Source of the DNA: Euzebya sp. | GTDB lineage: Bacteria > Actinomycetota > Nitriliruptoria > Euzebyales > Euzebyaceae | Direction of reading: 5' to 3' | Length of the DNA stretch: 54,310 nucleotides | Assembly: GCF_964222135.1 (NCBI RefSeq) | Contig: NZ_CAXQBR010000092.1 | Location: forward strand, 1-54,310 | In this document: piece after piece, positions 1 to 54,310 of the stretch | Numbering within the stretch: position 1 is the stretch's first letter | How the letters are laid out: the number at the start of each line of letters is the position of its first letter | Notes under the pieces: generated by a model | What the model was told of the DNA's origin: nothing | The model's input: only the letters and a program-made list of their open reading frames with translations | Database searches by the model: none | Program-made: the position numbers and the translations under genes

Positions 1-190
1 CGCCCTGCTCCACGCCGGGATCACCGCCAACCTCGACCCCGACATGCTCCCCGCCGAACCCCGACCGGCCGGCCGGCTCGCCAAGAAGAAGGCCGCCTAC
101 TACGCCGCCGTCGCCACCAACTCCACCACCACCGACCGCCTCACCGCCACCCCCACACCGTTGGCCGACCGCCTCGCCGCCACCGCCTAG
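1..190 (+). CDS. C-terminal end of an unidentified protein (5' truncated)
   Basis: An open frame enters from the left edge (codons begin at position 2) and ends at TAG 188-190, giving the last 62 residues. The tail is rich in Ala, Thr and Pro, with a Lys-Lys-Lys stretch and a Tyr-Tyr pair in the middle. Third positions are almost all C, which supports real coding. No family is recognisable from this fragment. A GC-rich hairpin follows at 225-258, suitable for ending transcription before the convergent vapC remnant. The upstream sequence would be needed to identify it. Confidence 0.6.
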   Translation, partial: ALLHAGITANLDPDMLPAEPRPAGRLAKKKAAYYAAVATNSTTTDRLTATPTPLADRLAATA

Positions 191-224
191 ACCCCACAGC
201 CCCGCGGCCACCCAGGCCGCACCA

Positions 225-258
225 CGACGCCCCCCGCACTGTGCCGCAGGGGGCGTCG
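225..258. terminator. Hairpin between convergent genes
   Basis: CGACGCCCCC (225-234) pairs perfectly with GGGGGCGTCG (249-258) around a 14-nt loop. It lies between the stop of the leftmost + gene and the end of the - strand vapC remnant. No T-run follows, so a terminator role on either strand is inferred from position and stability. Confidence 0.5.
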
Positions 259-296
259 CCACATCCGAGCCCGCACTACGCAGCTCTCCGGACGAG

Positions 297-626
297 TCAG
301 GCCATGCGCTCCAGACCCTCGACGGCATCGAAGCCGTGGTCGAAGGACAAGATGTGCCCGATGCCGTGGAGGCGCGCGACCGCGACGTGCAGCGCATCGC
401 GCGCCGACACGGGTGGTCAGGCGGTCGAGCACCCGGATGCAGGGGCGATCGCCTCGGGCCGGTCGATCGCGGTGTACCGGTGCAGGACCTCCTGGTACAA
501 CTCCGCGTCGGTGACCAGCGCCATGCCTGTGTCGCGGGCTGCGGTCACCGCGTGATGGGCGGCGAGGTGACGTTCGTCGTCGGTGCCCACGAGGTACATG
601 GGGATGTTCGAGTCGATGAGGATCAC
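297..626 (-). pseudogene. vapC: VapC-like PIN-domain toxin, broken by in-frame stop and internal deletion
   Basis: The N-terminus has the PIN signature MILIDSN with the first catalytic Asp, then DAELYQEVLHRY with the expected Glu. Translation then stops at TGA 417-419. Directly after the stop, in the same frame, the typical PIN C-terminal half continues: SARDALHVAVARLHG and a segment ending LSFDHGF, finishing at TGA 297-299. The remaining 110 codons compare with roughly 130 in intact VapC proteins, so the central helical segment was probably deleted with creation of a stop. An intact protein would be a metal-dependent RNase acting on tRNA or rRNA and neutralised by the upstream antitoxin. Its ATG overlaps the antitoxin stop (ATGA), as in working vapBC operons. 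The residual 69-residue product should be inactive. Confidence 0.75.
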
Positions 627-901
627 GTCTCGAGGTACCCGCGTGCGATCTCCTCGTTCATCTGCTCGGGGTCCGGGGCGGGGAAGCGATACCTGGCAGC
701 TTCGCCGAACACCTCCTGCAGCTCGGCGTCGGACAAGGACCCCGACGGGGCAGACCGCGCCTCCCGCAGCGACTGCCGCACCCCCTCCGACAGCGTCATC
801 CGCGCAGACGCGGCGGACGTCTGCGGCGCGGTCGCCCGTCTGGCGGTCACCGAGAGTTTCTGGATCAAACGCTCAGGTGTGCTCGACTCGCGCCGATCCA
901 T
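623..901 (-). CDS. vapB: VapB-like antitoxin of the decayed toxin gene
   Basis: This 92-residue protein starts MDRRESSTPE and ends ARGYLET, with its stop overlapping the vapC start by 4 bases. The N-terminal part is basic, and the C-terminal part is helical and acidic, the usual antitoxin layout of a DNA-binding end followed by a toxin-wrapping end. No DNA-binding fold can be assigned by eye, so the call rests on the overlap with a PIN-domain gene, the size and the charge pattern. The start at 901 is chosen because the longer frame to 1234 would run through fliC on the opposite strand. The start region overlaps the fliC promoter (892-899), so antitoxin DNA binding could affect fliC. Confidence 0.6.
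   Translation of the reverse strand: MDRRESSTPERLIQKLSVTARRATAPQTSAASARMTLSEGVRQSLREARSAPSGSLSDAELQEVFGEAARYRFPAPDPEQMNEEIARGYLET
873..899 (+). promoter_or_regulatory. Sigma-28 (FliA/WhiG-type) promoter of fliC
   Basis: TCAG (873-876), a 15-base spacer and GCCGATCC (892-899) match the sigma-28 pattern TAAA-N15-GCCGATAA in the -10 element and approximately in the -35. The same TCAG-N15-GCCGAT form precedes fliD and fliM here. The predicted start near 906 gives a leader of about 77 nt. The -10 element overlaps the start codon of the divergent vapB-like gene. Confidence 0.6.
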
Positions 902-982
902 TGCTCGTCGCCGGGAACCCCGGCACGCAGGCCAAGGAAGGTCCTGCACACCACCCCCACAGATCAAAGGAATGAGTGGGAC

Positions 983-2161
983 ATGCGTATCAACCAGAAC
1001 ATCATGGCGCTGAACTCGCGCAACAACCTCTCGAACACCGAGGCCCGCCAGGCCAAGAGCCTCGAGAAGCTGTCCTCCGGGTTCCGCATCAACCGCGCTG
1101 CCGACGACGCCGCGGGCCTGGCCATCTCCGAGGGCCTCCGCTCCCAGGTCGGTGGCCTCAAGATGGCCATCCGCAACACCCAGGACGGCATCTCCGTCGT
1201 GCAGACCGCTGAAGGCGCGCTGACCGAGACCCACGCCATCCTGCAGCGGATGCGTGACCTGACCGTCCAGGCCTCCAACTCCGGTGGCCTGAACGACGAC
1301 GCGAAGGGCAACATCCAGTCCGAGCTGTCCCAGCTGAAGGACGAGCTGACCCGCATCGCCGACACCACCACGTTCAACGGCACCAAGCTGCTGGACGGCG
1401 GCTACGACGGCAAGTTCCAGGTCGGTGCAAACGTCGGCGAGACCATCTCCGTCGAGGTCGATACCGCGATGAGCGCGGCTGGGCTCAAGGTTGACGGCGT
1501 GGATGTGACCGCGGAGACCGCGGGCATGACAGGCAGCACCACCCAGGCGGCGACGGCCGCCCAGGTCAGCATCGCAACAGTTGGAGCTGGGGCCACCCCA
1601 GCCAACAACTTCACCCTGTCAGAGACGTTTGACAAGTTGTCCGGTACCATCTCATACGGTGGGAAGAGCGTCGACCTCTCCACGGTCAAGTACGAGGCTG
1701 GCTCCACTGCTGGTGCCCGGCTGACCAAGGTGCAGGAGGCCCTCGACGCCACGTTCGGAACGAACAAGGTCGTCGCCGGAGCTACCGCAGACGGCATCAC
1801 CTTCACTGGTGCGGACACGCACGCAACAGGTGCCAGCGCTGAAGAGGTCGCAGCGGTCCAGGTGAAGTTCACTCAGGCAACCGGCTCCGATGACGCACTG
1901 GTCAAGATCGACGCTGCCATCAAGACCGTGTCGACCACTCGCGCCGACCTCGGTGCGGTGCAGAACCGGTTCGACCACACCATCCGCAACCTGGCCGTCA
2001 CCGCGGAGAACCTGACCGCGTCGGAGTCGCGAATCCGTGACACCGACATGGCCAGCGAGATGATGGAGTTCACCCGGAACCAGATCCTGTCCCAGGCCGG
2101 GACCGCGATGCTGGCTCAGGCGAACCAGGTGCCCCAGGGCGTCCTGTCCCTGCTGCGGTAA
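983..2161 (+). CDS. fliC: Flagellin
   Basis: Filament subunit, exported through the flagellar type III apparatus and polymerised under the FliD cap. The 392 residues show the two conserved ends: N-terminal D0/D1 (MRINQNIMALNSRNNL, then LSSGFRINRAADDAAGLAIS) to about residue 140, and C-terminal D1/D0 from about 305 ending NQVPQGVLSLL. The central 150-300 segment is variable surface sequence with less strict C/G-ending codons than its neighbours. AAAGGA at 966-971 is a plausible ribosome site, about 11 bases before the ATG. A sigma-28 promoter lies at 873-899 and a strong terminator follows at 2186-2213, so it should be monocistronic. Two GGA motifs in the leader, one in the Shine-Dalgarno, make CsrA control possible. 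Confidence 0.97.
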   Translation: MRINQNIMALNSRNNLSNTEARQAKSLEKLSSGFRINRAADDAAGLAISEGLRSQVGGLKMAIRNTQDGISVVQTAEGALTETHAILQRMRDLTVQASNSGGLNDDAKGNIQSELSQLKDELTRIADTTTFNGTKLLDGGYDGKFQVGANVGETISVEVDTAMSAAGLKVDGVDVTAETAGMTGSTTQAATAAQVSIATVGAGATPANNFTLSETFDKLSGTISYGGKSVDLSTVKYEAGSTAGARLTKVQEALDATFGTNKVVAGATADGITFTGADTHATGASAEEVAAVQVKFTQATGSDDALVKIDAAIKTVSTTRADLGAVQNRFDHTIRNLAVTAENLTASESRIRDTDMASEMMEFTRNQILSQAGTAMLAQANQVPQGVLSLLR

Positions 2162-2185
2162 CCCCTCATCACCACTAGACGACGT

Positions 2186-2213
2186 GGGCGGGGGACCATC
2201 TGGTCCCCCGCCC
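2186..2213 (+). terminator. fliC terminator
   Basis: GGGCGGGGGACC (2186-2197) pairs perfectly with GGTCCCCCGCCC (2202-2213) over an ATCT loop. It is followed by a pyrimidine-rich tract, TCTCGTCTTCTC, 25 bases after the fliC stop. Confidence 0.85.
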
Positions 2214-2237
2214 TCTCGTCTTCTCGGGCTCAACCCC

Positions 2238-2265
2238 TCAACTGACCTGGGGGTGCTGCCGATAG
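2238..2265 (+). promoter_or_regulatory. Sigma-28 promoter of the FlgM-like/flaG unit
   Basis: TCAA (2238-2241), a 16-base spacer and GCCGATAG (2258-2265), which is one base from the ideal GCCGATAA. It sits between the fliC terminator and the next gene, with a predicted leader of about 36 nt. Confidence 0.65.
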
Positions 2266-2307
2266 GTCTCGCGACGGCACGACGCCGTCGTCCATCGACC
2301 TCAACGG

Positions 2308-2652
2308 ATGAGCCCCACGATGAGCCTCTCGATCTCTGCCCCGCAGCTGTCCCCGAGCGCTGCCCGCGACCTCCCGGCGCCGTCCACCGGCGTCGAACGC
2401 GACCACGCGACCGAGCGCGCCCCGCAGGGCAGCCCCGACGCCGCGCGCCTGGACGTCTCCGACGCCACCCAGCGCCAGCGCGCCATCGAGGAGATCGCCG
2501 CGCAGAACCGCGCCGCCTCGGCGAGCGCGGTCAACGCCGCCACCGCCGCCACGCTGGTGGAGAACCTCTCCGCGCAGATCAACAGCCAGCCGGGTGCGGC
2601 CAAGCAGTCGCACGTCGTCGACCCGCAGCGCGTCGCTGCGCTGCTCACCTAG
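2308..2652 (+). CDS. Small Ala-rich protein, possible FlgM-like anti-sigma factor
   Basis: A 114-residue soluble protein (or 110 from the ATG at 2320) between fliC and flaG with its own sigma-28 promoter. The N-terminal 45 residues look disordered. Then comes LDVSDATQRQRAIEEI, an Ala-rich helix, and a C-terminal VDPQRVAALL. FlgM proteins have a similar layout: disordered N-terminus, an xVxxSxxA-like segment, and a final helix of the type vDpxrIAxxLl that clamps sigma-28. That resemblance plus location suggests FlgM, but the middle is longer than usual and no homology search was possible. Alternatives are a FlaG-related filament accessory or an export chaperone. No clear Shine-Dalgarno precedes either ATG. 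Confidence 0.5.
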   Translation: MSPTMSLSISAPQLSPSAARDLPAPSTGVERDHATERAPQGSPDAARLDVSDATQRQRAIEEIAAQNRAASASAVNAATAATLVENLSAQINSQPGAAKQSHVVDPQRVAALLT

Positions 2653-2674
2653 CGCGACGGCCTGGGAGCTGGGC

Positions 2675-3001
2675 ATGGAGGCCATCGCAGGCGTCGGCAG
2701 CCACTCGTCCTCGAGTGTCCTGCGCATGCGTCCGTACGCGACCACCCCACCGGTCTCGGCCGTCATCTCGACCGGTCCGGCGCGGTCGGGCACCGACGCG
2801 AGCACGTCGTCGACCGCTGACGACAGCTCGCGCGCAGCGCGAGAGCGGCAACGACAGGTGCAGGTCGACTGGCACGCGGCCAGCCGCAGCTACGTGCACC
2901 GCGTGATCGACGTCCACACCGGCGAGCAGGTCCTGCAGATGCCGGCGGCTCAGGTCCTGGACATGGTCGCCGATGTGATGCGCGAGCTCCGCAACGCGTA
3001 G
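2675..3001 (+). CDS. flaG: FlaG-family protein
   Basis: The last 50 residues (VDWHAASRSYVHRVIDVHTG, then EQVLQMPAAQVLDMVADVMR) match the FlaG domain: a strand pair with the invariant D-x-x-T-G-E turn, a Q-x-P step and an amphipathic helix. FlaG lies between fliC and fliD in many bacteria and influences filament length. The N-terminal half is Ser/Thr-rich and variable. The start at 2675 is preferred because GGGAG lies 6 bases upstream; ATG 2726 would give 91 rather than 108 residues. The fliD promoter lies inside the last 20 codons. Confidence 0.75.
   Translation: MEAIAGVGSHSSSSVLRMRPYATTPPVSAVISTGPARSGTDASTSSTADDSSRAARERQRQVQVDWHAASRSYVHRVIDVHTGEQVLQMPAAQVLDMVADVMRELRNA
2950..2976 (+). promoter_or_regulatory. 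Sigma-28 promoter of fliD, inside flaG
   Basis: TCAG (2950-2953), N15 and GCCGATGT (2969-2976). Both boxes and the spacing match the fliC promoter, including the flanking GCTCAGGT. It gives fliD a leader of about 44 nt. Lying inside a gene it could be chance, but the repeated pattern argues against that. Confidence 0.5.
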
Positions 3002-3027
3002 CCACGCAAACCCCGTAGGAGACCCAC

Positions 3028-4410
3028 ATGCCAATGTTCGGCATCGATGGCCTGGCCTCAGGTCTCGACACCACCGGGATGATCGACCAGCTGATGGCGC
3101 TCGAGCGCCAGCCGATCACCCGGCTCGAGAACCAGATCAGCCTCAACAAGGCCGCCATCACCTCCCTCAGCGGGTTCCGCACGGTGTTCGACGGGATCCT
3201 CGCGAAGGCGAAGGAGCTGGTCGACGGCGAGCACGTGTTCGACCCGGTCGCGGCGACGTCCAGCCACAGCTCGGTGGCCGCCACTGCGCAGGCCGGCTCG
3301 ACCCCCACGTCGTTCTCCTTCACCGTCGAGCGGCTGGCGTCGGCGCACCAGGTGGTGCTCGGCGGCACCGCCACCGATCTCGACCAGCAGGTCATCGCCC
3401 CGCCGGGCGCGACCCTGTCGATCACGGACGGCGGCGGGACCGTCCACGCCATCGATGTCGGTGACGGGACGCTCAAGAGCGTCATCGCCGGCATCAACGC
3501 GACCACGGGGCTCGGCGTCCGCGCGCAGTCGATCAACCTCGGGACCGGCAACGGCTACAAGCTCCAGCTGACCTCGACGGAGTCCGGAGCGGCCAGCGCG
3601 TTCACCGTCAACGCCTCCGACTTCGACGTCGCGTTCGGCACCGGGACGACGATCATGAAGGCGGGCCAGGACGCGATGATCTCGGTGGGGGGTGGGGCCT
3701 TCGAGATCACCTCGGAGTCGAACACCTTCTCAGACGTCGTGGACGGCATGAGCTTCACGGTCAGCGAGGCGGACTCTGCGCGGACCGTGACCGTCACCAC
3801 GAAGTCGGACTCCGACGCCGTCGTCAAGAAGGTCAAGAGCCTCGTCGACAACATCAACGCCGCGCTGAACACGTTGGAGCAGTCCACCGACAGCGGGTCG
3901 GATGGCAAGGCCGGTCCGCTCGCCAACGACCCGACCCTGCGGTCGCTGAGCACCCAGCTGCTGACCGCGTTCACGTACGCCGTGGGCGGCTCGGCCCTCG
4001 GATCCGCCGGCGCCATCGGCATCGAGTCGACCCGCGACGGCCGCCTCAAGTTCGACGAGGCGAAGTTCACGACCGCCCTGGCCGAGCGGCCGGACGACGT
4101 CCGTGCGCTGTTCCGCACCGGCGACGCGTCCAACCCCGGAGTGGCCGATCGGATCGCGAAGGTGGCCGGCCAGGCTGTGGAGCGGAACACCGGCCTGCTG
4201 GACAGCGCGATCGCCTCCCGGACGTCCCGGAACACAACCCTCCAAGACAGCATCGACCGGCTCGACGTCCGCCTGGAGCTGCGGCGCACCACGATGGAGC
4301 GACAGTGGGCCGCCCTCGAGGTGGCGCTCAGCGGCATGCAGGCCCAGGGCAACTGGCTTTCCAGCCAGCTCCCGGCCTTGCAGGCCAACGCTCCCGGCAA
4401 CAACCGGTGA
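3028..4410 (+). CDS. fliD: Flagellar filament cap protein FliD
   Basis: Pentameric cap (HAP2) that folds exported flagellin at the filament tip. The 460 residues begin with the typical FliD_N segment MFGIDGLASGLDTTGMIDQL and an ERQPITRLENQI coiled-coil start. The middle is Ser/Thr/Gly-rich strands, and the FliD_C coiled coil occupies about residues 270-450, ending ALSGMQAQGNWLSSQLPALQ. Length is usual for the family. TAGGAG at 3016-3021 serves the ATG. It is followed by fliS and a chaperone-like gene, then a terminator at 5205, so fliD-fliS-fliT form one unit driven by the promoter inside flaG. Confidence 0.95.
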   Translation: MPMFGIDGLASGLDTTGMIDQLMALERQPITRLENQISLNKAAITSLSGFRTVFDGILAKAKELVDGEHVFDPVAATSSHSSVAATAQAGSTPTSFSFTVERLASAHQVVLGGTATDLDQQVIAPPGATLSITDGGGTVHAIDVGDGTLKSVIAGINATTGLGVRAQSINLGTGNGYKLQLTSTESGAASAFTVNASDFDVAFGTGTTIMKAGQDAMISVGGGAFEITSESNTFSDVVDGMSFTVSEADSARTVTVTTKSDSDAVVKKVKSLVDNINAALNTLEQSTDSGSDGKAGPLANDPTLRSLSTQLLTAFTYAVGGSALGSAGAIGIESTRDGRLKFDEAKFTTALAERPDDVRALFRTGDASNPGVADRIAKVAGQAVERNTGLLDSAIASRTSRNTTLQDSIDRLDVRLELRRTTMERQWAALEVALSGMQAQGNWLSSQLPALQANAPGNNR

Positions 4411-4472
4411 GCGAGCGCTCCACCCACCTGATCTGACCCTGCCCGCACACGACTGACCAAGGCCCGTTCCTG

Positions 4473-4886
4473 ATGAGCTACGCCTCCGCCGCACGCAACC
4501 GGTACGTCACGAACACGATCAGCACCACCACCCCGGCCCAGCTGCTGGTGATGCTGTACGACCGGCTGGTGCTGGACCTGACCCGCGCGGCCGATGCCGC
4601 CACCGCCGGTGACGTGGCCACGGTGCACGACAACCTGGTCCACGCCCAGGAAATCGTCCTGCAGCTGCGCTCCAGCCTGGACGAGACCGCCTGGTCCGGC
4701 GGGCCGGGCCTCGCGCAGCTCTACCGGTTCGTGGAGGACGAGCTGGTCCAGGCCAACATCGAGAAGAAGGCCGGCCGGATCACCGCCATCAAGGACCTGG
4801 TCATCCCCCTCGCCGAGGCGTGGCGGCAGGCCACCGCCGCACCGGCACCGGCCGCCCCCGTCCAGTCCATTAGGGCATCCGCATGA
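4473..4886 (+). CDS. fliS: Flagellin export chaperone FliS
   Basis: Cytoplasmic four-helix chaperone that holds the flagellin C-terminus before export. The 137 residues begin with the family signature (RYVTNTISTTTPAQLLVMLY then DRLVLDLTRA), where the T-x-x-P-x-x-L-v-x-M-L-Y-D motif is diagnostic. The C-terminus adds an Ala/Pro tail. It overlaps the next gene by 4 bases (ATGA), so the two are translationally coupled. No second flagellin occurs in the window, so FliC is the expected client. Confidence 0.95.
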   Translation: MSYASAARNRYVTNTISTTTPAQLLVMLYDRLVLDLTRAADAATAGDVATVHDNLVHAQEIVLQLRSSLDETAWSGGPGLAQLYRFVEDELVQANIEKKAGRITAIKDLVIPLAEAWRQATAAPAPAAPVQSIRASA

Positions 4887-5173
4887 CCGCCACGACCTGG
4901 ACCGGGGCGCTCGACGCCTACGAGGCGCGCCTCGACGCCGCCGCCGACGCGCTGCGGACCGGCACGCCCGACGCCGTCGCGCCCTTCGCGCCCCCAGCCG
5001 ACCTCGGCCCGATGCCGGCCGACCAGGTCGAGCGAGCCGTCGCCCTCCTCGACCGCACCCAGGACCTGACCCGGGCGATCCGGAAGGCCCAGACCGCGGT
5101 AAAGGCCAAGCTCGACGCGGAACCCACCACCCCCCGACCCATCGGCCAGAGCCGGTTCGACGTCACCGTCTAG
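4883..5173 (+). CDS. Small helical protein in the FliT position
   Basis: 96 residues, mostly helical and Ala-rich, starting MTATTWTGAL with an RAIRKAQTAVKAKLD helix near the end. Position directly after fliS with a 4-base overlap is where fliT, the FliD chaperone, is normally found, and size fits. Sequence similarity to FliT is not evident by eye, so the function is inferred from context. A perfect 11-bp terminator follows 31 bases after the stop. Confidence 0.7.
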   Translation: MTATTWTGALDAYEARLDAAADALRTGTPDAVAPFAPPADLGPMPADQVERAVALLDRTQDLTRAIRKAQTAVKAKLDAEPTTPRPIGQSRFDVTV

Positions 5174-5204
5174 AACCTGCTGAGCGAGCTCAGCACAGCC
5201 CTTC

Positions 5205-5230
5205 GGGCCGCCGGACGCCTCCGGCGGCCC
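5205..5230 (+). terminator. Terminator of fliD-fliS-fliT unit
   Basis: GGGCCGCCGGA (5205-5215) pairs with TCCGGCGGCCC (5220-5230) over a 4-nt loop, followed by TTTGCTGTTG. This is one of the few terminators here with a T-rich tail. Confidence 0.85.
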
Positions 5231-5241
5231 TTTGCTGTTGC

Positions 5242-5270
5242 GCGACACCAAGCGCTTCGCGCGGTGTCGC
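5242..5270. repeat. Bulged hairpin between terminator and flgB promoter
   Basis: GCGACACC (5242-5249) pairs with GGTGTCGC (5263-5270). Inside, GCGC (5252-5255) pairs with GCGC (5259-5262), leaving an AA bulge and TTC loop. It starts 12 bases after the terminator and ends 29 bases before the flgB -35 box. It may be a second terminator or a protein-binding palindrome. Confidence 0.5.
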
Positions 5271-5298
5271 ACTCCGGGGTCTTTCCGTCACCAAGAGC

Positions 5299-5325
5299 TA
5301 AACCCCACCTCCGGTCCGCCGATGG
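5299..5325 (+). promoter_or_regulatory. Sigma-28 promoter of the flgB operon
   Basis: TAAA (5299-5302), exactly 15 bases, then GCCGATGG (5318-5325), a near-consensus FliA/WhiG promoter. The predicted leader to flgB is about 90 nt. The same two boxes with the same spacing occur at 17857-17883 before flbD. Confidence 0.75.
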
Positions 5326-5423
5326 GTACCCACGTCGGCAAGGACTGCCGGCAGCCAGACGCCACGGATTGGGCGGAACCCGCAACGTTCCTGCTTTTCC
5401 CGCACTCTCCGGAGGACGCCCCC

Positions 5424-5792
5424 GTGGCCTACGACATCACGTCTGCAGCGCTCCACTCAGCGCTCCGTGGCCTGTCGACCCGGCGCAACGTCCAGGCGCA
5501 GAACATCGCGAACGTCGACACCCCCGGCTACCTGGCCGGGCGCGTGTCCTTCGAGGACACCCTCGCCGGTGCCCTCGACGACGTCCGCCGTGGCCGTGCG
5601 GGCCGGGACGCCACCGCGGCGGTCCGCCCCGAGATGCAGACCTCCATCGAGGCCACCCGCCTGAACGGCAACAACGTGAACCTCGACGACGAGATCGTCT
5701 CGAACACCGAGACCGAGCTCGCCTACTCCACCGTGCTGGAGGCGCTGAACGCCAAGTTCCGCCTGCTCCGCACCTCGATCAACGGACGGTGA
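5424..5792 (+). CDS. flgB: Flagellar basal-body rod protein FlgB
   Basis: Proximal rod subunit. The 122 residues contain the flg_bb_rod signature NVQAQNIANVDTPGYLAGRV near residue 30 and a C-terminal segment with LNGNNVNLDDEI and TVLEALNAKFRLLRTSI, typical of FlgB. GTG 5424 is chosen because GGAGG lies 8 bases upstream and homologues begin just before this point; a longer frame from 5232 would include the promoter and hairpin. First gene of a long operon reaching flgE. Confidence 0.95.
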   Translation: MAYDITSAALHSALRGLSTRRNVQAQNIANVDTPGYLAGRVSFEDTLAGALDDVRRGRAGRDATAAVRPEMQTSIEATRLNGNNVNLDDEIVSNTETELAYSTVLEALNAKFRLLRTSINGR

Positions 5793-5802
5793 TCTGACAC
5801 CC

Positions 5803-6210
5803 ATGTTCGGCGCCATCACCTCTGCCCACAGCGGCATGACCGTCTACCGCACGTGGCTCGACTCCACGAGCGACAACATCGCGAACGCGAACACGATCCG
5901 GTCCACCGACCAGCCCGCCTATCAGGCCCGCTACGTCCGAGCTCAAGCCGTCGAGGGGGGCGGCCCCTACGGCGTGGGCGGCGGTGCCCGCGTGGCCGGC
6001 GTGGAGTTCGGCGACCCGGAGGGCCGGCTGGCCTACCAGCCCGACCACCCGCTGGCGGACGAGAACGGGATGGTCCGCACGCCGGACATCGACATGGGGG
6101 TCGAGATGAGCAGCCTCATGATGGCCCAGCGCGGCTACCAGGCGAACCTCGCCGTGGTGGAGCGCGCCCGCGACGCCTACCGCGCCGCCCTGCAGCTGGG
6201 GAGGCAGTAG
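5803..6210 (+). CDS. flgC: Flagellar basal-body rod protein FlgC
   Basis: Proximal rod subunit, 135 residues. The N-terminal rod helix has STSDNIANANTIRSTDQPAY. The C-terminus has the family ending (PDIDMGVEMSSLMMAQRGYQ, then ANLAVVERARDAYRAALQLG). Starts 10 bases after flgB and ends 3 bases before fliE. Length is normal. Confidence 0.95.
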   Translation: MFGAITSAHSGMTVYRTWLDSTSDNIANANTIRSTDQPAYQARYVRAQAVEGGGPYGVGGGARVAGVEFGDPEGRLAYQPDHPLADENGMVRTPDIDMGVEMSSLMMAQRGYQANLAVVERARDAYRAALQLGRQ

Positions 6211-6213
6211 GCC

Positions 6214-6543
6214 ATGGCCATCAACGCCATCGGCGCCGCCGCCGGGTTCGCCGGCCCCTCCCCCATCGCCCGGCCCACCGCGGCCCCCACCGGCGGCCAG
6301 CCGAGCGCCTCGATCGCCGCCGACGACGACTTCTCGAACGCGATCACCGACGCCCTCGACTCGGTGCAGCAGTCCCAGCAGGTCGCAGACGGCCTGGCCC
6401 AGCAGGCCGCGACCGGCCAGCTGACCGACGTCGCCGACTACATGGTCGCGTCCACCCAGGCGCAGATCGCGACCGAGCTGACCGTCGCCGTCCGCAACCG
6501 CGCGCTGGAGTCCTTCCAGTCGATCATGAGCATGCAGGTCTGA
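6214..6543 (+). CDS. fliE: Hook-basal body adaptor FliE
   Basis: Joins the MS ring to the rod. 109 residues with a Pro/Ala-rich N-terminus and the conserved C-terminal half: DFSNAITDALDSVQQSQQVA, then GQLTDVADYMVASTQAQIAT and a final EIxYQMSM-like helix represented by SFQSIMSMQV. Tight spacing to flgC and fliF (4 bases each) indicates cotranslation. Confidence 0.92.
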   Translation: MAINAIGAAAGFAGPSPIARPTAAPTGGQPSASIAADDDFSNAITDALDSVQQSQQVADGLAQQAATGQLTDVADYMVASTQAQIATELTVAVRNRALESFQSIMSMQV

Positions 6544-6547
6544 TCCG

Positions 6548-8140
6548 ATGTCCACCCTCACCGACAGCGACCGCTCCCCCCGCCAGGCCCTCGGCTCCGC
6601 CAGGGAGAAGGCCGAGGGGTTCCTGTCCGGCTTCACCACCGGGCAGAAGGCCATCACCATCCTGGCCGTCGCCGGGCTGGTCGTCGCCGGCATGTTCTTC
6701 ATGCGCTGGGTGTCACAGCCCTCCATGGCCCCGCTGTTCAGCGACGTCGACGCGAGCGCCGCCGCGGCGATCACCGACGAGCTCGACGCCCAGGGCGTCG
6801 CCTACGAGCTGACCGACGGCGGCCGCACGATCCTGGTCGAGCGGTCCCAGCAGGCTGCGCTGCGCCTGGACATGTCCGGCGCCGGCCTGATGCCGACCGA
6901 CGGCAGCGGCTTCTCGATCCTCGACGACAACGGCGTGACCACCCCGCAGGCCCTGTGGGACGCGGAGTACCAGCGCGCCATCGAGGGTGAGCTCGCCGCC
7001 ACGATCGGCTCGATGGAGCTGGTCGAGTCCGCGCGGGTCCACCTGGTCATGCCGACCGAGGACCTGTTCACCCAGGACAACCAGCAGGCCACCGCCTCGG
7101 TCTTCCTCTCCGTCGCCGGGACCACCCCGCCGACGCCGATGCAGATCCAGTCCATCGTCAACCTGGTCGCCGGCAGCGTCGAGGGCCTCGAGCCCAGCCA
7201 GGTCACCGTCACCGACACCGCCGGCAACATGCTCGCCGCCCCCGGTGAGGAGGGGCAGATGGCCGCCATCGGCGACGCCCGCCAGTACCAGACCAACGCC
7301 TTCGAGACCCGGCTGGCCGACAACGTCGAGCAGATGCTCCAGCAGGTCGTCGGCCCCGAGGCCGCGGTCGTCACCGTCACGGCGGACCTCAACTTCGACT
7401 CGATCGCCCAGACCAACGAGCGCTTCGGCAACGACGGCCCCGCCGGCGGCATCCCGCTCGAGACCACCACCACGACGGAGAACTACGAGGGCGTCGGCGC
7501 CGAGCAGACCGGCGTCCTCGGCCCCGACGGCCAGGTCATCGGCGGTGGCGAGGGCGACCAGACCACCTACGAGCTGGCCGACGGCTCCACCCGCTTCGCG
7601 GTCGACCGCACGGTGGAGGAGATCCTGCAGGCCCCCGGCGGCGTCAACCGCCTGAGCGTCGCGGTCCTCCTCGACGCCGAGGCCCAGGTCGCCGCGGACC
7701 CCCAGAACGTCCAGGCCCTCGTCGAGGCCGCCGTCGGCTTCGACGCCGCCCGGGGCGACCTGGTCCAGGTCTCCGCGCTGCCGTTCGACCAGACCGCGGC
7801 CGAGGCCGCCGCCGAGGCCAGCGCCGCCGCGGAGGCCGCCGCCGCGCAGGAGCGCATGTACGACCTGATCAAGTCCGTCGCCTCGGTCCTGATCGTCCTG
7901 ATCGTGCTGTTCCTCGCCTGGCGCAGCGCCCGCAAGTCCATGGCCGCTCGCGCCCCGCAGTCGATCCCCCTCGACATCGACCAGCTCGGGGCCGGGGACG
8001 ACGACGAGGACGACGAGCCAGAGTTCGACTTCCCGCAGATCGAGCGGGGCCCCACCATCACCGACGAGGTCGCCGCCATGATCGACGACCAGGGTGAGGA
8101 GATGGCCGGGCTCCTGCGCGGCTGGATGGCGGAGCGCTGA
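6548..8140 (+). CDS. fliF: Flagellar MS-ring protein FliF
   Basis: Forms the membrane ring that houses the export gate. 530 residues: cytoplasmic N-terminus, TM1 at about residues 36-56, periplasmic ring-building domain (YscJ-like, with VESARVHLVMP), a Gly/Thr-rich connector, an Ala-rich stretch and TM2 at about 442-460 (VLIVLIVLFLAW). An acidic cytoplasmic tail ends LLRGWMAE, the FliG-binding end. The sequence GAGLMPTDGSGFSILD is typical of the family. Stop is 5 bases before fliG. Confidence 0.96.
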   Translation: MSTLTDSDRSPRQALGSAREKAEGFLSGFTTGQKAITILAVAGLVVAGMFFMRWVSQPSMAPLFSDVDASAAAAITDELDAQGVAYELTDGGRTILVERSQQAALRLDMSGAGLMPTDGSGFSILDDNGVTTPQALWDAEYQRAIEGELAATIGSMELVESARVHLVMPTEDLFTQDNQQATASVFLSVAGTTPPTPMQIQSIVNLVAGSVEGLEPSQVTVTDTAGNMLAAPGEEGQMAAIGDARQYQTNAFETRLADNVEQMLQQVVGPEAAVVTVTADLNFDSIAQTNERFGNDGPAGGIPLETTTTTENYEGVGAEQTGVLGPDGQVIGGGEGDQTTYELADGSTRFAVDRTVEEILQAPGGVNRLSVAVLLDAEAQVAADPQNVQALVEAAVGFDAARGDLVQVSALPFDQTAAEAAAEASAAAEAAAAQERMYDLIKSVASVLIVLIVLFLAWRSARKSMAARAPQSIPLDIDQLGAGDDDEDDEPEFDFPQIERGPTITDEVAAMIDDQGEEMAGLLRGWMAER

Positions 8141-8145
8141 GCACC

Positions 8146-9162
8146 ATGGCCACCGCAACCGTCACCAAGCTGACCGGGACCCAGAAGGTCGCCATCCTGC
8201 TGATGTCCCTCGGCCAGGAGCGGGCCTCGAAGGTCCTCAAGACCATGCGCGAGTCCGAGGTCGCCGAGATCGCGGCCGAGATCGCCCGGATGCCCACGGT
8301 CGACACCGAGGTCGTCGAGTCGGTCCTGACCGAGTTCAAGGAGATGGTCGCCGCCAAGGTCAACATCGCCGTCGGCGGGCTCGACTACGCCCGGGCGATG
8401 CTCGAAGAGTCCCTCGGCAGCCAGAAGGCGTACGAGATCATGGAGCTGCTGAGCGCCCAGATCGTCGAGGCGCCCTTCGAGTTCCTCCGCAACACCGACC
8501 CGCGGCAGGTGCTCAGCTTCATCTCCGAGGAGCACCCCCAGACCATCGCCCTGGTGCTCGTGCACATGCTGCCCGACGCCGCCGCGATGGTGCTCGGCTC
8601 GCTGCCGGAGTCCCTCCAGCGCGACGTCGCGGTGCGCATCGCCATGATGGACCGGACCTCACCGGACGTGATCGACCGCGTCGAGCGGATCCTCGAGCGC
8701 AAGCTCTCGAGCGTCCTGCAGCAGAGCGACTTCTCCGAGGCCGGCGGCGTCGGCTCGCTCGTCGACATCCTGAACCGGGCCGACCGCGGCACCGAGCGCC
8801 TCATCCTCGAGGGCCTCGAGCTCGCCAACGAGGAGCTCGCCGACGAGGTCCGCCAGCTCATGTTCGTCTTCGAGGACATCGTCACCCTCGACGACCGGTC
8901 CGTGCAGCTCATCCTCCGCCAGGTCGACAACAAGGACCTGGCCGTCGCCCTCAAGGGCGTGGCGGCCAACGTCAAGGAGAAGATCACCAAGAACATGTCC
9001 CAGCGCGCCGGCGAGGCCCTCATCGAGGAGATCGACCTCATGGGCCCCGTCCGCCTCAAGGACGTCGAGACCGCCCAGGGCTCCATCGTGCGGGTCATCC
9101 GCTCGCTGGAGGAGGCCGGCCAGATCGTCCTGAGCAGGAGCGGTGATGAGTTCATCAGCTGA
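8146..9162 (+). CDS. fliG: Flagellar motor switch protein FliG
   Basis: Switch-complex protein that transmits torque from the stators. 338 residues with the three expected domains: N-terminal FliF-binding (KVAILLMSLGQERASKVLK), middle domain with the EHPQTIALVL motif, and C-terminal torque domain with FVFEDIVTLDDRSVQLILRQ and DLAVALKG, charged residues expected to face the stator. Normal length. The 3' end overlaps fliH by 17 bases. Confidence 0.97.
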   Translation: MATATVTKLTGTQKVAILLMSLGQERASKVLKTMRESEVAEIAAEIARMPTVDTEVVESVLTEFKEMVAAKVNIAVGGLDYARAMLEESLGSQKAYEIMELLSAQIVEAPFEFLRNTDPRQVLSFISEEHPQTIALVLVHMLPDAAAMVLGSLPESLQRDVAVRIAMMDRTSPDVIDRVERILERKLSSVLQQSDFSEAGGVGSLVDILNRADRGTERLILEGLELANEELADEVRQLMFVFEDIVTLDDRSVQLILRQVDNKDLAVALKGVAANVKEKITKNMSQRAGEALIEEIDLMGPVRLKDVETAQGSIVRVIRSLEEAGQIVLSRSGDEFIS

Positions 9163-9817
9163 GCAGCTGCTGGCCGCCCGCTTCGGCGGACCGGCGCGGC
9201 CGTCCAGCGGACCCCGCGTCGGGGTCCTCCGCGGCGTGACCGCCAGCCCGCAGCGCGTCGTGGCCGACGTCCGGCCCCCGGTCGGCCACTACGACCCCCG
9301 TGCGGCCGCCGCGGCGCGGGACGCCGCGGTGGAGGAGGGGTACGCCGAGGGCTACGCCGCCGGCAGGGCCGCCGCGCAGCAGCAGATCGCCGACGCGAAC
9401 GCCGACCACGCCCGCCGCTGCGCGATGGCCCTCCAGGCCTTGACCGACGCGGTCGCGGACCTGCAGCGTCGCGAGGCCACCAGCCTGCTCGACGTCGCCG
9501 ACCAGACCGCCGCGCTGGCCCTGCAGATCGCCGAGGTTGTGCTCGACCGCGAGATCGCCAGCGCCGCCGACCCGGGCCGCGACGCGATCGCCCGCGCGAT
9601 CGCCCTCGCGCCCGAAGAGGGTGACGTCACCATCCGGCTGAACCCGGCCGACGTCGCCGCGCTCGACGGCGTCGACGACCTCGTCCCCGGCCGTGGCGTC
9701 ACCGTCATCGGCGACCCGTCGGTCGCGAGCGGCGGCTGCCTCATCGGTGTCGGGGCGACCCGCATCGACGCCCAGATCCCCACCGCCCTCGCGCGGGTGG
9801 CCGAGGTGCTCCGGTGA
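9146..9817 (+). CDS. fliH: Flagellar assembly protein FliH
   Basis: Regulates the FliI ATPase on the export apparatus. 223 residues. The N-terminus is variable, then AVEEGYAEGYAAGRAAAQQQ carries the Gly repeats typical of FliH, followed by a long helix and the C-terminal FliH/YscL domain (ALQIAEVVLDREIAS, VTIRLNPADVAAL, DPSVASGGCLIGVG). ATG 9146 is preferred to GTG 9143 because AGGAG at 9136-9140 sits at workable spacing. It lies inside the 3' end of fliG and overlaps fliI by 4 bases. Confidence 0.92.
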   Translation: MSSSAEQLLAARFGGPARPSSGPRVGVLRGVTASPQRVVADVRPPVGHYDPRAAAAARDAAVEEGYAEGYAAGRAAAQQQIADANADHARRCAMALQALTDAVADLQRREATSLLDVADQTAALALQIAEVVLDREIASAADPGRDAIARAIALAPEEGDVTIRLNPADVAALDGVDDLVPGRGVTVIGDPSVASGGCLIGVGATRIDAQIPTALARVAEVLR

Positions 9818-11205
9818 CCACCACCCTCGCCTCGCCCTACGACCGGGTCATCGACCGGGTCCGCGCCGCCGCCGCCCCGCGCGTCAGCGGCCGGGTCGGG
9901 CGGGTCGTGGGCTTGAACCTCGAGGTGGAGGGGCTCGACGCCGCCATCGGCGACGGGCTCGAGGTCCACACCGCGAAGGGCCGCCTCCCCCTCGAGGTCG
10001 TGGCCGTCGGCGACCGCGGTCTGGTCTCCATGCCCTTCGGCGACCTGACCGGCGTCGGCGTCGGCGACCCGGTCACCGCGACCGGCTCGACCGCCACGAT
10101 CCGCGTCGGCGACGCCCTGCTCGGTCGCGTGCTCGACGGCCTCGGCCGCCCGATCGACGACGGCCCGCCCCTCGAGGTCCGCGGCTCGGACGACCCGTCC
10201 GGGCCCGGTCTGGTCGAGGTCGGCATCGACGGCACCCCGCCGCACCCGCTGCGCCGGCGCCGCGTCGACACGCCGCTCGGCCTCGGCGTCCGCGCCGTCG
10301 ACACGCTCATCACGTGCGGCCAGGGCCAGCGCATGGGCATCTTCGCCGGCTCCGGCGTCGGCAAGTCGTCCCTGCTGAGCATGATCGCCCGCGGCAGCGA
10401 GGCCGACGTCACCGTCCTCGCGCTGATCGGCGAGCGCGGCCGCGAGGTCGCCGAGTTCATCGAGCACGACCTCGGCCCGGAGGGGCTGGCCCGCTCCGTC
10501 GTCGTCGTCGCCACCTCCGACCAGCCCGCGCTGGTGCGCCTGCGCGCCGCGTTCGTCGCCACCCGCATCGCCGAGCACTTCCGCGACCAGGGCCGCGACG
10601 TCCTGCTGATGATGGACTCCCTCACCCGCTTCGCGATGGCGCAGCGCGAGGTCGGCCTGTCCGCTGGCGAGCCGCCCGCGACCCGCGGCTACCCGCCCAG
10701 CGTGTTCACCCTCCTCCCCAAGCTGCTCGAGCGCGCGGGCTGCGGCGAGACCGGGTCGATCACCGGCCTCTACACCGTGCTCGTCGAGGGCGACGACATG
10801 CAGGACCCCGTCGGCGACACCGCCCGGTCGATCCTCGATGGCCACATCGTGCTGTCCCGCCGACTGGCCACCGCCGGGCACTTCCCCACCATCGACGTGC
10901 TCGAGTCCGCCAGCCGCGTCGCCGGCCGCGTCACCAGCCCGGAGAACGCCGCCGCGGCGACCGAGCTGCGGCGTCTGATGGCCGCGCTGCGCGACGCCCG
11001 CGACCTGGTCGACATCGGTGCCTACGCCGCCGGGTCGAACCCCGACGTCGACCGGGCGCTGCAGCTCGACGGGGCGATCACCCGGTTCCTGCGCCAGCCG
11101 CTCGGCGAGCAGACCCACCCCGAGCTGGCCTGGCGGACGCTGCGCCAGATCCTCGGGCACGGCCGCACCGATGCCGGCGTGCCGATGGCCGGAGGCGAGC
11201 GGTGA
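9814..11205 (+). CDS. fliI: Flagellum-specific ATPase FliI
   Basis: F1-beta-like hexameric ATPase that helps deliver export substrates. 463 residues with Walker [15 protein letters not shown] at about residue 174, Walker [12 protein letters not shown] about 85 residues later, the ERGREVAEF segment and the [11 protein letters not shown] region of the family. GTG start overlaps the fliH stop by 4 bases; its own TGA overlaps the GTG of fliJ. All catalytic motifs are intact. Confidence 0.97.
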
Positions 11206-11654
11206 AGCGCTTCGCCTTCCGCCTCGACCGCGTCGCCCGCGTGCGCGAGATCGAGCGCGACCGCGCCCGCGGCACCTGGGTGCAGGCCCGGGCCGAGGAG
11301 GTCCGGATCACCGAGCGCCTGGCCGACCTGCGCACGGCCGCCGAGGCGCAGGCCGCCGGGTACGGCGACGTCGCCACCCAACCGGACCTGCGCGCCGCGG
11401 CGTTCCGCGCCGGGCTGCGCGCCCAGGCCGTCGAGGTGGCGGTGACCGAGCTGCGCGACGCGAGCGCCGTCACCGCCGAGGCCGCCGGCGTGCTGCACGT
11501 CGCCCAGCGGCGCGTCGACGCGCTCGGCCGCCTCGAGGCGCGCAAGCGCGAGGAGTGGACCGAGGAGTCCCGCCGCGCGGAGACCCTCGAGCTCGACGAC
11601 CTGTCGACGACCCGCGCCGGTCGCACCCCGATGGGGGCGGAGGGTCCGCGATGA
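11202..11654 (+). CDS. fliJ: Flagellar export protein FliJ
   Basis: 150-residue coiled-coil protein starting [20 protein letters not shown], the usual FliJ opening (F-x-L-x-x-V-L/A-x-x-R-x-x-E). The body is one long Arg/Ala/Glu-rich helical hairpin. FliJ resembles the F1 gamma stalk and links FliI to FlhA. It overlaps fliI by 4 bases and the following murein hydrolase by 4 bases (ATGA). Confidence 0.88.
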
Positions 11655-12832
11655 CCGTCACCACGCCGGTCTCCGCGCGCATCGCGTCGATCCAGAGCCG
11701 CATCGCGGGCATCCAGGGGATCATGGGCGGCGGCCGCGGCGGCCGCCTGGGACCCGAGGAGCTCTTCGCCGACCAGCTCGCCACGCAGATGGCGTCGCAG
11801 TCGCCGAGCACCACGCCCCCCGTCGCGCCGATGACGCCGTTCACGCCGGTGACGACCCCGTCCATCCCCGGCATGCCGACCCCGTCCGGCCCATCGGCGA
11901 CCGCGACGCTCGCACCGTTCACCCGGCCGGGCAGCGCGGCGGCGGTGGCCTACAGCCGCCCCGGCGCGACCGTCGCGACCGCGTACGAGCGGCCGGCCTC
12001 CGCCGATCCCCTCGCGCCGGGCAGCGACTTCGGCTCGGCGGTGGTCGCGATCGCCAGCCGCGAGCTCGGCACCCCCTACGTCTGGGGCGGCGAGTCCCCC
12101 GGCGGGTTCGACTGCTCGGGCCTGGTCCGCCACGCGTACCGCCAGGCCGGCATCGAGCTGCCCCGCGTCAGCCGCGACCAGGCCCGCGTCGGCGAGGCGG
12201 TACCGAGCCTCGACCAGGCCATCCCCGGCGACCTCGTCGCCTTCGGCGACCCCGTGGACCACATCGGCATCTACGCCGGCAACGGCCAGATGGTCGTGGC
12301 CCCGCGGACCGGCGACGTCGTCAAGGTGCAGGACATCACGCGGCCGATCACCGCGATCCGCCGGGTCGTGCCGGCCGGGACCACCGTCGCCGGACCCGCG
12401 GTCGCCGGACCCGCGGCGGCCGCCCCCGCAGCGCCGGGTGCCAGCACCCTCGCCGGGGTGCCCTACGCCGCCGAGCTGAGCGCCGCCGCGCAGCGCCACG
12501 GGATCGACCCGCGGCTGCTGGCCGCGATCGCCCGGGCCGAGTCGGGGTTCAACCCGTCCGCGGTCTCCCCCGCCGGTGCCCGGGGCCTGATGCAGATCAT
12601 GCCGGCGCCCGCGCGGTCGCTCGGCGTCGACCCGATGGACCCCGCGCAGGCTGCCGACGGCGCCGCGCGGTACCTGTCCGAGCAGCTCCGCCGCTTCGGG
12701 ACCGTCGAGCTGGCGCTGGCCGCCTACAACGCGGGCCCCGGCAACGTCCAGCGCTACGGCGGGATCCCACCCTTCAACGAGACCCGCACGTACGTGACCA
12801 GAGTCCTGTCCTACATGGGAGAGATGCCATGA
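11651..12832 (+). CDS. Two-domain murein hydrolase (NlpC/P60 plus lytic transglycosylase) in the flagellar operon
   Basis: 393 residues. A Met/Thr/Pro-rich N-terminal third is followed by an NlpC/P60 peptidase domain (about 120-240; [20 protein letters not shown] with the catalytic Cys, then DHIGIYAG with the catalytic His). A Pro/Ala linker leads to an SLT lytic transglycosylase domain (about 275-390; [20 protein letters not shown] with the catalytic Glu, and [12 protein letters not shown]). It would cut both peptide stems and glycan, fitting a role in opening the cell wall for the rod, as FlgJ does elsewhere. No standard signal peptide is visible, so export through the flagellar system is a reasonable guess. 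The usual third catalytic His of NlpC/P60 is not evident at MVVAPRTG. Overlaps fliJ and fliK by 4 bases. Confidence 0.9.
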
Positions 12833-13992
12833 CCACCGTCGCCCCTGCCCCCGGCGCCCCGATCGCGGCCACCGGCCCCACGCCGGCCGGCGGCACCGCC
12901 ACCGGTGCCGCACCTGCGGACGGTGCAGCCCTCTTCGCCCTGATCCTCGGCGCAGCCGTGGCACCGGATGCCATCACCGCGGAGGGGGAGGGTGAGGCGC
13001 CCGCCGACGGTGCGGTGGGCACCGACGGGCTCATCGACCTCGACGGCGCGGACCTCGCCGGGGCCGGCAGCACTGACGAGGTGCAGGTCGACGAGGTCCT
13101 GACCGACGAGGCCCTGACCGCGCCGGTCGAGCCGGCACGGCCGGCGTCCGAGGGGTGGGCGCACGTGCACCTGCGCCTCCTCGGCCGCCAGCCCGAGGCC
13201 GCCGCCGAGGGGTCCCCGACCTCCGGGACCGCATCGGCCACCCCCGCGCCCGCCGCGCCCACCCCCGCGCCGGTCGCGATGCCGGCGGACGGTGGACGAG
13301 CAGCGGCGACTCCCGTCGAGGGCGCAGCCGTCCCCGGGACCGCGACCTCACCCGCCGGACCGGCCGCAGCGACCGAGGTCGAGGGGGCCAGCGCGCTCCC
13401 GACCACGGCCGACCAGCCGGTCGCCGACGTCGCCCCGGAGGCAGAGCCGGCCGCACCGACGGTCCGCGTCGACGCCGTCGCCGCGCGGGCCCGGACCGAG
13501 GCGGCACCCGCCACCACCGGCACGACGCCCACCACTCCGCAGGCCCTTCCCGAGCCGCCCTCGACCCAGCTGGCCAGCGCCGTCGCGGCCCTGCGCCGCC
13601 GCGGCGACGGGGAGTACACCGCCAGCCTGGACCTCCACCCCGCCGAGCTCGGCCGCGTGCGCATCGACCTCGAGGTCCGCGCCGGCGTGGTCCACGTCCA
13701 GATGGCCGCCGAGCAGACCGGCACCCGCGCGCTGCTGGCCAGCCAGCTCGCCGACCTCCGCACCGCCCTCGAACAGGGCGGCATGGACGCCGGGTCGCTC
13801 GACGTGTCCCAGGAGGCCTGGCAGCACCAGCAGACCTCCCACGACGGCGAGGGGCGGTCCGAGGGCGGGTCGCACCCCTCCGCCGGCACGTCGGGTGCCC
13901 GGACCATCGAGTCCGAGCGCCTCGTCGCCGTCGGGACGGTCACCACGACGACCGAGCACCGCACCGACACCTCAGTCGACCTCCGGGTCTGA
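12829..13992 (+). CDS. fliK: Flagellar hook-length control protein FliK
   Basis: Molecular ruler and export-specificity switch. 387 residues: a long Ala/Pro/Thr-rich low-complexity N-terminal region and the globular Flg_hook domain at about 255-345, with [36 protein letters not shown] and a helix [10 protein letters not shown]. The P-x-x-L-G-x-V/I pattern is the family signature. The N-terminal length would set hook length. ATGA overlap with the murein hydrolase; flgD follows 18 bases later. Confidence 0.93.
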
Positions 13993-14010
13993 CGAAGGGA
14001 ACCCACAACC

Positions 14011-14628
14011 ATGCCAGACGCCATCGGGACCTCCCCCTCCTACGCGGCCAGCTACGCCGCCACGTACGCCACGAACGGCACCAGCGGGACGGGCGACACG
14101 ACGGAGCAGGGGCCGGGGCTCGACCCCGCCATGCTCGAGCCGCCCGACCCCTTCGGCCAGGACATGTTCCTGAAGCTGATGGTCGCGCAGCTGAAGTACC
14201 AGAACCCGCTGTCCCCCATGGACGGCAGCGAGTTCATGGCCCAGACCGCGCAGTTCACCACCGTCGAGAAGCTGAACGAGCTGACCGAGACGATCAGCGC
14301 CTCGCTGATGAACGACCGGCTCGGCACCGCGACCGGGATGATCGGCCGCGACGTCACCTACGCCGGTGACGACGGCAACGCGGCCACCAGCGCGGTGAAG
14401 AGCGTCCGGTTCACCGTCACCGGCCCGCTGCTGATCCTGGCCGACGGCCGCGAGCTCGGGATGGGCGAGGTGCAGTCCGTCGCCGCGGCGTCAGCGGCCC
14501 CCCAGCCGGCCGCGCCGGCAGCCGCCCAGCCCCCGCCGGCAGCCGAGGCGCCGGCGGCCGAGGACGTCCCCGCCGAGGAGACGGCCCAGTCCGAGACCGA
14601 CAGCGCAGATCCGGCCGAAACGGCCTAA
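14011..14628 (+). CDS. flgD: Hook cap protein FlgD, short form
   Basis: Scaffold for hook polymerisation. 205 residues; the conserved core is FGQDMFLKLMVAQLKYQNPL through SPMDGSEFMAQTAQFTTVEK, then an SVRFTVTGPLLILADGRELG strand segment, the short hook-cap domain seen in Gram-positive FlgD. The last 55 residues are Ala/Pro/Glu-rich and unlikely to fold. It lacks the long FnIII-like insert of proteobacterial FlgD. AAGGGA precedes the ATG. A sigma-28-like box overlaps its stop codon. Confidence 0.93.
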   Translation: MPDAIGTSPSYAASYAATYATNGTSGTGDTTEQGPGLDPAMLEPPDPFGQDMFLKLMVAQLKYQNPLSPMDGSEFMAQTAQFTTVEKLNELTETISASLMNDRLGTATGMIGRDVTYAGDDGNAATSAVKSVRFTVTGPLLILADGRELGMGEVQSVAAASAAPQPAAPAAAQPPPAAEAPAAEDVPAEETAQSETDSADPAETA

Positions 14629-14652
14629 GGACCACCCACCACCGACCGATCG
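14626..14652 (+). promoter_or_regulatory. Possible sigma-28 promoter of flgE
   Basis: TAAG (14626-14629), N15 and ACCGATCG (14645-14652): spacing is exact and each box differs slightly from consensus. The TAA of the -35 is also the flgD stop codon, the same arrangement as at 17857. It would give flgE a leader of about 95 nt. Confidence 0.4.
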
Positions 14653-14754
14653 AAGTCCCGAGAACCCTCGCAGTTGTCCACGGACGGACGCCGCGCGAGC
14701 CCCTACGGACGATCACTCCACCGGCGCAGAGATCCTGCGCGAGAAGGGACCGCA

Positions 14755-16035
14755 ATGCTCCGCTCCATGTACTCAGGCGTCTCCGGCCTCCGCGGCCACC
14801 AGACGTACCTCGACACCGTGGGCAACAACATCGCCAACGTGAACACCACCGGCTACAAGTCGTCGTCGGTCGTGTTCAGCGACATGCTCAGCCAGATCCT
14901 GTCCGGCGCCGGTGCCCCGACGGCGCTCGCCGGCGGTACCAACCCCGCCCAGGTCGGCCTCGGCACCTCGATCGCCGGCATCCAGACCAACTTCACCCAG
15001 GGCGCGGTGCAGCTGACCGGCCGGGCGACGGACATGGCCATCCAGGGCGAGGGCTTCTTCGTCACCCAGATCGCCGGCCAGCGCCAGTACACCCGCGCCG
15101 GCTCGCTGAGCTTCGACGCCGCCGGCCAGCTGGTCACGCCCAGCGGCGCGGTCGTGCAGGGCTGGGCCGCCAACGCCCAGGGCCAGATCAACACCAACGG
15201 CCCCATCGGCAACCTCGGCATCCCGATCGGCCAGATCCTCGAGCCGGTCGCGACCGAATCGGTCAGCATCGGTGGGAACCTGCCTGCCGACGCGACCGTC
15301 GCGGATTCGATCGTGACGAGCATCGACGTCGTGGACGAGCAGGGTGGCGCACACCCCCTGTCGCTCACGTGGACCAAGCTCGCTGACAACCAGTGGGAGG
15401 TCACCGCGGAGATGCCGGACGCAGCCGGTGTGATGCAGCCTGTGGCCGTTTCTGGCGGGACCGGCACCCCAGCCAACGTCGTCAACTTCGATCCGCTGAC
15501 TGGGTTGCCCGACATCGAGGGTCTGACCATGGCCGCCGGCGATTTGGTCACAGCGAGCGGAGCCCAGTTCAGCCTTGACGTCGAGCTCGACTTCGGTGAG
15601 GCCGGCGACGCCGACGGCCTCGTCCAGTTCGCCGGCGAGAGCACGATGAGCGCGCTCAGCCAGGACGGTGCCGAGATCGGGTTCCTCCGGTCCTTCAGCA
15701 TCGACCAGTCCGGGATCATCTCCGGGGTGTTCTCGAACGGCCTGCGGCGCAACCTCGGCCAGGTCGCACTGGCGAACTTCAACAACCCCGGCGGTCTGGA
15801 GCGGGTGGGCGACACCAGCTTCATCCCCTCCCCCAACTCCGGTGAGCCGCAGCTCGGCATCGCCGGCCAGGGTGGCCTGGGGTCGATCTCCGGCGGGTCG
15901 GTCGAGATGTCCAACGTCGACCTGGCCGCCGAGTTCACCAACATGATCGCGGCCCAGCGCGGCTTCCAGGCCAACAGCCGCGTGATCAGCGCCTCCGACG
16001 AGATCCTCCAGGACCTCGTCAACCTGAAGCGCTAG
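14755..16035 (+). CDS. flgE: Flagellar hook protein FlgE
   Basis: Hook subunit, 426 residues. The N-terminus (MLRSMYSGVSGLRGHQTYLD, then NNIANVNTTGYK) and C-terminus (MSNVDLAAEFTNMIAAQRGF, QANSRVISASDEILQDLVNL) are the conserved rod/hook helices. The middle has GQGEGFFVT-like strand repeats (AIQGEGFFVTQ). Residues about 160-280 (15230-15600) use more A/T-ending codons and are the exposed D2 region. GAGAAGGGA precedes the ATG. A terminator follows at 16050. It could be FlgG-like by length, but position after flgD and the exposed domain favour FlgE. Confidence 0.94.
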   Translation: MLRSMYSGVSGLRGHQTYLDTVGNNIANVNTTGYKSSSVVFSDMLSQILSGAGAPTALAGGTNPAQVGLGTSIAGIQTNFTQGAVQLTGRATDMAIQGEGFFVTQIAGQRQYTRAGSLSFDAAGQLVTPSGAVVQGWAANAQGQINTNGPIGNLGIPIGQILEPVATESVSIGGNLPADATVADSIVTSIDVVDEQGGAHPLSLTWTKLADNQWEVTAEMPDAAGVMQPVAVSGGTGTPANVVNFDPLTGLPDIEGLTMAAGDLVTASGAQFSLDVELDFGEAGDADGLVQFAGESTMSALSQDGAEIGFLRSFSIDQSGIISGVFSNGLRRNLGQVALANFNNPGGLERVGDTSFIPSPNSGEPQLGIAGQGGLGSISGGSVEMSNVDLAAEFTNMIAAQRGFQANSRVISASDEILQDLVNLKR

Positions 16036-16049
16036 CCCCCACCCCACCC

Positions 16050-16076
16050 GACGGCCCCGGTCTCCCCGGGGCCGTC
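16050..16076 (+). terminator. Terminator after flgE
   Basis: GACGGCCCCGG (16050-16060) pairs perfectly with CCGGGGCCGTC (16066-16076) over TCTCC, 15 bases after the flgE stop. No T-run. It closes the flgB-flgE operon. Confidence 0.75.
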
Positions 16077-16138
16077 CGCGTTCCGGCCCCCGATCACCGC
16101 GAACCCGTCGTGCGCGCACGGGTCATCGGGCAGAGTAC

Positions 16139-16167
16139 GTCACAGCGACGATCCACCGGCCTATCCT
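16139..16167 (+). promoter_or_regulatory. Sigma-70-type promoter of the cell-wall-binding gene
   Basis: GTCACA (16139-16144), 17 bases, TATCCT (16162-16167). It matches a vegetative promoter better than sigma-28, so this gene may be expressed independently of the flagellar units around it. Confidence 0.45.
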
Positions 16168-16194
16168 CATCCTCCGTCACACAGGAGCCACTGC

Positions 16195-17859
16195 ATGTCA
16201 CGTCCTGCCCTCCACCCCTCCCCCGCACGGCGGGCCGCCGTCCCCGTCGTGGTGCTGGCCGTCCTCCTGGCCCTGCTGCCCACCGCGGCGCGGGCCGAGT
16301 CGACCTGCATCGAGGACGCCCTCGCGGACGTCGAGGACCAGGCGAACGGCGAGCTGACCGGCGAGGTGCCCGAAGCCGACATCATCGCCGGCTGCATCGA
16401 CTACACCGACGAGTCCTTGGTGGTCAGCGTCGGCGTCGTCGCGCCGACGGACCCGGCGACCCACCCGGCGTGGGAGGGCTTCAGCTCCGCCGTCGGCGCG
16501 GCCATCGACGTCGGTGGCGAGCTCGACTCCGAGGGCAACGCCATCGAGGAGTTCGACCTGAACTACGGCCGGTTCGAGGGTGAGATCGTGGCGAGCGTGT
16601 TCGTCCACAACTCCGTGGAGGTCGCCTGCCAGGCCGACGCCACCTTCGACGGGACCCGCTACGTCATGACCGTCCCGCGGGACTGCCTGGGCGACCCCGA
16701 CGAGGTGCAGGTCGCGCCGTTCATCTTCTGGTCCTCCTCCGTCGAGGGGCAGGAGTCGGAGGGCTACTTCGACGAGGTGCCGACCCGACCGGCGTTCAGC
16801 GAGCCGCAGACCACCGCGGCCGACCCGGCGACCGCCGTCCAGCGCCTGGCCGGCCTGTCCCGCGTCGACACCGCGATCGCGGTCAGCCAGGACGACTTCG
16901 GCGACGGAGAGGCCGGCGCGGTCGTGCTGGCCCGCGCCGAGGAGTTCCCCGACGCGCTGGTCGCCGCGCCGCTCGCGGTGTCCCTCGACGCCCCGCTGCT
17001 GCTGACACCGGGCTTCGCGGTCGCCCAGGTCGTCGAGGACGAGATCAGCCGCGTCCTGCCTGACGGCGGCACCGTGTACCTCTCCGGCGGTGAGGCGGCG
17101 CTCGAGCCGGCCGTCGCCGAGGAGATCGCGGCGCTGGGCTACGCCGTCGAGCGCGTCGCCGGCGACACCCGCTACGCCACCGCCGTGGAGGTGGCGCGCC
17201 GCGCCGTCGCCGACCCCTCCCTGATCGTGGTGGCGGACGGCAACACGTTCCCCGACGCCCTCGTCGGCGGCTCGCTCGCGGCCAGCCAGGACGGGGTCGA
17301 GATCCTGACGAACGGCACCGAGCTCGACGCCACCGCGAGTGCGTACCTGGCCGAGCACCCCGACGCCGAGGTGCTCGCGATCGGCGCGACGGCCGCCCAG
17401 GCCGTCCCGGACGCCCAGTCCATCGCCGGTGAGGACGTCTTCGCGACCAGCGCCCTGGTCGCCGAGCAGCGCTACCCCGAGGCGAGCGGTGCGGCGATCG
17501 CGAGCGGCACGTCGTTCCCCGACGGCCTGGCTGGCGGCGCGCACGCCGGTCGGCGGGACATCCCGCTGCTGCTGACCCGGCCGGACCTCCTGCCGGACGC
17601 CGTCGAGGCCTACCTGGGCACCATCGCGCCCACCGAGCTGCTGGTCATGTACGGCGGCACCGCCGCGATCACGTACCCGGTGGAGGCGGCCGTCGACGCC
17701 GCCGCCACCGCGGAAGCCCCGACCGACGAGCCGACCGACGAGCCCACGGACGAGCCGACCGAGGAGCCGACCGAGGGGACCTGCCCCCTCCCCCTCCCCC
17801 CCGCGGACGGCCGGTGCCCCAGCGGCACCGGCCGTCCGCATTTGTGCACCGAGGGCTAA
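16195..17859 (+). CDS. Secreted protein with three cell-wall-binding type 2 repeats
   Basis: 554 residues. A signal peptide (Arg start, AAVPVVVLAVLLALLPTAARA, cleavage near residue 31) is followed by a 180-residue unique domain with three Cys. Three CW_binding_2 (PF04122-type) repeats follow at about 215-300, 310-400 and 410-500, each with R-x-x-G-x-x-R-x-x-T/F-A and FPDAL/FPDGL motifs (for example EFPDALVAAPLAV). These repeats bind wall polymers in Gram-positive bacteria. A PTDEPTDEPTEEPTE linker ends the protein. The last ~19 residues are encoded by a perfect 16-bp hairpin and are probably not functional. The TAA stop is also the -35 box of the flbD promoter. AGGAG precedes the ATG. Role next to hook and motor genes is unknown; a bushing between wall and flagellum, or filament-associated surface layer, is speculation. 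Confidence 0.85.
   Translation: MSRPALHPSPARRAAVPVVVLAVLLALLPTAARAESTCIEDALADVEDQANGELTGEVPEADIIAGCIDYTDESLVVSVGVVAPTDPATHPAWEGFSSAVGAAIDVGGELDSEGNAIEEFDLNYGRFEGEIVASVFVHNSVEVACQADATFDGTRYVMTVPRDCLGDPDEVQVAPFIFWSSSVEGQESEGYFDEVPTRPAFSEPQTTAADPATAVQRLAGLSRVDTAIAVSQDDFGDGEAGAVVLARAEEFPDALVAAPLAVSLDAPLLLTPGFAVAQVVEDEISRVLPDGGTVYLSGGEAALEPAVAEEIAALGYAVERVAGDTRYATAVEVARRAVADPSLIVVADGNTFPDALVGGSLAASQDGVEILTNGTELDATASAYLAEHPDAEVLAIGATAAQAVPDAQSIAGEDVFATSALVAEQRYPEASGAAIASGTSFPDGLAGGAHAGRRDIPLLLTRPDLLPDAVEAYLGTIAPTELLVMYGGTAAITYPVEAAVDAAATAEAPTDEPTDEPTDEPTEEPTEGTCPLPLPPADGRCPSGTGRPHLCTEG
17803..17839 (+). terminator. Perfect 16-bp hairpin inside the 3' end of the cell-wall-binding gene
   Basis: GCGGACGGCCGGTGCC (17803-17818) pairs without mismatch with GGCACCGGCCGTCCGC (17824-17839) over CCAGC, then ATTTGTG. 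It lies before the stop codon rather than after it; all three frames are open through it. Confidence 0.7.
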
Positions 17860-17883
17860 AGCTCCCCCGTGGGACGCCGATGG
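17857..17883 (+). promoter_or_regulatory. Sigma-28 promoter of the flbD-fliL operon
   Basis: TAAA (17857-17860), N15, GCCGATGG (17876-17883), identical in both boxes and spacing to the flgB promoter. The TAA is also the stop codon of the preceding gene. Leader to flbD is about 58 nt. Confidence 0.75.
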
Positions 17884-17947
17884 AACGGGTGCCAGCGGCC
17901 ACGGATCGGCCGCGGGATTCCACCACTAGGTCGCCAGGGACGGTGCC

Positions 17948-18241
17948 GTGATACGCCTCACTCGATTCAACGGGCAGCGCTTCGCGCTGAACCCCGATCT
18001 CATGGAACGCATCGAGGCGACGCCCGACACCGTGATCACCTTGGTGGACGGCACCCGTCACGTCGTCACCGAGGACATCGACGAGGTCATCGAGCGCGTG
18101 CGGTACTACCGCGCCGGCATCGTGGCCCTGTCACAGATGCTCGCCGTCCAGCTCGCTGACGGTGTCGAGGCCGCTCCGTCCACCACGGACGTCACGGCTC
18201 CGCCCCTGCGCCTCATCTCGCAGTCGGGAGGCGACAGCTGA
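17948..18241 (+). CDS. flbD: Flagellar protein FlbD
   Basis: Small 97-residue protein with the FlbD core LTRFNGQRFALNPDLMERIE followed by TPDTVITLVDGTRHVVTED, a family that regularly sits next to motor and export genes in Gram-positives and spirochaetes; its biochemical role is not established. GTG start. The last 30 residues after IDEVIERVRYYRAG are variable. Its stop overlaps the fliL ATG by one base. Confidence 0.85.
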   Translation: MIRLTRFNGQRFALNPDLMERIEATPDTVITLVDGTRHVVTEDIDEVIERVRYYRAGIVALSQMLAVQLADGVEAAPSTTDVTAPPLRLISQSGGDS

Positions 18242-18771
18242 TGGCCAAGCGCAAGAAGGACGCGGACGCGCAGGCGGCCGCCGGCCAGGCCGACGGCAAG
18301 AAGGCCAAGGGCGGCGAGGAGGGTGGCCACAAGAAGCGGAGCATGCTGATCCCCGCCGTGGTCGTGGCCCTGGCCGTGCTCGGCGGCGGCGCGATGGCCG
18401 GCGGCCTGATCGGTGGCGGCGGCGACGGTGCCGAGGCAGCCGAGACCGAGGGCGCCGAGGCCACGCCGACGCCGACGCCCACGCCCCTCGGCACCCTGCT
18501 CGAGCTCGAGTCCGTCACGATCAACCTCAACGGCGGGCACTTCCTGAAGCTCGGCGTCGCGGTCGAGCTCTCCGCGGAGGCCTCGGCGACCCAGCCGCCC
18601 ACCGCCCCGATCTACGACGCGATGATCGAGCTGTTCGGCCCCATGACCATGGAGGCCCTGACCGATCCCGGGACCCGCGAGGGGACGAAGCAGACGCTCC
18701 TGGCCGCGCTGTCGGACACCTACGGGGAGGACATCGTCGCGGTGTACTTCACCGAGTTCGTGATGCAGTAG
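18241..18771 (+). CDS. fliL: Flagellar basal-body protein FliL
   Basis: Stator-associated membrane protein, 176 residues: Lys-rich cytoplasmic N-terminus, one TM helix at about 36-57 (MLIPAVVVALAVLGGGAMAG), an acidic Thr/Pro linker, then the periplasmic FliL domain beginning LLELESVTINLNGGHFLKLG and ending VYFTEFVMQ, the usual FliL terminus. motA/motB, its partners, are not in this window. Confidence 0.9.
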   Translation: MAKRKKDADAQAAAGQADGKKAKGGEEGGHKKRSMLIPAVVVALAVLGGGAMAGGLIGGGGDGAEAAETEGAEATPTPTPTPLGTLLELESVTINLNGGHFLKLGVAVELSAEASATQPPTAPIYDAMIELFGPMTMEALTDPGTREGTKQTLLAALSDTYGEDIVAVYFTEFVMQ

Positions 18772-18782
18772 CGACGAGGTTC

Positions 18783-18809
18783 TCAGGTGTGGACCGATCG
18801 TGCCGATCG
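18783..18809 (+). promoter_or_regulatory. Possible internal sigma-28 promoter before fliM
   Basis: TCAG (18783-18786), N15, GCCGATCG (18802-18809) in the 46-base gap between fliL and fliM. It has the same form as the fliC promoter. Transcription would start at or next to GTG 18818, giving a nearly leaderless message. Confidence 0.5.
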
Positions 18810-18817
18810 GAGTCCAC

Positions 18818-19837
18818 GTGAGCGCCTCAGCAGCACCCGCGGTGTCGACCCTCATCACGGTCGACCAGACCGGGACGCCCCGTGAGCGGAAGGTATCCGC
18901 CTACGACTTCAAGCGTCCCAACAAGGTCAGCCGCGATCACGTGCGCGCGCTCCAGCTGGTCCACGAGACCTTCGCGCGGCAGTTCTCGACGATCCTGTCG
19001 AGCACCCTGCGGGCGCTGACGCCGATCTCCATCGCGGCGATCGAGCAGCACACCTACGACGAGTACGTCAGCCCGCTGCCGAGCCCCACGTTCATGGCGA
19101 TCCTCGCCGTGGACCCGCTGCCGGGCCAGGGCATCTTCCACCTGCCGCTGCACGCGGCGATGGAGATCGTCGACCGGCTCCTCGGCGGTCCCGGGGGCAA
19201 CACGCACCCCGACCGGCCCCTCACGGAGATCGAGATCGGGGTGCTCCGCGGACTGCTCGAGCGGGTCATGCGTGAGCTGACCTACGCGTTCGAGTCCTTC
19301 CTCGACGTCGAGACGCGCATCACCTCCACGGAGTCGAACCCGCAGTTCGCCCAGATCGTGGCGCTCAGCGACATGGTCGTCGTGGCCACCTACGACATCG
19401 CCATCGGGGACGACACCTGGGAGGCATCGCTGTGCTTCCCCTACCTGATGCTGCAGCCGGCGCTCGAGGCCTACACCGAGTCCAAGCGGTCCCACGACGC
19501 CGACGCCCACGACCTCGGGCAGGTGCAGGCCATGCTGACCGACCACCTCCACGAGGCGCCGGTCGACCTGGCGGTGCACTTCAACCCCGTCACGCTGTCC
19601 GCCCAGGAGATCGTCGAGCTGCAGACCGGCGACGTCCTGCCGCTGCGCCACCGCGTGGCCGAGCCGCTGACGGTGACCGTCGGCGGCGTCCCCTGCTTCT
19701 CGGCGATGCCGGGGCGCCAGGGCCGGCGGTCCGCCGCCCTGGTCATCCCCTCGGCCCACGGCCCGGACGACGTGTCCGCAGCCCTGGGCGAGCTCTCCCC
19801 CCACCCGACCACCACCCCCGCTGACGAGGACCTCTGA
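18818..19837 (+). CDS. fliM: Flagellar motor switch protein FliM
   Basis: C-ring protein that binds CheY-P in chemotactic bacteria. 339 residues: KVSAYDFKRPNKVSRDHVRA is the diagnostic start of the FliM core, and LSSTLRALTPISIAAIEQHT, MEIVDRLLGGPGG and LTEIEIGVLRGLLERVMREL follow, with the C-terminal SpoA domain at about 240-320. The N-terminal CheY-binding LSQxEIDxLL motif is not visible, so CheY contact may differ or be absent. GTG 18818 is preferred over GTG 18800, which lies inside the promoter; GGAG is at 18809-18812. Overlaps fliN by one base. Confidence 0.94.
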   Translation: MSASAAPAVSTLITVDQTGTPRERKVSAYDFKRPNKVSRDHVRALQLVHETFARQFSTILSSTLRALTPISIAAIEQHTYDEYVSPLPSPTFMAILAVDPLPGQGIFHLPLHAAMEIVDRLLGGPGGNTHPDRPLTEIEIGVLRGLLERVMRELTYAFESFLDVETRITSTESNPQFAQIVALSDMVVVATYDIAIGDDTWEASLCFPYLMLQPALEAYTESKRSHDADAHDLGQVQAMLTDHLHEAPVDLAVHFNPVTLSAQEIVELQTGDVLPLRHRVAEPLTVTVGGVPCFSAMPGRQGRRSAALVIPSAHGPDDVSAALGELSPHPTTTPADEDL

Positions 19838-20901
19838 TGAGCGAGTCACTCCTCCACGAGACCGCACAGGCCGTGGCCCGCCGGATCGGCGACCGGCTGC
19901 CCGCCGCGTTCGCCATGGACGCCGGCGAGGTCGTCGTCTCGAGCGACCCGGACGCCCACGCGCTGCCGGCCGACGCCGTCGCGGTCCGCTTCGAGCTCGG
20001 TCCGGACGCCGCGCTGGTCATCGCCCTCACCGCGGACACCGCCGAGGCGCTCGCCAGCCAGGAGTCCGCCGCGTCCGCGGCCGAGGCGCTGGACCGGGTC
20101 GTCATCGACATCGCCGCCGACCTCGCCCCGCTCTTCGACGGCGCCGCCCCCACCCCGGGGGAGGGGACCGAGGTCGCCGCCGACGAGGCCCTGGCGACCG
20201 GACCGGGTGACGCGGTCAGCGTCGCGCTGGACGACGCCGGCACCCACCGCGCCACCGTCGGCCTGCGGATGGTCATCAGCGACGAGCTGATGGGCGTCGG
20301 CGTGCTCGACCCGGCCTACGCAGACGAGGTCGACGCCGACCAGGCCCTCGTGGACGCCGGGTACGCCGGAGCCGCGGATGCGGGCGCCGTCGGCCAGCCC
20401 CTCGTCGACCAGCCCCTCGGCCAGCCCGCGGGCGGCTACACGGACCAGCCAGGCCCTGTCGGCCAGGCTCCTGTCGGCCAGCCCCCGGTCGCCCAGGCGG
20501 TCCCCGTCGCCCAGGCAGGTGCCGCCCCCCAACCCGGTCGCCAGCGCGTCGTGTCGGAGCCGGTGGGCGAGGCCCACCCCGCGGACTTCGCCTCCTTCGA
20601 CGGCCTCTCCTCGCTGCCCGGCTCGGCGCACCCGATGACGATGCTGAGCGACGTCGAGATGGGCGTCACCGCCGAGCTCGGCCGCACGCGGCTGAGCGTC
20701 CGCGAGGTGCTCGCCCTCAGCCCCGGCTCGATCATCGAGCTCGACCGCGCCGCCGGCAGCCCGGTGGACGTCGTCGTCAACGGCACCCTCATCGCCCGCG
20801 GCGAGGTCGTCGTGATCGACGAGGAGTTCGGCATCCGCATCACCGAGATCATGGGCATGGGCGCCGACAGCGCCCGCCACCCCCTCCGGGTGGCGCAGTA
20901 G
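19837..20901 (+). CDS. fliN: Flagellar motor switch protein FliN (long form)
   Basis: 354 residues, far longer than the usual 100-140. The SpoA/FliN domain is at about 267-345 (MLSDVEMGVTAELGRTRLSV, REVLALSPGSIIELDRAAGS, PVDVVVNGTLIARGEVVVID). Residues 1-160 form an Ala/Asp/Glu-rich domain resembling the CheC/FliY-like N-terminal region seen in Gram-positive FliY, but without an obvious CheC E-x-x-N phosphatase motif. The two parts are joined by a Gly/Gln/Pro/Val-rich repeat linker (GQPLVDQPLGQPAG). Overlaps fliM; stop is 2 bases before fliO. Confidence 0.92.
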   Translation: MSESLLHETAQAVARRIGDRLPAAFAMDAGEVVVSSDPDAHALPADAVAVRFELGPDAALVIALTADTAEALASQESAASAAEALDRVVIDIAADLAPLFDGAAPTPGEGTEVAADEALATGPGDAVSVALDDAGTHRATVGLRMVISDELMGVGVLDPAYADEVDADQALVDAGYAGAADAGAVGQPLVDQPLGQPAGGYTDQPGPVGQAPVGQPPVAQAVPVAQAGAAPQPGRQRVVSEPVGEAHPADFASFDGLSSLPGSAHPMTMLSDVEMGVTAELGRTRLSVREVLALSPGSIIELDRAAGSPVDVVVNGTLIARGEVVVIDEEFGIRITEIMGMGADSARHPLRVAQ

Positions 20902-20903
20902 CC

Positions 20904-21425
20904 ATGCCCGACGTCTCGCTCGCCGCCATGGCCCTCCGCCTCGCCATCTCCATGGGCGTGGTCGTCGGGCTGATGCTGCTGGCCGCCAAGCTCCTGCGAC
21001 GCGCGCAGGCCGCCGCCGCGAGCAGCGGCGCCAAGCGCGGCCGCGCCGCGGTCGTCCGCACCCCGATCGACGTCGCCTCCCTGGCGCCCCTCACCCGGGG
21101 TGCCTCGGTGGCGATCGTCCGAGCCGCCGGCCGCGAGCTGGTCCTCGGCGTCACCGAGACCCAGGTCACCCTCCTCCACTCCGGCATCGAGACCCGCGCG
21201 GTCGACGAGGACCGGGCGGCGGAGCTCGACCTGACCCGCATCGCACTCGACCTCGACGGGCCGGACGCCCGTCTCGATTCAGATGAGGCCACCTCGGTGG
21301 CCGGCATCGGCGCCGCACGGATCGCGGCCTCGATCCCCGACCTGGGCGGCATGCCCGGTGAGCGGGGGCAGTCAGCATGGACGGAGGCCCTCGAGACGTT
21401 GCGAGCCAGGACCGTCAGGCGCTAG
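20904..21425 (+). CDS. fliO: Flagellar biosynthesis protein FliO
   Basis: 173 residues with one N-terminal TM helix (about 8-25, LRLAISMGVVVGLMLLAAKL) and a cytoplasmic region with VRAAGRELVLGVTETQVTLL, the typical FliO beta segment. FliO helps assemble the FliPQR export gate. Location directly before fliP is standard. The C-terminal 60 residues are variable. Confidence 0.85.
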   Translation: MPDVSLAAMALRLAISMGVVVGLMLLAAKLLRRAQAAAASSGAKRGRAAVVRTPIDVASLAPLTRGASVAIVRAAGRELVLGVTETQVTLLHSGIETRAVDEDRAAELDLTRIALDLDGPDARLDSDEATSVAGIGAARIAASIPDLGGMPGERGQSAWTEALETLRARTVRR

Positions 21426-21470
21426 CGCCACGATGATCTGAGCCTCGCGCGTCGGCTGGAGCAGCCGACC

Positions 21471-22352
21471 GTGACCTCCTCACACCCGCGGAGCCTACGT
21501 TCCGCAGTCCTCAGTCTGCTCACGGTGATCCTCATCGTGGTGCTGGCCGGGCCCGCCGCGGCCCAGACCCCCCTCGACCCGCCGCTGGTCCCCGACCGCG
21601 TCGCCCCGATCGACGCCGCCGCACCCCAGCCCGGTGACGCCGCCGCCGCGGACGCGGCCGGGCTCGTCGCCGGGGACGGCCCCGAGGCCCAGTTCAACCT
21701 GGACCTCGGCAACACCGTCCAGGAGCCGTCGCAGAGCCTGACGATCATCGTCCTGCTGACGCTGCTCAGCCTGGCGCCGTCGCTGCTGGTGATGATGACC
21801 AGCTTCACGCGGATCGTGATCGTGCTGAGCATCGTCCGCCAGGCCATCGGCCTCCCGACGGTGCCGCCGAACCAGATCGTCGTCGGCCTGGCGCTGTTCC
21901 TGTCGATCTTCACGATGGCGCCGACGCTGCAGGAGATCAACGAGGTCGCCCTGCAGCCGCTGCTCGCCTCCGAGATCGACCAGGGCGAGGCCATCGGCCT
22001 GGCGCAGGCGCCGATCCGCGAGTTCATGATGGGGCAGGTCGGCGAGGCCGAGCTGGCGCTGTTCGTCGACGCCTCCGGGGAGGGACGACCGGCGACGCCG
22101 GACGACGTGGCCTTCACCTCGCTGGTGCCGGCCTTCGTCCTGAGCGAGCTCAAGGCCGCGTTCATCATCGCCTTCGTGGTGTTCATCCCGTTCCTCATCG
22201 TGGACCTGATCACCGCCTCGGTCCTGATGAGCATGGGCATGATGATGCTGCCGCCGGTCCTCGTGTCCCTCCCCTTCAAGCTGCTGCTCTTCGTCATGGT
22301 CGACGGGTGGACCCTCGTCGTCCGCTCGCTGCTGGAGTCCTTCGCGACATGA
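21471..22352 (+). CDS. fliP: Flagellar export gate protein FliP
   Basis: 293 residues. Cleavable signal peptide (LLTVILIVVLAGPAAAQ) as usual for FliP, a 50-residue Ala/Pro/Asp linker, then the conserved core: LTIIVLLTLLSLAPSLLVMM, TSFTRIVIVLSIVRQAIGL, PPNQIVVGLALFLSIFTM and LVPAFVLSELKAAFIIAF. GTG start 45 bases after fliO. Overlaps fliQ by 4 bases. Confidence 0.96.
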   Translation: MTSSHPRSLRSAVLSLLTVILIVVLAGPAAAQTPLDPPLVPDRVAPIDAAAPQPGDAAAADAAGLVAGDGPEAQFNLDLGNTVQEPSQSLTIIVLLTLLSLAPSLLVMMTSFTRIVIVLSIVRQAIGLPTVPPNQIVVGLALFLSIFTMAPTLQEINEVALQPLLASEIDQGEAIGLAQAPIREFMMGQVGEAELALFVDASGEGRPATPDDVAFTSLVPAFVLSELKAAFIIAFVVFIPFLIVDLITASVLMSMGMMMLPPVLVSLPFKLLLFVMVDGWTLVVRSLLESFAT

Positions 22353-22618
22353 GCGACACCCAGGTCATGGAGATCGGCGTCCAGGCCCTCTGGCTGGCCG
22401 TCAAGCTCGGCGCCCCCGTCCTGATCGTGGCCCTCGCGATCGGCCTGATCGTCGGCCTGCTGCAGGCCGTCACCCAGGTCCAGGAGGTCACCCTCACCTT
22501 CGTCCCGAAGTTCATCGGCGTCGTCGTGGTCTTCGTCGTCGCGGGCAACTGGATGCTCAGCGAGATCGTGAGCTTCACCCGCGCCCTGTTCGACATGGTC
22601 CCGGCGCTGCTGGGCTAG
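22349..22618 (+). CDS. fliQ: Flagellar export gate protein FliQ
   Basis: 89 residues, two TM helices (about 15-39 and 49-70) with the FliQ pattern GAPVLIVALAIGLIVGLLQA, VTQVQEVTLTFVPKFI. Start ATG 22349 overlaps the fliP stop (ATGA) and matches family length; a longer frame upstream is a shadow of fliP. The stop is followed by a run of 12 C before fliR. Confidence 0.95.
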   Translation: MSDTQVMEIGVQALWLAVKLGAPVLIVALAIGLIVGLLQAVTQVQEVTLTFVPKFIGVVVVFVVAGNWMLSEIVSFTRALFDMVPALLG

Positions 22619-22622
22619 GCCG

Positions 22623-22634
22623 CCCCCCCCCCCC
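22623..22634 (+). repeat. C12 homopolymer directly before fliR start
   Basis: Twelve consecutive C residues lie 5 bases before the fliR ATG, where a ribosome-binding site would be. No purine-rich site is present between fliQ and fliR. Runs of this length are prone to slippage in replication and in sequencing. Confidence 0.9.
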
Positions 22635-22639
22635 GCACC

Positions 22640-23401
22640 ATGGACCTGCAGATCGACCAGTACCTCCTGACCGGCTTCCTCCTGGCCGTCGTCCGGGCCG
22701 GTGCGTGGCTGCTCGTGATCCCGCCCCTCAACTCCCCCATCGTGCCGGTGCAGGTGAGGGTCGGGCTCGCGACGACGCTCGCGGTGTACGCCGCGCCCGT
22801 GCTCGCCGCCGAGCAGGTCCCCGTCGAGATCGGCCCGCTGATCATGGCCGGTGGCTTCCAGGTCGTCCTCGGCCTGTCCCTCGGCTTCCTCGTGAACCTG
22901 CTGTTCTCCGCCATCGGCGCCGCCGGCGAGCTGATCGACATCTTCGGCGGCATCAGCATCCAGCCGGCGTTCGACCCGATGACCGGCGGGACCGGGTCGG
23001 GCTTCGCGCGGATCTACCAGACCGTCGGCGTCACCCTGCTGTTCGCCGTCGGCGGGCACCTGCTGATCGTCCGCGGGTTCATCGAGTCGTTCAAGGCGAT
23101 CGGGGTGTCCGGGCTCGACCTCACGAACCTCCGCGAGCTGCTGATCGGCAACCTCGGGCACTTCCTGCTGGCGGCCGTCGAGATCGCGGCCCCGATCATC
23201 GCCGTCGCGTTCCTGATCGAGGTCGGCCAGGGCCTGGTCGCCCGCGCCGCGCCGCAGATGAACGTCTTCCTGGCGGTCATGCCGCTGAAGATCCTCGTGA
23301 CGATCGTGATCGTCGCGGTGGCGCTGCCGCTGCTGCCCGGCATCGTGTCCACCCTGGTCGAGGCGGGCGTCTCGGACGCCATGGCCCTCGGGGGGCGCTA
23401 G
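22640..23401 (+). CDS. fliR: Flagellar export gate protein FliR
   Basis: 253 residues with six predicted TM helices and family segments RAGAWLLVIPPLNSPIVPVQ, VRVGLATTLAVY, GFLVNLLFSAIGAAGELIDI and AAPQMNVFLAVMPLKILVTI. Completes the FliPQR gate. Translation probably depends on reinitiation after fliQ (21 bases away) because the C12 tract occupies the ribosome-site position. flhB starts directly after the TAG. Confidence 0.95.
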   Translation: MDLQIDQYLLTGFLLAVVRAGAWLLVIPPLNSPIVPVQVRVGLATTLAVYAAPVLAAEQVPVEIGPLIMAGGFQVVLGLSLGFLVNLLFSAIGAAGELIDIFGGISIQPAFDPMTGGTGSGFARIYQTVGVTLLFAVGGHLLIVRGFIESFKAIGVSGLDLTNLRELLIGNLGHFLLAAVEIAAPIIAVAFLIEVGQGLVARAAPQMNVFLAVMPLKILVTIVIVAVALPLLPGIVSTLVEAGVSDAMALGGR

Positions 23402-24559
23402 ATGGCGCAGTCCCAGGCCGGTGAGAAGACCGAGAAGCCGAGTCCGAAGCGCAAGAAGGACGCGCGCAAGGACGGGCAGATCCCGCGCAGCAACGACATC
23501 GGCGGGTGGCTGATGCTGCTGACGACCGCGTGGCTCATGCCGATGGTCGTCCGCAGCGGCTTCGAGCAGCTGCGCGGCATGCTCACGTCGATCCAGCAGG
23601 TGCTGGACGGCGGCGAGGGCGAGCTGATCGGCTTCTTCGGCGACGCGATCCTCGGGGGCACCCTCGTCATGGCCCCGCCGGTCCTACTGGCCATGCTCCT
23701 CGGCGTCGGCTCCCAGGTCGCCCAGATCGGGTGGGCGCCGAAGAAGATGAAGCCCGACTTCAAGAAGCTGAACCCCTTCAAGGGCATCAAGCAGATGGTC
23801 GGGATGCGCGCCGCCTGGGAGACGGTCAAGAACCTCCTCAAGCTCGCCGCCATCGTCATCGTGTCGGTCGGGCCCATTACGACGATCTACGAGACGCTCG
23901 TCGCGAGCGGCAGCACCATGAACGTCCCCGCCGTCGCCGGGCTGATCGCCGAGTCGACGCTCGGGGTCCTCCGCAACGTCTCCATCATCGGGTTGGCGAT
24001 CGCGGCCGCGGACTACCTCCAGTCGAAGAAGCAGATCGACAAGCAGATCAAGATGACCAAGCAGGAGGTCAAGGAGGAGAACAAACAGAACGAGGGCGAC
24101 CCGATGGTGAAGGGCCAGATCCGCCAACGGCAGATGGCGATGAGCCGCAACCGGATGATGGCCGCCGTCCCCGACGCCGACGTCATCATCGTCAACCCGA
24201 CCCACATCGCGGTCGCCATGCGCTACGACCCGACGGCAGGCGCCCCGAAGGTGCTCGCGAAGGGCGCCGGGGCGGTCGCGGACCGGATCCGCGAGCTGGC
24301 CGACGAGTCCCACATCCCGATCGTCCGCGACATCCCCCTCGCCCGGACCGTGTACCGGCTGGTGGAGATCGACCAGCAGATCCCTGTGGAGCTCTACGAG
24401 GCCGTCGCCCGGGTCCTCGCCTTCGTCTACGCCCTGCGCGCGAAGGGCCGCGCGGCGGGCACGCACGAGTCGCCGTTCGCCACCGCCCACGAGCCGTTGA
24501 CGGCGCTCGAGAAGCCCCGCCGCGGGGCAGTCCCGTCCTCGGAGCTCGTGCCGACGTAG
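23402..24559 (+). CDS. flhB: Flagellar export switch protein FlhB
   Basis: 385 residues: Lys-rich N-terminus (EKTEKPSPKRKKDARKDGQI), four TM helices, and the cytoplasmic domain with the self-cleaving NPTH motif in VIIVNPTHIAVAMRYDP near residue 265, intact. A following GAPKVLAKGAGAVADRIREL and IPIVRDIPLARTVYRLVEI are typical. Extra 40-residue tail. ATG abuts the fliR stop. Last gene of the fliO-flhB run; a 200-base gap follows. Confidence 0.96.
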   Translation: MAQSQAGEKTEKPSPKRKKDARKDGQIPRSNDIGGWLMLLTTAWLMPMVVRSGFEQLRGMLTSIQQVLDGGEGELIGFFGDAILGGTLVMAPPVLLAMLLGVGSQVAQIGWAPKKMKPDFKKLNPFKGIKQMVGMRAAWETVKNLLKLAAIVIVSVGPITTIYETLVASGSTMNVPAVAGLIAESTLGVLRNVSIIGLAIAAADYLQSKKQIDKQIKMTKQEVKEENKQNEGDPMVKGQIRQRQMAMSRNRMMAAVPDADVIIVNPTHIAVAMRYDPTAGAPKVLAKGAGAVADRIRELADESHIPIVRDIPLARTVYRLVEIDQQIPVELYEAVARVLAFVYALRAKGRAAGTHESPFATAHEPLTALEKPRRGAVPSSELVPT

Positions 24560-24728
24560 GCAACCCAGAGCGTCAGCACCCGACTGCACGTCGTCCTGTC
24601 GGTGTTCGGGCGGAACTGCCCGTCGTCCGGCACCCTCCCGGACGGCGTGCTGGCGGGGCGAGCGGCGGGACCGGATCGCGTGCAGTTGGCGCCGGCACCC
24701 TGACCACGTCGCGTAATGCACAACTCCT
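24560..24728 (+). other. Intergenic region after flhB
   Basis: About 170 bases without a plausible gene on either strand. It holds scattered GC-rich inverted matches (for example around 24636-24655) but no clean terminator. The last 20 bases become AT-rich and lead into the ArsR promoter. Confidence 0.5.
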
Positions 24729-24756
24729 TTGCACAATGTCTTTGCAATGGTAGTGT
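24729..24756 (+). promoter_or_regulatory. Promoter/operator of the ArsR-type regulator
   Basis: An AT-rich island: TTGCAC (24729-24734), N16, TAGTGT (24751-24756), with the ATG 7 bases further, so the message is probably leaderless. TTGCA (24729-24733) and TGCAA (24742-24746) form an inverted repeat between -35 and -10, a likely binding site for the regulator itself. Confidence 0.5.
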
Positions 24757-24763
24757 GCGCTTC

Positions 24764-25366
24764 ATGCGCGATGCCGACCGCCCGTCCGAGGTCCGCCGGG
24801 TCCACCTGGACTCCGCGAAGCTGCAGTGCCTCGCCCACCCCCTCCGCTCTCGGTTGCTGAGCGCCCTCCGGCTCGAGGGCCCCGCGACGTCGGCGAAGCT
24901 GGCCCAGCGGCTCGGGACCAACACCGGCGCCACGAGCTACCACCTGCGCCAGCTCGCCGACGTCGGGCTGGTCGCCGAGGACCCCGACCGGGGCACCGCT
25001 CGCGAGCGGTGGTGGCGAGCGGCGCACGACATGACGTCCTGGTCGGACGCGGACTTCGAGGACGACCCCGACGACCGGGCGGCGAACGAGTGGCTGCTCG
25101 GCTCGATCCACCGGCAGAAGGCGCTGTGGCGCGACGACTGGCTGGTGACCCGCAACGACTGGCCGCGGGCGTGGCGCGAGGCCGCGACCACCACCGACCT
25201 CCGCCTGCGCCTGACCCCGTCGCAGCTGGCCGCGTTCAAGGACGAGGTGTGGGCCCTCGTCGAGCGGTACGAGCAGGCCCCACCCGATCCCGCGCCCGAC
25301 GACGAGCCGACCGAGGACGTCCTGGTCCTGCTCGACGCCTTCCCCGCCCGCGAGGTGAGGCTGTGA
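24764..25366 (+). CDS. ArsR-family winged-helix regulator
   Basis: 200 residues. N-terminal winged helix at about 15-90: LAHPLRSRLLSALRLEGPAT, SAKLAQRLGTNTGATSYHLR and QLADVGLVAED match the ArsR/HTH_20 type. No metal-binding Cys cluster, so it more likely senses an organic ligand or acts through protein contacts; the C-terminal 110 residues are Trp-, Asp- and Glu-rich and unassigned. Similar regulators sit before MFS efflux genes. The frame extends upstream to 24716, but ATG 24764 follows the promoter directly. Stop TGA overlaps a GTG that would start the downstream gene in an undisrupted arrangement. Confidence 0.88.
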   Translation: MRDADRPSEVRRVHLDSAKLQCLAHPLRSRLLSALRLEGPATSAKLAQRLGTNTGATSYHLRQLADVGLVAEDPDRGTARERWWRAAHDMTSWSDADFEDDPDDRAANEWLLGSIHRQKALWRDDWLVTRNDWPRAWREAATTTDLRLRLTPSQLAAFKDEVWALVERYEQAPPDPAPDDEPTEDVLVLLDAFPAREVRL

Positions 25367-25450
25367 CCGCGAGCCTGGGAGCGGTCGCAGGACAGGCCGG
25401 GGGGCGACCCCGGCGCGCCAGCGCGGGGGTCGGGCTGTGACCGCGAGCCT
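25359..25450 (+). repeat. 18-bp direct repeat duplicating the arsR-stop/MFS-start junction
   Basis: GGCTGTGACCGCGAGCCT occurs at 25359-25376 and again at 25433-25450, 74 bases apart. Each copy carries GTGACC: the first overlaps the arsR stop, the second is the actual MFS start. Between them is a 25-codon frame from GTG 25363 that ends in TGA overlapping the second GTG. Confidence 0.85.
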
Positions 25451-26768
25451 CACCGTGCGCGAGGCCCGACGGCGGTTCCTCGTCCTGCGGGGGCTGCGGT
25501 GGCTGCCCACCGGCATCACGATGCCCGTGCTCGTCCTGCTGCTGCTCGACCGCGGGCTGGGCCTGGCCCAGGTCGGGGTCGCGCTGTCCGCCCAGATGGT
25601 GGCGGTCATGGCGCTCGAGCTGCCGACCGGCGGGCTGGCCGACGCGCTGGGCCGACGTCGCGTCCTCCTGCTCGCCGGCGGGTTCCAGATCGCGGCGCTG
25701 ACCCTCCTCACCGTCGCGGGGGACGTGTGGCTGCTGGCGGCCACCTTCGCCCTGGAGGGGGTCTACCGCGCCCTCGAGAGCGGCCCGCTCGACGCCTGGT
25801 ACGTCGACGCGGCGCAGGCCGCCGACCCCGACGCCGACATCGAGGGGGCGCTCGCGACCGGCGGGGTGGTGCTGGGGCTCGCGATCACCACCGGCACGCT
25901 GGTGTCGAGCGGCCTGGTCGCCTGGGACCCCGTCGCGGCCGTCGACCCGCTGGTCCTGCCCGTCCTGGCCGCCCTCGTCCTGCGGATCGTCGAGCTCGCC
26001 GCCATCCACCGGCTGGTGGTCGAGGTCCGCCCGTCGACGACCGACGCGCCCGCAGGTGCGGGACGGGTTCGGAGCGCGGTCCGTCGCACCCGGGCCGAGG
26101 CGCTCGCCGTCCCCTCGATCGTCCGCGACGCGCTGGGCATGGTCCGCCGGAGCCGCGCGCTGGTCGCGCTCGTCGGCATCGAGCTGCTCTGGGGGCTCGG
26201 CATGATCGCCTTCGAGGTCCACACGCCGGCACGCCTCGAGGTGGTCCTCGACGAGCCGGCCGCCGCCGCAGCCCTGATGGGGCCCGCGAGCGCCGCCGGA
26301 TGGGGGGCCTCGGCCATCGCCGCGGGCATGGCACCTCGGCTGACCCGGCTGCTCGGCGCGACCGGGGCCGGGACCGCGCTGCTGGCCGTCCAGGCCGCCG
26401 CCGTGGTGGGCATCGGGCTGGCGTCCGGTCCCCTCGGGATCGTCAGCGCGTTCGTCGGCACCATGGCGGCGCACGGCGCGGCCAACCCGGTCCACCAGGG
26501 GCTCCTCCACCGCGCGGTGACCGACCCGGGACGGCGCGCCACCGTGCTGTCGGCGAACAGCCTGATGGCGTCCGTCGGCGGGGGCATCGGCGCCATCGGG
26601 CTGGGCGCGCTCGCGGACGCGACCACCATCTCGACCGCGGTGCTGGTGGGCGCCGCAGCGCTCGCCGTGGCTGCACCGGGCTACCAGCTCGTCCGCCGGG
26701 CAGCGGCCGGTCAGGAGCCTCCCGCACCGCCGCTGCGTCAGGCGGGTGGCGAGATCACGTCGAGGTGA
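25437..26768 (+). CDS. Major facilitator superfamily transporter, probable drug exporter
   Basis: 443 residues, 12 TM helices. Motif A-like loop after TM2 (LPTGGLADALGRRRVLLLAG) is intact. The second half has LTRLLGATGAGTALLAVQAA and VFVGTMAAHGAANPVHQGLL-type sequence. Family and the adjacent ArsR regulator suggest substrate-induced efflux. It sits within the flagellar island between flhB and flhA but is not flagellar; the pair looks like an insertion. GTG start coincides with the second copy of an 18-bp repeat. The 3' end overlaps a small convergent - strand frame by 31 bases. Confidence 0.88.
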   Translation: MTASLTVREARRRFLVLRGLRWLPTGITMPVLVLLLLDRGLGLAQVGVALSAQMVAVMALELPTGGLADALGRRRVLLLAGGFQIAALTLLTVAGDVWLLAATFALEGVYRALESGPLDAWYVDAAQAADPDADIEGALATGGVVLGLAITTGTLVSSGLVAWDPVAAVDPLVLPVLAALVLRIVELAAIHRLVVEVRPSTTDAPAGAGRVRSAVRRTRAEALAVPSIVRDALGMVRRSRALVALVGIELLWGLGMIAFEVHTPARLEVVLDEPAAAAALMGPASAAGWGASAIAAGMAPRLTRLLGATGAGTALLAVQAAAVVGIGLASGPLGIVSAFVGTMAAHGAANPVHQGLLHRAVTDPGRRATVLSANSLMASVGGGIGAIGLGALADATTISTAVLVGAAALAVAAPGYQLVRRAAAGQEPPAPPLRQAGGEITSR

Positions 26769-26959
26769 CGTGACCTGACCGAGACCAGCGCACCGGAGGG
26801 GGTGCGCACCACGACCCGTCGGGGCGGGTGCCCCGGCGGGGCGTGGCCGTCCCGGCGGTCGCCGACCTCGACGACCTCCACCGCCGCCCCGTGCGGGAGG
26901 TCACCGATCTCCGGCCCGACGTAGCGGACCTCGGATCCGGCGGTCAGCTCCATCTCCAT
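26738..26959 (-). CDS. Small protein of unknown function, convergent with the MFS gene
   Basis: 73 residues from ATG 26959: ELTAGSEVRYVGPEIGDLPH, then GAAVEVVEVGDRRDG, a Pro-rich turn and RRVVVRTPSGALVSVRSRHL. Alternating hydrophobic strands and a Gly turn resemble small SH3/KOW-like beta barrels. Coding support is C/G-ending third positions and a sensible composition; ribosome site is weak. It overlaps the MFS 3' end by 31 bases. No function can be assigned. Confidence 0.5.
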   Translation of the reverse strand: MEMELTAGSEVRYVGPEIGDLPHGAAVEVVEVGDRRDGHAPPGHPPRRVVVRTPSGALVSVRSRHLDVISPPA

Positions 26960-27081
26960 CTGCGTCGGCACCCCCGTGCTCGTCCTCGGACCAGTCTCCC
27001 CCGGTCCGACACGGTCGAAGGGCACCCCATCGGCCACCCCCCTGCACCCAGGGACCGGCGGACCCGATCGGCGGTGACCGC

Positions 27082-27108
27082 TAAGGCCGACCGCCGTGCA
27101 GCCGATGA
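27082..27108 (+). promoter_or_regulatory. Sigma-28 promoter of the flhA unit
   Basis: TAAG (27082-27085), N15, GCCGATGA (27101-27108). Predicted leader to flhA about 62 nt. It explains how flhA-csrA are expressed although the ArsR/MFS pair separates them from flhB. Confidence 0.7.
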
Positions 27109-27176
27109 CAGGGGTGCGCAGACCACGGACGGCGGCGCGACGGAAGATCCCCAAGGACGGCTGACGCCTGCACCAG

Positions 27177-29303
27177 GTGCCCACCTTGCGGAATCGCTCG
27201 ATCGCCCCCATCGCCGTCCCGGCCGCCGTCATCCTCATCGTCGTGATGATGGTGGTGCCGGTGCCGACTGCGCTGCTGGACCTCCTGCTGGCGATGAACA
27301 TCGCCGCCGCGCTGCTCGTCATCCTCGCGTCGATGCAGGTCAACCGACCCCTCGACTTCGCGGTCTTCCCGTCGCTGCTGCTGGTCCTGACCCTCTTCCG
27401 GCTGGCCCTCAACATCTCGACCACCCGGTTGATCATGCTGGACGGCTACGCCGGCAAGGTCATCGAGGCGTTCGGCAACTTCGTCATCGGCGGGTCGCTG
27501 GTCGTCGGCCTGATCGTCTTCCTCATCCTGGTCGTCGTGCAGTTCATGGTGATCACGAACGGCGCCGGCCGCGTGGCCGAGGTCGGCGCGCGGTTCACCC
27601 TCGACGCCATGCCCGGCAAGCAGATGGCGATCGACGCCGACCTGAACGCCGGCCTGATCGACGAGGCCCAGGCCCGCAAGCGCCGCGAGGAGGTCGCCGC
27701 CGAGGCGGACTTCTACGGCGCGATGGACGGTGCGTCGAAGTTCGTCAAGGGCGACGCGATGGCGTCGATCATCATCACCGCGATCAACCTGATCGGCGGC
27801 CTGGTGATCGGCGTGGTGCAACAGGGCATGGACGTCGGCGAGGCTGTCTCCACCTTCAGCCTGCTGACCGTCGGCGACGGCCTGGTCTCCCAGCTCCCCG
27901 CGCTCCTGATCTCCATCGCCTCGGGCATCATCGTGACCCGCGCGGCCACGGCCGGCGACATGGGCACCGACGTGGTGCTGCAGTTCAGCCGCCAGCGCGG
28001 CGCCATCCGCCTCGGCGGCGTGGCGGTCGCCCTCATGGCGCTGCTCCCCGGCCTGCCGTTCGTGCCGTTCGTCGCGGTCGGTGCCGCCCTGTGGCTCACC
28101 TCCAGCAAGCTCCCCGACCCCGAGGAGGCCAAGCGCCGGGCCGCCGAGGCCGAGCGCGAGCGCGAGGACGAGGCGATGCGCGCCGCGCTGCCCGACCCGA
28201 ACTCCCCCGAGGCCATCCTCGAGGACGTCCAGGTCGAGAGCCTGCAGCTCGAGATCGCCTACGACCTCATGGACCTGGTCGACCCCGCCCGCGGCGGCGA
28301 CCTGCTCGACCGGGTGAAGGCCCTGCGCCGGAAGGTCGCCGGCGACCTCGGCATCATCATCCCGCTGGTCCGCACCCGCGACAACATCGAGCTGCCCCCG
28401 AGCACCTACTCGATCCGCGTCCACGGCGTCGAGCTCGGCCGCGGCACCGCGCCGGTCGGTCACGTCCTCGTCATCGGCGACGACACCCCGGCGTTGGGCG
28501 AGGGTGGCGGCGACGTCCCCGCCCGCACCGGCATCGCCGCGCTGCCGGGCACCCAGACCGTCGAGCCGGTCTTCGGCCTGCCGGCCCGCTGGGTCCCCCA
28601 GGAGTACCGCCAGCAGGCCGAGGTCATGGGCGCCACGGTCGTCGACCGGTCGTCGGTCATCACGACCCACCTGGCCGAGGTCGTCCGCACGAACGCCGCC
28701 CGGCTGCTCAGCCGGACCGACACCAAGCTGCTCGCCGAGCTCGTCAAGGCCCAGGCCCCCACGGTCGGCGAGGAGCTGACCGCCAGCCAGCTGACCCTCG
28801 GCGACGTGCAGAGCGTCCTGGCCGAGCTGCTGGCCGAGCAGGTGCCGATCACCGATCTGGTCCGGATCTTCGAGGTGCTGACCGAGCGCGGCCAGCACAC
28901 CCGCGACGTCGAGCCGCTGGTCGAGTCCGTCCGCGCGATGCTCGGCCCGGCGATCTCCTCGGCGCTGGCCGTCGACGGCCGGCTGGCCGTCCTGGTCCTC
29001 GACCCGATGACCGAGCACGCCGTCGTCGAGGCGGTCCGCCCCGGTGCGACCGGGTCGTTCCTGGCCCTGGACCCCCAGCTGTCCGAGCGCCTCGCCGTCG
29101 AGGTCGCGCGGTTGGCCGAGCAGGCCGAGCAGCAGGGCGAGTCCCCCGTGATCGTGTGCTCCCCGCAGGCCAGGCCGGCCCTGCGCCGCCTGGTGTCCCA
29201 GGTGATCCCCCGCCTGCCGGTGCTCGGCTACGCCGAGATCGGCCCCCAACTGACAGTCGAGACCGTAGGAGTGGTGAACGTTGGCAACCCCGCAGCGGTT
29301 TGA
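27177..29303 (+). CDS. flhA: Flagellar export apparatus protein FlhA
   Basis: Nonameric export gate and substrate-docking platform. 708 residues. Eight TM helices in the N-terminal 310 (ALLDLLLAMNIAAALLVILA, PLDFAVFPSLLLVLTLFRLA, LNISTTRLIML), the FHIPEP-type loop represented by QFMVITNGAGRVAEVGARFT, and LDAMPGKQMAIDADLNAGLI, with the conserved Asp/Arg residues for proton-driven export. The soluble C-terminal domain from about 345 ends HNEI/LGYAEI-like (LPVLGYAEIGPQLTVETVGV). GTG 27177 is taken as start; the ribosome site is weak. Overlaps the FlhF-like gene by 23 bases. Confidence 0.95.
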   Translation: MPTLRNRSIAPIAVPAAVILIVVMMVVPVPTALLDLLLAMNIAAALLVILASMQVNRPLDFAVFPSLLLVLTLFRLALNISTTRLIMLDGYAGKVIEAFGNFVIGGSLVVGLIVFLILVVVQFMVITNGAGRVAEVGARFTLDAMPGKQMAIDADLNAGLIDEAQARKRREEVAAEADFYGAMDGASKFVKGDAMASIIITAINLIGGLVIGVVQQGMDVGEAVSTFSLLTVGDGLVSQLPALLISIASGIIVTRAATAGDMGTDVVLQFSRQRGAIRLGGVAVALMALLPGLPFVPFVAVGAALWLTSSKLPDPEEAKRRAAEAEREREDEAMRAALPDPNSPEAILEDVQVESLQLEIAYDLMDLVDPARGGDLLDRVKALRRKVAGDLGIIIPLVRTRDNIELPPSTYSIRVHGVELGRGTAPVGHVLVIGDDTPALGEGGGDVPARTGIAALPGTQTVEPVFGLPARWVPQEYRQQAEVMGATVVDRSSVITTHLAEVVRTNAARLLSRTDTKLLAELVKAQAPTVGEELTASQLTLGDVQSVLAELLAEQVPITDLVRIFEVLTERGQHTRDVEPLVESVRAMLGPAISSALAVDGRLAVLVLDPMTEHAVVEAVRPGATGSFLALDPQLSERLAVEVARLAEQAEQQGESPVIVCSPQARPALRRLVSQVIPRLPVLGYAEIGPQLTVETVGVVNVGNPAAV

Positions 29304-30726
29304 GGGTTCCTCCATCGAGGCGGTGCTGGCCGAGGTCCGCACCGTCCTCGGCAGCGACGCCGAGATCGTCGAGGCCAACAAGATCCGGTCCGGAGGGCTG
29401 GGCGGCTTCTTCGCCAAGGAGTCCTACGAGGTGTACGCGACACCGGGTGCCGGGCGGTCCAGCACCGACAGCACCGGTGCCGCGGACGGCAGCGCAGGGG
29501 TCACCGGCCCCGCGCCCACCGACCCCGCACCCACCGGCGCCTCGGCGAGCGCGGCCAGCGTCTCGTCGGTCTCCGCGTCCCTGCTCGACCTGGCCGACCG
29601 GGTCAGCGCCGCGGAGTCCGGGGTCGCAGCCGAGGCCCCGACCCGCGACGTGACCCCCGACGACACCTCGGTGGCCCACCGCCTCGGCGACCTGCTCGCC
29701 GGACGTCCGACCAGCGCACCGGCGGACTTCGAGCCGCTGTCGACCGCCGAGATGCCGCGGATCAGCACCGAGGGCGGCGCGTTCAACGACGTCCTCCAGC
29801 GCATAGCGGCCGACGCCGGTCCCGACATCGCCGACGCCGTCGGCGCGCGACTGGCTCCGGCGCCGACCCGTCCGGCCGGCCTCGCCACCAGCCACCCGCA
29901 CATCCCGACCGTCGACCACGAGGCCATCGCCGACGCCGCGGCTGCCGCCGTCGCCGCAGGCACCGCCGACGCGGGGCAGGTCCCGGTCCCCGCCGCGGAG
30001 GTGCCCGACGCCGCTCACAGGGCCGTCGAGCCGGTCGGTGGCGCCGACCTGACGGACACCGCCGACCTCGCCGCCGTCCAGACGGCCGGCGTCCTCGCCG
30101 CGGACGAGCGCACCGCGCGCCTCATGTCGTGGCTCGAGCGGGGCAACCTCCCCCGCACGACGGTGATGACGGCCCTCCGCGGGCTGCCCACCATGGCCGA
30201 GCTGCCCGACACCACAGGCGTCGTGGTCGCCGTCGTCGGCGAGCGGGCCCAGGCCCTCCGCCTCTGCAAGCAGCTCGCGAAGGCCGTCGACGCGGACCCC
30301 GACGCGGTCGTGCTCGCCTCCGCCTCCTACCGCGGCAAGGCCGTCCCGGAGTCCCAGCGCATCACCGACGCCGAGGACGCCCAGCGCGAGCGCCTGAGCT
30401 GGCGCCGCCGCGCCACCCCGACGTTCGTCGCCGTCGAGTGCGGCCCGGGCCTCCGCGGCGCCGACAAGGAGTGGACCCGCACGGTCGTCGACACCCTCGA
30501 CCCCCACCAGGTCATCGGCGTCGTGGCCGCCTCGCGCAAGACCGAGGACGTCGAGGTGTGGCTCCAGCAGGTCGGCGGCGTCGACGGGCTCGCCCTCGAG
30601 GACGTCGAGCACACCTCCACCCCGTGGGCCGTGCTCGCCCTCGGCGTCCCCGTCGCCTACCTGGACCGCGTGCCTGCGACCCCGGAGACGTGGACCGACG
30701 CGCTCGCGGGGGCGATCGCGGCATGA
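29281..30726 (+). CDS. flhF: FlhF-like protein lacking GTPase motifs
   Basis: 481 residues from TTG 29281, supported by AGGAG 9 bases upstream. The first 60 residues (FEGSSIEAVLAEVRTVLGSD, then AEIVEANKIRSGGLGGFF) match the FlhF N-terminal module. A long Ala/Pro-rich stretch follows. Residues about 290-480 align in layout with the SRP-type G domain: ASYRGKAVPE follows the first core strand and LALGVPVAYLDRVP ends it, like the GQxVPxD region of FlhF. But the P-loop is VVVAVVGERAQALRLCKQLA instead of GPTGVGKTTT, and DTAGR and TKLD motifs are absent. It is probably a non-GTP-binding relative. Position between flhA and a PilZ gene supports a flagellar role, perhaps in placement or number. Confidence 0.8.
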   Translation: MATPQRFEGSSIEAVLAEVRTVLGSDAEIVEANKIRSGGLGGFFAKESYEVYATPGAGRSSTDSTGAADGSAGVTGPAPTDPAPTGASASAASVSSVSASLLDLADRVSAAESGVAAEAPTRDVTPDDTSVAHRLGDLLAGRPTSAPADFEPLSTAEMPRISTEGGAFNDVLQRIAADAGPDIADAVGARLAPAPTRPAGLATSHPHIPTVDHEAIADAAAAAVAAGTADAGQVPVPAAEVPDAAHRAVEPVGGADLTDTADLAAVQTAGVLAADERTARLMSWLERGNLPRTTVMTALRGLPTMAELPDTTGVVVAVVGERAQALRLCKQLAKAVDADPDAVVLASASYRGKAVPESQRITDAEDAQRERLSWRRRATPTFVAVECGPGLRGADKEWTRTVVDTLDPHQVIGVVAASRKTEDVEVWLQQVGGVDGLALEDVEHTSTPWAVLALGVPVAYLDRVPATPETWTDALAGAIAA

Positions 30727-31376
30727 GCGACGCCGGAGCGCGCTGGCCGGCCGCGGGGTCGCTGGTCGAGCTGAGCTGGCGGGTGCAGACCTTCGACGCG
30801 TCGGTCCTGCTCGCCGAGGACGAGGAGCTCATCTGCACGCCGTGCCCGCGCGCGGGCCTGCTCGTCCCGCACGCGCCGGTGGAGGCGATGGTGCGCTGGA
30901 CCGACGCCGACGGCGCGTACACCCGGCCCGCCACGATGGTCCTGGCCGACGGCGGGCACGTCCGGCTGGAGGCGTCCGGGACGACCTGTCGGACCCAGCG
31001 CCGCGCCTACGTGCGCGCCCCGGTCGCCGTCGAGATCGTCGTGGAGGACCTCGAGTCCGAACGACCGGGCGTCGCGTTCGCGTTCGACGCCGACGAGCAC
31101 GCGACCAGCGGCTGGACCAGCGACCTCAGCGAGGGCGGGGCACGCGTGTTCCTGGACGGTCCCCCGCCGCCGCAGGGCGCCCACGTGGCCGTCCGGCTCG
31201 TGGTGGACGGCGAGGCCGTCGACGCGCGGGCGCAGGTGACCCGGATCTCCGAGGGTCCCGACCGCTGCGAGGTCGGGCTGACCTTCGAGCAGCTCGCCCC
31301 CTCGGACGCCGATGTGATCAGACGACAGGTCTTCACCGCCCAGGTGGAGGCGCGACGGAACGGAGTGCTGCGATGA
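30723..31376 (+). CDS. PilZ-domain c-di-GMP-binding protein (YcgR-like)
   Basis: 217 residues. An N-terminal YcgR/FlgP-like split barrel (about 1-95; VELSWRVQTFDASVLLAEDE) precedes a PilZ domain (about 97-210). Both ligand motifs are present: the RxxxR element in TQRRAYVRAPV and DxSxxG in SDLSEGGARVF. Family members slow or bias the flagellar motor when c-di-GMP is bound. It overlaps the FlhF-like gene and the next gene by 4 bases each, so it is produced with the flagellar export genes. Confidence 0.9.
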   Translation: MSDAGARWPAAGSLVELSWRVQTFDASVLLAEDEELICTPCPRAGLLVPHAPVEAMVRWTDADGAYTRPATMVLADGGHVRLEASGTTCRTQRRAYVRAPVAVEIVVEDLESERPGVAFAFDADEHATSGWTSDLSEGGARVFLDGPPPPQGAHVAVRLVVDGEAVDARAQVTRISEGPDRCEVGLTFEQLAPSDADVIRRQVFTAQVEARRNGVLR

Positions 31377-31744
31377 CGACGGACACCACGAGGTCGACCG
31401 AGCCCGCGAAGTCGATCAACACCGTCTGGCGGTTCCCGCTGATCGTGGGGCTGTCGGTGGTGCTCGGCGCGCCCGTGCTGAGCGACATGGCGCTGATGAA
31501 CGCGAGCGACCTCGCGAACGCCGGCGTGCGCTACCTCGCCGCGCTGGCACTCGCCTGGTTCGGGGTGTCGACGGTGTTCCGGGTCATCGACCGCTACCAG
31601 CACGAGAACGCGATGGCGATCCGGCTGGCCGAGCTCGAGGTGGCACGGGCCGAGGCCGAGCGCCTCGCCGCCCTCCGGGCGGAGGCGGCCGCCGCCGAGG
31701 CCGCCGCGGCGGAGGACGACGCCCGCGAGATGGAGTCGGTCTGA
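31373..31744 (+). CDS. Two-TM protein with Ala/Glu coiled tail
   Basis: 123 residues: short polar N-terminus, TM1 at about 20-38 (FPLIVGLSVVLGAPVLS), TM2 at about 48-67 (AGVRYLAALALAWFGVSTVF), then a charged helix (AMAIRLAELEVARAEAERLA) extending into the cytoplasm. No family recognised. The 4-base overlap with the PilZ gene links it to the c-di-GMP response; it could anchor or relay the PilZ protein, which is inference. Confidence 0.8.
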   Translation: MTTDTTRSTEPAKSINTVWRFPLIVGLSVVLGAPVLSDMALMNASDLANAGVRYLAALALAWFGVSTVFRVIDRYQHENAMAIRLAELEVARAEAERLAALRAEAAAAEAAAAEDDAREMESV

Positions 31745-31796
31745 GCCCACCGGACCGCCTGGCCCGGTCCACCGGTGCCCGACGCCTGCGGTGACG

Positions 31797-31802
31797 TAGG
31801 AT
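31797..31802 (+). promoter_or_regulatory. Possible -10 element of csrA
   Basis: TAGGAT (31797-31802) is a common actinobacterial -10 form, 27 bases before the csrA start. No good -35 is visible. A GGACCG/CGGTCC hairpin at about 31752-31770 precedes it and may end the upstream transcript. Confidence 0.35.
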
Positions 31803-31829
31803 CGCACGACCCCCACGGAAGGGAACGCA

Positions 31830-32087
31830 GTGCTGGTCCTCACACGACGCTCGGGCGAGAGCATCATGATCGGAGACGACGTCGTCGTCACCGTGCTCGA
31901 CGTGCGCGGAGACCAGATCCGCATCGGCATCCGCGCCCCCCGGTCGGTCGCGGTGCCCCGCGAGGAGGTGTACGCCGAGCTGCAGGCCGCCAACCGCGCC
32001 GCCGCATCCCCCTCACCGGCCGCGCTCGCGAACCTGGGCCGCCTGCTCCCGCCGCAACCGCCCGCAGCGGACGCCGAGGACGGCTGA
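31830..32087 (+). CDS. csrA: Carbon storage regulator CsrA
   Basis: Dimeric RNA-binding translational repressor recognising GGA in hairpin loops. 85 residues: [20 protein letters not shown] and [10 protein letters not shown] contain the two RNA-contact residues, Leu4 and Arg44. The last 25 residues are a Pro/Ala extension. GTG start with AAGGGA upstream. In flagellated Gram-positives CsrA represses flagellin translation and is antagonised by FliW; no fliW is present here. A large structured RNA candidate lies 20 bases downstream. Confidence 0.95.
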
Positions 32088-32106
32088 TCGGTCGCCGGAC
32101 GCGGTT

Positions 32107-32333
32107 CGGCAGGCAGTGGTGTCCACCCTCCGGCAACGCAACGTCTCAGAGCGGCTTGCCACTCCGGCACCCGGACCCGTGAGGGTCGACAGGGTGCAGG
32201 TCGGGGAGACCCGTCGACGTGCACCTACGCGGAGCCTGACGGCTCCTCTCGGCAAGGCCGAACGGTGGTCTCCCACCAGTTAGACGAAAGTCTCCGAGCG
32301 GGTTATGTGGAGGGTGGACGCCACTACCTGCCG
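32107..32333 (+). ncRNA. Candidate 227-nt structured RNA downstream of csrA
   Basis: The ends 32107-32131 and 32309-32333 pair over 25 positions with one C-A mismatch and one G-U. Inside, nearly every segment forms its own hairpin in order: GGCAA/TTGCC (32132-32160), GACCC/GGGTC with a GUGA loop (32174-32187), GGTGCA/TGCACC (32193-32225, further paired inside), GGAGCC/GGCTCC (32231-32246), CGGC/GCCG (32250-32260), GGTGG/CCACC (32264-32277), AGAC/GTCT with a GAAA loop (32282-32293). The two GNRA loops exist only on the + strand, which sets orientation. A single-stranded CCGAGCGGGTTATGT precedes the closing helix. No plausible frame covers it. End-pairing and length recall the raiA-motif RNAs of Bacillota and Actinobacteria, but I cannot confirm a family. 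A MITE is less likely because no target duplication is seen. Confidence 0.7.
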
Positions 32334-32373
32334 GCGCCCTCTCACTCTAGCGGGACCCGCAGGCCTCGCAGAC

Positions 32374-32427
32374 GCCGTCGAACAGGCCGTCAGTCCTGGA
32401 ACAAGCCCTCAGTCCTCGAACAGGCCC
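32374..32427. repeat. Tandem 19-bp repeat spanning the 3' end of the FHA-LuxR gene
   Basis: TCAGTCCTGGAACAAGCCC (32390-32408) repeats the gene end TCAGTCCTCGAACAGGCCC (32409-32427), and a partial third copy is at 32374-32389. Read on the - strand the repeat encodes Gly-Leu-Phe-(Glu/Gln)-Asp-stop twice: the C-terminus and stop codon have been duplicated. Confidence 0.8.
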
Positions 32428-32990
32428 ATGCGCATGGCGGCGGCGACCGCGGCGGTGCGGTTCCGCGCGCCGAGGCGGTCGAAGACCTCCTGGCAGTGCG
32501 CCTTCACGGTCCGCTCGGTGACGCCGAGCTTCTCCGCGATCTCGGGGTTGGTGAGCCCCTCCCGCAGGTACTCGAGCACCTCACCCTGCCGCGGGGACAG
32601 GATCGGCTTGGCCTCGAGCGGTTCGAGCTCGAGCACCTCGGTGTCGTCGTCGCCGGACATGTTCGCCCCGCGGTCCTCGAAGCGCGTCTCGACGTTGCCG
32701 AACTTGACGACGTCACCGTGCTTGAGCGCGGCCGAGCCCTGGACCTGCTCGTCGTTCACCCAGGTCCCGCCGGTCGACTTGAGGTCCTCGATCAGCACGG
32801 CACCTGCGGCCTTGCGGACCGCGGCGTGCGCACGGGAGACGTGGGGGTCGTCCAGGACGAGGTCCGATGTGGACCGCCGGCCGAGGATCTGCTCGTCGGC
32901 GTCGACCACCAGGACGCGGCCCTTGAGGGGCCCCTCGCTGGTGACCACGAACATGGGGAGCGGCGTGAGCCGTTTGGCTGGTCCTACCAC
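32409..32990 (-). CDS. FHA domain plus LuxR-type HTH regulator
   Basis: 193 residues. FHA domain at about 20-100 with the phosphothreonine-site residues ILGRRSTSDLVLDDPHVSRA, HA, and IEDLKSTGGTWVND; LuxR HTH at about 128-190 (LSPRQGEVLEYLREGLTNPE, IAEKLGVTERTVKAHCQEVF). No receiver domain, so the input is probably Ser/Thr kinase phosphorylation rather than a histidine kinase. Ends GLFED. Start could also be the Met 12 codons in (MFVVTSEG). Overlaps the PHP gene by 7 bases, so the two are coupled. It is convergent with csrA and the RNA candidate. Confidence 0.88.
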   Translation of the reverse strand: MVGPAKRLTPLPMFVVTSEGPLKGRVLVVDADEQILGRRSTSDLVLDDPHVSRAHAAVRKAAGAVLIEDLKSTGGTWVNDEQVQGSAALKHGDVVKFGNVETRFEDRGANMSGDDDTEVLELEPLEAKPILSPRQGEVLEYLREGLTNPEIAEKLGVTERTVKAHCQEVFDRLGARNRTAAVAAAMRMGLFED

Positions 32991-33841
32991 TGGCTGACTT
33001 CTCCTCCGGCCCGCGAACGCAGCTCGTCGACCACGTCGTCCTGGCTACAGTCTGCACCCATGGTGGCCGATTGTGCCGCACCATGGAAGTCGGTGCCGCG
33101 CGTGACCACGAGGTCGCGGCGGGTGGCGACACGATGCCACACCCGGGCCGCGTCGGGCTCGTAGGCCTCCCGCGGGGACTCGATCCCGGCCAGCCCCGCG
33201 GTGCACATCGCGTCGAGGAGGGCCTGGTCCACCCCTCCCCAGGTGGGGTGGGCGAGCACCGCGGCGCCCCCCGCGCCGCGGATGAGCTCGACGGCGCGGA
33301 CCGGCCCCAGCGCCCCCTTCGGCACGTAGGCGGGGCCGCCCTCGCCGAGGTAGTCGGCGAACGCCCGCCCGACCGTGGGCACCAGCCCCGCCTCCACCAT
33401 CGCGCGGGCGACGTGCGGACGGCCGAGGGGGGCCGCCCCCGCGGTGACCAGCAGCTGCTCGGGATCGATCGCGCCCCCCATGTCGTTCACCTTGGCGACC
33501 ATCGCGAGCGCCCGGTCCCGTCGCGCGGTCCGCAACCGGTCGAGCTCGCGGCGCAGCGACGGGTCGGCGTCGCTGACGAACAGGCCGATGAGGTGGACGC
33601 TGCGGGCCGGCCCCTCCACGCCGGCGGGTGGGGGCACCTCGGCGGACAGCTCGATCCCCGGGATCCAGGTCAGCCCGAAGGTGGCGCAGGCCTCCGCCGA
33701 CTCGTCGAAGTGGTCGACGGTGTCGTGGTCGGTGATCGCCAGCGCCTCGAGCCCGCTGGCCCACGCCATGCGGGCCAGGTCGTACGGGCCGGCGTGGCCG
33801 TCGGAGTACGTGGTGTGGCAGTGCAGGTCGGCGGCGCCCAT
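32984..33841 (-). CDS. PHP-domain phosphoesterase
   Basis: 285 residues starting GAADLHCHTTYSDGHAGPYD. The metal ligands of the PHP fold are visible: HCH in the first motif, ITDHDTVDH, the Glu in IPGIELSAE, HPTWGG and GTDFHG near the end. Relatives include 3',5'-nucleoside bisphosphate phosphatases and 5'-3' RNA/oligonucleotide exonucleases (RNase AM/TrpH type), which is the likely activity. ATG 33841 is chosen over the longer frame because it begins immediately before the first motif. Confidence 0.88.
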   Translation of the reverse strand: MGAADLHCHTTYSDGHAGPYDLARMAWASGLEALAITDHDTVDHFDESAEACATFGLTWIPGIELSAEVPPPAGVEGPARSVHLIGLFVSDADPSLRRELDRLRTARRDRALAMVAKVNDMGGAIDPEQLLVTAGAAPLGRPHVARAMVEAGLVPTVGRAFADYLGEGGPAYVPKGALGPVRAVELIRGAGGAAVLAHPTWGGVDQALLDAMCTAGLAGIESPREAYEPDAARVWHRVATRRDLVVTRGTDFHGAAQSATMGADCSQDDVVDELRSRAGGEVSQW

Positions 33842-33886
33842 CGCCGCTGACGGTAGGGGGACGGTGTGACAGGTCGGCGGCCGCAC

Positions 33887-33947
33887 GGTTCAGCGACTCA
33901 GGGGTTCAGCGACTCAGGGGGTTCAGCGACTCAGGGGTTCAGCGACG
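33887..33947. repeat. Tandem 16-17-bp repeat at the 3' end of a methyltransferase gene
   Basis: GGTTCAGCGACTCAGG occurs at 33887-33902, 33903-33918 and 33920-33935, with a partial fourth copy (33936-33947) that contains the stop codon of the - strand methyltransferase. The array lies downstream of that stop, each copy repeating the TGA-containing end. Confidence 0.85.
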
Positions 33948-34748
33948 TCGGGCCTTCCACACCTGCTCGTGGGGCCAGCGCCCGGCCCAGTCCGGGGTGA
34001 CGAACTCGTGCGAGGTGACGGCGTCCGGGTGCGCGGTCAGCTCGATGTGGTCGAGGACCTCGAAGCCGCTGTCGCGCAGCAGGCGGATCATCGCCCCCGG
34101 TGGCAGGTGGAACTCGACCACCGCCGGCTCGGTGACCGCCGGGCGGTCGCCGGTCGCGGGGAGCGTCACCTCGGGCCAGTCGAAGCGGTGCATGTCCACC
34201 CAGCTCCGCTGCAGTCGGTCCCGCGCCGGCATGGTCCCGTCGACGGGCGAGCAGGCCATGAGGAGGGGGTGGTTGCCGAGGAACCGCAGCTCCCCGCCCC
34301 GGCGCAGGACCCGTGCGGCCTCGGGGATCCACGCGTGCGGATCGGCCCAGATGGCCGCGCCGTACTCGCTGACGACGAGGTCGAAGGCGGCAGCGGCGAA
34401 GGGCAGCTGCTCGCCGCGGGCCAGCACCAGCGGGAAGTGCTCGTCGCGGGCGGCCTGCTGGGCGGCGGCGATGGCCAGCTGGCCCGGGGTGGGGTCGAGG
34501 GCCACCGGACGTGCGCCACGTCGCCGCGCCCACGCCGACACGTAGGCGGTGCCGCACCCGACCTCGAGGACGTCGCTCCCGGCGACGTCGTCGATCAGAC
34601 CGACCTCCTCGTCGGGCTGGCCGAAGATGCCCCAGCTGGGGACGTCCGCGGCCCAGGCCCGCTGCGCCAGCGCGGTCTCGGACTCGGTGCGACCGCCCCA
34701 CGCGGCGGTGTTGACGGCGAGGTAGTCGTCGGTCGCGCGGATGTCCAT
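33939..34748 (-). CDS. SAM-dependent methyltransferase
   Basis: 269 residues. Class I fold: motif I VLEVGCGTAYVSAWARRRGA, acidic motif II VALDPTPGQLAIA, motif III-IV AAFDLVVSEYGAAIWADP, and VLRRGGELRFLGNHPLL. A long C-terminal part after about 175 may bind substrate. Substrate unknown. ATG 34748 starts MDIRATDDYLAVN; a 12-codon longer start would overlap the divergent gene's promoter. It faces a second methyltransferase across 34 bases. Confidence 0.85.
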   Translation of the reverse strand: MDIRATDDYLAVNTAAWGGRTESETALAQRAWAADVPSWGIFGQPDEEVGLIDDVAGSDVLEVGCGTAYVSAWARRRGARPVALDPTPGQLAIAAAQQAARDEHFPLVLARGEQLPFAAAAFDLVVSEYGAAIWADPHAWIPEAARVLRRGGELRFLGNHPLLMACSPVDGTMPARDRLQRSWVDMHRFDWPEVTLPATGDRPAVTEPAVVEFHLPPGAMIRLLRDSGFEVLDHIELTAHPDAVTSHEFVTPDWAGRWPHEQVWKARRR

Positions 34749-34782
34749 CCGCGGAGCATGGCGTCCGTGGCAGGCTTCCGCC

Positions 34783-35499
34783 ATGGGTGACCCGTGGTGG
34801 GATGGCTTCTTCGATCGCCGCTACACCGACGAGTGGGCGGCCGCTGGCGCGTTCGACGCGACCGCGCAGGAGGTCGCGGGCGTGCTGGCCCTCGTCGGCG
34901 GCGCGGGAGGGCTGCGGATCCTCGATGTGCCGTGCGGGGGCGGGCGGCACGCCGGGCTGCTGCACGCCGCCGGCCACGAGGTGACCGGGCTCGACCTGTC
35001 CGCCGACCAGCTCGCGATCGCGGCCGAGCGGAACCCGGGGCCGTCGTACGTCCGCGGTGACATGCGCCGTCCGCCGCCAGGCCCTTACGACGTCGTCCTC
35101 AACCTCTTCAGCTCGATCGGGTACGTCGACGACGACGTGGAGGATCTGGCGGCGATCAGGGCGTGGCACGAGGTGCTGGTCCCCGACGGGGTGCTCGTGA
35201 TCGAGACGAACCACCGCGACCGGCTGGCGAAGATCGCCGAGGACGGCGCCGAGCACCCGATCGGCACGACCGGCGGGGTCGAGTTCGGGCACGTGGACTG
35301 GGTGACCGGCCGCGCCCACCGCACGGTCCGGTTCGTCGACGGGACCGAGCGGCACTTCGACGTGCGGATGTACACCGCCACCGAGCTGGTCGGGATGGTC
35401 CGCGAGGCGGGCTTCGCCGAGGTGGAGGTGTTCGGCGGGCTCGAGGGCGGCCCGCTCAGCCCGGACACCCGCCTGGTCATCCGCGCTCGCCGCCGGTAG
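34783..35499 (+). CDS. SAM-dependent methyltransferase
   Basis: 238 residues starting GDPWWDGFFDRRYTDEWAAA. Motif I ILDVPCGGGRHAGLLHAAGH, motif II GLDLSADQLAIAAE, then PYDVVLNLFSSIGYVDDDVE and DGVLVIETNHRDRL. The FxSxGY segment and the DxPCGxGR form are typical of a small actinobacterial methyltransferase family of unknown substrate. CAGGCT six bases before the ATG is a weak candidate -10. Divergent from the previous methyltransferase but not a close duplicate. Confidence 0.85.
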   Translation: MGDPWWDGFFDRRYTDEWAAAGAFDATAQEVAGVLALVGGAGGLRILDVPCGGGRHAGLLHAAGHEVTGLDLSADQLAIAAERNPGPSYVRGDMRRPPPGPYDVVLNLFSSIGYVDDDVEDLAAIRAWHEVLVPDGVLVIETNHRDRLAKIAEDGAEHPIGTTGGVEFGHVDWVTGRAHRTVRFVDGTERHFDVRMYTATELVGMVREAGFAEVEVFGGLEGGPLSPDTRLVIRARRR

Positions 35500-35565
35500 C
35501 GGCGGGGCCCCGGGTCCCACCCGCCCCACCGCCTGCCTGTCGCCGTCCATCCCCGCACCCCCGGC

Positions 35566-35614
35566 GAGGTCTGTCGCATTCGTTGCGCCCCGCGGGACGA
35601 AGCTGACAGACCTC
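35566..35614. terminator. Two-tier hairpin between convergent genes
   Basis: GAGGTCTGTC (35566-35575) pairs perfectly with GACAGACCTC (35605-35614); inside, TTCGT (35579-35583) pairs with ACGAA (35597-35601), with a GC-rich top. It lies between the + methyltransferase and the - acyl-CoA dehydrogenase, so it can serve both directions. No T-run. Confidence 0.6.
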
Positions 35615-35653
35615 AGCCGCTCGAGGCGACCGACGACGCCCGCACGCCGCCGG

Positions 35654-36799
35654 CTACGTGAACGCGCTCACGCCGGTCAGGTGGCGGCCCAGCAGCAGCC
35701 GCTGGATCTGGCTGGTGCCCTCGTACAGGGTGGTCACGCGCGCGTCGCGCAGGTAGCGGCCGACCGGGTACTCGTCGGAGTAGCCGTACCCGCCGTGCAC
35801 CTGCACCGCCCGGTTGGCGTTGCGGACCGCGGCCTCGGAGCAGAACGTCTTCGCCACGCTCGACTCGATCGTGTGCCGCTCCCCCAGGTCGTGCAGCCAC
35901 GCGACCTTCTGCCACAGCGACCGGCTGGCCTCGAGGTCCAGGTAGATGTCGCTCAACAGCTCCTGCACCAGCTGGAACCCGGCGATCGGCTTGCCGAACT
36001 GCTCGCGCTCGGCGGCGTAGGCCAAGGACGCGTCCAGGCAGGCCTGGGAGATCCCGGTGCACCCCGCCGCCAGCGACATCCGCCCGTTGTCGAGGCTGTG
36101 CAGGGCGATCCGCAGCCCGCGGCCCACCTCCCCCAGCACCGCGTCGCCGGGCACCCGCACGTCCGTGAGGGTGACCTCCGCGGTGTCCCCCGCCCGCAGG
36201 CCGAGCTTGCCGTGCAACGGCCGGCCCTCGTAGCCGTCGGCGTCCTGGGGCACGAGGAACGCGGTGATCCCGTCGTCGGTGTTGGCGTACACCACCGTCA
36301 GCACGCCCCGCGACCCGTTCGTGATCCACATCTTCGACCCGTTGATCACCCAGTCCTCGCCGTCCCGACGGGCGAAGGACGTCATCGAGGAGGGATCTGA
36401 CCCGTGGTCGGGCTCGGTCAGGCCGAACGCCCCCAGGCCCGGGTCCCGCTCGCCGGCCAACCGGGGCAGCCACTCCGCCTTCTGCTCGTCGGTGCCGTAG
36501 TTCAGGATCGACGACGCGACCAGGCCCAGGTTGACGCTGATCATGGATCGGACCGAGGCGTCGGTGCGCCCGGCCTCCTCCACGATCAGGCCGTAGGAGA
36601 GGTAGTCGAGGCCCATCCCCCCGTGCTCCTCCGGGATCGTCGCGCCGAGGAAGCCGACCTCGAACAGCTTCGGGACCAGCTCCTCGGGGTACGCCTCGGT
36701 GCGGTCGAGCTCGCGGGCGTTGGGGGCCAGCTCGCGGTCGCAGAAGTCCTTCGCGAGCTGCTTGATCCCGGCCTGGGTGTCAGAGAGGGAGAGGTCCAT
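35654..36799 (-). CDS. Acyl-CoA dehydrogenase
   Basis: FAD-dependent alpha,beta-dehydrogenation of an acyl-CoA. 381 residues with the usual domains: N-terminal helices, beta barrel with FGLTEPDHGSDPSSM and WVINGSKMWITNGSRG, and the C-terminal helical domain with EREQFGKPIAGFQLVQELLS and the signature QVHGGYGYSDEYPVGRYLRD followed by ARVTTLYEGTSQIQRLLLGR. The catalytic Glu in YEGTS is present. ATG 36799 has TACGCT six bases upstream, suggesting a leaderless message. Chain-length preference cannot be read from sequence. Confidence 0.95.
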   Translation of the reverse strand: MDLSLSDTQAGIKQLAKDFCDRELAPNARELDRTEAYPEELVPKLFEVGFLGATIPEEHGGMGLDYLSYGLIVEEAGRTDASVRSMISVNLGLVASSILNYGTDEQKAEWLPRLAGERDPGLGAFGLTEPDHGSDPSSMTSFARRDGEDWVINGSKMWITNGSRGVLTVVYANTDDGITAFLVPQDADGYEGRPLHGKLGLRAGDTAEVTLTDVRVPGDAVLGEVGRGLRIALHSLDNGRMSLAAGCTGISQACLDASLAYAAEREQFGKPIAGFQLVQELLSDIYLDLEASRSLWQKVAWLHDLGERHTIESSVAKTFCSEAAVRNANRAVQVHGGYGYSDEYPVGRYLRDARVTTLYEGTSQIQRLLLGRHLTGVSAFT

Positions 36800-36862
36800 G
36801 GCGGCAGCGTAGTACCGGGCTGCAGGGCCGTGCCCGGGCCGGCCGTGCCATCCTCGACGGTC

Positions 36863-37270
36863 GTGGACCACCCGACCATCGGCATCGGCGTCATCGTCCT
36901 GCGCGACGGGCGGCTGCTCGTCGTCCAGCGGGGTCGGCCGCCAGGCCGGGGCCTGTGGGCGGTGCCGGGGGGTCGCCTCGAGGTGGGCGAGACCATCGCC
37001 GAGGGTGTCGTCCGCGAACTGGCCGAGGAGACCGGCCTGGTCGGCACCCCCCGCGGGCTGTGCGGGATCGCCGAGCGGATCGGCCCGGACCACCACATCG
37101 TCATCCACGACTGGTGGGTCGACGTGGAGGGGGATGCTGAGCCCGTCGCCGGCGACGACGCCGTGGCGGTCGCCTTCGTCAGCCGACCCGAGCTCCTCGC
37201 CCTCCCCCTGGTCCCCCTCCTCGAGGACTTCCTCCGCGAGCACGGCGTGTGGGACCTCATGCGCCCGTGA
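36863..37270 (+). CDS. Nudix hydrolase
   Basis: 135 residues. The Nudix box reads GRLEVGETIAEGVVRELAEE followed by TGL, containing the G-x5-E-x7-R-E-x2-E-E-x-G core. ERIGPDHHIVIHDWWVDVEG follows, resembling ADP-ribose or nucleotide-sugar type Nudix proteins. GTG 36863 starts just before the first strand (HPTIGIGVIVL). Divergent from the acyl-CoA dehydrogenase. Substrate unknown. Confidence 0.88.
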   Translation: MDHPTIGIGVIVLRDGRLLVVQRGRPPGRGLWAVPGGRLEVGETIAEGVVRELAEETGLVGTPRGLCGIAERIGPDHHIVIHDWWVDVEGDAEPVAGDDAVAVAFVSRPELLALPLVPLLEDFLREHGVWDLMRP

Positions 37271-37277
37271 CCCGACT

Positions 37278-37399
37278 CCCAGATCTCGGTCCCAACCCCA
37301 CCGGCGGACCCACCGCTCAGATCTGGGGCGCCCGTCGCCGGACCGAAGGCCCAGATCTCGGTCCCAGCCCCACCGGCAGACCCACCCCTCAGATCTGGG
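37278..37399. repeat. Two 50-bp palindromic elements in direct orientation
   Basis: Copy 1 is 37278-37327 and copy 2 is 37350-37399, 22 bases apart and nearly identical. Each begins CCCAGATCT and ends AGATCTGGG, so each can form a 9-bp stem. They lie between convergent Nudix and EamA genes; copy 2 contains the EamA stop codon and last codons. Confidence 0.88.
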
Positions 37400-38342
37400 A
37401 TCCGGGTCGGACCCTCACCCGGCCACCTCCCCGGCGACCGGTCGAGGCGAGGTAGACGCCGGCGAGGATGAGGGGACCGCCGACGGCGAGGAGGGGTGGG
37501 GGCACCTCGGCGAGGAGGAGCAGCGCGAGGAGGCTCGCGCCGACCGGCTCGGACAGGACCACGACGGCGACGGTGGTGGCCGGCACGACGTTCAGGACCT
37601 GGTTGAAGATCGTGTGCCCGAGCAGCTGGGGTCCGACGATCAGCCCGAGGATCGCCCACCACGTGACCGCGTCGAACCCGACCAGCGCGCTGCCGGCCAC
37701 CAGCGACGTGACGGCCAGCACCGCCGCCGCCGTGCCGTACACCCACATGCCGTACGTCGCGACCCCCAGCCGCTGCCGCGAGCGCTGGCCGATGAGCAGG
37801 TAGCCGCTGACCGCCACCGCGCCGCCGAGGGCCATGAGGTCACCCAGCAGCGGGTTGGAGCCGGTCCCGCCGCTGCCCGCGTCACCGACCCCGACGACGA
37901 CCGCGCCGGCGACGGCCAGGCCGATCCCCGCCCAGGTGCGCCGCGACGGCGCCTGCCCGAGCCACAGCCACGCCCCCAACCCGACGAACACCGGCGACGT
38001 CGCCACGAACACGACCGCTGACGCCACCGACGTCAGCGCGAACGCGCCGATGAACAGGGCGAAGTGGACGGCGAGGAACACCCCGCTCAGGACGAGGTCC
38101 CGGCGCTGGCGCGCGTCGACGACGTCGGTCGAGCGCAGCGCGAACGGTGCCAGGACCAGCGCACCCGCGAGCGACCGCCAGAAGGCGAGCGCCAGGGCCG
38201 GGGCGTCGGCGACGCGGATGAGGATGGCGGCGAAGGACACCGCGACCACCCCCAGGACCAACAGGACCCGCACGGTGCCGGGGCGCTCGAGGAGCGGCCT
38301 GGCGAGGTGGTCGACCGGAGGGGGATCGGTGGGGCGGGTCAC
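37389..38342 (-). CDS. EamA/DMT-family transporter
   Basis: 317 residues from GTG 38342 (GTG 38348 is equally possible). Ten TM helices in two EamA repeats: AFWRSLAGALVLAPFALRS and HFALFIGAFALTSVASAVVF in the first half, PQLLGHTIFNQVLNVVPATT and VAVVVLSEPVGASLLALLLL in the second. Likely a metabolite or amino-acid exporter. The final codons (Gly-Ser-Gln-Ile-stop) lie in a 50-bp palindromic element, so its C-terminus may have been rewritten by that element. Confidence 0.88.
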   Translation of the reverse strand: MTRPTDPPPVDHLARPLLERPGTVRVLLVLGVVAVSFAAILIRVADAPALALAFWRSLAGALVLAPFALRSTDVVDARQRRDLVLSGVFLAVHFALFIGAFALTSVASAVVFVATSPVFVGLGAWLWLGQAPSRRTWAGIGLAVAGAVVVGVGDAGSGGTGSNPLLGDLMALGGAVAVSGYLLIGQRSRQRLGVATYGMWVYGTAAAVLAVTSLVAGSALVGFDAVTWWAILGLIVGPQLLGHTIFNQVLNVVPATTVAVVVLSEPVGASLLALLLLAEVPPPLLAVGGPLILAGVYLASTGRRGGGRVRVRPGSQI

Positions 38343-38478
38343 GGGCACGGCGCCCCATGGTGCCCCGTCGCCGTCGCCACGCCCCAGCCACCCGCGCGCG
38401 ATGAGTTCGGACGAGGATGACCGTCGGATCCGCGACGGTCCCGACCCGCCGCACGACCCGATCACCGAGGAGCGACCC

Positions 38479-39387
38479 GTGCCCACCCCCACCGCCTCGC
38501 CGGCCCCGGTGACGCGCACCCTCGACCTGGGGGACGCCACCCTGACCTACGACGTCCGCGGCGCCCTGCCGCCGTCCGACGACGACGAACCGCCGCTGGT
38601 GCTCATCGGCCACCCGATGGACGCGAGCGGCTTCACCTCGCTGGCCGCGCACCTCGCCGACCGGACGCTGGTGACCACCGACCCCCGCGGGGTGGGCCGG
38701 AGCCCGAGGCGCGATGGGCTGGTGGACCACGACCCGGTGCGCCAGGCCGACGACCTCCACGCGCTCGTCACCGCGCTGGTCGACGGCCCCGCGGACGTGT
38801 TCGCCTCGAGCGGCGGCGCCGTCACCGCGCTGGCGTGGGCGGCCCGGCACCCCGGCGACCTGCGGACCGTGGTGGCCCACGAGCCGCCGATCCTCACGGT
38901 CCTGCCCGACGCGGAGGCGGCCCTCGCGGCGGAGCGGGCGGTGCAGGCCACCTACCGGGCCAGGGGCTGGGGCGCGGGCATGGCCCACTTCATCGCACTG
39001 ACGTCGTGGCAGGGCGAGTTCGGGGACGCCTTCGCCGCTGCGCCCGCCCCCGATCCGACGGAGCTCGGCCTGCCCGCCGAGGACGACGGGGCCCGTGACG
39101 ACCCGCTCCTGTCGGGCGCGTCCAACGCGATCACCGCCCACGACCTGCAGGTCGACGCCCTCGGTGTCGACGCCCTCCGGACCACCGGGACCCGGTTGGT
39201 GATCGCGGCCGGCATCGAGTCCGCGGGCACGGTGACCTGGCGCACCGCCGCGGCGGTCGCCCAGGCCGTCGGGCTGCCGCTGGTGGAGTTCCCGAGCCAC
39301 CACGGCGGGTTCCTCGGCGGCGAGTTCGGCCAGCACGGCCAGCCCGAGGCGTTCGCCGCCCGCCTCCGCGACGTGCTCGGCGCCTAG
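38479..39387 (+). CDS. Alpha/beta hydrolase
   Basis: 302 residues. PPLVLIGHPMDASGFTSLAA carries the oxyanion-side HP motif, VTTDPRGVGRSPR is typical, and DVFASSGGAVTALAWAARHP has the nucleophile elbow as A-S-S-G-G, a variant of G-x-S-x-G. A C-terminal His in EFPSHHGGFLG completes the triad with an Asp/Glu in GIESAG or nearby. GTG 38479 has GAGGAG at good spacing; an ATG 26 codons earlier is possible. Substrate unknown. Divergent from the EamA transporter. Confidence 0.85.
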   Translation: MPTPTASPAPVTRTLDLGDATLTYDVRGALPPSDDDEPPLVLIGHPMDASGFTSLAAHLADRTLVTTDPRGVGRSPRRDGLVDHDPVRQADDLHALVTALVDGPADVFASSGGAVTALAWAARHPGDLRTVVAHEPPILTVLPDAEAALAAERAVQATYRARGWGAGMAHFIALTSWQGEFGDAFAAAPAPDPTELGLPAEDDGARDDPLLSGASNAITAHDLQVDALGVDALRTTGTRLVIAAGIESAGTVTWRTAAAVAQAVGLPLVEFPSHHGGFLGGEFGQHGQPEAFAARLRDVLGA

Positions 39388-39430
39388 CGACCGCCCGTCC
39401 GCCGGCTGGGGCTCGGCCGAGGGCACGCGG

Positions 39431-39436
39431 TATGCT
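39431..39436 (+). promoter_or_regulatory. Possible -10 element TATGCT
   Basis: TATGCT lies 68 bases before the start of the split-barrel gene. The -35 region is GC-rich and gives no clear match. Confidence 0.3.
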
Positions 39437-39503
39437 CCGACGTCCCTGCGCCCGCACCGGGCCCCCGCCAGCCACCTCCCCTCCCAAGGAGCCCGCAGAC
39501 GCG

Positions 39504-40586
39504 ATGACCCGCGCCGACGTGCACTACGCCCTCGCGATCGACACCGAGATCTGGGAGGCGTCCCGCGTCGACCCCAGCCTGCTGGACCCGGTGGTGCGGA
39601 TCGACTCGGTGCCGGGGACCAGCCACCCCTTCGTCGTGGTCCGCGACTACCAGGGCCCCCAGGGCACCTACCTCGAGTACTTCACGATCAGCGACGCCAC
39701 CGGGCGGGAGCTGCACCGGTCGGCTGAGCGGAAGGTCGAGCTGCGCGGCGAGCAGTTCGAGGACCGGGTCATCACCCGGCTGCCCCGCCTGGTCATGGAC
39801 CGGGGGGACGAGCACGAGCTGACGTTCGTGGTCGACGGCGACGAGGTCGGCACGGTGCCGATGTTCCTCGAGGTCGGCGAGGGCGGCGACCCGGCGGTCA
39901 TGGCCGAGGAGACCCTGTCAAAGGCGCTGGGCAAGGGCTCGATCATGTGGATCGTCACCCCGAACCCCGAGAAGCCGGACGGGCGCAAGTGGCTGCGCCG
40001 ACGGTCCCGCGGGCTGGTGTACGAAGACCACCAGCAGCCCGCCTGGTACGTCCTCGACGGCGGGACGATCTACGTCTTCAGCGGCCCGACCGAGCAGCAG
40101 ATCGAGGGGTTGACCGCGACCACGCCGGAGGTGCAGATCGTCGCGCGGTCGAAGGACCACCGCTCGGCGGTGGTGCGGACCGCGGCCGACGTCGAGGTCG
40201 TGCCGACCGACGACCCCCGCTGGGAGAAGATCGCCACCGCCGGGATCGGCAAGCGCCTGAACCTGCCCGACGGCGAGGGCGCGGTCGACCGGTGGCGCGA
40301 GAACTGCACGCTGTTCGCCCTGACCCCCCGCTTCGCGGGCTCCACCGCCACCGCCGCGCCCACCGCCGGGCAGGCGGCCGCCGGGGACGCGCCGGCGGAG
40401 GAGCAGAAGGCCGAGGTCGAGAAGCGCCCCGAGGACGACATCCACGTCGAGGCCCAGATCGACCAGGAGGTCTTCGACAAGCTCGTCGCGGAGGGCAAGT
40501 CCGAGCGCGTCGCCCGTGCGAAGGCCAAGGCCGCCTACGTGCGGGCGGAGAAGAAGCGCATCCTCGCCGAGCGCGGCGGCGAGTAA
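39504..40586 (+). CDS. Protein with a PNPOx-like split-barrel domain
   Basis: 360 residues from ATG 39504 with AAGGAG upstream. Residues 1-140 form an unassigned beta-rich domain (EIWEASRVDPSLLDPVVRID). Residues about 170-265 (QPAWYVLDGGTIYVFSGPTE, VQIVARSKDHRSAVVRTAAD, VEVVPTDDPRWE) look like the FMN/F420 split-barrel fold of pyridoxamine-phosphate-oxidase relatives. The C-terminus is charged and helical, with IDQEVFDKLVAEGKSERVAR resembling a Rrn-type small binding module. Probably a cytosolic actinobacterial conserved protein; cofactor not certain. Confidence 0.75.
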   Translation: MTRADVHYALAIDTEIWEASRVDPSLLDPVVRIDSVPGTSHPFVVVRDYQGPQGTYLEYFTISDATGRELHRSAERKVELRGEQFEDRVITRLPRLVMDRGDEHELTFVVDGDEVGTVPMFLEVGEGGDPAVMAEETLSKALGKGSIMWIVTPNPEKPDGRKWLRRRSRGLVYEDHQQPAWYVLDGGTIYVFSGPTEQQIEGLTATTPEVQIVARSKDHRSAVVRTAADVEVVPTDDPRWEKIATAGIGKRLNLPDGEGAVDRWRENCTLFALTPRFAGSTATAAPTAGQAAAGDAPAEEQKAEVEKRPEDDIHVEAQIDQEVFDKLVAEGKSERVARAKAKAAYVRAEKKRILAERGGE

Positions 40587-40587
40587 G

Positions 40588-41370
40588 TCAGCGGCGCCGT
40601 TGCGCCCACACGCCGCCGGCGACCAAGCCCACCGCCACCACCGCCCCGCCGGCGTACAGCAGGATCGTCACGAGGGGTGACCCACCGGGTTCGAACGTCG
40701 CGCCGACCTGCGCGGTGGTGCCCGGGTCGACCCGCCAGGTGAGGGTCGCGGGGGCGTCGGGGTACGGGACCGCGGCCGGCTGGTCCTCGACCACCACCTC
40801 GGGGTCGCCCTGCACGGACCCGTCGACCAGCGGGCCCGGGGTGGTGATCGTCAGCGACGAGCCGACCACGCCGGTGAGCTGCTCGGTGAGCGCGGCCACG
40901 TCGGTGCCGAGGTCGGCAGCCGCCACGTCGGTCACCTCGAGCGGGAGCGTGCCCTCGACGGTGATCAGCGCGGTCTCGGGGTCGACCGCGACGTCGAGGG
41001 GACCCAGCACCCGGCCCTCCGGCGCGTCGAGGGCGGCTCGCAGCTCCTCGTAGGCGGCGGCGAAGCCGCCCGGCTCGAACCCGCGCGAGAGGGTCACCGA
41101 TCGGGTGCCGGCGGTGTCGTCGACCTGCTCGTCGACGTCCCAGGGGCCGTCGAGTGCGGCCACGCGGTCGACGAGGCGGCCGAGGGGGTCGACACCGGCC
41201 TCGCGCGCGGTCTGCTCAAGTTCGGCGTCGGTGGTGGCCGATACCTCCAACGTGCCCCCGCCGTCGGGGTCGCCCGCGACCCCGACGTCGACCTGCAGCC
41301 GGCAGCCCGACAGCAGGAGCACGACGAGGAGGAGCAGCGCAGGCCGGAGTTTCGAGGGCTCGAGGTTCAA
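40588..41370 (-). CDS. Predicted lipoprotein with C-terminal TM helix
   Basis: 260 residues from TTG 41370. Signal peptide LRPALLLLVVLLLSGC with a clear lipobox (L-S-G-C). The exported part has repeated beta-strand segments (GGGTLEVSATTDAELEQTAR, LITVEGTLPLEVTD) like LppM/DUF3153-type proteins. Near the end is a TM helix (PLVTILLYAGGAVVAVGLVA) and an Arg-rich stop, so both ends are held in the membrane. This matches mycobacterial LppM layout; function in cell-envelope processes is inferred. The TTG is the only start close to the signal peptide; it is divergent from the GspE/PilB gene. Confidence 0.8.
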   Translation of the reverse strand: MNLEPSKLRPALLLLVVLLLSGCRLQVDVGVAGDPDGGGTLEVSATTDAELEQTAREAGVDPLGRLVDRVAALDGPWDVDEQVDDTAGTRSVTLSRGFEPGGFAAAYEELRAALDAPEGRVLGPLDVAVDPETALITVEGTLPLEVTDVAAADLGTDVAALTEQLTGVVGSSLTITTPGPLVDGSVQGDPEVVVEDQPAAVPYPDAPATLTWRVDPGTTAQVGATFEPGGSPLVTILLYAGGAVVAVGLVAGGVWAQRRR

Positions 41371-41403
41371 GACGGGCCAGACCCTACCGATGTTGATGGG
41401 TGG

Positions 41404-43458
41404 ATGATGACTGAGCAACGACGCAGCAAGATGCCGATCGGCGAATGGCTCGTCGCCGAGGGCCTGATCACCCAGGGCGAGCTCCTCGAGGCGCTGGCCT
41501 CGCGGATGGTCGTCAACGGCCGCCGTGAGCGCCTGGGTGAGACCCTCGCCCGCCTCGGGTTCGTCAAGTCCGCCGACATCTCCCGGATGGTCGCGAAGCA
41601 GTTCGGCCTCGAGTTCGCCGACACCGACCTCCCGACCCCGCACTCGGGCGCCCGCGAGGCCATCCCCGAGACGCTGGCCCGTCGTCACGGCATCGTGCCC
41701 CTGTGGACGGAGAACGACGGGACCCTGGTGGTCCTCACCTCCGATCCGACCGACATCGTCGCGATGGACGACGTCCGCCTGTCCGCCGGCGCCCGGCGCA
41801 TCCGGCCGATCGTCACCCCCGAGGAGCGCATCGGCGACGCGCTCAAGCAGGTGTACCTGTCCGACGGCAGCCGCACCGGCGACCTCCTCGACCAGATCAC
41901 CTCGGAGACCGAGGCGGTGCCCGACGAGGCCGACGACATCGCGGACTCCGTCGAGGAGGCCGGTCCGGTCATCCGCCTGGCCGAGCAGATCATCCACGAC
42001 GCGCTGCACGGCAACGCCTCGGACATCCACGTCGAGCCCGGCAAGGACGGCTCACGGGTCCGCTACCGCATCGACGGCGTGCTCCACGAGGTGATGACCC
42101 TCCCGAAGAAGGTCCACGGCCCGCTGATCAGCCGCCTGAAGCTGATCGCGTCGCTGGACATCGCCGAGCGCCGCCGCCCCCAGGACGGCCGGTCGACGTA
42201 CCGGGACCGCTCCGGCGAGGTGGACCTGCGCGTCTCGACCCTGCCGCTGCTGCACGGCGAGAAGATGGTCATGCGGCTGCTGCGCAAGGGCGCGGAGCAG
42301 CTCAAGCTCGACGAGGTCGGCCTGTCCGACCAGCAGATGGCGAACGTCCTCGCCCACATCGAGCGCCCCCAGGGCCTGTGCCTGCTCACCGGGCCGACCG
42401 GCGCCGGCAAGACCTCCACGCTGTACGCGTTCCTCGACCACCTGAGCGACGAGGAGCACAACCTCATCACGATCGAGGACCCGGTCGAGTACGAGCTCCC
42501 CGGCGTCAACCAGACCCAGGTCAACCACCGGATCGGCTTCACCTTCGCCACCGCGCTGAAGACCGTCCTGCGCCAGGACCCCGACACGGTGATGGTCGGT
42601 GAGATCCGGGACCTCGAGACCGCCGAGCTGGCGCTGCAGGCGTCCCTCACCGGTCACATGGTGTTCTCGACCCTCCACACCAACGACGCCCCCGGCGCGG
42701 TCACGCGGCTCGCGGACCTCGGCATCGCCGACTACCTGATCGCCTCGTCGCTGACGATGGTCGTCGCCCAGCGCCTCGGCCGGCGGGTGTGCAGCAAGTG
42801 CGCCGCGCCCCACACGCCCACCGAGCGGGAGATCGAGCGCCTGCGCCTGTCCGCCGAGGACGTCGCCTTCGACGGCTGGGTGAAGGGCACCGGCTGCAAG
42901 GCCTGCGGCGGCACGGGCTACAAGGGCCGCATCGCGTTCCTCGAGATCCTGACGGTCGACAAGAACGTGAAGGCCGCTCTGATGGCCGGCGCCGAGGAGG
43001 ACGCGATCCGCCGCGCCGCGCGCGACAGCGGCCTCCGGTCGCTCCGCGAGGACGGGCTGATCAAGGCCCGCCAGGGCATCACCACCCTCGACGAGATCAT
43101 GCGGACCACCCCGACGGACCTGCTGGCCGAGGAGGAGGCGGTGCTCGCGGAGATCGCCGACGCCGAGCTGGCCGCCAGCCGCGCCGCGGCCGCACTCGAC
43201 GACGAGCCGACCTACTCCCCCGAGGTGCTCACCTACGCCCGCGACGAAGGTGTGGTCCCCGACGAGCCGGCGTTCCAGCGCGTCGAGGTCAGCGAGCTCG
43301 AGATGCTGCCCGAGGACGACCCGTCGCTGTGGGGCGCTGATCTCGGCGACCCCGCGGCGGACGCACCCGAGGATCGCGGCGACGCCTACGACGACGAGCG
43401 CCTGCGGACCGACGCGCTCAACCGACTCGAGCGGCTCCTCGAGGACGTCGAGCGCTGA
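41404..43458 (+). CDS. GspE/PilB-type secretion ATPase
   Basis: 684 residues. N-terminal GspE_N (MshEN) domain (about 10-150; EWLVAEGLITQGELLEALAS), a helical linker, then the ATPase core with Walker A GPTGAGKTSTLYAF at about 330, Asp box ITIEDPVEYELPGVNQTQVN, Walker B TVMVGEIRDLETAELAL, His box VFSTLHTNDAPGAVTRL, and a zinc module CSKC...CKAC at about 464-503. The last 115 residues are acidic and unusual for the family. PilC, PilM-Q and pilin genes are absent, so partners lie elsewhere. MshEN domains can bind c-di-GMP, which would fit the PilZ protein in this genome. Confidence 0.92.
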   Translation: MMTEQRRSKMPIGEWLVAEGLITQGELLEALASRMVVNGRRERLGETLARLGFVKSADISRMVAKQFGLEFADTDLPTPHSGAREAIPETLARRHGIVPLWTENDGTLVVLTSDPTDIVAMDDVRLSAGARRIRPIVTPEERIGDALKQVYLSDGSRTGDLLDQITSETEAVPDEADDIADSVEEAGPVIRLAEQIIHDALHGNASDIHVEPGKDGSRVRYRIDGVLHEVMTLPKKVHGPLISRLKLIASLDIAERRRPQDGRSTYRDRSGEVDLRVSTLPLLHGEKMVMRLLRKGAEQLKLDEVGLSDQQMANVLAHIERPQGLCLLTGPTGAGKTSTLYAFLDHLSDEEHNLITIEDPVEYELPGVNQTQVNHRIGFTFATALKTVLRQDPDTVMVGEIRDLETAELALQASLTGHMVFSTLHTNDAPGAVTRLADLGIADYLIASSLTMVVAQRLGRRVCSKCAAPHTPTEREIERLRLSAEDVAFDGWVKGTGCKACGGTGYKGRIAFLEILTVDKNVKAALMAGAEEDAIRRAARDSGLRSLREDGLIKARQGITTLDEIMRTTPTDLLAEEEAVLAEIADAELAASRAAAALDDEPTYSPEVLTYARDEGVVPDEPAFQRVEVSELEMLPEDDPSLWGADLGDPAADAPEDRGDAYDDERLRTDALNRLERLLEDVER

Positions 43459-43548
43459 CCGTCGCGGGCCGGGCCGCGACCAGCGCCGCCGCGGGGTCCA
43501 GCTACCATGACCACCCCGCCCACAACCCCGCTAGGAGCGTGCATACCC

Positions 43549-44664
43549 GTGCCCACGACTGAGCAGGTCATGGCGGCCCTCGGGACGGTCGACGACCCCG
43601 AGATCGGCCGGCCGATCACCGAGCTCGACATGGTCGACGGCGTGGCGATCGACGGTGGCGCGGTCACCGTCGACGTCCTCCTCACCGTCCCCGGCTGCCC
43701 GATGAAGGACACGATCACCCGCGAGGTGACGGCCGCCCTGACCAGGGTGGAGGGCGTGACGGCGGTGGACGTGCGGCTGGGCTCGATGACCGAGCAGCAG
43801 CGGGCGAAGGTCGCCGAGAAGGTCCGCGGCGGGGCGGGCAAGGCCCCCGGCGGGCAGGTGGTCATCCCGTTCGCCCAGACCGACTCGCGGACCAAGGTCA
43901 TCGCGATCGCCTCCGGCAAGGGCGGGGTGGGCAAGTCGAGCGTCACCACCAACCTCGCGGTCGCGCTGGCCCAGCAGGGCCAGAGCGTCGGGGTCCTCGA
44001 CGCCGACGTGTGGGGCTACTCGATCCCGCGGATGCTGGGCGTCGAGGGACGTCCGGTCGCGTTCAACAACATGGTGATGCCGCTGCAGGCGCACGGCGTC
44101 AAGGTGATCTCGATCGGCTTCTTCGTCGACGCCGAGAAGCCCGTCATCTGGCGCGGTCCGATGCTGCACCGGGCGCTCCAGCAGTTCCTCGCCGACGTCC
44201 ACTGGGGCGACCTCGACTTCCTGCTGTGCGACCTGCCGCCGGGCACCGGCGACATCGCGATCTCCCTGGCCCAGATGCTGCCGAACGCCGACATGCTGGT
44301 GGTCACCACGCCGCAGCAGGCCGCCCAGCGGGTGGCCCTGCGGGCCGGGCAGATGACCGCCCAGACGGGCATGCGGGTGACCGGCGTGATCGAGAACATG
44401 GCCACGTTCGTCGCCCCGGACACCGGCACGGAGTACCGGATCTTCGGCGAGGGCGGCGGACAGCTGCTGGCCGCCGAGCTCGACACCGAGCTGTGGGCGT
44501 CGATCCCGATCGACCCCCGCCTGCGCGAGGGATCCGACAGCGGCACGCCGTTGGTCGCGAGCGACCCGGACGCCCCGGCCAGCCAGCGGTTCGCCGAGGT
44601 CGCCCAGCGGCTGGCGAAGTCCCGCACGTCCCTCGTGGGCCGGTCCCTGCCGCTCAAGTTCTGA
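43549..44664 (+). CDS. mrp: Mrp/ApbC-type P-loop ATPase
   Basis: Iron-sulfur cluster carrier family. 371 residues from GTG 43549: N-terminal MIP18/DUF59 domain (LGTVDDPEIGRPITELDMVD), linker, then the deviant Walker A IASGKGGVGKSSVTTNLAVA, DADVWGYSIPRMLG, and CDLPPGTGDIAISLAQMLPN. The C-x-x-C pair that bridges the cluster in most Mrp proteins is replaced (ENMATFVAPDTGTEYRIFGE), as in actinobacterial Mrp. TAGGAG lies before GTG 43549; the longer ATG 43507 start overlaps a TACCAT -10-like box. Confidence 0.93.
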   Translation: MPTTEQVMAALGTVDDPEIGRPITELDMVDGVAIDGGAVTVDVLLTVPGCPMKDTITREVTAALTRVEGVTAVDVRLGSMTEQQRAKVAEKVRGGAGKAPGGQVVIPFAQTDSRTKVIAIASGKGGVGKSSVTTNLAVALAQQGQSVGVLDADVWGYSIPRMLGVEGRPVAFNNMVMPLQAHGVKVISIGFFVDAEKPVIWRGPMLHRALQQFLADVHWGDLDFLLCDLPPGTGDIAISLAQMLPNADMLVVTTPQQAAQRVALRAGQMTAQTGMRVTGVIENMATFVAPDTGTEYRIFGEGGGQLLAAELDTELWASIPIDPRLREGSDSGTPLVASDPDAPASQRFAEVAQRLAKSRTSLVGRSLPLKF

Positions 44665-44705
44665 CCGCCGGGCGTCCGAGGGCTGGGCGGCCCGCCTGAG
44701 GGCCG

Positions 44706-44909
44706 CTAGGCGGGTTGGTCCTGCCCGCCGGCGTGGCGCTTGCGCGCGTCCCGCTTCGCCTGCTCCTGGAACGCGACACCCAGGCCGACGCCGATGGCCA
44801 TGAACGCCACCGAGTCGAGCGCCAGGGACAGCGCGAGACCGATCAGCAGGCCGGTGACCATCCACAGGACCTGATCGCGGCGCATGGCGCCTCGGTCGGT
44901 GTCCTCCAC
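44706..44909 (-). CDS. Small two-TM protein
   Basis: 67 residues from GTG 44909 (GGAGG seven bases upstream): a short charged start, two hydrophobic helices LWMVTGLLIGLALSLAL and VAFMAIGVGLGVAFQEQ, then a basic tail (AKRDARKRHAGG). Gly-rich helices resemble small glycine-zipper membrane proteins. Function unknown. ATG 44885 would give 59 residues. Convergent with mrp. Confidence 0.65.
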   Translation of the reverse strand: MEDTDRGAMRRDQVLWMVTGLLIGLALSLALDSVAFMAIGVGLGVAFQEQAKRDARKRHAGGQDQPA

Positions 44910-45033
44910 GGTGTGCCCTCCGGTCACGATCGGCTCACGGAGACCGTGCCACGTCCACGGGCCGCCAACCCCTGTCCGAACGGGGTGGATGGCCACGTAT
45001 CAACGGGGTCTCGACCGCGCACTTGACAAGGAC

Positions 45034-45067
45034 TGAACAACCGTTCAACCTATTGAACGTGCGTTCA
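45034..45067 (+). promoter_or_regulatory. Two TGAAC-N4-GTTCA operators and promoter of tetR
   Basis: TGAAC-N4-GTTCA occurs at 45034-45047 and 45054-45067, centres 20 bp apart (two helical turns, same face). The second is within a perfect 16-bp palindrome, TTGAACG-TG-CGTTCAA (45053-45068), which contains the tetR GTG. TTGACA (45023-45028) is a consensus -35 just before them. Autorepression by the adjacent TetR protein is the straightforward reading. Confidence 0.75.
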
Positions 45068-45739
45068 ACCGACGAGGCGCTCTCCCCGACGGCCGTGCGG
45101 ATCCGCGATGCGGCGATCGAGTGCTTCGCCGAGGACGGCGTCGCCGCGACCACCGTCCGGGCGATCGCCCAGCGCGCCGAGGTGTCCCCAGGTCTGGTCA
45201 TCCACCACTTCGGGTCGAAGGACGCGCTCCGGGTGGTCTGTGACACCCACGTCGCCGCGGTCGTCCGCGAGGGCAAGTCCGAGGCCATGTCCGCCGGGCT
45301 CGGGATCGACGTGATGTCCGCCCTGCGCCGCCAGCAGCAGGCCCCGGTCCTGCGGTACCTGGCGAAGACGCTGTCCGACGGCACCCCGGAGGTCACCCAC
45401 CTCCTGCGGACGATGGTCGCCGACGCCGCGGCGTACATGTCGACCGGTGTGGACACGGGGATCCTCGGGCCGATCCGCGATCCCCACGGCGTGGCGAGCG
45501 TCATCACGATCTGGTCGCTCGGCGCGCTCGTCCTGCACAGCCACGTCGAGGCCCTCCTCGGCGTCGACATCCTCGCCGACGACTTCGGCTCGAGCCCCGC
45601 GCAGGTCGCGCCGTACTTCCTGCCCGCCCTCGAGGTGCTCAGCGGGGCCTTGATCACCCCGGAGGCCGCGGCGCACCTCCGCGCGGCCTTCGACCCCGGA
45701 GCGAGCGATCCCGACGAGGAGGACCCCGATGGACGCTGA
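45059..45739 (+). CDS. TetR-family regulator of an ABC exporter
   Basis: 226 residues. HTH at about 15-60: IRDAAIECFAEDGVAATTVR, AIAQRAEVSPGLVIHHFGSK, DALRVVCD is the classical TetR signature. The C-terminal domain (SGALITPEAAAHLRAAF near the end) is the ligand/dimer part of the TetR_C_33-like type. GTG 45059 lies in the operator, so the message is probably leaderless; a TTG at 45023 would put the operators inside the gene. Overlaps the ABC ATPase gene by 11 bases. Confidence 0.88.
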   Translation: MRSTDEALSPTAVRIRDAAIECFAEDGVAATTVRAIAQRAEVSPGLVIHHFGSKDALRVVCDTHVAAVVREGKSEAMSAGLGIDVMSALRRQQQAPVLRYLAKTLSDGTPEVTHLLRTMVADAAAYMSTGVDTGILGPIRDPHGVASVITIWSLGALVLHSHVEALLGVDILADDFGSSPAQVAPYFLPALEVLSGALITPEAAAHLRAAFDPGASDPDEEDPDGR

Positions 45740-46661
45740 CGTCGTCATCCGCACCGAAGGCCTGGTCAAGGACTACCGGACCGTCCGGGCGCTCGACGGG
45801 CTCGACCTCGAGGTACGACGGGGCGAGGTGTTCGGCTTCCTCGGCCCCAACGGCGCCGGCAAGTCGACGACGATCCGGATCCTCCTCGACCTTCTCCGAC
45901 CGACGTCGGGGACCGTCGAGGTGCTCGGGGTCGCACCCGCAGCGGGCGGACCCGCGCTGCGCGCCCGGATCGGCTACCTGCCCGGCGAGCTCGTGACGCA
46001 GGGTCGCCGGACCGCCGGTGAGCTGCTCGGGCACCTCGCCGCGCTGCGGGGCGGCAGGGGCGCGGACCGCATCGGCCCGCTGGCGGCGCGGTTCGGGCTG
46101 GACCTCGAGCGCCCGATCCGCGGGCTGAGCAAGGGCAACAAGCAGAAGGTCGGGGTCGTGCAGGCGTTCATGCACACCCCCGAGCTGCTGATCCTCGACG
46201 AGCCGACCAGCGGGCTGGACCCGCTGCTGCAGCGCGAGTTCCTCGACCTGGTCGGCGAGGCCCGCGACGGCGGCGCGACGGTCCTCATGTCGAGCCACGT
46301 CCTCAGCGAGATCGAGGAGGTCGCCGGGCGCGTCGCGATCATCCGCGAGGGCCGCATCGTCGACGTCGACGACGTGGCTGTCCTCCGGCAGCGGGCCGGC
46401 CAGCACGTCGTCCTGCGCTTCGCCGACCCCGTCGAGGTCGGCGAGTTCGCGACCGTCGACGGCGTCGAGGACCCCGCGGTCGAGGGGACCACGCTGACGT
46501 GCCGGCTGCACGGCCCGCCGGACCCGCTGCTGAAGGTGGCGGCCCGCCACCGCGTCATGGCGTGGTCCGCAGCCGACCGTGACCTCGAGGACCTGTTCCT
46601 CGACTTCTACCGGCTGCCGCCGACCGACGCCGCAGAGGAGGCGACCACCGATGTCCGCTGA
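45729..46661 (+). CDS. ABC transporter ATP-binding protein
   Basis: 310 residues. Walker A GFLGPNGAGKSTTIRIL at about 40, signature LSKGNKQKVGVVQAF (variant of LSGGQ common in ABC-2 drug exporters), Walker B LLILDEPTSGLDPLLQREF, and switch His in MSSHVLSE. The C-terminal 90 residues resemble the DrrA/CcmA accessory region (VLRFADPVEVGEF). Overlaps tetR and the permease gene, so the three form one operon. Confidence 0.93.
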   Translation: MDADVVIRTEGLVKDYRTVRALDGLDLEVRRGEVFGFLGPNGAGKSTTIRILLDLLRPTSGTVEVLGVAPAAGGPALRARIGYLPGELVTQGRRTAGELLGHLAALRGGRGADRIGPLAARFGLDLERPIRGLSKGNKQKVGVVQAFMHTPELLILDEPTSGLDPLLQREFLDLVGEARDGGATVLMSSHVLSEIEEVAGRVAIIREGRIVDVDDVAVLRQRAGQHVVLRFADPVEVGEFATVDGVEDPAVEGTTLTCRLHGPPDPLLKVAARHRVMAWSAADRDLEDLFLDFYRLPPTDAAEEATTDVR

Positions 46662-47475
46662 CCGTCCCGCGACCACCCGCCCGGCCGGCACCCGGCCGAT
46701 CACCAGCTGGGTCCTGTCGGAGCAACGCCGGCCCCTGGCCCTGTGGACCCTCGCGGTCTGCGCGGTCGCCGCGATGTACATCAGCTTCTACCCCTCCATC
46801 GGCGGGGCCGAGCTCGACGACCTGGTCGCCAACCTGCCCGAGGGGGTCGTGACGGCCCTCGGCTACGACCAGATCGGGACGGCGGCGGGCTACCTGTCCT
46901 CCACCGTGTACGGCCTGCTCGGACCCGCGCTCCTCCTGGTGTTCGCGGTGCAGCGCGGCAGCGGCCTGGTCGCGGGTGAGGAGGAGGCGGGCACCCTCGA
47001 GCTCGAGCTCACCGCGCCGGTCGGGCGCGGCCAGGTCCTCCTCGGCCGCCTCGCGGCGATCTGGATCGCCCTCGCCGGGCTGGTCACCGCGCTGGTCGTG
47101 GTGACCCTCGCCTTCGTCCCGCTGCTCGAGCTCGACGTCCGCGTCGGGGACGTCGTGGCCACCGGCGCGATGCTGCTGCTGCTCGTCGGCGCGGTCGCCA
47201 CGGTGACCGCGGCGGCGGGCGCGTCCACCGGTCGCAAGGGCGTGGCCGTCGGCGTCGGCGCCGGGGTCGCGGTCCTGGGCTTCGTGCTCGACGCGATCGG
47301 CCCGACGGTCGACGCCGGCTGGATGACCGCGATCTCGCCGTTCAGCTGGTACCTGGCCGAGGAGCCCCTCCGCAACGGGTTCGACCCGATCGGCGCGGCG
47401 CTGCTGGCCGGCCTGGCGGTCGCGGCTGCCCTGGTCGGCCTGGCGCGCTACGAGCGGCGGGACCTGATGGTCTGA
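46651..47475 (+). CDS. ABC-2 type permease
   Basis: 274 residues, six TM helices: LALWTLAVCAVAAMYISFY first, GLLGPALLLVFAVQRG second with the EEEAGTLELELTAPVGRGQV loop after it (the E-x-G-T-L-x-x-x-L-x-x-P-v-s-R coupling motif of ABC-2 permeases), then four more. Start ATG 46651 overlaps the ATPase gene by 11 bases. With its ATPase it would export a hydrophobic compound sensed by the TetR regulator. Confidence 0.88.
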   Translation: MSADRPATTRPAGTRPITSWVLSEQRRPLALWTLAVCAVAAMYISFYPSIGGAELDDLVANLPEGVVTALGYDQIGTAAGYLSSTVYGLLGPALLLVFAVQRGSGLVAGEEEAGTLELELTAPVGRGQVLLGRLAAIWIALAGLVTALVVVTLAFVPLLELDVRVGDVVATGAMLLLLVGAVATVTAAAGASTGRKGVAVGVGAGVAVLGFVLDAIGPTVDAGWMTAISPFSWYLAEEPLRNGFDPIGAALLAGLAVAAALVGLARYERRDLMV

Positions 47476-47511
47476 CGCCCCGGCTGTGCCCGTCAGCTGC
47501 CCGCCGACGGG

Positions 47512-48081
47512 TCAGCGCCGGCCGCGCACCAGCCGGCGGGCCACCGCCCACGCCGGCGCGGCGTCCCAGAGCCGGTCGGCCGCCCACAGCACCGCACGGC
47601 CGAGACCCAGGCCGAGGGTGGCGCCGACGAGGGTGTCGGCCGGGTAGTGCACACCGAGGTGGACGCGGGTCATCGGCACCCAGAGGGCCATGATCGGCCA
47701 GGGCCACCGCCGCCCGGGACGCGACCGGTCGGCGAGGACGGCGGCGACGGCGAACACGACCGCGGAGTGCCCCGACGGCATGGACGAGCCGACCGGTTCG
47801 GGGATCAGCCGGCGGGTGCCCTCTGCCTCGTAGGGGCGGGGCCGGTCGACGATCTCCTTGGCCTGCTGGGCGACCGACCAGCCGAGGGTCCCGGCCGCCA
47901 GCACCTCGATCGCGCGCCGGTGGTGGCCCAGGCGCGACAGGGTCGCGGCGGCGAACACGACCATGAACATCGACCCGAGGTCGGTCGTCAGCCGGGCGAT
48001 GTCGTCGGAGGAGCCGACCCGCCCCGTGGTGGCGCGGACGACGTCGCCCAGCCGCGCGTCTGCGCGGTGCGCAGGAGCCAT
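47512..48081 (-). CDS. PAP2-family membrane phosphatase
   Basis: 189 residues. All three phosphatase motifs are present: KEIVDRPRP (K-x6-R-P), PSGHS and RVHLGVHYPADTLVG (S-R-x5-H-x3-D type). Hydrophobic helices surround them. Likely dephosphorylates undecaprenyl pyrophosphate, phosphatidic acid or a similar lipid phosphate at the membrane. Last gene of the htrA-tatB-PAP2 run on the - strand; starts 2 bases after tatB. Confidence 0.88.
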   Translation of the reverse strand: MAPAHRADARLGDVVRATTGRVGSSDDIARLTTDLGSMFMVVFAAATLSRLGHHRRAIEVLAAGTLGWSVAQQAKEIVDRPRPYEAEGTRRLIPEPVGSSMPSGHSAVVFAVAAVLADRSRPGRRWPWPIMALWVPMTRVHLGVHYPADTLVGATLGLGLGRAVLWAADRLWDAAPAWAVARRLVRGRR

Positions 48082-48083
48082 GC

Positions 48084-48491
48084 CTACGTCGCGTCCGGGT
48101 CGAAGGGGGCGTCACCGGGCACCGCACCGGCCGGTGTCGGGGTGAGGTCCGCCATGCCCGGGCCGGACTGGGGCTTGCCCTCCACCTGGCTGCGCACACC
48201 GGCGAGCTCGCCCCGCACCTCGTCCACGGGGCCCATGACGGTCGACAGGGCGGTCCGGCGGACGTCCTTCAGCGACGTGCGCAGCTCGCGGGCGTCCCGG
48301 GCGACCTCGGCGATGTCGTCGTCGAGGTCGACCGCGTCCTTCAGCTCGCCGAGGGTCTTGTTGGCCTCCCGGCGGATGGCGGCGATCGTCCGACCTGCGC
48401 TGCGCGCCATGCCGGGCAGCCGCTCGGGGCCGAAGACGAACAGCGCGATGACGGCCAGGCCCACGATCTCCCAGAACCCCAAGCTGCCCAT
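48084..48491 (-). CDS. tatB: Twin-arginine translocase subunit TatB
   Basis: 135 residues: N-terminal TM helix and hinge (FWEIVGLAVIALFVFGPERL, PGMARSAGRTI) with the conserved FGPxxLP turn and a Glu near the start, followed by a long amphipathic helix and a Pro-rich tail. The length and second helix favour TatB over TatA. Downstream of htrA as in mycobacteria. Confidence 0.88.
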   Translation of the reverse strand: MGSLGFWEIVGLAVIALFVFGPERLPGMARSAGRTIAAIRREANKTLGELKDAVDLDDDIAEVARDARELRTSLKDVRRTALSTVMGPVDEVRGELAGVRSQVEGKPQSGPGMADLTPTPAGAVPGDAPFDPDAT

Positions 48492-48529
48492 CGGTGTCGT
48501 CTCGCGTCGGTAGGTGCGTCGGTCGGTCG

Positions 48530-49615
48530 TCAGTCGTCGGCACGCCCCAGCGTGACGGTCGCGGTGCGCACCGCGCCGTCGCGGAGGTACCGGAGGTCGA
48601 TCCTAGCGCCGACCTCGGCGTCGGTGACCCGGGCGACGAGGTGGTCGACGCCGTCCAGCGGCTCGCCGTCGACCGCGGTGACCACGTCGCCCGCGCGCAG
48701 GCCGGCACCCGCCGCGGGGCTGCCCTCGGCCACGCGCTCGACCAGCGCACCGCCGTCCACGCCGAGCGCCTCCCTGGCGGCGGCGTCGAGGTCGGAGCCG
48801 GCCACGCCGAGGTAGGGGGTCGCCACGCTCCCGGACGCGAGCAGCTCCTCGACGACGGCGACCACCACGTCGGAGGGGATCGCGAAGCCGACCTCCCCGG
48901 CGGTCTGGTCGCCGAGGACCGCCGAGGCCAGGCCGATCATCCGCCCGTCGGAGTCCACGAGCGGGCCACCGGAGTTGCCGGGGTTGATGCTGGCATCGGT
49001 CTGCAGCACGCCGGCCAGGCGGACGGTGCTGCCGTCCGGCACCCGCAGGTCGATCGGCCGGTCGACGGCGCTGACGACCCCGGCGGTCACCGACCCGTCC
49101 AGCCCGAAGGGCGATCCGACGGCGACCGCGAGCTGACCGACCCGGACGTCCGCCGAGGGGGCGACCGCGATCGGGTCCGCGTCGAGGTCCGGGACCGCCA
49201 GCACCGCCACGTCGGTGCGCGGGTCGCTGCCGACCAGCTCGGCGCGGAGCCCGTGGCGGTCGTCGGTCGACACCGTGATGGCGGTCGCACCGGCCACGAC
49301 GTGGTGGTTGGTGACCACGTGGCCTTCGCCGTCCAGGACCACCCCGGCGGCGTTGCCGGATCCGCCGTCGCCGATGCCGCGCACGTCGACCCGCACGACC
49401 GAGCCGAGGACCGCCGCCGCGACGTCGGCCACGCCACCTCTCCCCCCATCACCGACGGCGACCGCGCCGGGGCCGGCGGGGTCGTCGAGGACGAGGGCCG
49501 CGATCCAGGCGCCGACGGCGACGCCGAGCAGCGCGGACAGCGCCGCCACGACCGCGGTCACCCCGAGGCGGGGGGCTGCCCGGCCGGGATCGTCGTCCGT
49601 CCCCGCGTCCACCAT
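48530..49615 (-). CDS. htrA: HtrA/DegP-like serine protease
   Basis: 361 residues: one N-terminal TM anchor (about 20-43), a trypsin-like domain with catalytic His in HVVTNHHVVAG, Asp in DPRTDVAVLAV and Ser in TDASINPGNSGGPLVDSDGR, then one PDZ domain (about 265-355; ATPYLGVAGSDLD, GSPAAGAGLRAGDVVTAVDG). A membrane-bound envelope quality-control protease. In mycobacteria htrA follows sigE-rseA; here the O-methyltransferase gene lies directly divergent with only 69 bases between. Confidence 0.94.
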   Translation of the reverse strand: MVDAGTDDDPGRAAPRLGVTAVVAALSALLGVAVGAWIAALVLDDPAGPGAVAVGDGGRGGVADVAAAVLGSVVRVDVRGIGDGGSGNAAGVVLDGEGHVVTNHHVVAGATAITVSTDDRHGLRAELVGSDPRTDVAVLAVPDLDADPIAVAPSADVRVGQLAVAVGSPFGLDGSVTAGVVSAVDRPIDLRVPDGSTVRLAGVLQTDASINPGNSGGPLVDSDGRMIGLASAVLGDQTAGEVGFAIPSDVVVAVVEELLASGSVATPYLGVAGSDLDAAAREALGVDGGALVERVAEGSPAAGAGLRAGDVVTAVDGEPLDGVDHLVARVTDAEVGARIDLRYLRDGAVRTATVTLGRADD

Positions 49616-49684
49616 CGACGCCCAGACTGCCCCGGCCGCGGGCCTTCCACCGCTCCCGCCGTCACCGCGGGTAGGCTGCGGGTG

Positions 49685-50323
49685 ATGCTCAACGATCAGC
49701 GCATCGCCACCTACCTGCGCGGCCTGGCCGAGGGCGAGGACGAGCCGCTCCGGGCTGCCCGGGCACGCAGCGAGGAGGCGGACATCCCCGCCGTGCCCGC
49801 CGAGTCAGGCGCGGTGCTGCGGTTCCTGGCGCGCGCCACGCACGCGCGGACCGTCGTCGAGATCGGCTCGGGGGGCGGCTACAGCGGCCTGTGGTTCCTC
49901 GGCGGGATGGACCCGAAGGGCATCCTGACGACGATCGAGATCGACTCCTCCCACCAGGCGCTCGCCCAGCAGGCCTTCGCCGAGGCGGGGGTCACCAGCC
50001 GGGTGCGGTCCCTCCTCGGCCCCGCCCTGCAGATGCTGCCCAAGCTGGCAGATGCCGCCTACGACATCGTGTTCGTCGACGCGCTGAAGTCCGAGTACCC
50101 CGAGTACCTCGAGCACGCCAAGCGGCTGCTCCGCCCCGGCGGCGTCCTGATCGCCGACAACGTCCTGTGGGGCGGACGGGTGGCCGACCCGCTGGTGGAC
50201 GACGAGGACACCGAGGGCCTGCGCCGCTTCAACGACGGGGTGACCGAGGACCCCGACCTGGCCGGGCTCATCCTGCCGATCGGGGACGGGATCCTCGTCG
50301 CGGTCTTCCAGCCCTCTAGCTAG
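49685..50323 (+). CDS. O-methyltransferase (COMT family 3)
   Basis: 212 residues. Motif [20 protein letters not shown], the [20 protein letters not shown] segment, and the metal-ligand region [20 protein letters not shown], then [20 protein letters not shown], matching cation-dependent catechol-type enzymes (Asp in FVDA, Asp-Asn in ADN). Homologous to mycobacterial Rv1220c, which lies beside sigE. TAGGCT six bases before the ATG suggests a leaderless message. Overlaps the convergent R2lox gene by 4 bases. Confidence 0.9.
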
Positions 50324-51315
50324 CGCAGGGCCGCCAGCGCCTCCGCGTCCTCCGCGGCGAAGGTCTCCTCGAGCTCGGCGGGGCTGTGGTCGAGGTCGAT
50401 CTCGGCCACGTCACGGCCCCTGGCGGACTCGATCGTGCCCAGTCGGCGGGTGCCGCGGTCGAAGGCGTACTGCACGACCTCGTCCATGTCGGTGAGGATG
50501 TTCGTGGCCGCCACCTTCTCCGGGTACCGCTCGTAGGGGTCGCGGACGATCGCGAGCGCCGGTTCGAGCATGGCGGTCATCTGGTCCTGCACGACGTCCC
50601 ACATGGCGTCGTCGCCGGCGACGTGGCGTCGGCAGGTGAACGTGCCCCAGGCCATGTGGCGCCGCTCGTCGTCACCGATGCGCGCGACGATCTCCTGCAT
50701 CCCCGGCAGGATGCCGCGCTCGGTGATGATGCGGTTCCAGACGTAGTAGCCCGTCAGGGCGAGGGTCCCCTCGACGACGTGGTTGTAGGTGACCGACGCG
50801 CGGACCTGCGCCTCCGGGGAGTGGTCGGTCCGGAGGGCGCCGAGCCGCTTGGGCAGCTCGTCGTAGAAGATCTGCTGGTAGCCGGCGTTCTGCTCGACGT
50901 ACTGGTGCAGGTCCTCGGTCACGCCGATCGCGTCGAGCCACAGGCGGAAGGCCTGGGTGTGCTTCGCCTCCTCGAACGCGAACTGGGTCAGGTACATCTC
51001 GTCACCCAGCCGCCCCTCGGCGCTCATCGCCTCCATGAAGGGCTGGATGTCCTCGGTGACGGCCTCCTCCCCCGCGATGAAGAGGCTCGTGAGGGTCTTG
51101 ATGAGGAACTGCTCGTCGTCGCTCAGCGCCGCCCAGTCGCGGGCGTCGGTGCTGAAGTCGATGTCGGCGGGGTTCCAGAACTTGGCGTTGCCGCCGGCGA
51201 ACAGCTTGAGCGGCAGGGCGTCCCAGTTCAGACCGCCCTGGGACAGCGATCCGAAGCCGGTCCGCCGGCCGTCAGCGGTCCGGTTGGCCTTCGAGGGCGA
51301 CGGGGTGAGGGTCAC
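50320..51315 (-). CDS. R2-like ligand-binding oxidase (R2lox)
   Basis: 331 residues of the ferritin-like R2lox family, known from M. tuberculosis Rv0233 and a Geobacillus protein: a Mn/Fe cofactor activates oxygen and forms a Val-Tyr ether cross-link, with a fatty acid bound. The start [20 protein letters not shown] is diagnostic. The ligands correspond to the mycobacterial numbering with a constant offset of +15: Glu83, Glu116, His119, Glu182, Glu217 and His220, and the cross-link pair Val86 and Tyr177 is present. It is therefore not a ribonucleotide reductase subunit. Physiological substrate is unknown. A palindromic operator lies 50 bases upstream. Confidence 0.95.
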
Positions 51316-51364
51316 GGTGGTGCTCCCGAGCCGGGGGCGAGGACTGCGGTGACTGGCGTGGAGA

Positions 51365-51391
51365 TGTTACAAATCCGGCTCTTATGTAACA
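51365..51391 (-). promoter_or_regulatory. Palindromic operator/promoter of R2lox
   Basis: TGTTACA (51365-51371) and TGTAACA (51385-51391) form a perfect inverted repeat with a 13-base spacer in an AT-rich island. On the - strand TAACAT within it has the TAnnnT form of a -10. The cognate regulator is not adjacent. Confidence 0.6.
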
Positions 51392-51444
51392 CCGACTCTA
51401 CGGGACGGCCCTGCGGCTGTAAACCCCCGGTCGGCCGGGTCGGG

Positions 51445-52176
51445 TCAGCGCCCGCTGCCCTGCTGGGTGCCGGTCATCGGCCCGGCGACGTCGTAGAGGA
51501 CGCAGGCGACGTCCCGATCCCCGCCGGCCCAGCTGGCCTCGGTCGGCACGAGGGCGTAGGTGAAGAAGCGGGACTCGGCGAAGGGGACCCCGACGTAGGT
51601 CTCGAAGGCCTGCCCGCGGCAGAGCTCGCGCGCCCCCTCCTCGAGCACCTCCAGGCCGGGGTATGGCGTGTCGGCCGGCTGGGTGAGCACGACGCTGAGG
51701 TACACCTCGCCGGTGTGCTCCGCGGCGCAGTCCGTCGGCGTGACCGATGCGACGTCCTCGGGCCGGCTGGTGTCGGTGACGCACGTCCCGGTCGGCAGCG
51801 CGCTGCCCCCGGGCGCGTCCGCGGCGGTCGGCAGGCCGGCGAGCGGCGCGCCGGTCGGGCCCGGCCCGATGGTCGGCGCCGGTGCCGCGGGGTCGACCGG
51901 GTCATCGGCGGTGGCGTCGGGGAGCGGCAGCGGTGTGGCGGTCGGGGCCCCGGACGGGGTCGCGGACGGGACCGCCGAGGGCTCGTCCGCGACGGGACCG
52001 GCGGTCGCGGGCACGCCGGCGGTCGGATCCGGGGTCGCGCCCGCAGGCCCGCCGGTCAGCTCGACGGGGTCGTCCCGGGTCGCGACGACCAGCCCCGCGA
52101 GGACGAGGAGGGCCGCGATCGCGACCGCGATCGCGCCGACCACCGGGGACGGGCGGGTCTGGCTGGGCTCGGGCAC
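51445..52176 (-). CDS. Membrane-anchored protein with septum-formation domain
   Basis: 243 residues from GTG 52176 (GTG 52185 possible). Short N-terminus, TM helix SPVVGAIAVAIAALLVLAGL, a 100-residue Pro/Ala/Thr-rich extracytoplasmic linker, then a Septum_form-like domain (PF13845 type) with paired Cys: GTCVTDTS, PTDCAAEHTGEVYLSVVL, RELCRGQAFETYVG, DRDVACVLYD. Four Cys probably form two disulfides. Members occur in actinobacterial envelopes, often beside signalling or division genes; precise role unknown. Confidence 0.75.
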   Translation of the reverse strand: MPEPSQTRPSPVVGAIAVAIAALLVLAGLVVATRDDPVELTGGPAGATPDPTAGVPATAGPVADEPSAVPSATPSGAPTATPLPLPDATADDPVDPAAPAPTIGPGPTGAPLAGLPTAADAPGGSALPTGTCVTDTSRPEDVASVTPTDCAAEHTGEVYLSVVLTQPADTPYPGLEVLEEGARELCRGQAFETYVGVPFAESRFFTYALVPTEASWAGGDRDVACVLYDVAGPMTGTQQGSGR

Positions 52177-52202
52177 GGCCGCCACCGTACCGCCGCCCCG
52201 AC

Positions 52203-52958
52203 TCAGACGAAGAAGCGGAACTTGCTCGCCATCTCGGCGCTGAAGGCCATGATCACGGCCAGGTAGAAGTAGCCGGTCGCCGCCTGGATGGAGCGCCCGC
52301 CCTCGTTGGCCAGGCGGATCAGGAAGCCGGCGATGATCACGCAGATGGCGACCAGCCCGCCGGCCAGCAGGACGGTGAAGTCGTCGGTCTGCAGGAACGG
52401 GGAGAACTGGGTCGTGTCGCTCGGGATCGGGTTCATCGCGCTGAGCGCGGCGGCGCCGATCGCGCCGGCGGTCCCGACCGCGAACCACCGCGCCCCGCGG
52501 ATCATGTAGGTGTTGGAGAGGCGCCGTTCGACCAGGTACCAGTGGCCGAGCAGCAGGCCGTAGAACGCCGAGCCGAGGAACGCCGAGCCGAGGACCAGCT
52601 CGGCCACGCCGCGGGCGACGGCGGCATCCCGCAGGGTCGCGAACACCGGCAGGGTCACCAGACCGGCGACCGCGGCGGCCAGGCCGACCCAGCGGCTCGC
52701 GGACTGCTGCCCGGCGAGCAGCAGGACCTGCCACACCACCAGCAGGATCGTGAAGGCCGCGAGCGCGGTGGAGGGGGCGCCCGCCCCCGTGCCCGTGATG
52801 GCCCAGGCACCGGCGGCGCAGAGGGCGAGGAACACGCCGGTCAGGACGAAGAAGCCGCGGCGGACCACGCCCCAGACCCCGCCGGCCCACATCACGACGG
52901 CACCGCCCACGGCGGTCTCGAGCAGGATCACGGACATCACGCCGGCAGGGCCGGTCAT
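52203..52958 (-). CDS. Multi-pass membrane protein of unknown function
   Basis: 251 residues, 7-8 TM helices. GSAFYGLLLGHWYLVERRLS between helices has a His-Trp-Tyr cluster and is the most conserved-looking part; it recurs in actinobacterial 7TM proteins of unknown role near respiratory genes, but no haem ligand set is clear here. Ends FSAEMASKFRFFV. ATG 52958. The septum-domain gene follows with 26 bases between, so the two may be coexpressed. Confidence 0.75.
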   Translation of the reverse strand: MTGPAGVMSVILLETAVGGAVVMWAGGVWGVVRRGFFVLTGVFLALCAAGAWAITGTGAGAPSTALAAFTILLVVWQVLLLAGQQSASRWVGLAAAVAGLVTLPVFATLRDAAVARGVAELVLGSAFLGSAFYGLLLGHWYLVERRLSNTYMIRGARWFAVGTAGAIGAAALSAMNPIPSDTTQFSPFLQTDDFTVLLAGGLVAICVIIAGFLIRLANEGGRSIQAATGYFYLAVIMAFSAEMASKFRFFV

Positions 52959-53111
52959 CGCAGGCTCACCGTCCTTCGGTGGAGGGGACGCTCGGTGGAT
53001 GCGCGCAGGTCACCCCGCGGTGGAGAGGTGCGGGCGACCCGGGCGACCCTCCATACTGCCTGTCCGATCGGCGGACGCGCCAACCGGGCGTCCGCGAGGA
53101 GGACCTGCGAC

Positions 53112-53498
53112 ATGACCGACATCCCCACGGTGCCGACCGGCCTGGCCGGCTCGGTCAGCCTGACCGTGACCGCCGACGACACCGCGGTCGCCCTGCGCTC
53201 GGGCGACGTGCCCGTGCTGGCGACCCCGCGCATCGTCGCGCTGGCGGAGGAGGCGGCGGTGGCAGCCCTCAGCGGGCAGCTCGACCCGGAGGTGACGAGC
53301 GTCGGGGTCCACATCGAGCTCGACCACCTCCGGCCGACCCAGGTCGGCGGCACGGTGACCGCCGCGGCGACGCGGGATGCCGTCGACGGCCGCAAGCTCG
53401 ACTTCACCGTCGTCGTCCTCGAGGGCGACGTCGAGGTCGCCCGCGGCGCCCACCGGCGGGTGGTCGCGGCCCGTGACGCGTTCACGGGCGGCGCCTGA
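53112..53498 (+). CDS. FlK-like hot-dog thioesterase
   Basis: 128 residues. LATPRIVALAEEAAVAAL and VGVHIELDHLRPTQVGGTVT match the layout of the fluoroacetyl-CoA thioesterase FlK, with Thr, Glu and His at the catalytic triad positions (Thr in ATPR, Glu in EEAA, His in VGVHIELDH). Most homologues act on other small acyl-CoAs, so fluoroacetate resistance should not be assumed. CATACT at about 53053 may be its -10. Confidence 0.82.
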   Translation: MTDIPTVPTGLAGSVSLTVTADDTAVALRSGDVPVLATPRIVALAEEAAVAALSGQLDPEVTSVGVHIELDHLRPTQVGGTVTAAATRDAVDGRKLDFTVVVLEGDVEVARGAHRRVVAARDAFTGGA

Positions 53499-53504
53499 GG
53501 GGCG

Positions 53505-54310
53505 TCAGCGGCCGAGCAGCCCCTCGATGATCGCCTCGAGGCCGCGGCCGGGCGACTCGGGGCGCGTGTCGACCGTCGCGGGGACCTCGAGGACGGGGAG
53601 GTCGGGGACAGCGGGCGGCTCGGCCGACGGCTGGGCGGCGGCGCTCTGTCCGGTGGCACTCGGGCCGGTGGCGACGGGGAGGTCGGGGAGGGGCAGGTCC
53701 GGCAGCTCGGGGGGTTGGGGGCCCGGTGGCGTGTCCGGGGGGTTCGGCCCCTCGGCGCAGATCGGGATCAGGGCGCGGAGCGCGCCGGCGACCGAGCCGC
53801 AGAACTCCTCACCGATCGGGTTCTCGAACATCACCTGGAAGCCGACCGCGTTGCCGCTGAACCCCTCGTCCCGCAGGGGCTCGTAGGCGTAGATGCGGGT
53901 GTAGTCGCGGATGCCGACGACCAGGTCGGCCAGCTCCGGCCGGTAGGTCCACAACAACCGCGTGACGTTGTCCCCCTCCACGATCAACCGATCCAGATCC
54001 GGCCGCGTCAGCTCCAACACCACATCCAACTGATCGCTGAACCCATCCAACGAGGTGAGCAACGTGCGCAGGCGGTCCTGGTTCTCCGAGATCGTCCCCA
54101 ACGCCCCCCCATCGATCACCGACCCCAACCGGTTGAACTCATCCCCCACCGGCCCCAACGCCTCCGCCACCAACGACAGATCCCGGATCGCCGGCACCTG
54201 ATCACCCAAGCTCCGGCTGAACACATCCGTCGCCCGCGCCCCCTGGTCCACCGCCCGCGCGATCTGGGCGTCCTGACCCACGAACGCCCCCAACCCGTCA
54301 TCGACCAGCA
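53505..54310 (-). CDS. MCE-family protein, C-terminal part (runs off the right edge)
   Basis: At least 268 residues in frame to the window edge. Contains the helical MCE tail: ENQDRLRTLLTSLDGFSDQL, LDVVLELTRPDLDRLIVEGD and TRIYAYEPLRDEGFSGNAVG, followed by EEFCGSVAGALRALIPICAE with two Cys and a Pro-rich end with repeated LPDLPLPDLP-type segments. MCE proteins form lipid-transport needles fed by ABC-type complexes; one operon member is seen here at the 3' end. Codon choice changes near 53945: upstream part uses TTG, GAT and GGG freely while the C-terminal part uses CTG, GAC and GGC. Confidence 0.85.
   Translation of the reverse strand, partial: LVDDGLGAFVGQDAQIARAVDQGARATDVFSRSLGDQVPAIRDLSLVAEALGPVGDEFNRLGSVIDGGALGTISENQDRLRTLLTSLDGFSDQLDVVLELTRPDLDRLIVEGDNVTRLLWTYRPELADLVVGIRDYTRIYAYEPLRDEGFSGNAVGFQVMFENPIGEEFCGSVAGALRALIPICAEGPNPPDTPPGPQPPELPDLPLPDLPVATGPSATGQSAAAQPSAEPPAVPDLPVLEVPATVDTRPESPGRGLEAIIEGLLGR

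Follow-up and report, generated by a model that had tools for sequence, protein, structure and literature searches.

An FlhF-derived protein that appears to have lost its GTPase machinery, in Euzebya and other flagellated Actinomycetota

The usual description of FlhF is of a GTP-controlled switch. What, then, is to be made of a gene that lies in the flhF position of a flagellar cluster and encodes a protein with none of the four nucleotide motifs of the family? Such a gene occurs in the 54,310-nucleotide stretch of Euzebya DNA analysed here (the window). It runs from 29281 to 30726 on the + strand (481 amino acids from a TTG start), overlaps the end of flhA (27177..29303, +; TIGR01398, E 5e-239) by 23 nt and has GGAG about 10 nt upstream of its start, so that it sits directly after flhA and has a good ribosome site, as originally predicted. 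On its other flank, its stop is overlapped by the start of a gene for a PilZ-domain protein (30723..31376, +), which in all 13 complete loci comes after flhG, and then comes a gene for a small protein with a hydrophobic stretch (31373..31744, +), in a place equivalent, by eye, to that of the small protein of the complete loci. Codon-position G+C (0.76/0.58/0.95) fits a coding gene of the Euzebya genome. The flagellar genes matched in the window are fliC, fliD, fliS, fliF, fliG, fliH, fliI, fliK, flgD, flgE, fliL, fliM, fliN, fliO, flhB and flhA, with csrA lying beyond them.

Resemblance to FlhF begins at the N-terminus. The match covers the first 50 or so residues and corresponds to the FliG-interaction domain (FID), the head of the B domain (29293..29442, +), which is recognized by profile, by TIGR03499, by AF2 modelling and by Foldseek. 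TIGR03499 (NCBIfam) reaches residues 5–70 only (E 5.4e-7), and its 29.9 bits are far under the curated cut-off of 174.15 bits; our FID profile gives E 2.5e-24, although that profile itself includes the Euzebya protein. A model of residues 1–59, made from an alignment with the relatives L017 (Actinotalea sp. K2) and L018 (a Micrococcales MAG), consists of a strand followed by a helix and two more strands, at pLDDT 82.6. Its top eight Foldseek rows are all chains of PDB 9en1, the FID of Shewanella putrefaciens FlhF, at probability 1.00 and with TM-scores (by target) of up to 0.83, yet with E-values of 0.018 or more, and PDB sequence searches matched FlhF through the FID only (E 0.26, 0.012 and 0.23). 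The TIGR03499 match bears out the earlier assignment of this module to the FlhF type. In PMC11236974, the B domain, within the first 60 residues of S. putrefaciens FlhF, is described as necessary and sufficient for FliG binding. The presumed partner, fliG, is in the window (8146..9162, +), with all three of its domains present. After the FID comes a long Ala/Pro/Thr-rich linker (29443..30120, +), poorly conserved in alignment A1.

Beyond the linker, likeness has to be sought by other means. A Pfam search with the protein gave no match, and a pattern search after residue 90 found no GxxxxGK[ST], D[TS][YF]R, D[TV][AP]G or [TS]KxD. According to the alignment columns, the place of the P-loop (G1; 30229..30279, +) is taken by AVVGERAQALRLCKQLA (residues 317–333), two residues shorter than GPTGxGKTT, and the region LEDVEHTSTP (30595..30624, +) replaces TKLDETNTPG at the G4 place; the string and the absence of DTAGR and TKLD were correctly given in the original prediction. 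The glycine that ends strand 1 (G320, invariant in alignment A1) has been retained together with the helix that follows it, as might be expected if the rebuilt loop still bound nucleotide or some other small ligand; but with all four nucleotide motifs gone, and a shortened loop without Lys-Ser/Thr, this seems to us unlikely.

Could a working flhF and flhG instead lie elsewhere in the genome, or in the part missing from what is a 111-contig draft, 97.1% complete? A second flhF was rejected: the full SRP GTPases matched by PF00448 are two, both on contig C97 and each at 246 bits, and we read them as ffh and ftsY; beyond these there is only an ArsA-like match of 24 bits. For flhG, too, the candidate failed, as the best FlhG match in the genome is an Mrp gene at 43870 (50 bits), and no FlhG partner with DQAxxLR was found there. 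The ParA-type matches that we read were Mrp (C92), two Soj/ParA-like (C49 and C79) and two ArsA-like proteins (C65), those on C22, C37, C67, C104 and C108 being left out of this reading. The near relatives G001 (in two contigs) and G002 are alike, each with three PF00448 matches (two full, one of about 25 bits) and with no FlhG match above 48.4 bits, so the chance that the missing genes have simply been overlooked is close to negligible. The canonical flhF elsewhere that was to tell against the original prediction thus did not turn up. Another genome of the same genus, G003, has neither flhA nor the flhF-derived gene.

How widespread is the condition? Of the 396 genomes sampled from the phylum, 60 have FlhA, and in 54 of the 60 an FID frame follows flhA, starting between -14 and +195 nt from its stop (the others are G050, G087, G233, G280 and G309, and G326, where the contig ends). 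Across all 396 genomes the FID profile matches those 54 FlhA genomes, and among the 336 FlhA-less genomes only G118 at E≤1e-5, with G053 and G059 near 5e-4. The G118 match (C107:7204-7356), where FlhA was not found, perhaps reflects an assembly gap. FlhA loci without an FID gene after flhA were L103, L112, L130, L131 (which ends 713 nt past flhA) and L133. Complete proteins number 51: one from each of 49 FlhA genomes, and those of L017 and L018, which belong to the Actinomycetia and carry the motif-free protein; five further FID frames run off their contigs. Working FlhF accounts for 13 of the 51, 12 with all four motif patterns and one (G007) with DFFR for DTYR. Four are partly worn (G080, G198, G209 and G322), lacking DTYR but keeping the P-loop, DTAG/DTPG and TKxD, and seven are P-loop-only (G081, G113, G123, G177, G188, G199 and G219), without DTAG/DTPG, three of them with SKxD. 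Every motif is absent from all 11 window-type proteins (L017 and L018 among them; G082, G366 and G384 sorted here by eye), from all 14 WS-type proteins (G189 sorted by eye) and from two unclassed proteins (G265, a short frame, and G378, with masked letters). The WS type is a second motif-free relative of FlhF, with an FID and a C-terminal domain of the form WSxxxLxRLGLP ... WLHLVVGG, found at L083, L084, L085, L088, L090–L092, L094, L096–L098, L105, L122 and L123. The genomes with FlhG (305–633 bits) are the very 13 that have working FlhF, and in them its gene lies directly downstream of flhF; in the other 47 FlhA genomes the best match is 60.2 bits. Loss of the GTPase is not peculiar to the Euzebya gene, but is common to the members of one clade and runs parallel to that of FlhG. 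The partly worn and P-loop-only proteins resemble the Euzebya one in their place after flhA and in the absence of FlhG, but differ in having kept the P-loop (and, in the four, DTAG/DTPG and TKxD as well).

Is the motif-free C-terminus an old G domain at all, or an unrelated Rossmann-like domain that has been joined to an FID? The failure of Pfam is compatible with the latter, and so is the WS type, whose C-termini gave no hhalign profile match to anything tried, FlhF included, such that a domain swap seems possible within the clade. For the window type the profile comparisons point the other way. A profile of eight window-type C-termini, including that of Euzebya, was aligned locally with that of the 13 working FlhF proteins at E 2.4e-5 (probability 75), improving to E 2.7e-8 (probability 95) when the partly worn proteins were added, and to E 2.2e-10 (probability 97) with the P-loop-only proteins as well, each E-value applying to one comparison. 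When the profile comprised only four sequences, from the Euzebya protein's own family, working FlhF was matched at E 7e-4 (probability 27) and working plus partly worn FlhF at E 1e-7 (probability 94). Because long single sequences make poor hhalign targets (those of Ffh, FtsY and Soj gave no match with the window-type profile), shuffled and reversed controls were used. The alignment with working FlhF spans 161 columns and scores 40.6, whereas 60 column shuffles average 12.3 (sd 2.1) and never exceed 20.6, and control targets gave E 0.58 (reversed), 0.71 (FlhG) and 0.44 (PilZ). The region so aligned (residues 312–470; 30214..30690, +) is referred to here as the pseudo-G domain. It includes a KxxD (KTED; 30538..30549, +) after a core strand, a feature present by eye in 13 of 13 working FlhF proteins (12 by script pattern) and retained in 8 of 11 window-type proteins (7 by pattern), whereas the Euzebya Ffh and FtsY have GQEA and GQNG at this position.

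The structural evidence has to be weighed alongside this. The model of the pseudo-G domain, from three sequences, is of low confidence (mean pLDDT 50, pTM 0.52), which leaves some room for an unrelated domain; Foldseek found nothing for it at E 0.001 or better, its order being led by a designed P-loop fold and FtsY, with FlhF (2px0) at rank 18. In VIA-align, on the other hand, ranks 1–30 are all GTPases of the Ffh/FtsY/SRP54 type, the best with Z 8.5 (rmsd 3.4 over 143 residues), and the FlhF structures 8r9r and 2px0 reach Z 7.2, with the caveat that a Z of about 8 may mean no more than a shared fold or arrangement. Helices predicted before the core, where an N domain would lie, have pLDDT of only 34–39, too low for such a domain to be recognized. 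Scanning of viral contigs with profiles A1 and A3 found no relatives. Taking sequence profiles and model together, descent of the C-terminus from an SRP-type G domain appears well supported, and an unrelated domain correspondingly improbable. The FlhF-like layout noted at the outset has thus held up against shuffling, the predicted fold, for all its low confidence, is nearest to SRP GTPases rather than to something unrelated, and the claim of an FlhF derivative without GTPase machinery is well supported by motif loss, profile–profile score and fold matches alike.

The order of events can be approached through a tree of FlhA (62 rows, with P-loop state scored for 49), the root of which was chosen, not inferred, and was placed on the working side in agreement with the order of classes in PMC10746217. 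Over the 49 scored rows, P-loop state changes once. All 25 motif-free classed proteins fall within one clade of 32 FlhA rows (support 100/100), the remaining rows being five that were unreadable and two genomes (G087 and G309) without the gene after flhA. Given the chosen root, loss of FlhG preceded that of the P-loop, for 11 proteins still have a P-loop although FlhG is absent. A single branch does not fit: G007, which has working FlhF, is placed with three genomes in which no FID gene follows flhA. The FlhA of the window family groups with those of G065, G221, L017 and L018 rather than with f2 and f3, further families of its order, suggesting that the flagellar cluster was transferred.

Motifs that wear away progressively across a phylum might also be the mark of a decaying remnant without function. 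G087 and G309, members of the motif-free clade with flhA but without the gene after it, would fit such a remnant, and show that the gene is not indispensable. When the window is compared with its relatives in the genus, the protein also changes faster than FlhA: C-terminal dN/dS against G001 and G002 is 0.55–0.61, compared with 0.244 for flhA (G000/G001), indicating faster evolution of the pseudo-G domain, although a third-position G+C near 95% probably limits synonymous change. Against this, in the close pair G001/G002 the dN/dS of the C-terminal 200 residues is 0.041, next to 0.037 for flhA (linker, 0.431; FID, 0.315), and the C-terminus of a working FlhF pair (G024/G063) gives 0.032. Moreover, 29 of the 32 clade members have kept the FID gene, the others being G087, G309 and G326 (where the contig ends). 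A functionless remnant is thus very improbable. The profile–profile match, the structural matches to SRP GTPases and the strong purifying selection seen in a single close pair favour a pseudo-GTPase that has been retained, not a wreck, the case for function resting mainly on that pair and on retention over the clade.

It seems fairly likely, then, that the protein is a direct descendant of FlhF in which an SRP-type GTPase has turned into a nucleotide-independent, FliG-binding scaffold, working outside any FlhF/FlhG GTP cycle. Binding of FliG, the lack of GTP binding and the scaffold role are what we infer. By analogy with Shewanella FlhF, the FID would most likely bind FliG and aid the first assembly of FliF with FliG. 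The pseudo-G domain, its core fold kept and apparently still under selection, would probably serve in protein contact, through self-association or as an anchor; a GTP on/off cycle should no longer be possible, and FlhG, the activator of that cycle, has disappeared along with it. With neither FlhG nor a GTPase cycle, the lineage may have given up the function of setting flagellar number and place while keeping the handling of FliG.

The Euzebya protein shares with FlhF (TIGR03499, PF00448) the N-terminal FID, the long linker, the place after flhA, the G-domain core and the KxxD; it differs in having no P-loop, DTYR, DTAG or TKxD, no FlhG and, at the low model confidence there, no recognizable N domain, and in falling far below the TIGR03499 cut-off. 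Its closest experimental counterpart is a laboratory construct: in PMC12713375, Pseudomonas aeruginosa whose FlhF has no G domain still forms flagella, though non-polar ones, in about 65% of cells, polar placement being driven by the G domain. There too the FID is present and the GTPase gone, but in the present lineage the loss is natural and clade-wide, and a pseudo-G domain has been kept. An inactive GTPase is not tolerated in every case, as mutations in the GTPase motifs of Vibrio FlhF abolish both polar localization and flagellar formation (PMC6092412). Searches of open-licence papers gave no description of a naturally GTPase-dead FlhF. A lineage that retains the FliG-binding part of FlhF together with a G domain that is dead, and that lacks FlhG, would mean that two jobs of FlhF can be parted, and makes it possible to test directly what FlhF does without cycling. 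A broader reading, to which we give an even chance, is that escort of FliG by the FID is the separable and longer-lasting job, that after FlhG was lost the switch wore away stepwise, and that flagella in a large branch of Actinomycetota are now assembled with an FlhF scaffold free of nucleotide, number and place being set in some other way; if so, the motif-free branch is a natural separation-of-function experiment. A 2023 study (PMC10746217), which names Acidimicrobiia, Nitriliruptoria and Actinomycetia as the later actinobacterial classes, reports FlhF to be missing from the classes that lack FlgFG; that report should be qualified, as a motif-free FlhF is present in at least part of this group.

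The flagellar cluster of the window holds some further genes that are worth recording. Between flhB and flhA (24716-26768) there are, by eye, a helix-turn-helix-like and a transporter-like gene; a protein with cell-wall-binding CWB2 repeats is encoded within the cluster at 16195-17859; and between fliI and fliK (11018-12832) a single protein combines NlpC/P60 and transglycosylase SLT domains, and is possibly a rod-related wall enzyme.

Follow-up and report, generated by a model that had tools for sequence, protein, structure and literature searches.

The window analysed here, the whole 54,310-nt stretch of DNA, contains the gene of a structured RNA, hereafter the Euzebyales RNA, whose family is new to Rfam and near-universal in one actinobacterial order, as supported by model searches, covariation and the absence of Rfam matches. 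It is practically certain that a conserved, single-copy non-coding RNA gene exists at this locus and that it is transcribed from the minus strand. As to its function, our preferred but still tentative reading is an independent gene for a trans-acting structured RNA that is bound by RNA polymerase (RNAP), as a counterpart of the 6S, Ms1 and CoRP RNAs.

Locus and coding content

The minus-strand model R3, which was built from 20 sequences, matches the RNA of the window at 32334-32106 (-) with 128.1 bits; the start of the gene is expected near 32337 and its end is predicted near 32106 (Table 1). The RNA is about 230 nt long in the window and 185-261 nt across species, and the element occurs once in the 5.06-Mb source genome. 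The original prediction had the element begin 20 nt past the csrA stop codon with no gene inside it, and both statements hold. Reading frames are not kept at the locus, the spacing between the two conserved cores runs through all three frames across the homologues, and no long ORF is common to them; a protein-coding reading was thus ruled out.

Table 1. Features of the Euzebyales RNA gene and its neighbours (positions in the window)
Feature	Position	Strand	Evidence
Structured non-coding RNA gene	32106..32337	minus	Model R3 match, fold z-score, homologues, covariation
-10 element (TAGAGT) in the gene's own promoter	32344..32349	minus	TANNNT here in 24/25 homologous loci
P1, 5' strand of closing helix (RNA sense)	32309..32333	minus	17/22 model pairs changed on both sides
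5' core strand ACAUAACCCGCUCGGAGACUU, with invariant CUCGGAG (32292-32298)	32288..32308	minus	Invariant columns, 20 sequences
Hairpin P4, GAGUGG-CAAG-CCGCUC, contains invariant GAGUGG and CUC	32149..32164	minus	U-G 19/20, U-A 1/20
3' core strand CUCUGAG	32145..32151	minus	Invariant in 20 sequences
P1, 3' strand of closing helix (RNA sense)	32107..32131	minus	As for P1, 5' strand
FHA-LuxR regulator gene, upstream, codirectional, constant neighbour	32409..32990	minus	Pfam FHA 5.6e-19, GerE 9.9e-17
csrA, convergent, incidental neighbour, outside the system	31830..32087	plus	Pfam CsrA 3.8e-25

Strand and promoter

The element is nearly a palindrome, and for this reason BLAST and the two early models (R1 and R2) matched both strands and could not separate them. 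The minus strand was assigned on the basis of a conserved -10 element, an excess of G-U pairs, and a wobble pair in hairpin P4. The hexamer TANNNT was found just outside the closing helix on the minus strand in 18 of 18 early homologues and, with later loci added, in 24 of 25 (the sole exception being locus L071), counts that come from related and hence not fully independent loci. The chance expectation from the density on the minus strand of the loci is 0.9% per 12-nt window, and on the plus strand, as a control, the hexamer turned up in 2 of 18 within 90 positions. In loci with a helix start that could be located, the hexamer stops 5-12 nt short of it, which would put the start site at the foot of P1. 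A scan for the -35/-10 consensus found no good -35 element at this promoter in the window, and no recognisable terminator or U-tract was seen on the 3' side of the gene.

When the consensus pairing was found de novo, G-U cells outnumbered A-C cells by 102:20 on the minus strand, compared with 37:61 on the plus strand; P1 alone has 30 G-U and 6 A-C cells on the minus strand. Of 20 sequences, 19 have U-G at the P4 pair and one has U-A; on the plus strand the pair would be a kept C-A mismatch. The plus-strand RNA of the original prediction was therefore abandoned, being ruled out by promoter conservation and G-U counts, and the GNRA loops that had been seen on that strand are not features of the transcript. 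The case illustrates that a gene close to a palindrome may be assigned to the wrong strand, and that promoter position and wobble counts decide the matter.

Fold, covariation and conserved core

Read on the plus strand, the 227-nt element folds at -134.7, where shuffled sequences average -97 (z -7.69; reached by 0 of 200 shuffles), which is far better than chance, as had been claimed; the minus strand folds equally well (z -7.45). The closing helix (32107-32131 with 32309-32333) has 25 positions with one mismatch and one G-U (read on plus), exactly as described beforehand. Of the seven hairpins proposed within it, the general picture of a folded RNA stands, while the exact set is specific to this species and is not conserved. 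The parts kept across species are the closing helix with one long arm, hairpin P4, and a pair of invariant core strands; the predicted folds combine the long closing rod with a multi-branched head and a centre that can be paired in two ways.

Covariation, which had been named as a check, is strong. In alignment A6 (20 sequences, 58 pairs), 33 of the 58 pairs show changes on both sides, compared with 16.7 in shuffles, and 0 of 500 shuffles reach 33; 17 of these pairs fall in P1 and twelve in the long arm, P2. The covariation score is 0.269, against 0.133 for shuffled alignments and 0.05-0.07 with slid partners. Kinship of the sequences inflates such counts, and the weight rests on the slid controls and on six hold-out genomes, outside the build of R3, which score 91-149 bits.

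In A6, the invariant sequence is CUCGGAG for the 5' side and GAGUGG...CUCUGAG for the 3' side; the single-stranded CCGAGCGGGTTATGT, picked out earlier as conserved-looking, does fall within one of the pair of blocks with the highest conservation. The invariant centre consists of the CUCGGAG and GAGUGG...GCUCUGAG strands atop a rod of about 25 bp. CUCUGAG has two possible partners, either CUCGGAG or P4 through its CUC, and both pairings occur in predicted folds; since the whole strand is invariant, covariation cannot choose between them.

Distribution and novelty

BLAST found the RNA in three congeners, model R1 in 10 of the 66 genomes searched in the class (a count that leaves out two weak loci, L016 and L017, with E about 1e-3 and both without the core), and model R2 in 16 of the 396 searched in the phylum, all of one order. 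With model R3, the RNA was found in 27 of 30 genomes of that order (Euzebyales-type Nitriliruptoria), with one locus each; one of the 27, G008, is weak (E 0.005) and keeps the 3' half only. R3 found none in the remaining 36 genomes of the class, where two matches at E 0.6-1.0 were all that appeared, and, with stricter filters, none outside the order among the 396 genomes sampled from the phylum. The 3' core, searched as an exact pattern, occurred on only six contigs among 84,980 species genomes, and these belong to Nitriliruptorales, Euzebyaceae and Egibacteraceae MAGs.

In two loci, L076 (G008:C149) and L053, only P4, the 3' core and the 3' strand of P1 are recognisable and the 5' half is unrelated sequence; these half RNAs may reflect a join made in assembly or the decay of a copy, and they were left out of the set.

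Rfam 15 gave no match at gathering thresholds anywhere in the window. At E<=10, three matches lie near the element, all at chance level, and none was obtained on the element in 17 homologous loci. Together with the covariation, this bears out the suggestion that an RNA not in Rfam would be a new class. No earlier report of the Euzebyales RNA was among the top literature results, in a search that covered the subscription literature thinly.

Comparison with known RNAs

No match was found to raiA, Ms1, 6S or any other Rfam family, and all of these were ruled out as the identity of the RNA. The Ms1 model (RF02566) found nothing in the source genome, but was silent in the control genomes too, so that a diverged Ms1 elsewhere is conceivable; it also found nothing on the 17 homologous loci (E<=10). 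As a negative comparison, we used the Ms1 locus L050, which was found with a published Ms1 primer as the pattern and in which the Rfam library calls Ms1 at 296 bits; R3, with filters off, returned nothing of full length or score at this Ms1 gene. The same locus, from a Mycobacterium-like genome, carries a 6C RNA about 1.1 kb from Ms1 (1346-1652 and 2784-2859).

Ms1 binds the RNAP core. The Euzebyales RNA resembles Ms1 (MTS2823, scr3559) in being actinobacterial, intergenic and a single gene with its own promoter, and in having both ends in a closing structure, and the Streptomyces form of Ms1 is of about 230 nt (PMC9130861). It differs in that there is no sequence or model match either way, in its multi-branched head, and in its neighbour: Ms1 is syntenic with HAD hydrolase and oxidoreductase genes (PMC9130861), whereas such synteny is absent at the Euzebyales RNA, which lies beside the FHA-LuxR gene and has an oxidoreductase gene nearby only in some Euzebya.

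6S RNA forms a single rod with an open central bubble, binds the sigma-70 holoenzyme and templates pRNA. Its model (RF00013) matched in 5 of 14 control genomes and found none in the source genome. The Euzebyales RNA shares with 6S a long closing stem, a conserved centre and a gene of its own, and its strand with two possible partners recalls the refolding of 6S; in contrast to the single rod of 6S, its head is branched in the predicted folds, and its centre can be paired in two ways.

Kinship with the raiA-motif RNAs had been suggested from the long closed shape. Like raiA, the Euzebyales RNA is a compact RNA of about 200 nt closed by a long P1, and raiA is common in Actinomycetota, with model matches (RF03072) in 136 of 396 genomes of the phylum. 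Membership is nevertheless not borne out: the conserved letters differ, the raiA model found none in the source genome (where the control genomes were silent as well) or anywhere in the order, and R3, with filters off, returned nothing of full length or score at ten raiA loci. In the sample, raiA was also not found in a Mycobacterium-like family (f29) or a large-genome family (f23). A mutual exclusion of raiA, Ms1 and the Euzebyales RNA is a possible pattern in the phylum sample.

CoRP of Corynebacterium, which was found by RNAP RIP-seq, is likewise an actinobacterial structured RNA, specific to a lineage in which 6S and Ms1 were not found (PMC11077062); the two are likened by description and not by sequence, and RNAP binding of the Euzebyales RNA is putative.

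Proposed role

In the preferred reading, the RNA would be transcribed from the minus strand by its own promoter, starting at the foot of the closing helix that ties both ends together. It would be an abundant, housekeeping-type RNA acting in trans, and it may bind a protein complex through the conserved centre above the rod of about 25 bp. RNAP would be the likeliest partner, and this RNA would then be the lineage's counterpart of 6S, Ms1 and CoRP. More speculatively, the 3' strand might give two conformers, by pairing with P4 or with the 5' core.

An RNAP-binding, 6S/Ms1-like role, put forward by analogy, is possible, and we hold it with reserve. It is suggested by the anatomy (ends tied by a long rod, an invariant centre, an own promoter and a housekeeping-like spread) and by the fact that neither a 6S nor an Ms1 could be recognised in the source genome, in the light of the proposal that each species has one abundant RNAP-bound RNA whose sequence differs between lineages (PMC11077062). 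Against it count the branched head, unlike the single rod of 6S, the lack of Ms1-type HAD hydrolase synteny, and the lack of a recognisable terminator. Rather unlikely, in our estimation, is a reading in which an undescribed, order-restricted class of abundant regulatory RNA that arose apart from 6S and Ms1 binds RNAP or another central machine via a conserved core that switches between two pairings, each excluding the other.

An ornate RNA of the raiA/OLE/ROOL type, stable and acting in trans with a function other than RNAP binding (another protein, a ligand, or an RNA-only assembly), is a serious though unproven contender. The multi-branched, very compact fold with invariant core strands would suit such an RNA, as would the distribution of raiA: frequent in the phylum, it had no match in this order and did not co-occur with the Euzebyales RNA in the sample. 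However, this non-overlap could be plain phylogeny, many other genomes being without both, and there is no sequence or model relation to raiA or to any Rfam family.

Gene neighbourhood

In 24 of 25 loci, the FHA-LuxR gene lies upstream of and codirectional with the RNA; where the -10 element is present, the stop codon of the gene is 19-93 nt ahead of it. This arrangement raises the reading of the RNA as a 3' element of the FHA-LuxR transcript, i.e. a stabiliser, a processed 3' sRNA or a feedback regulator of FHA-LuxR, which we consider improbable: the RNA has its own -10 element in 24 of 25 loci, and in the small, low-GC genome G004 (locus L037), where the FHA-LuxR gene is found on the opposite flank and points towards the 3' side of the RNA, the RNA still has the -10 element ahead of it. 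In most homologous loci, a gene for a PHP-domain enzyme (32984-33886, minus strand, in the window) lies upstream of the FHA-LuxR gene; the enzyme resembles models of nucleoside bisphosphate phosphatase and RNase RNM, below their cut-offs, and a link to RNA turnover is possible from this resemblance.

The gene on the 3' side varies among the homologues, being convergent with the RNA in some genomes and codirectional in others; hence cis-regulation of that gene was ruled out, and the RNA is a stand-alone gene, neither an accessory of csrA nor a leader. The csrA link of the original prediction, as a CsrA sponge or other csrA-linked regulatory RNA, did not survive the comparison and is very improbable. 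In its favour, the end of csrA is 20 nt away in the window and csrA lies about 2.1 kb away in two congeners, there past a PhzF-like gene and an oxidoreductase gene (named by eye); but csrA is convergent to the transcript and is adjacent in the window only, and no array of GGA hairpin loops of the CsrB/RsmZ type was seen by eye among the conserved columns of A6. In the window, csrA is downstream of flagellar-looking genes, among them, as named by eye, FlhA-like (27177-29303) and FlhF-like (29281-30726) genes; the region from these genes to the end of csrA is 27177-32087 on the plus strand. Flagellar genes ahead of csrA are unusual in an actinobacterium.

The long near-perfect inverted repeat might suggest a MITE, a terminator that is merely bidirectional or, the DNA being GC-rich, a palindrome arisen by chance. 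Such readings have next to no probability, given a single copy in the genome at one fixed locus per genome across the order rather than the multiple copies by which a MITE was to be recognised, compensatory changes and invariant core strands that are unpaired or alternatively paired, and a 3'-side gene whose orientation changes between convergent and codirectional from genome to genome.

Significance

The Euzebyales RNA is a concrete candidate for an RNAP-bound RNA of a lineage's own, such as the RIP-seq study cited above (PMC11077062) proposes for lineages that have neither 6S nor Ms1, in an organism in whose genome, the one searched, neither the 6S nor the Ms1 model matched. The order-wide family, for which a candidate promoter and a covariance model are given here, enlarges the small set of bacterial RNAs that are both large and highly structured.
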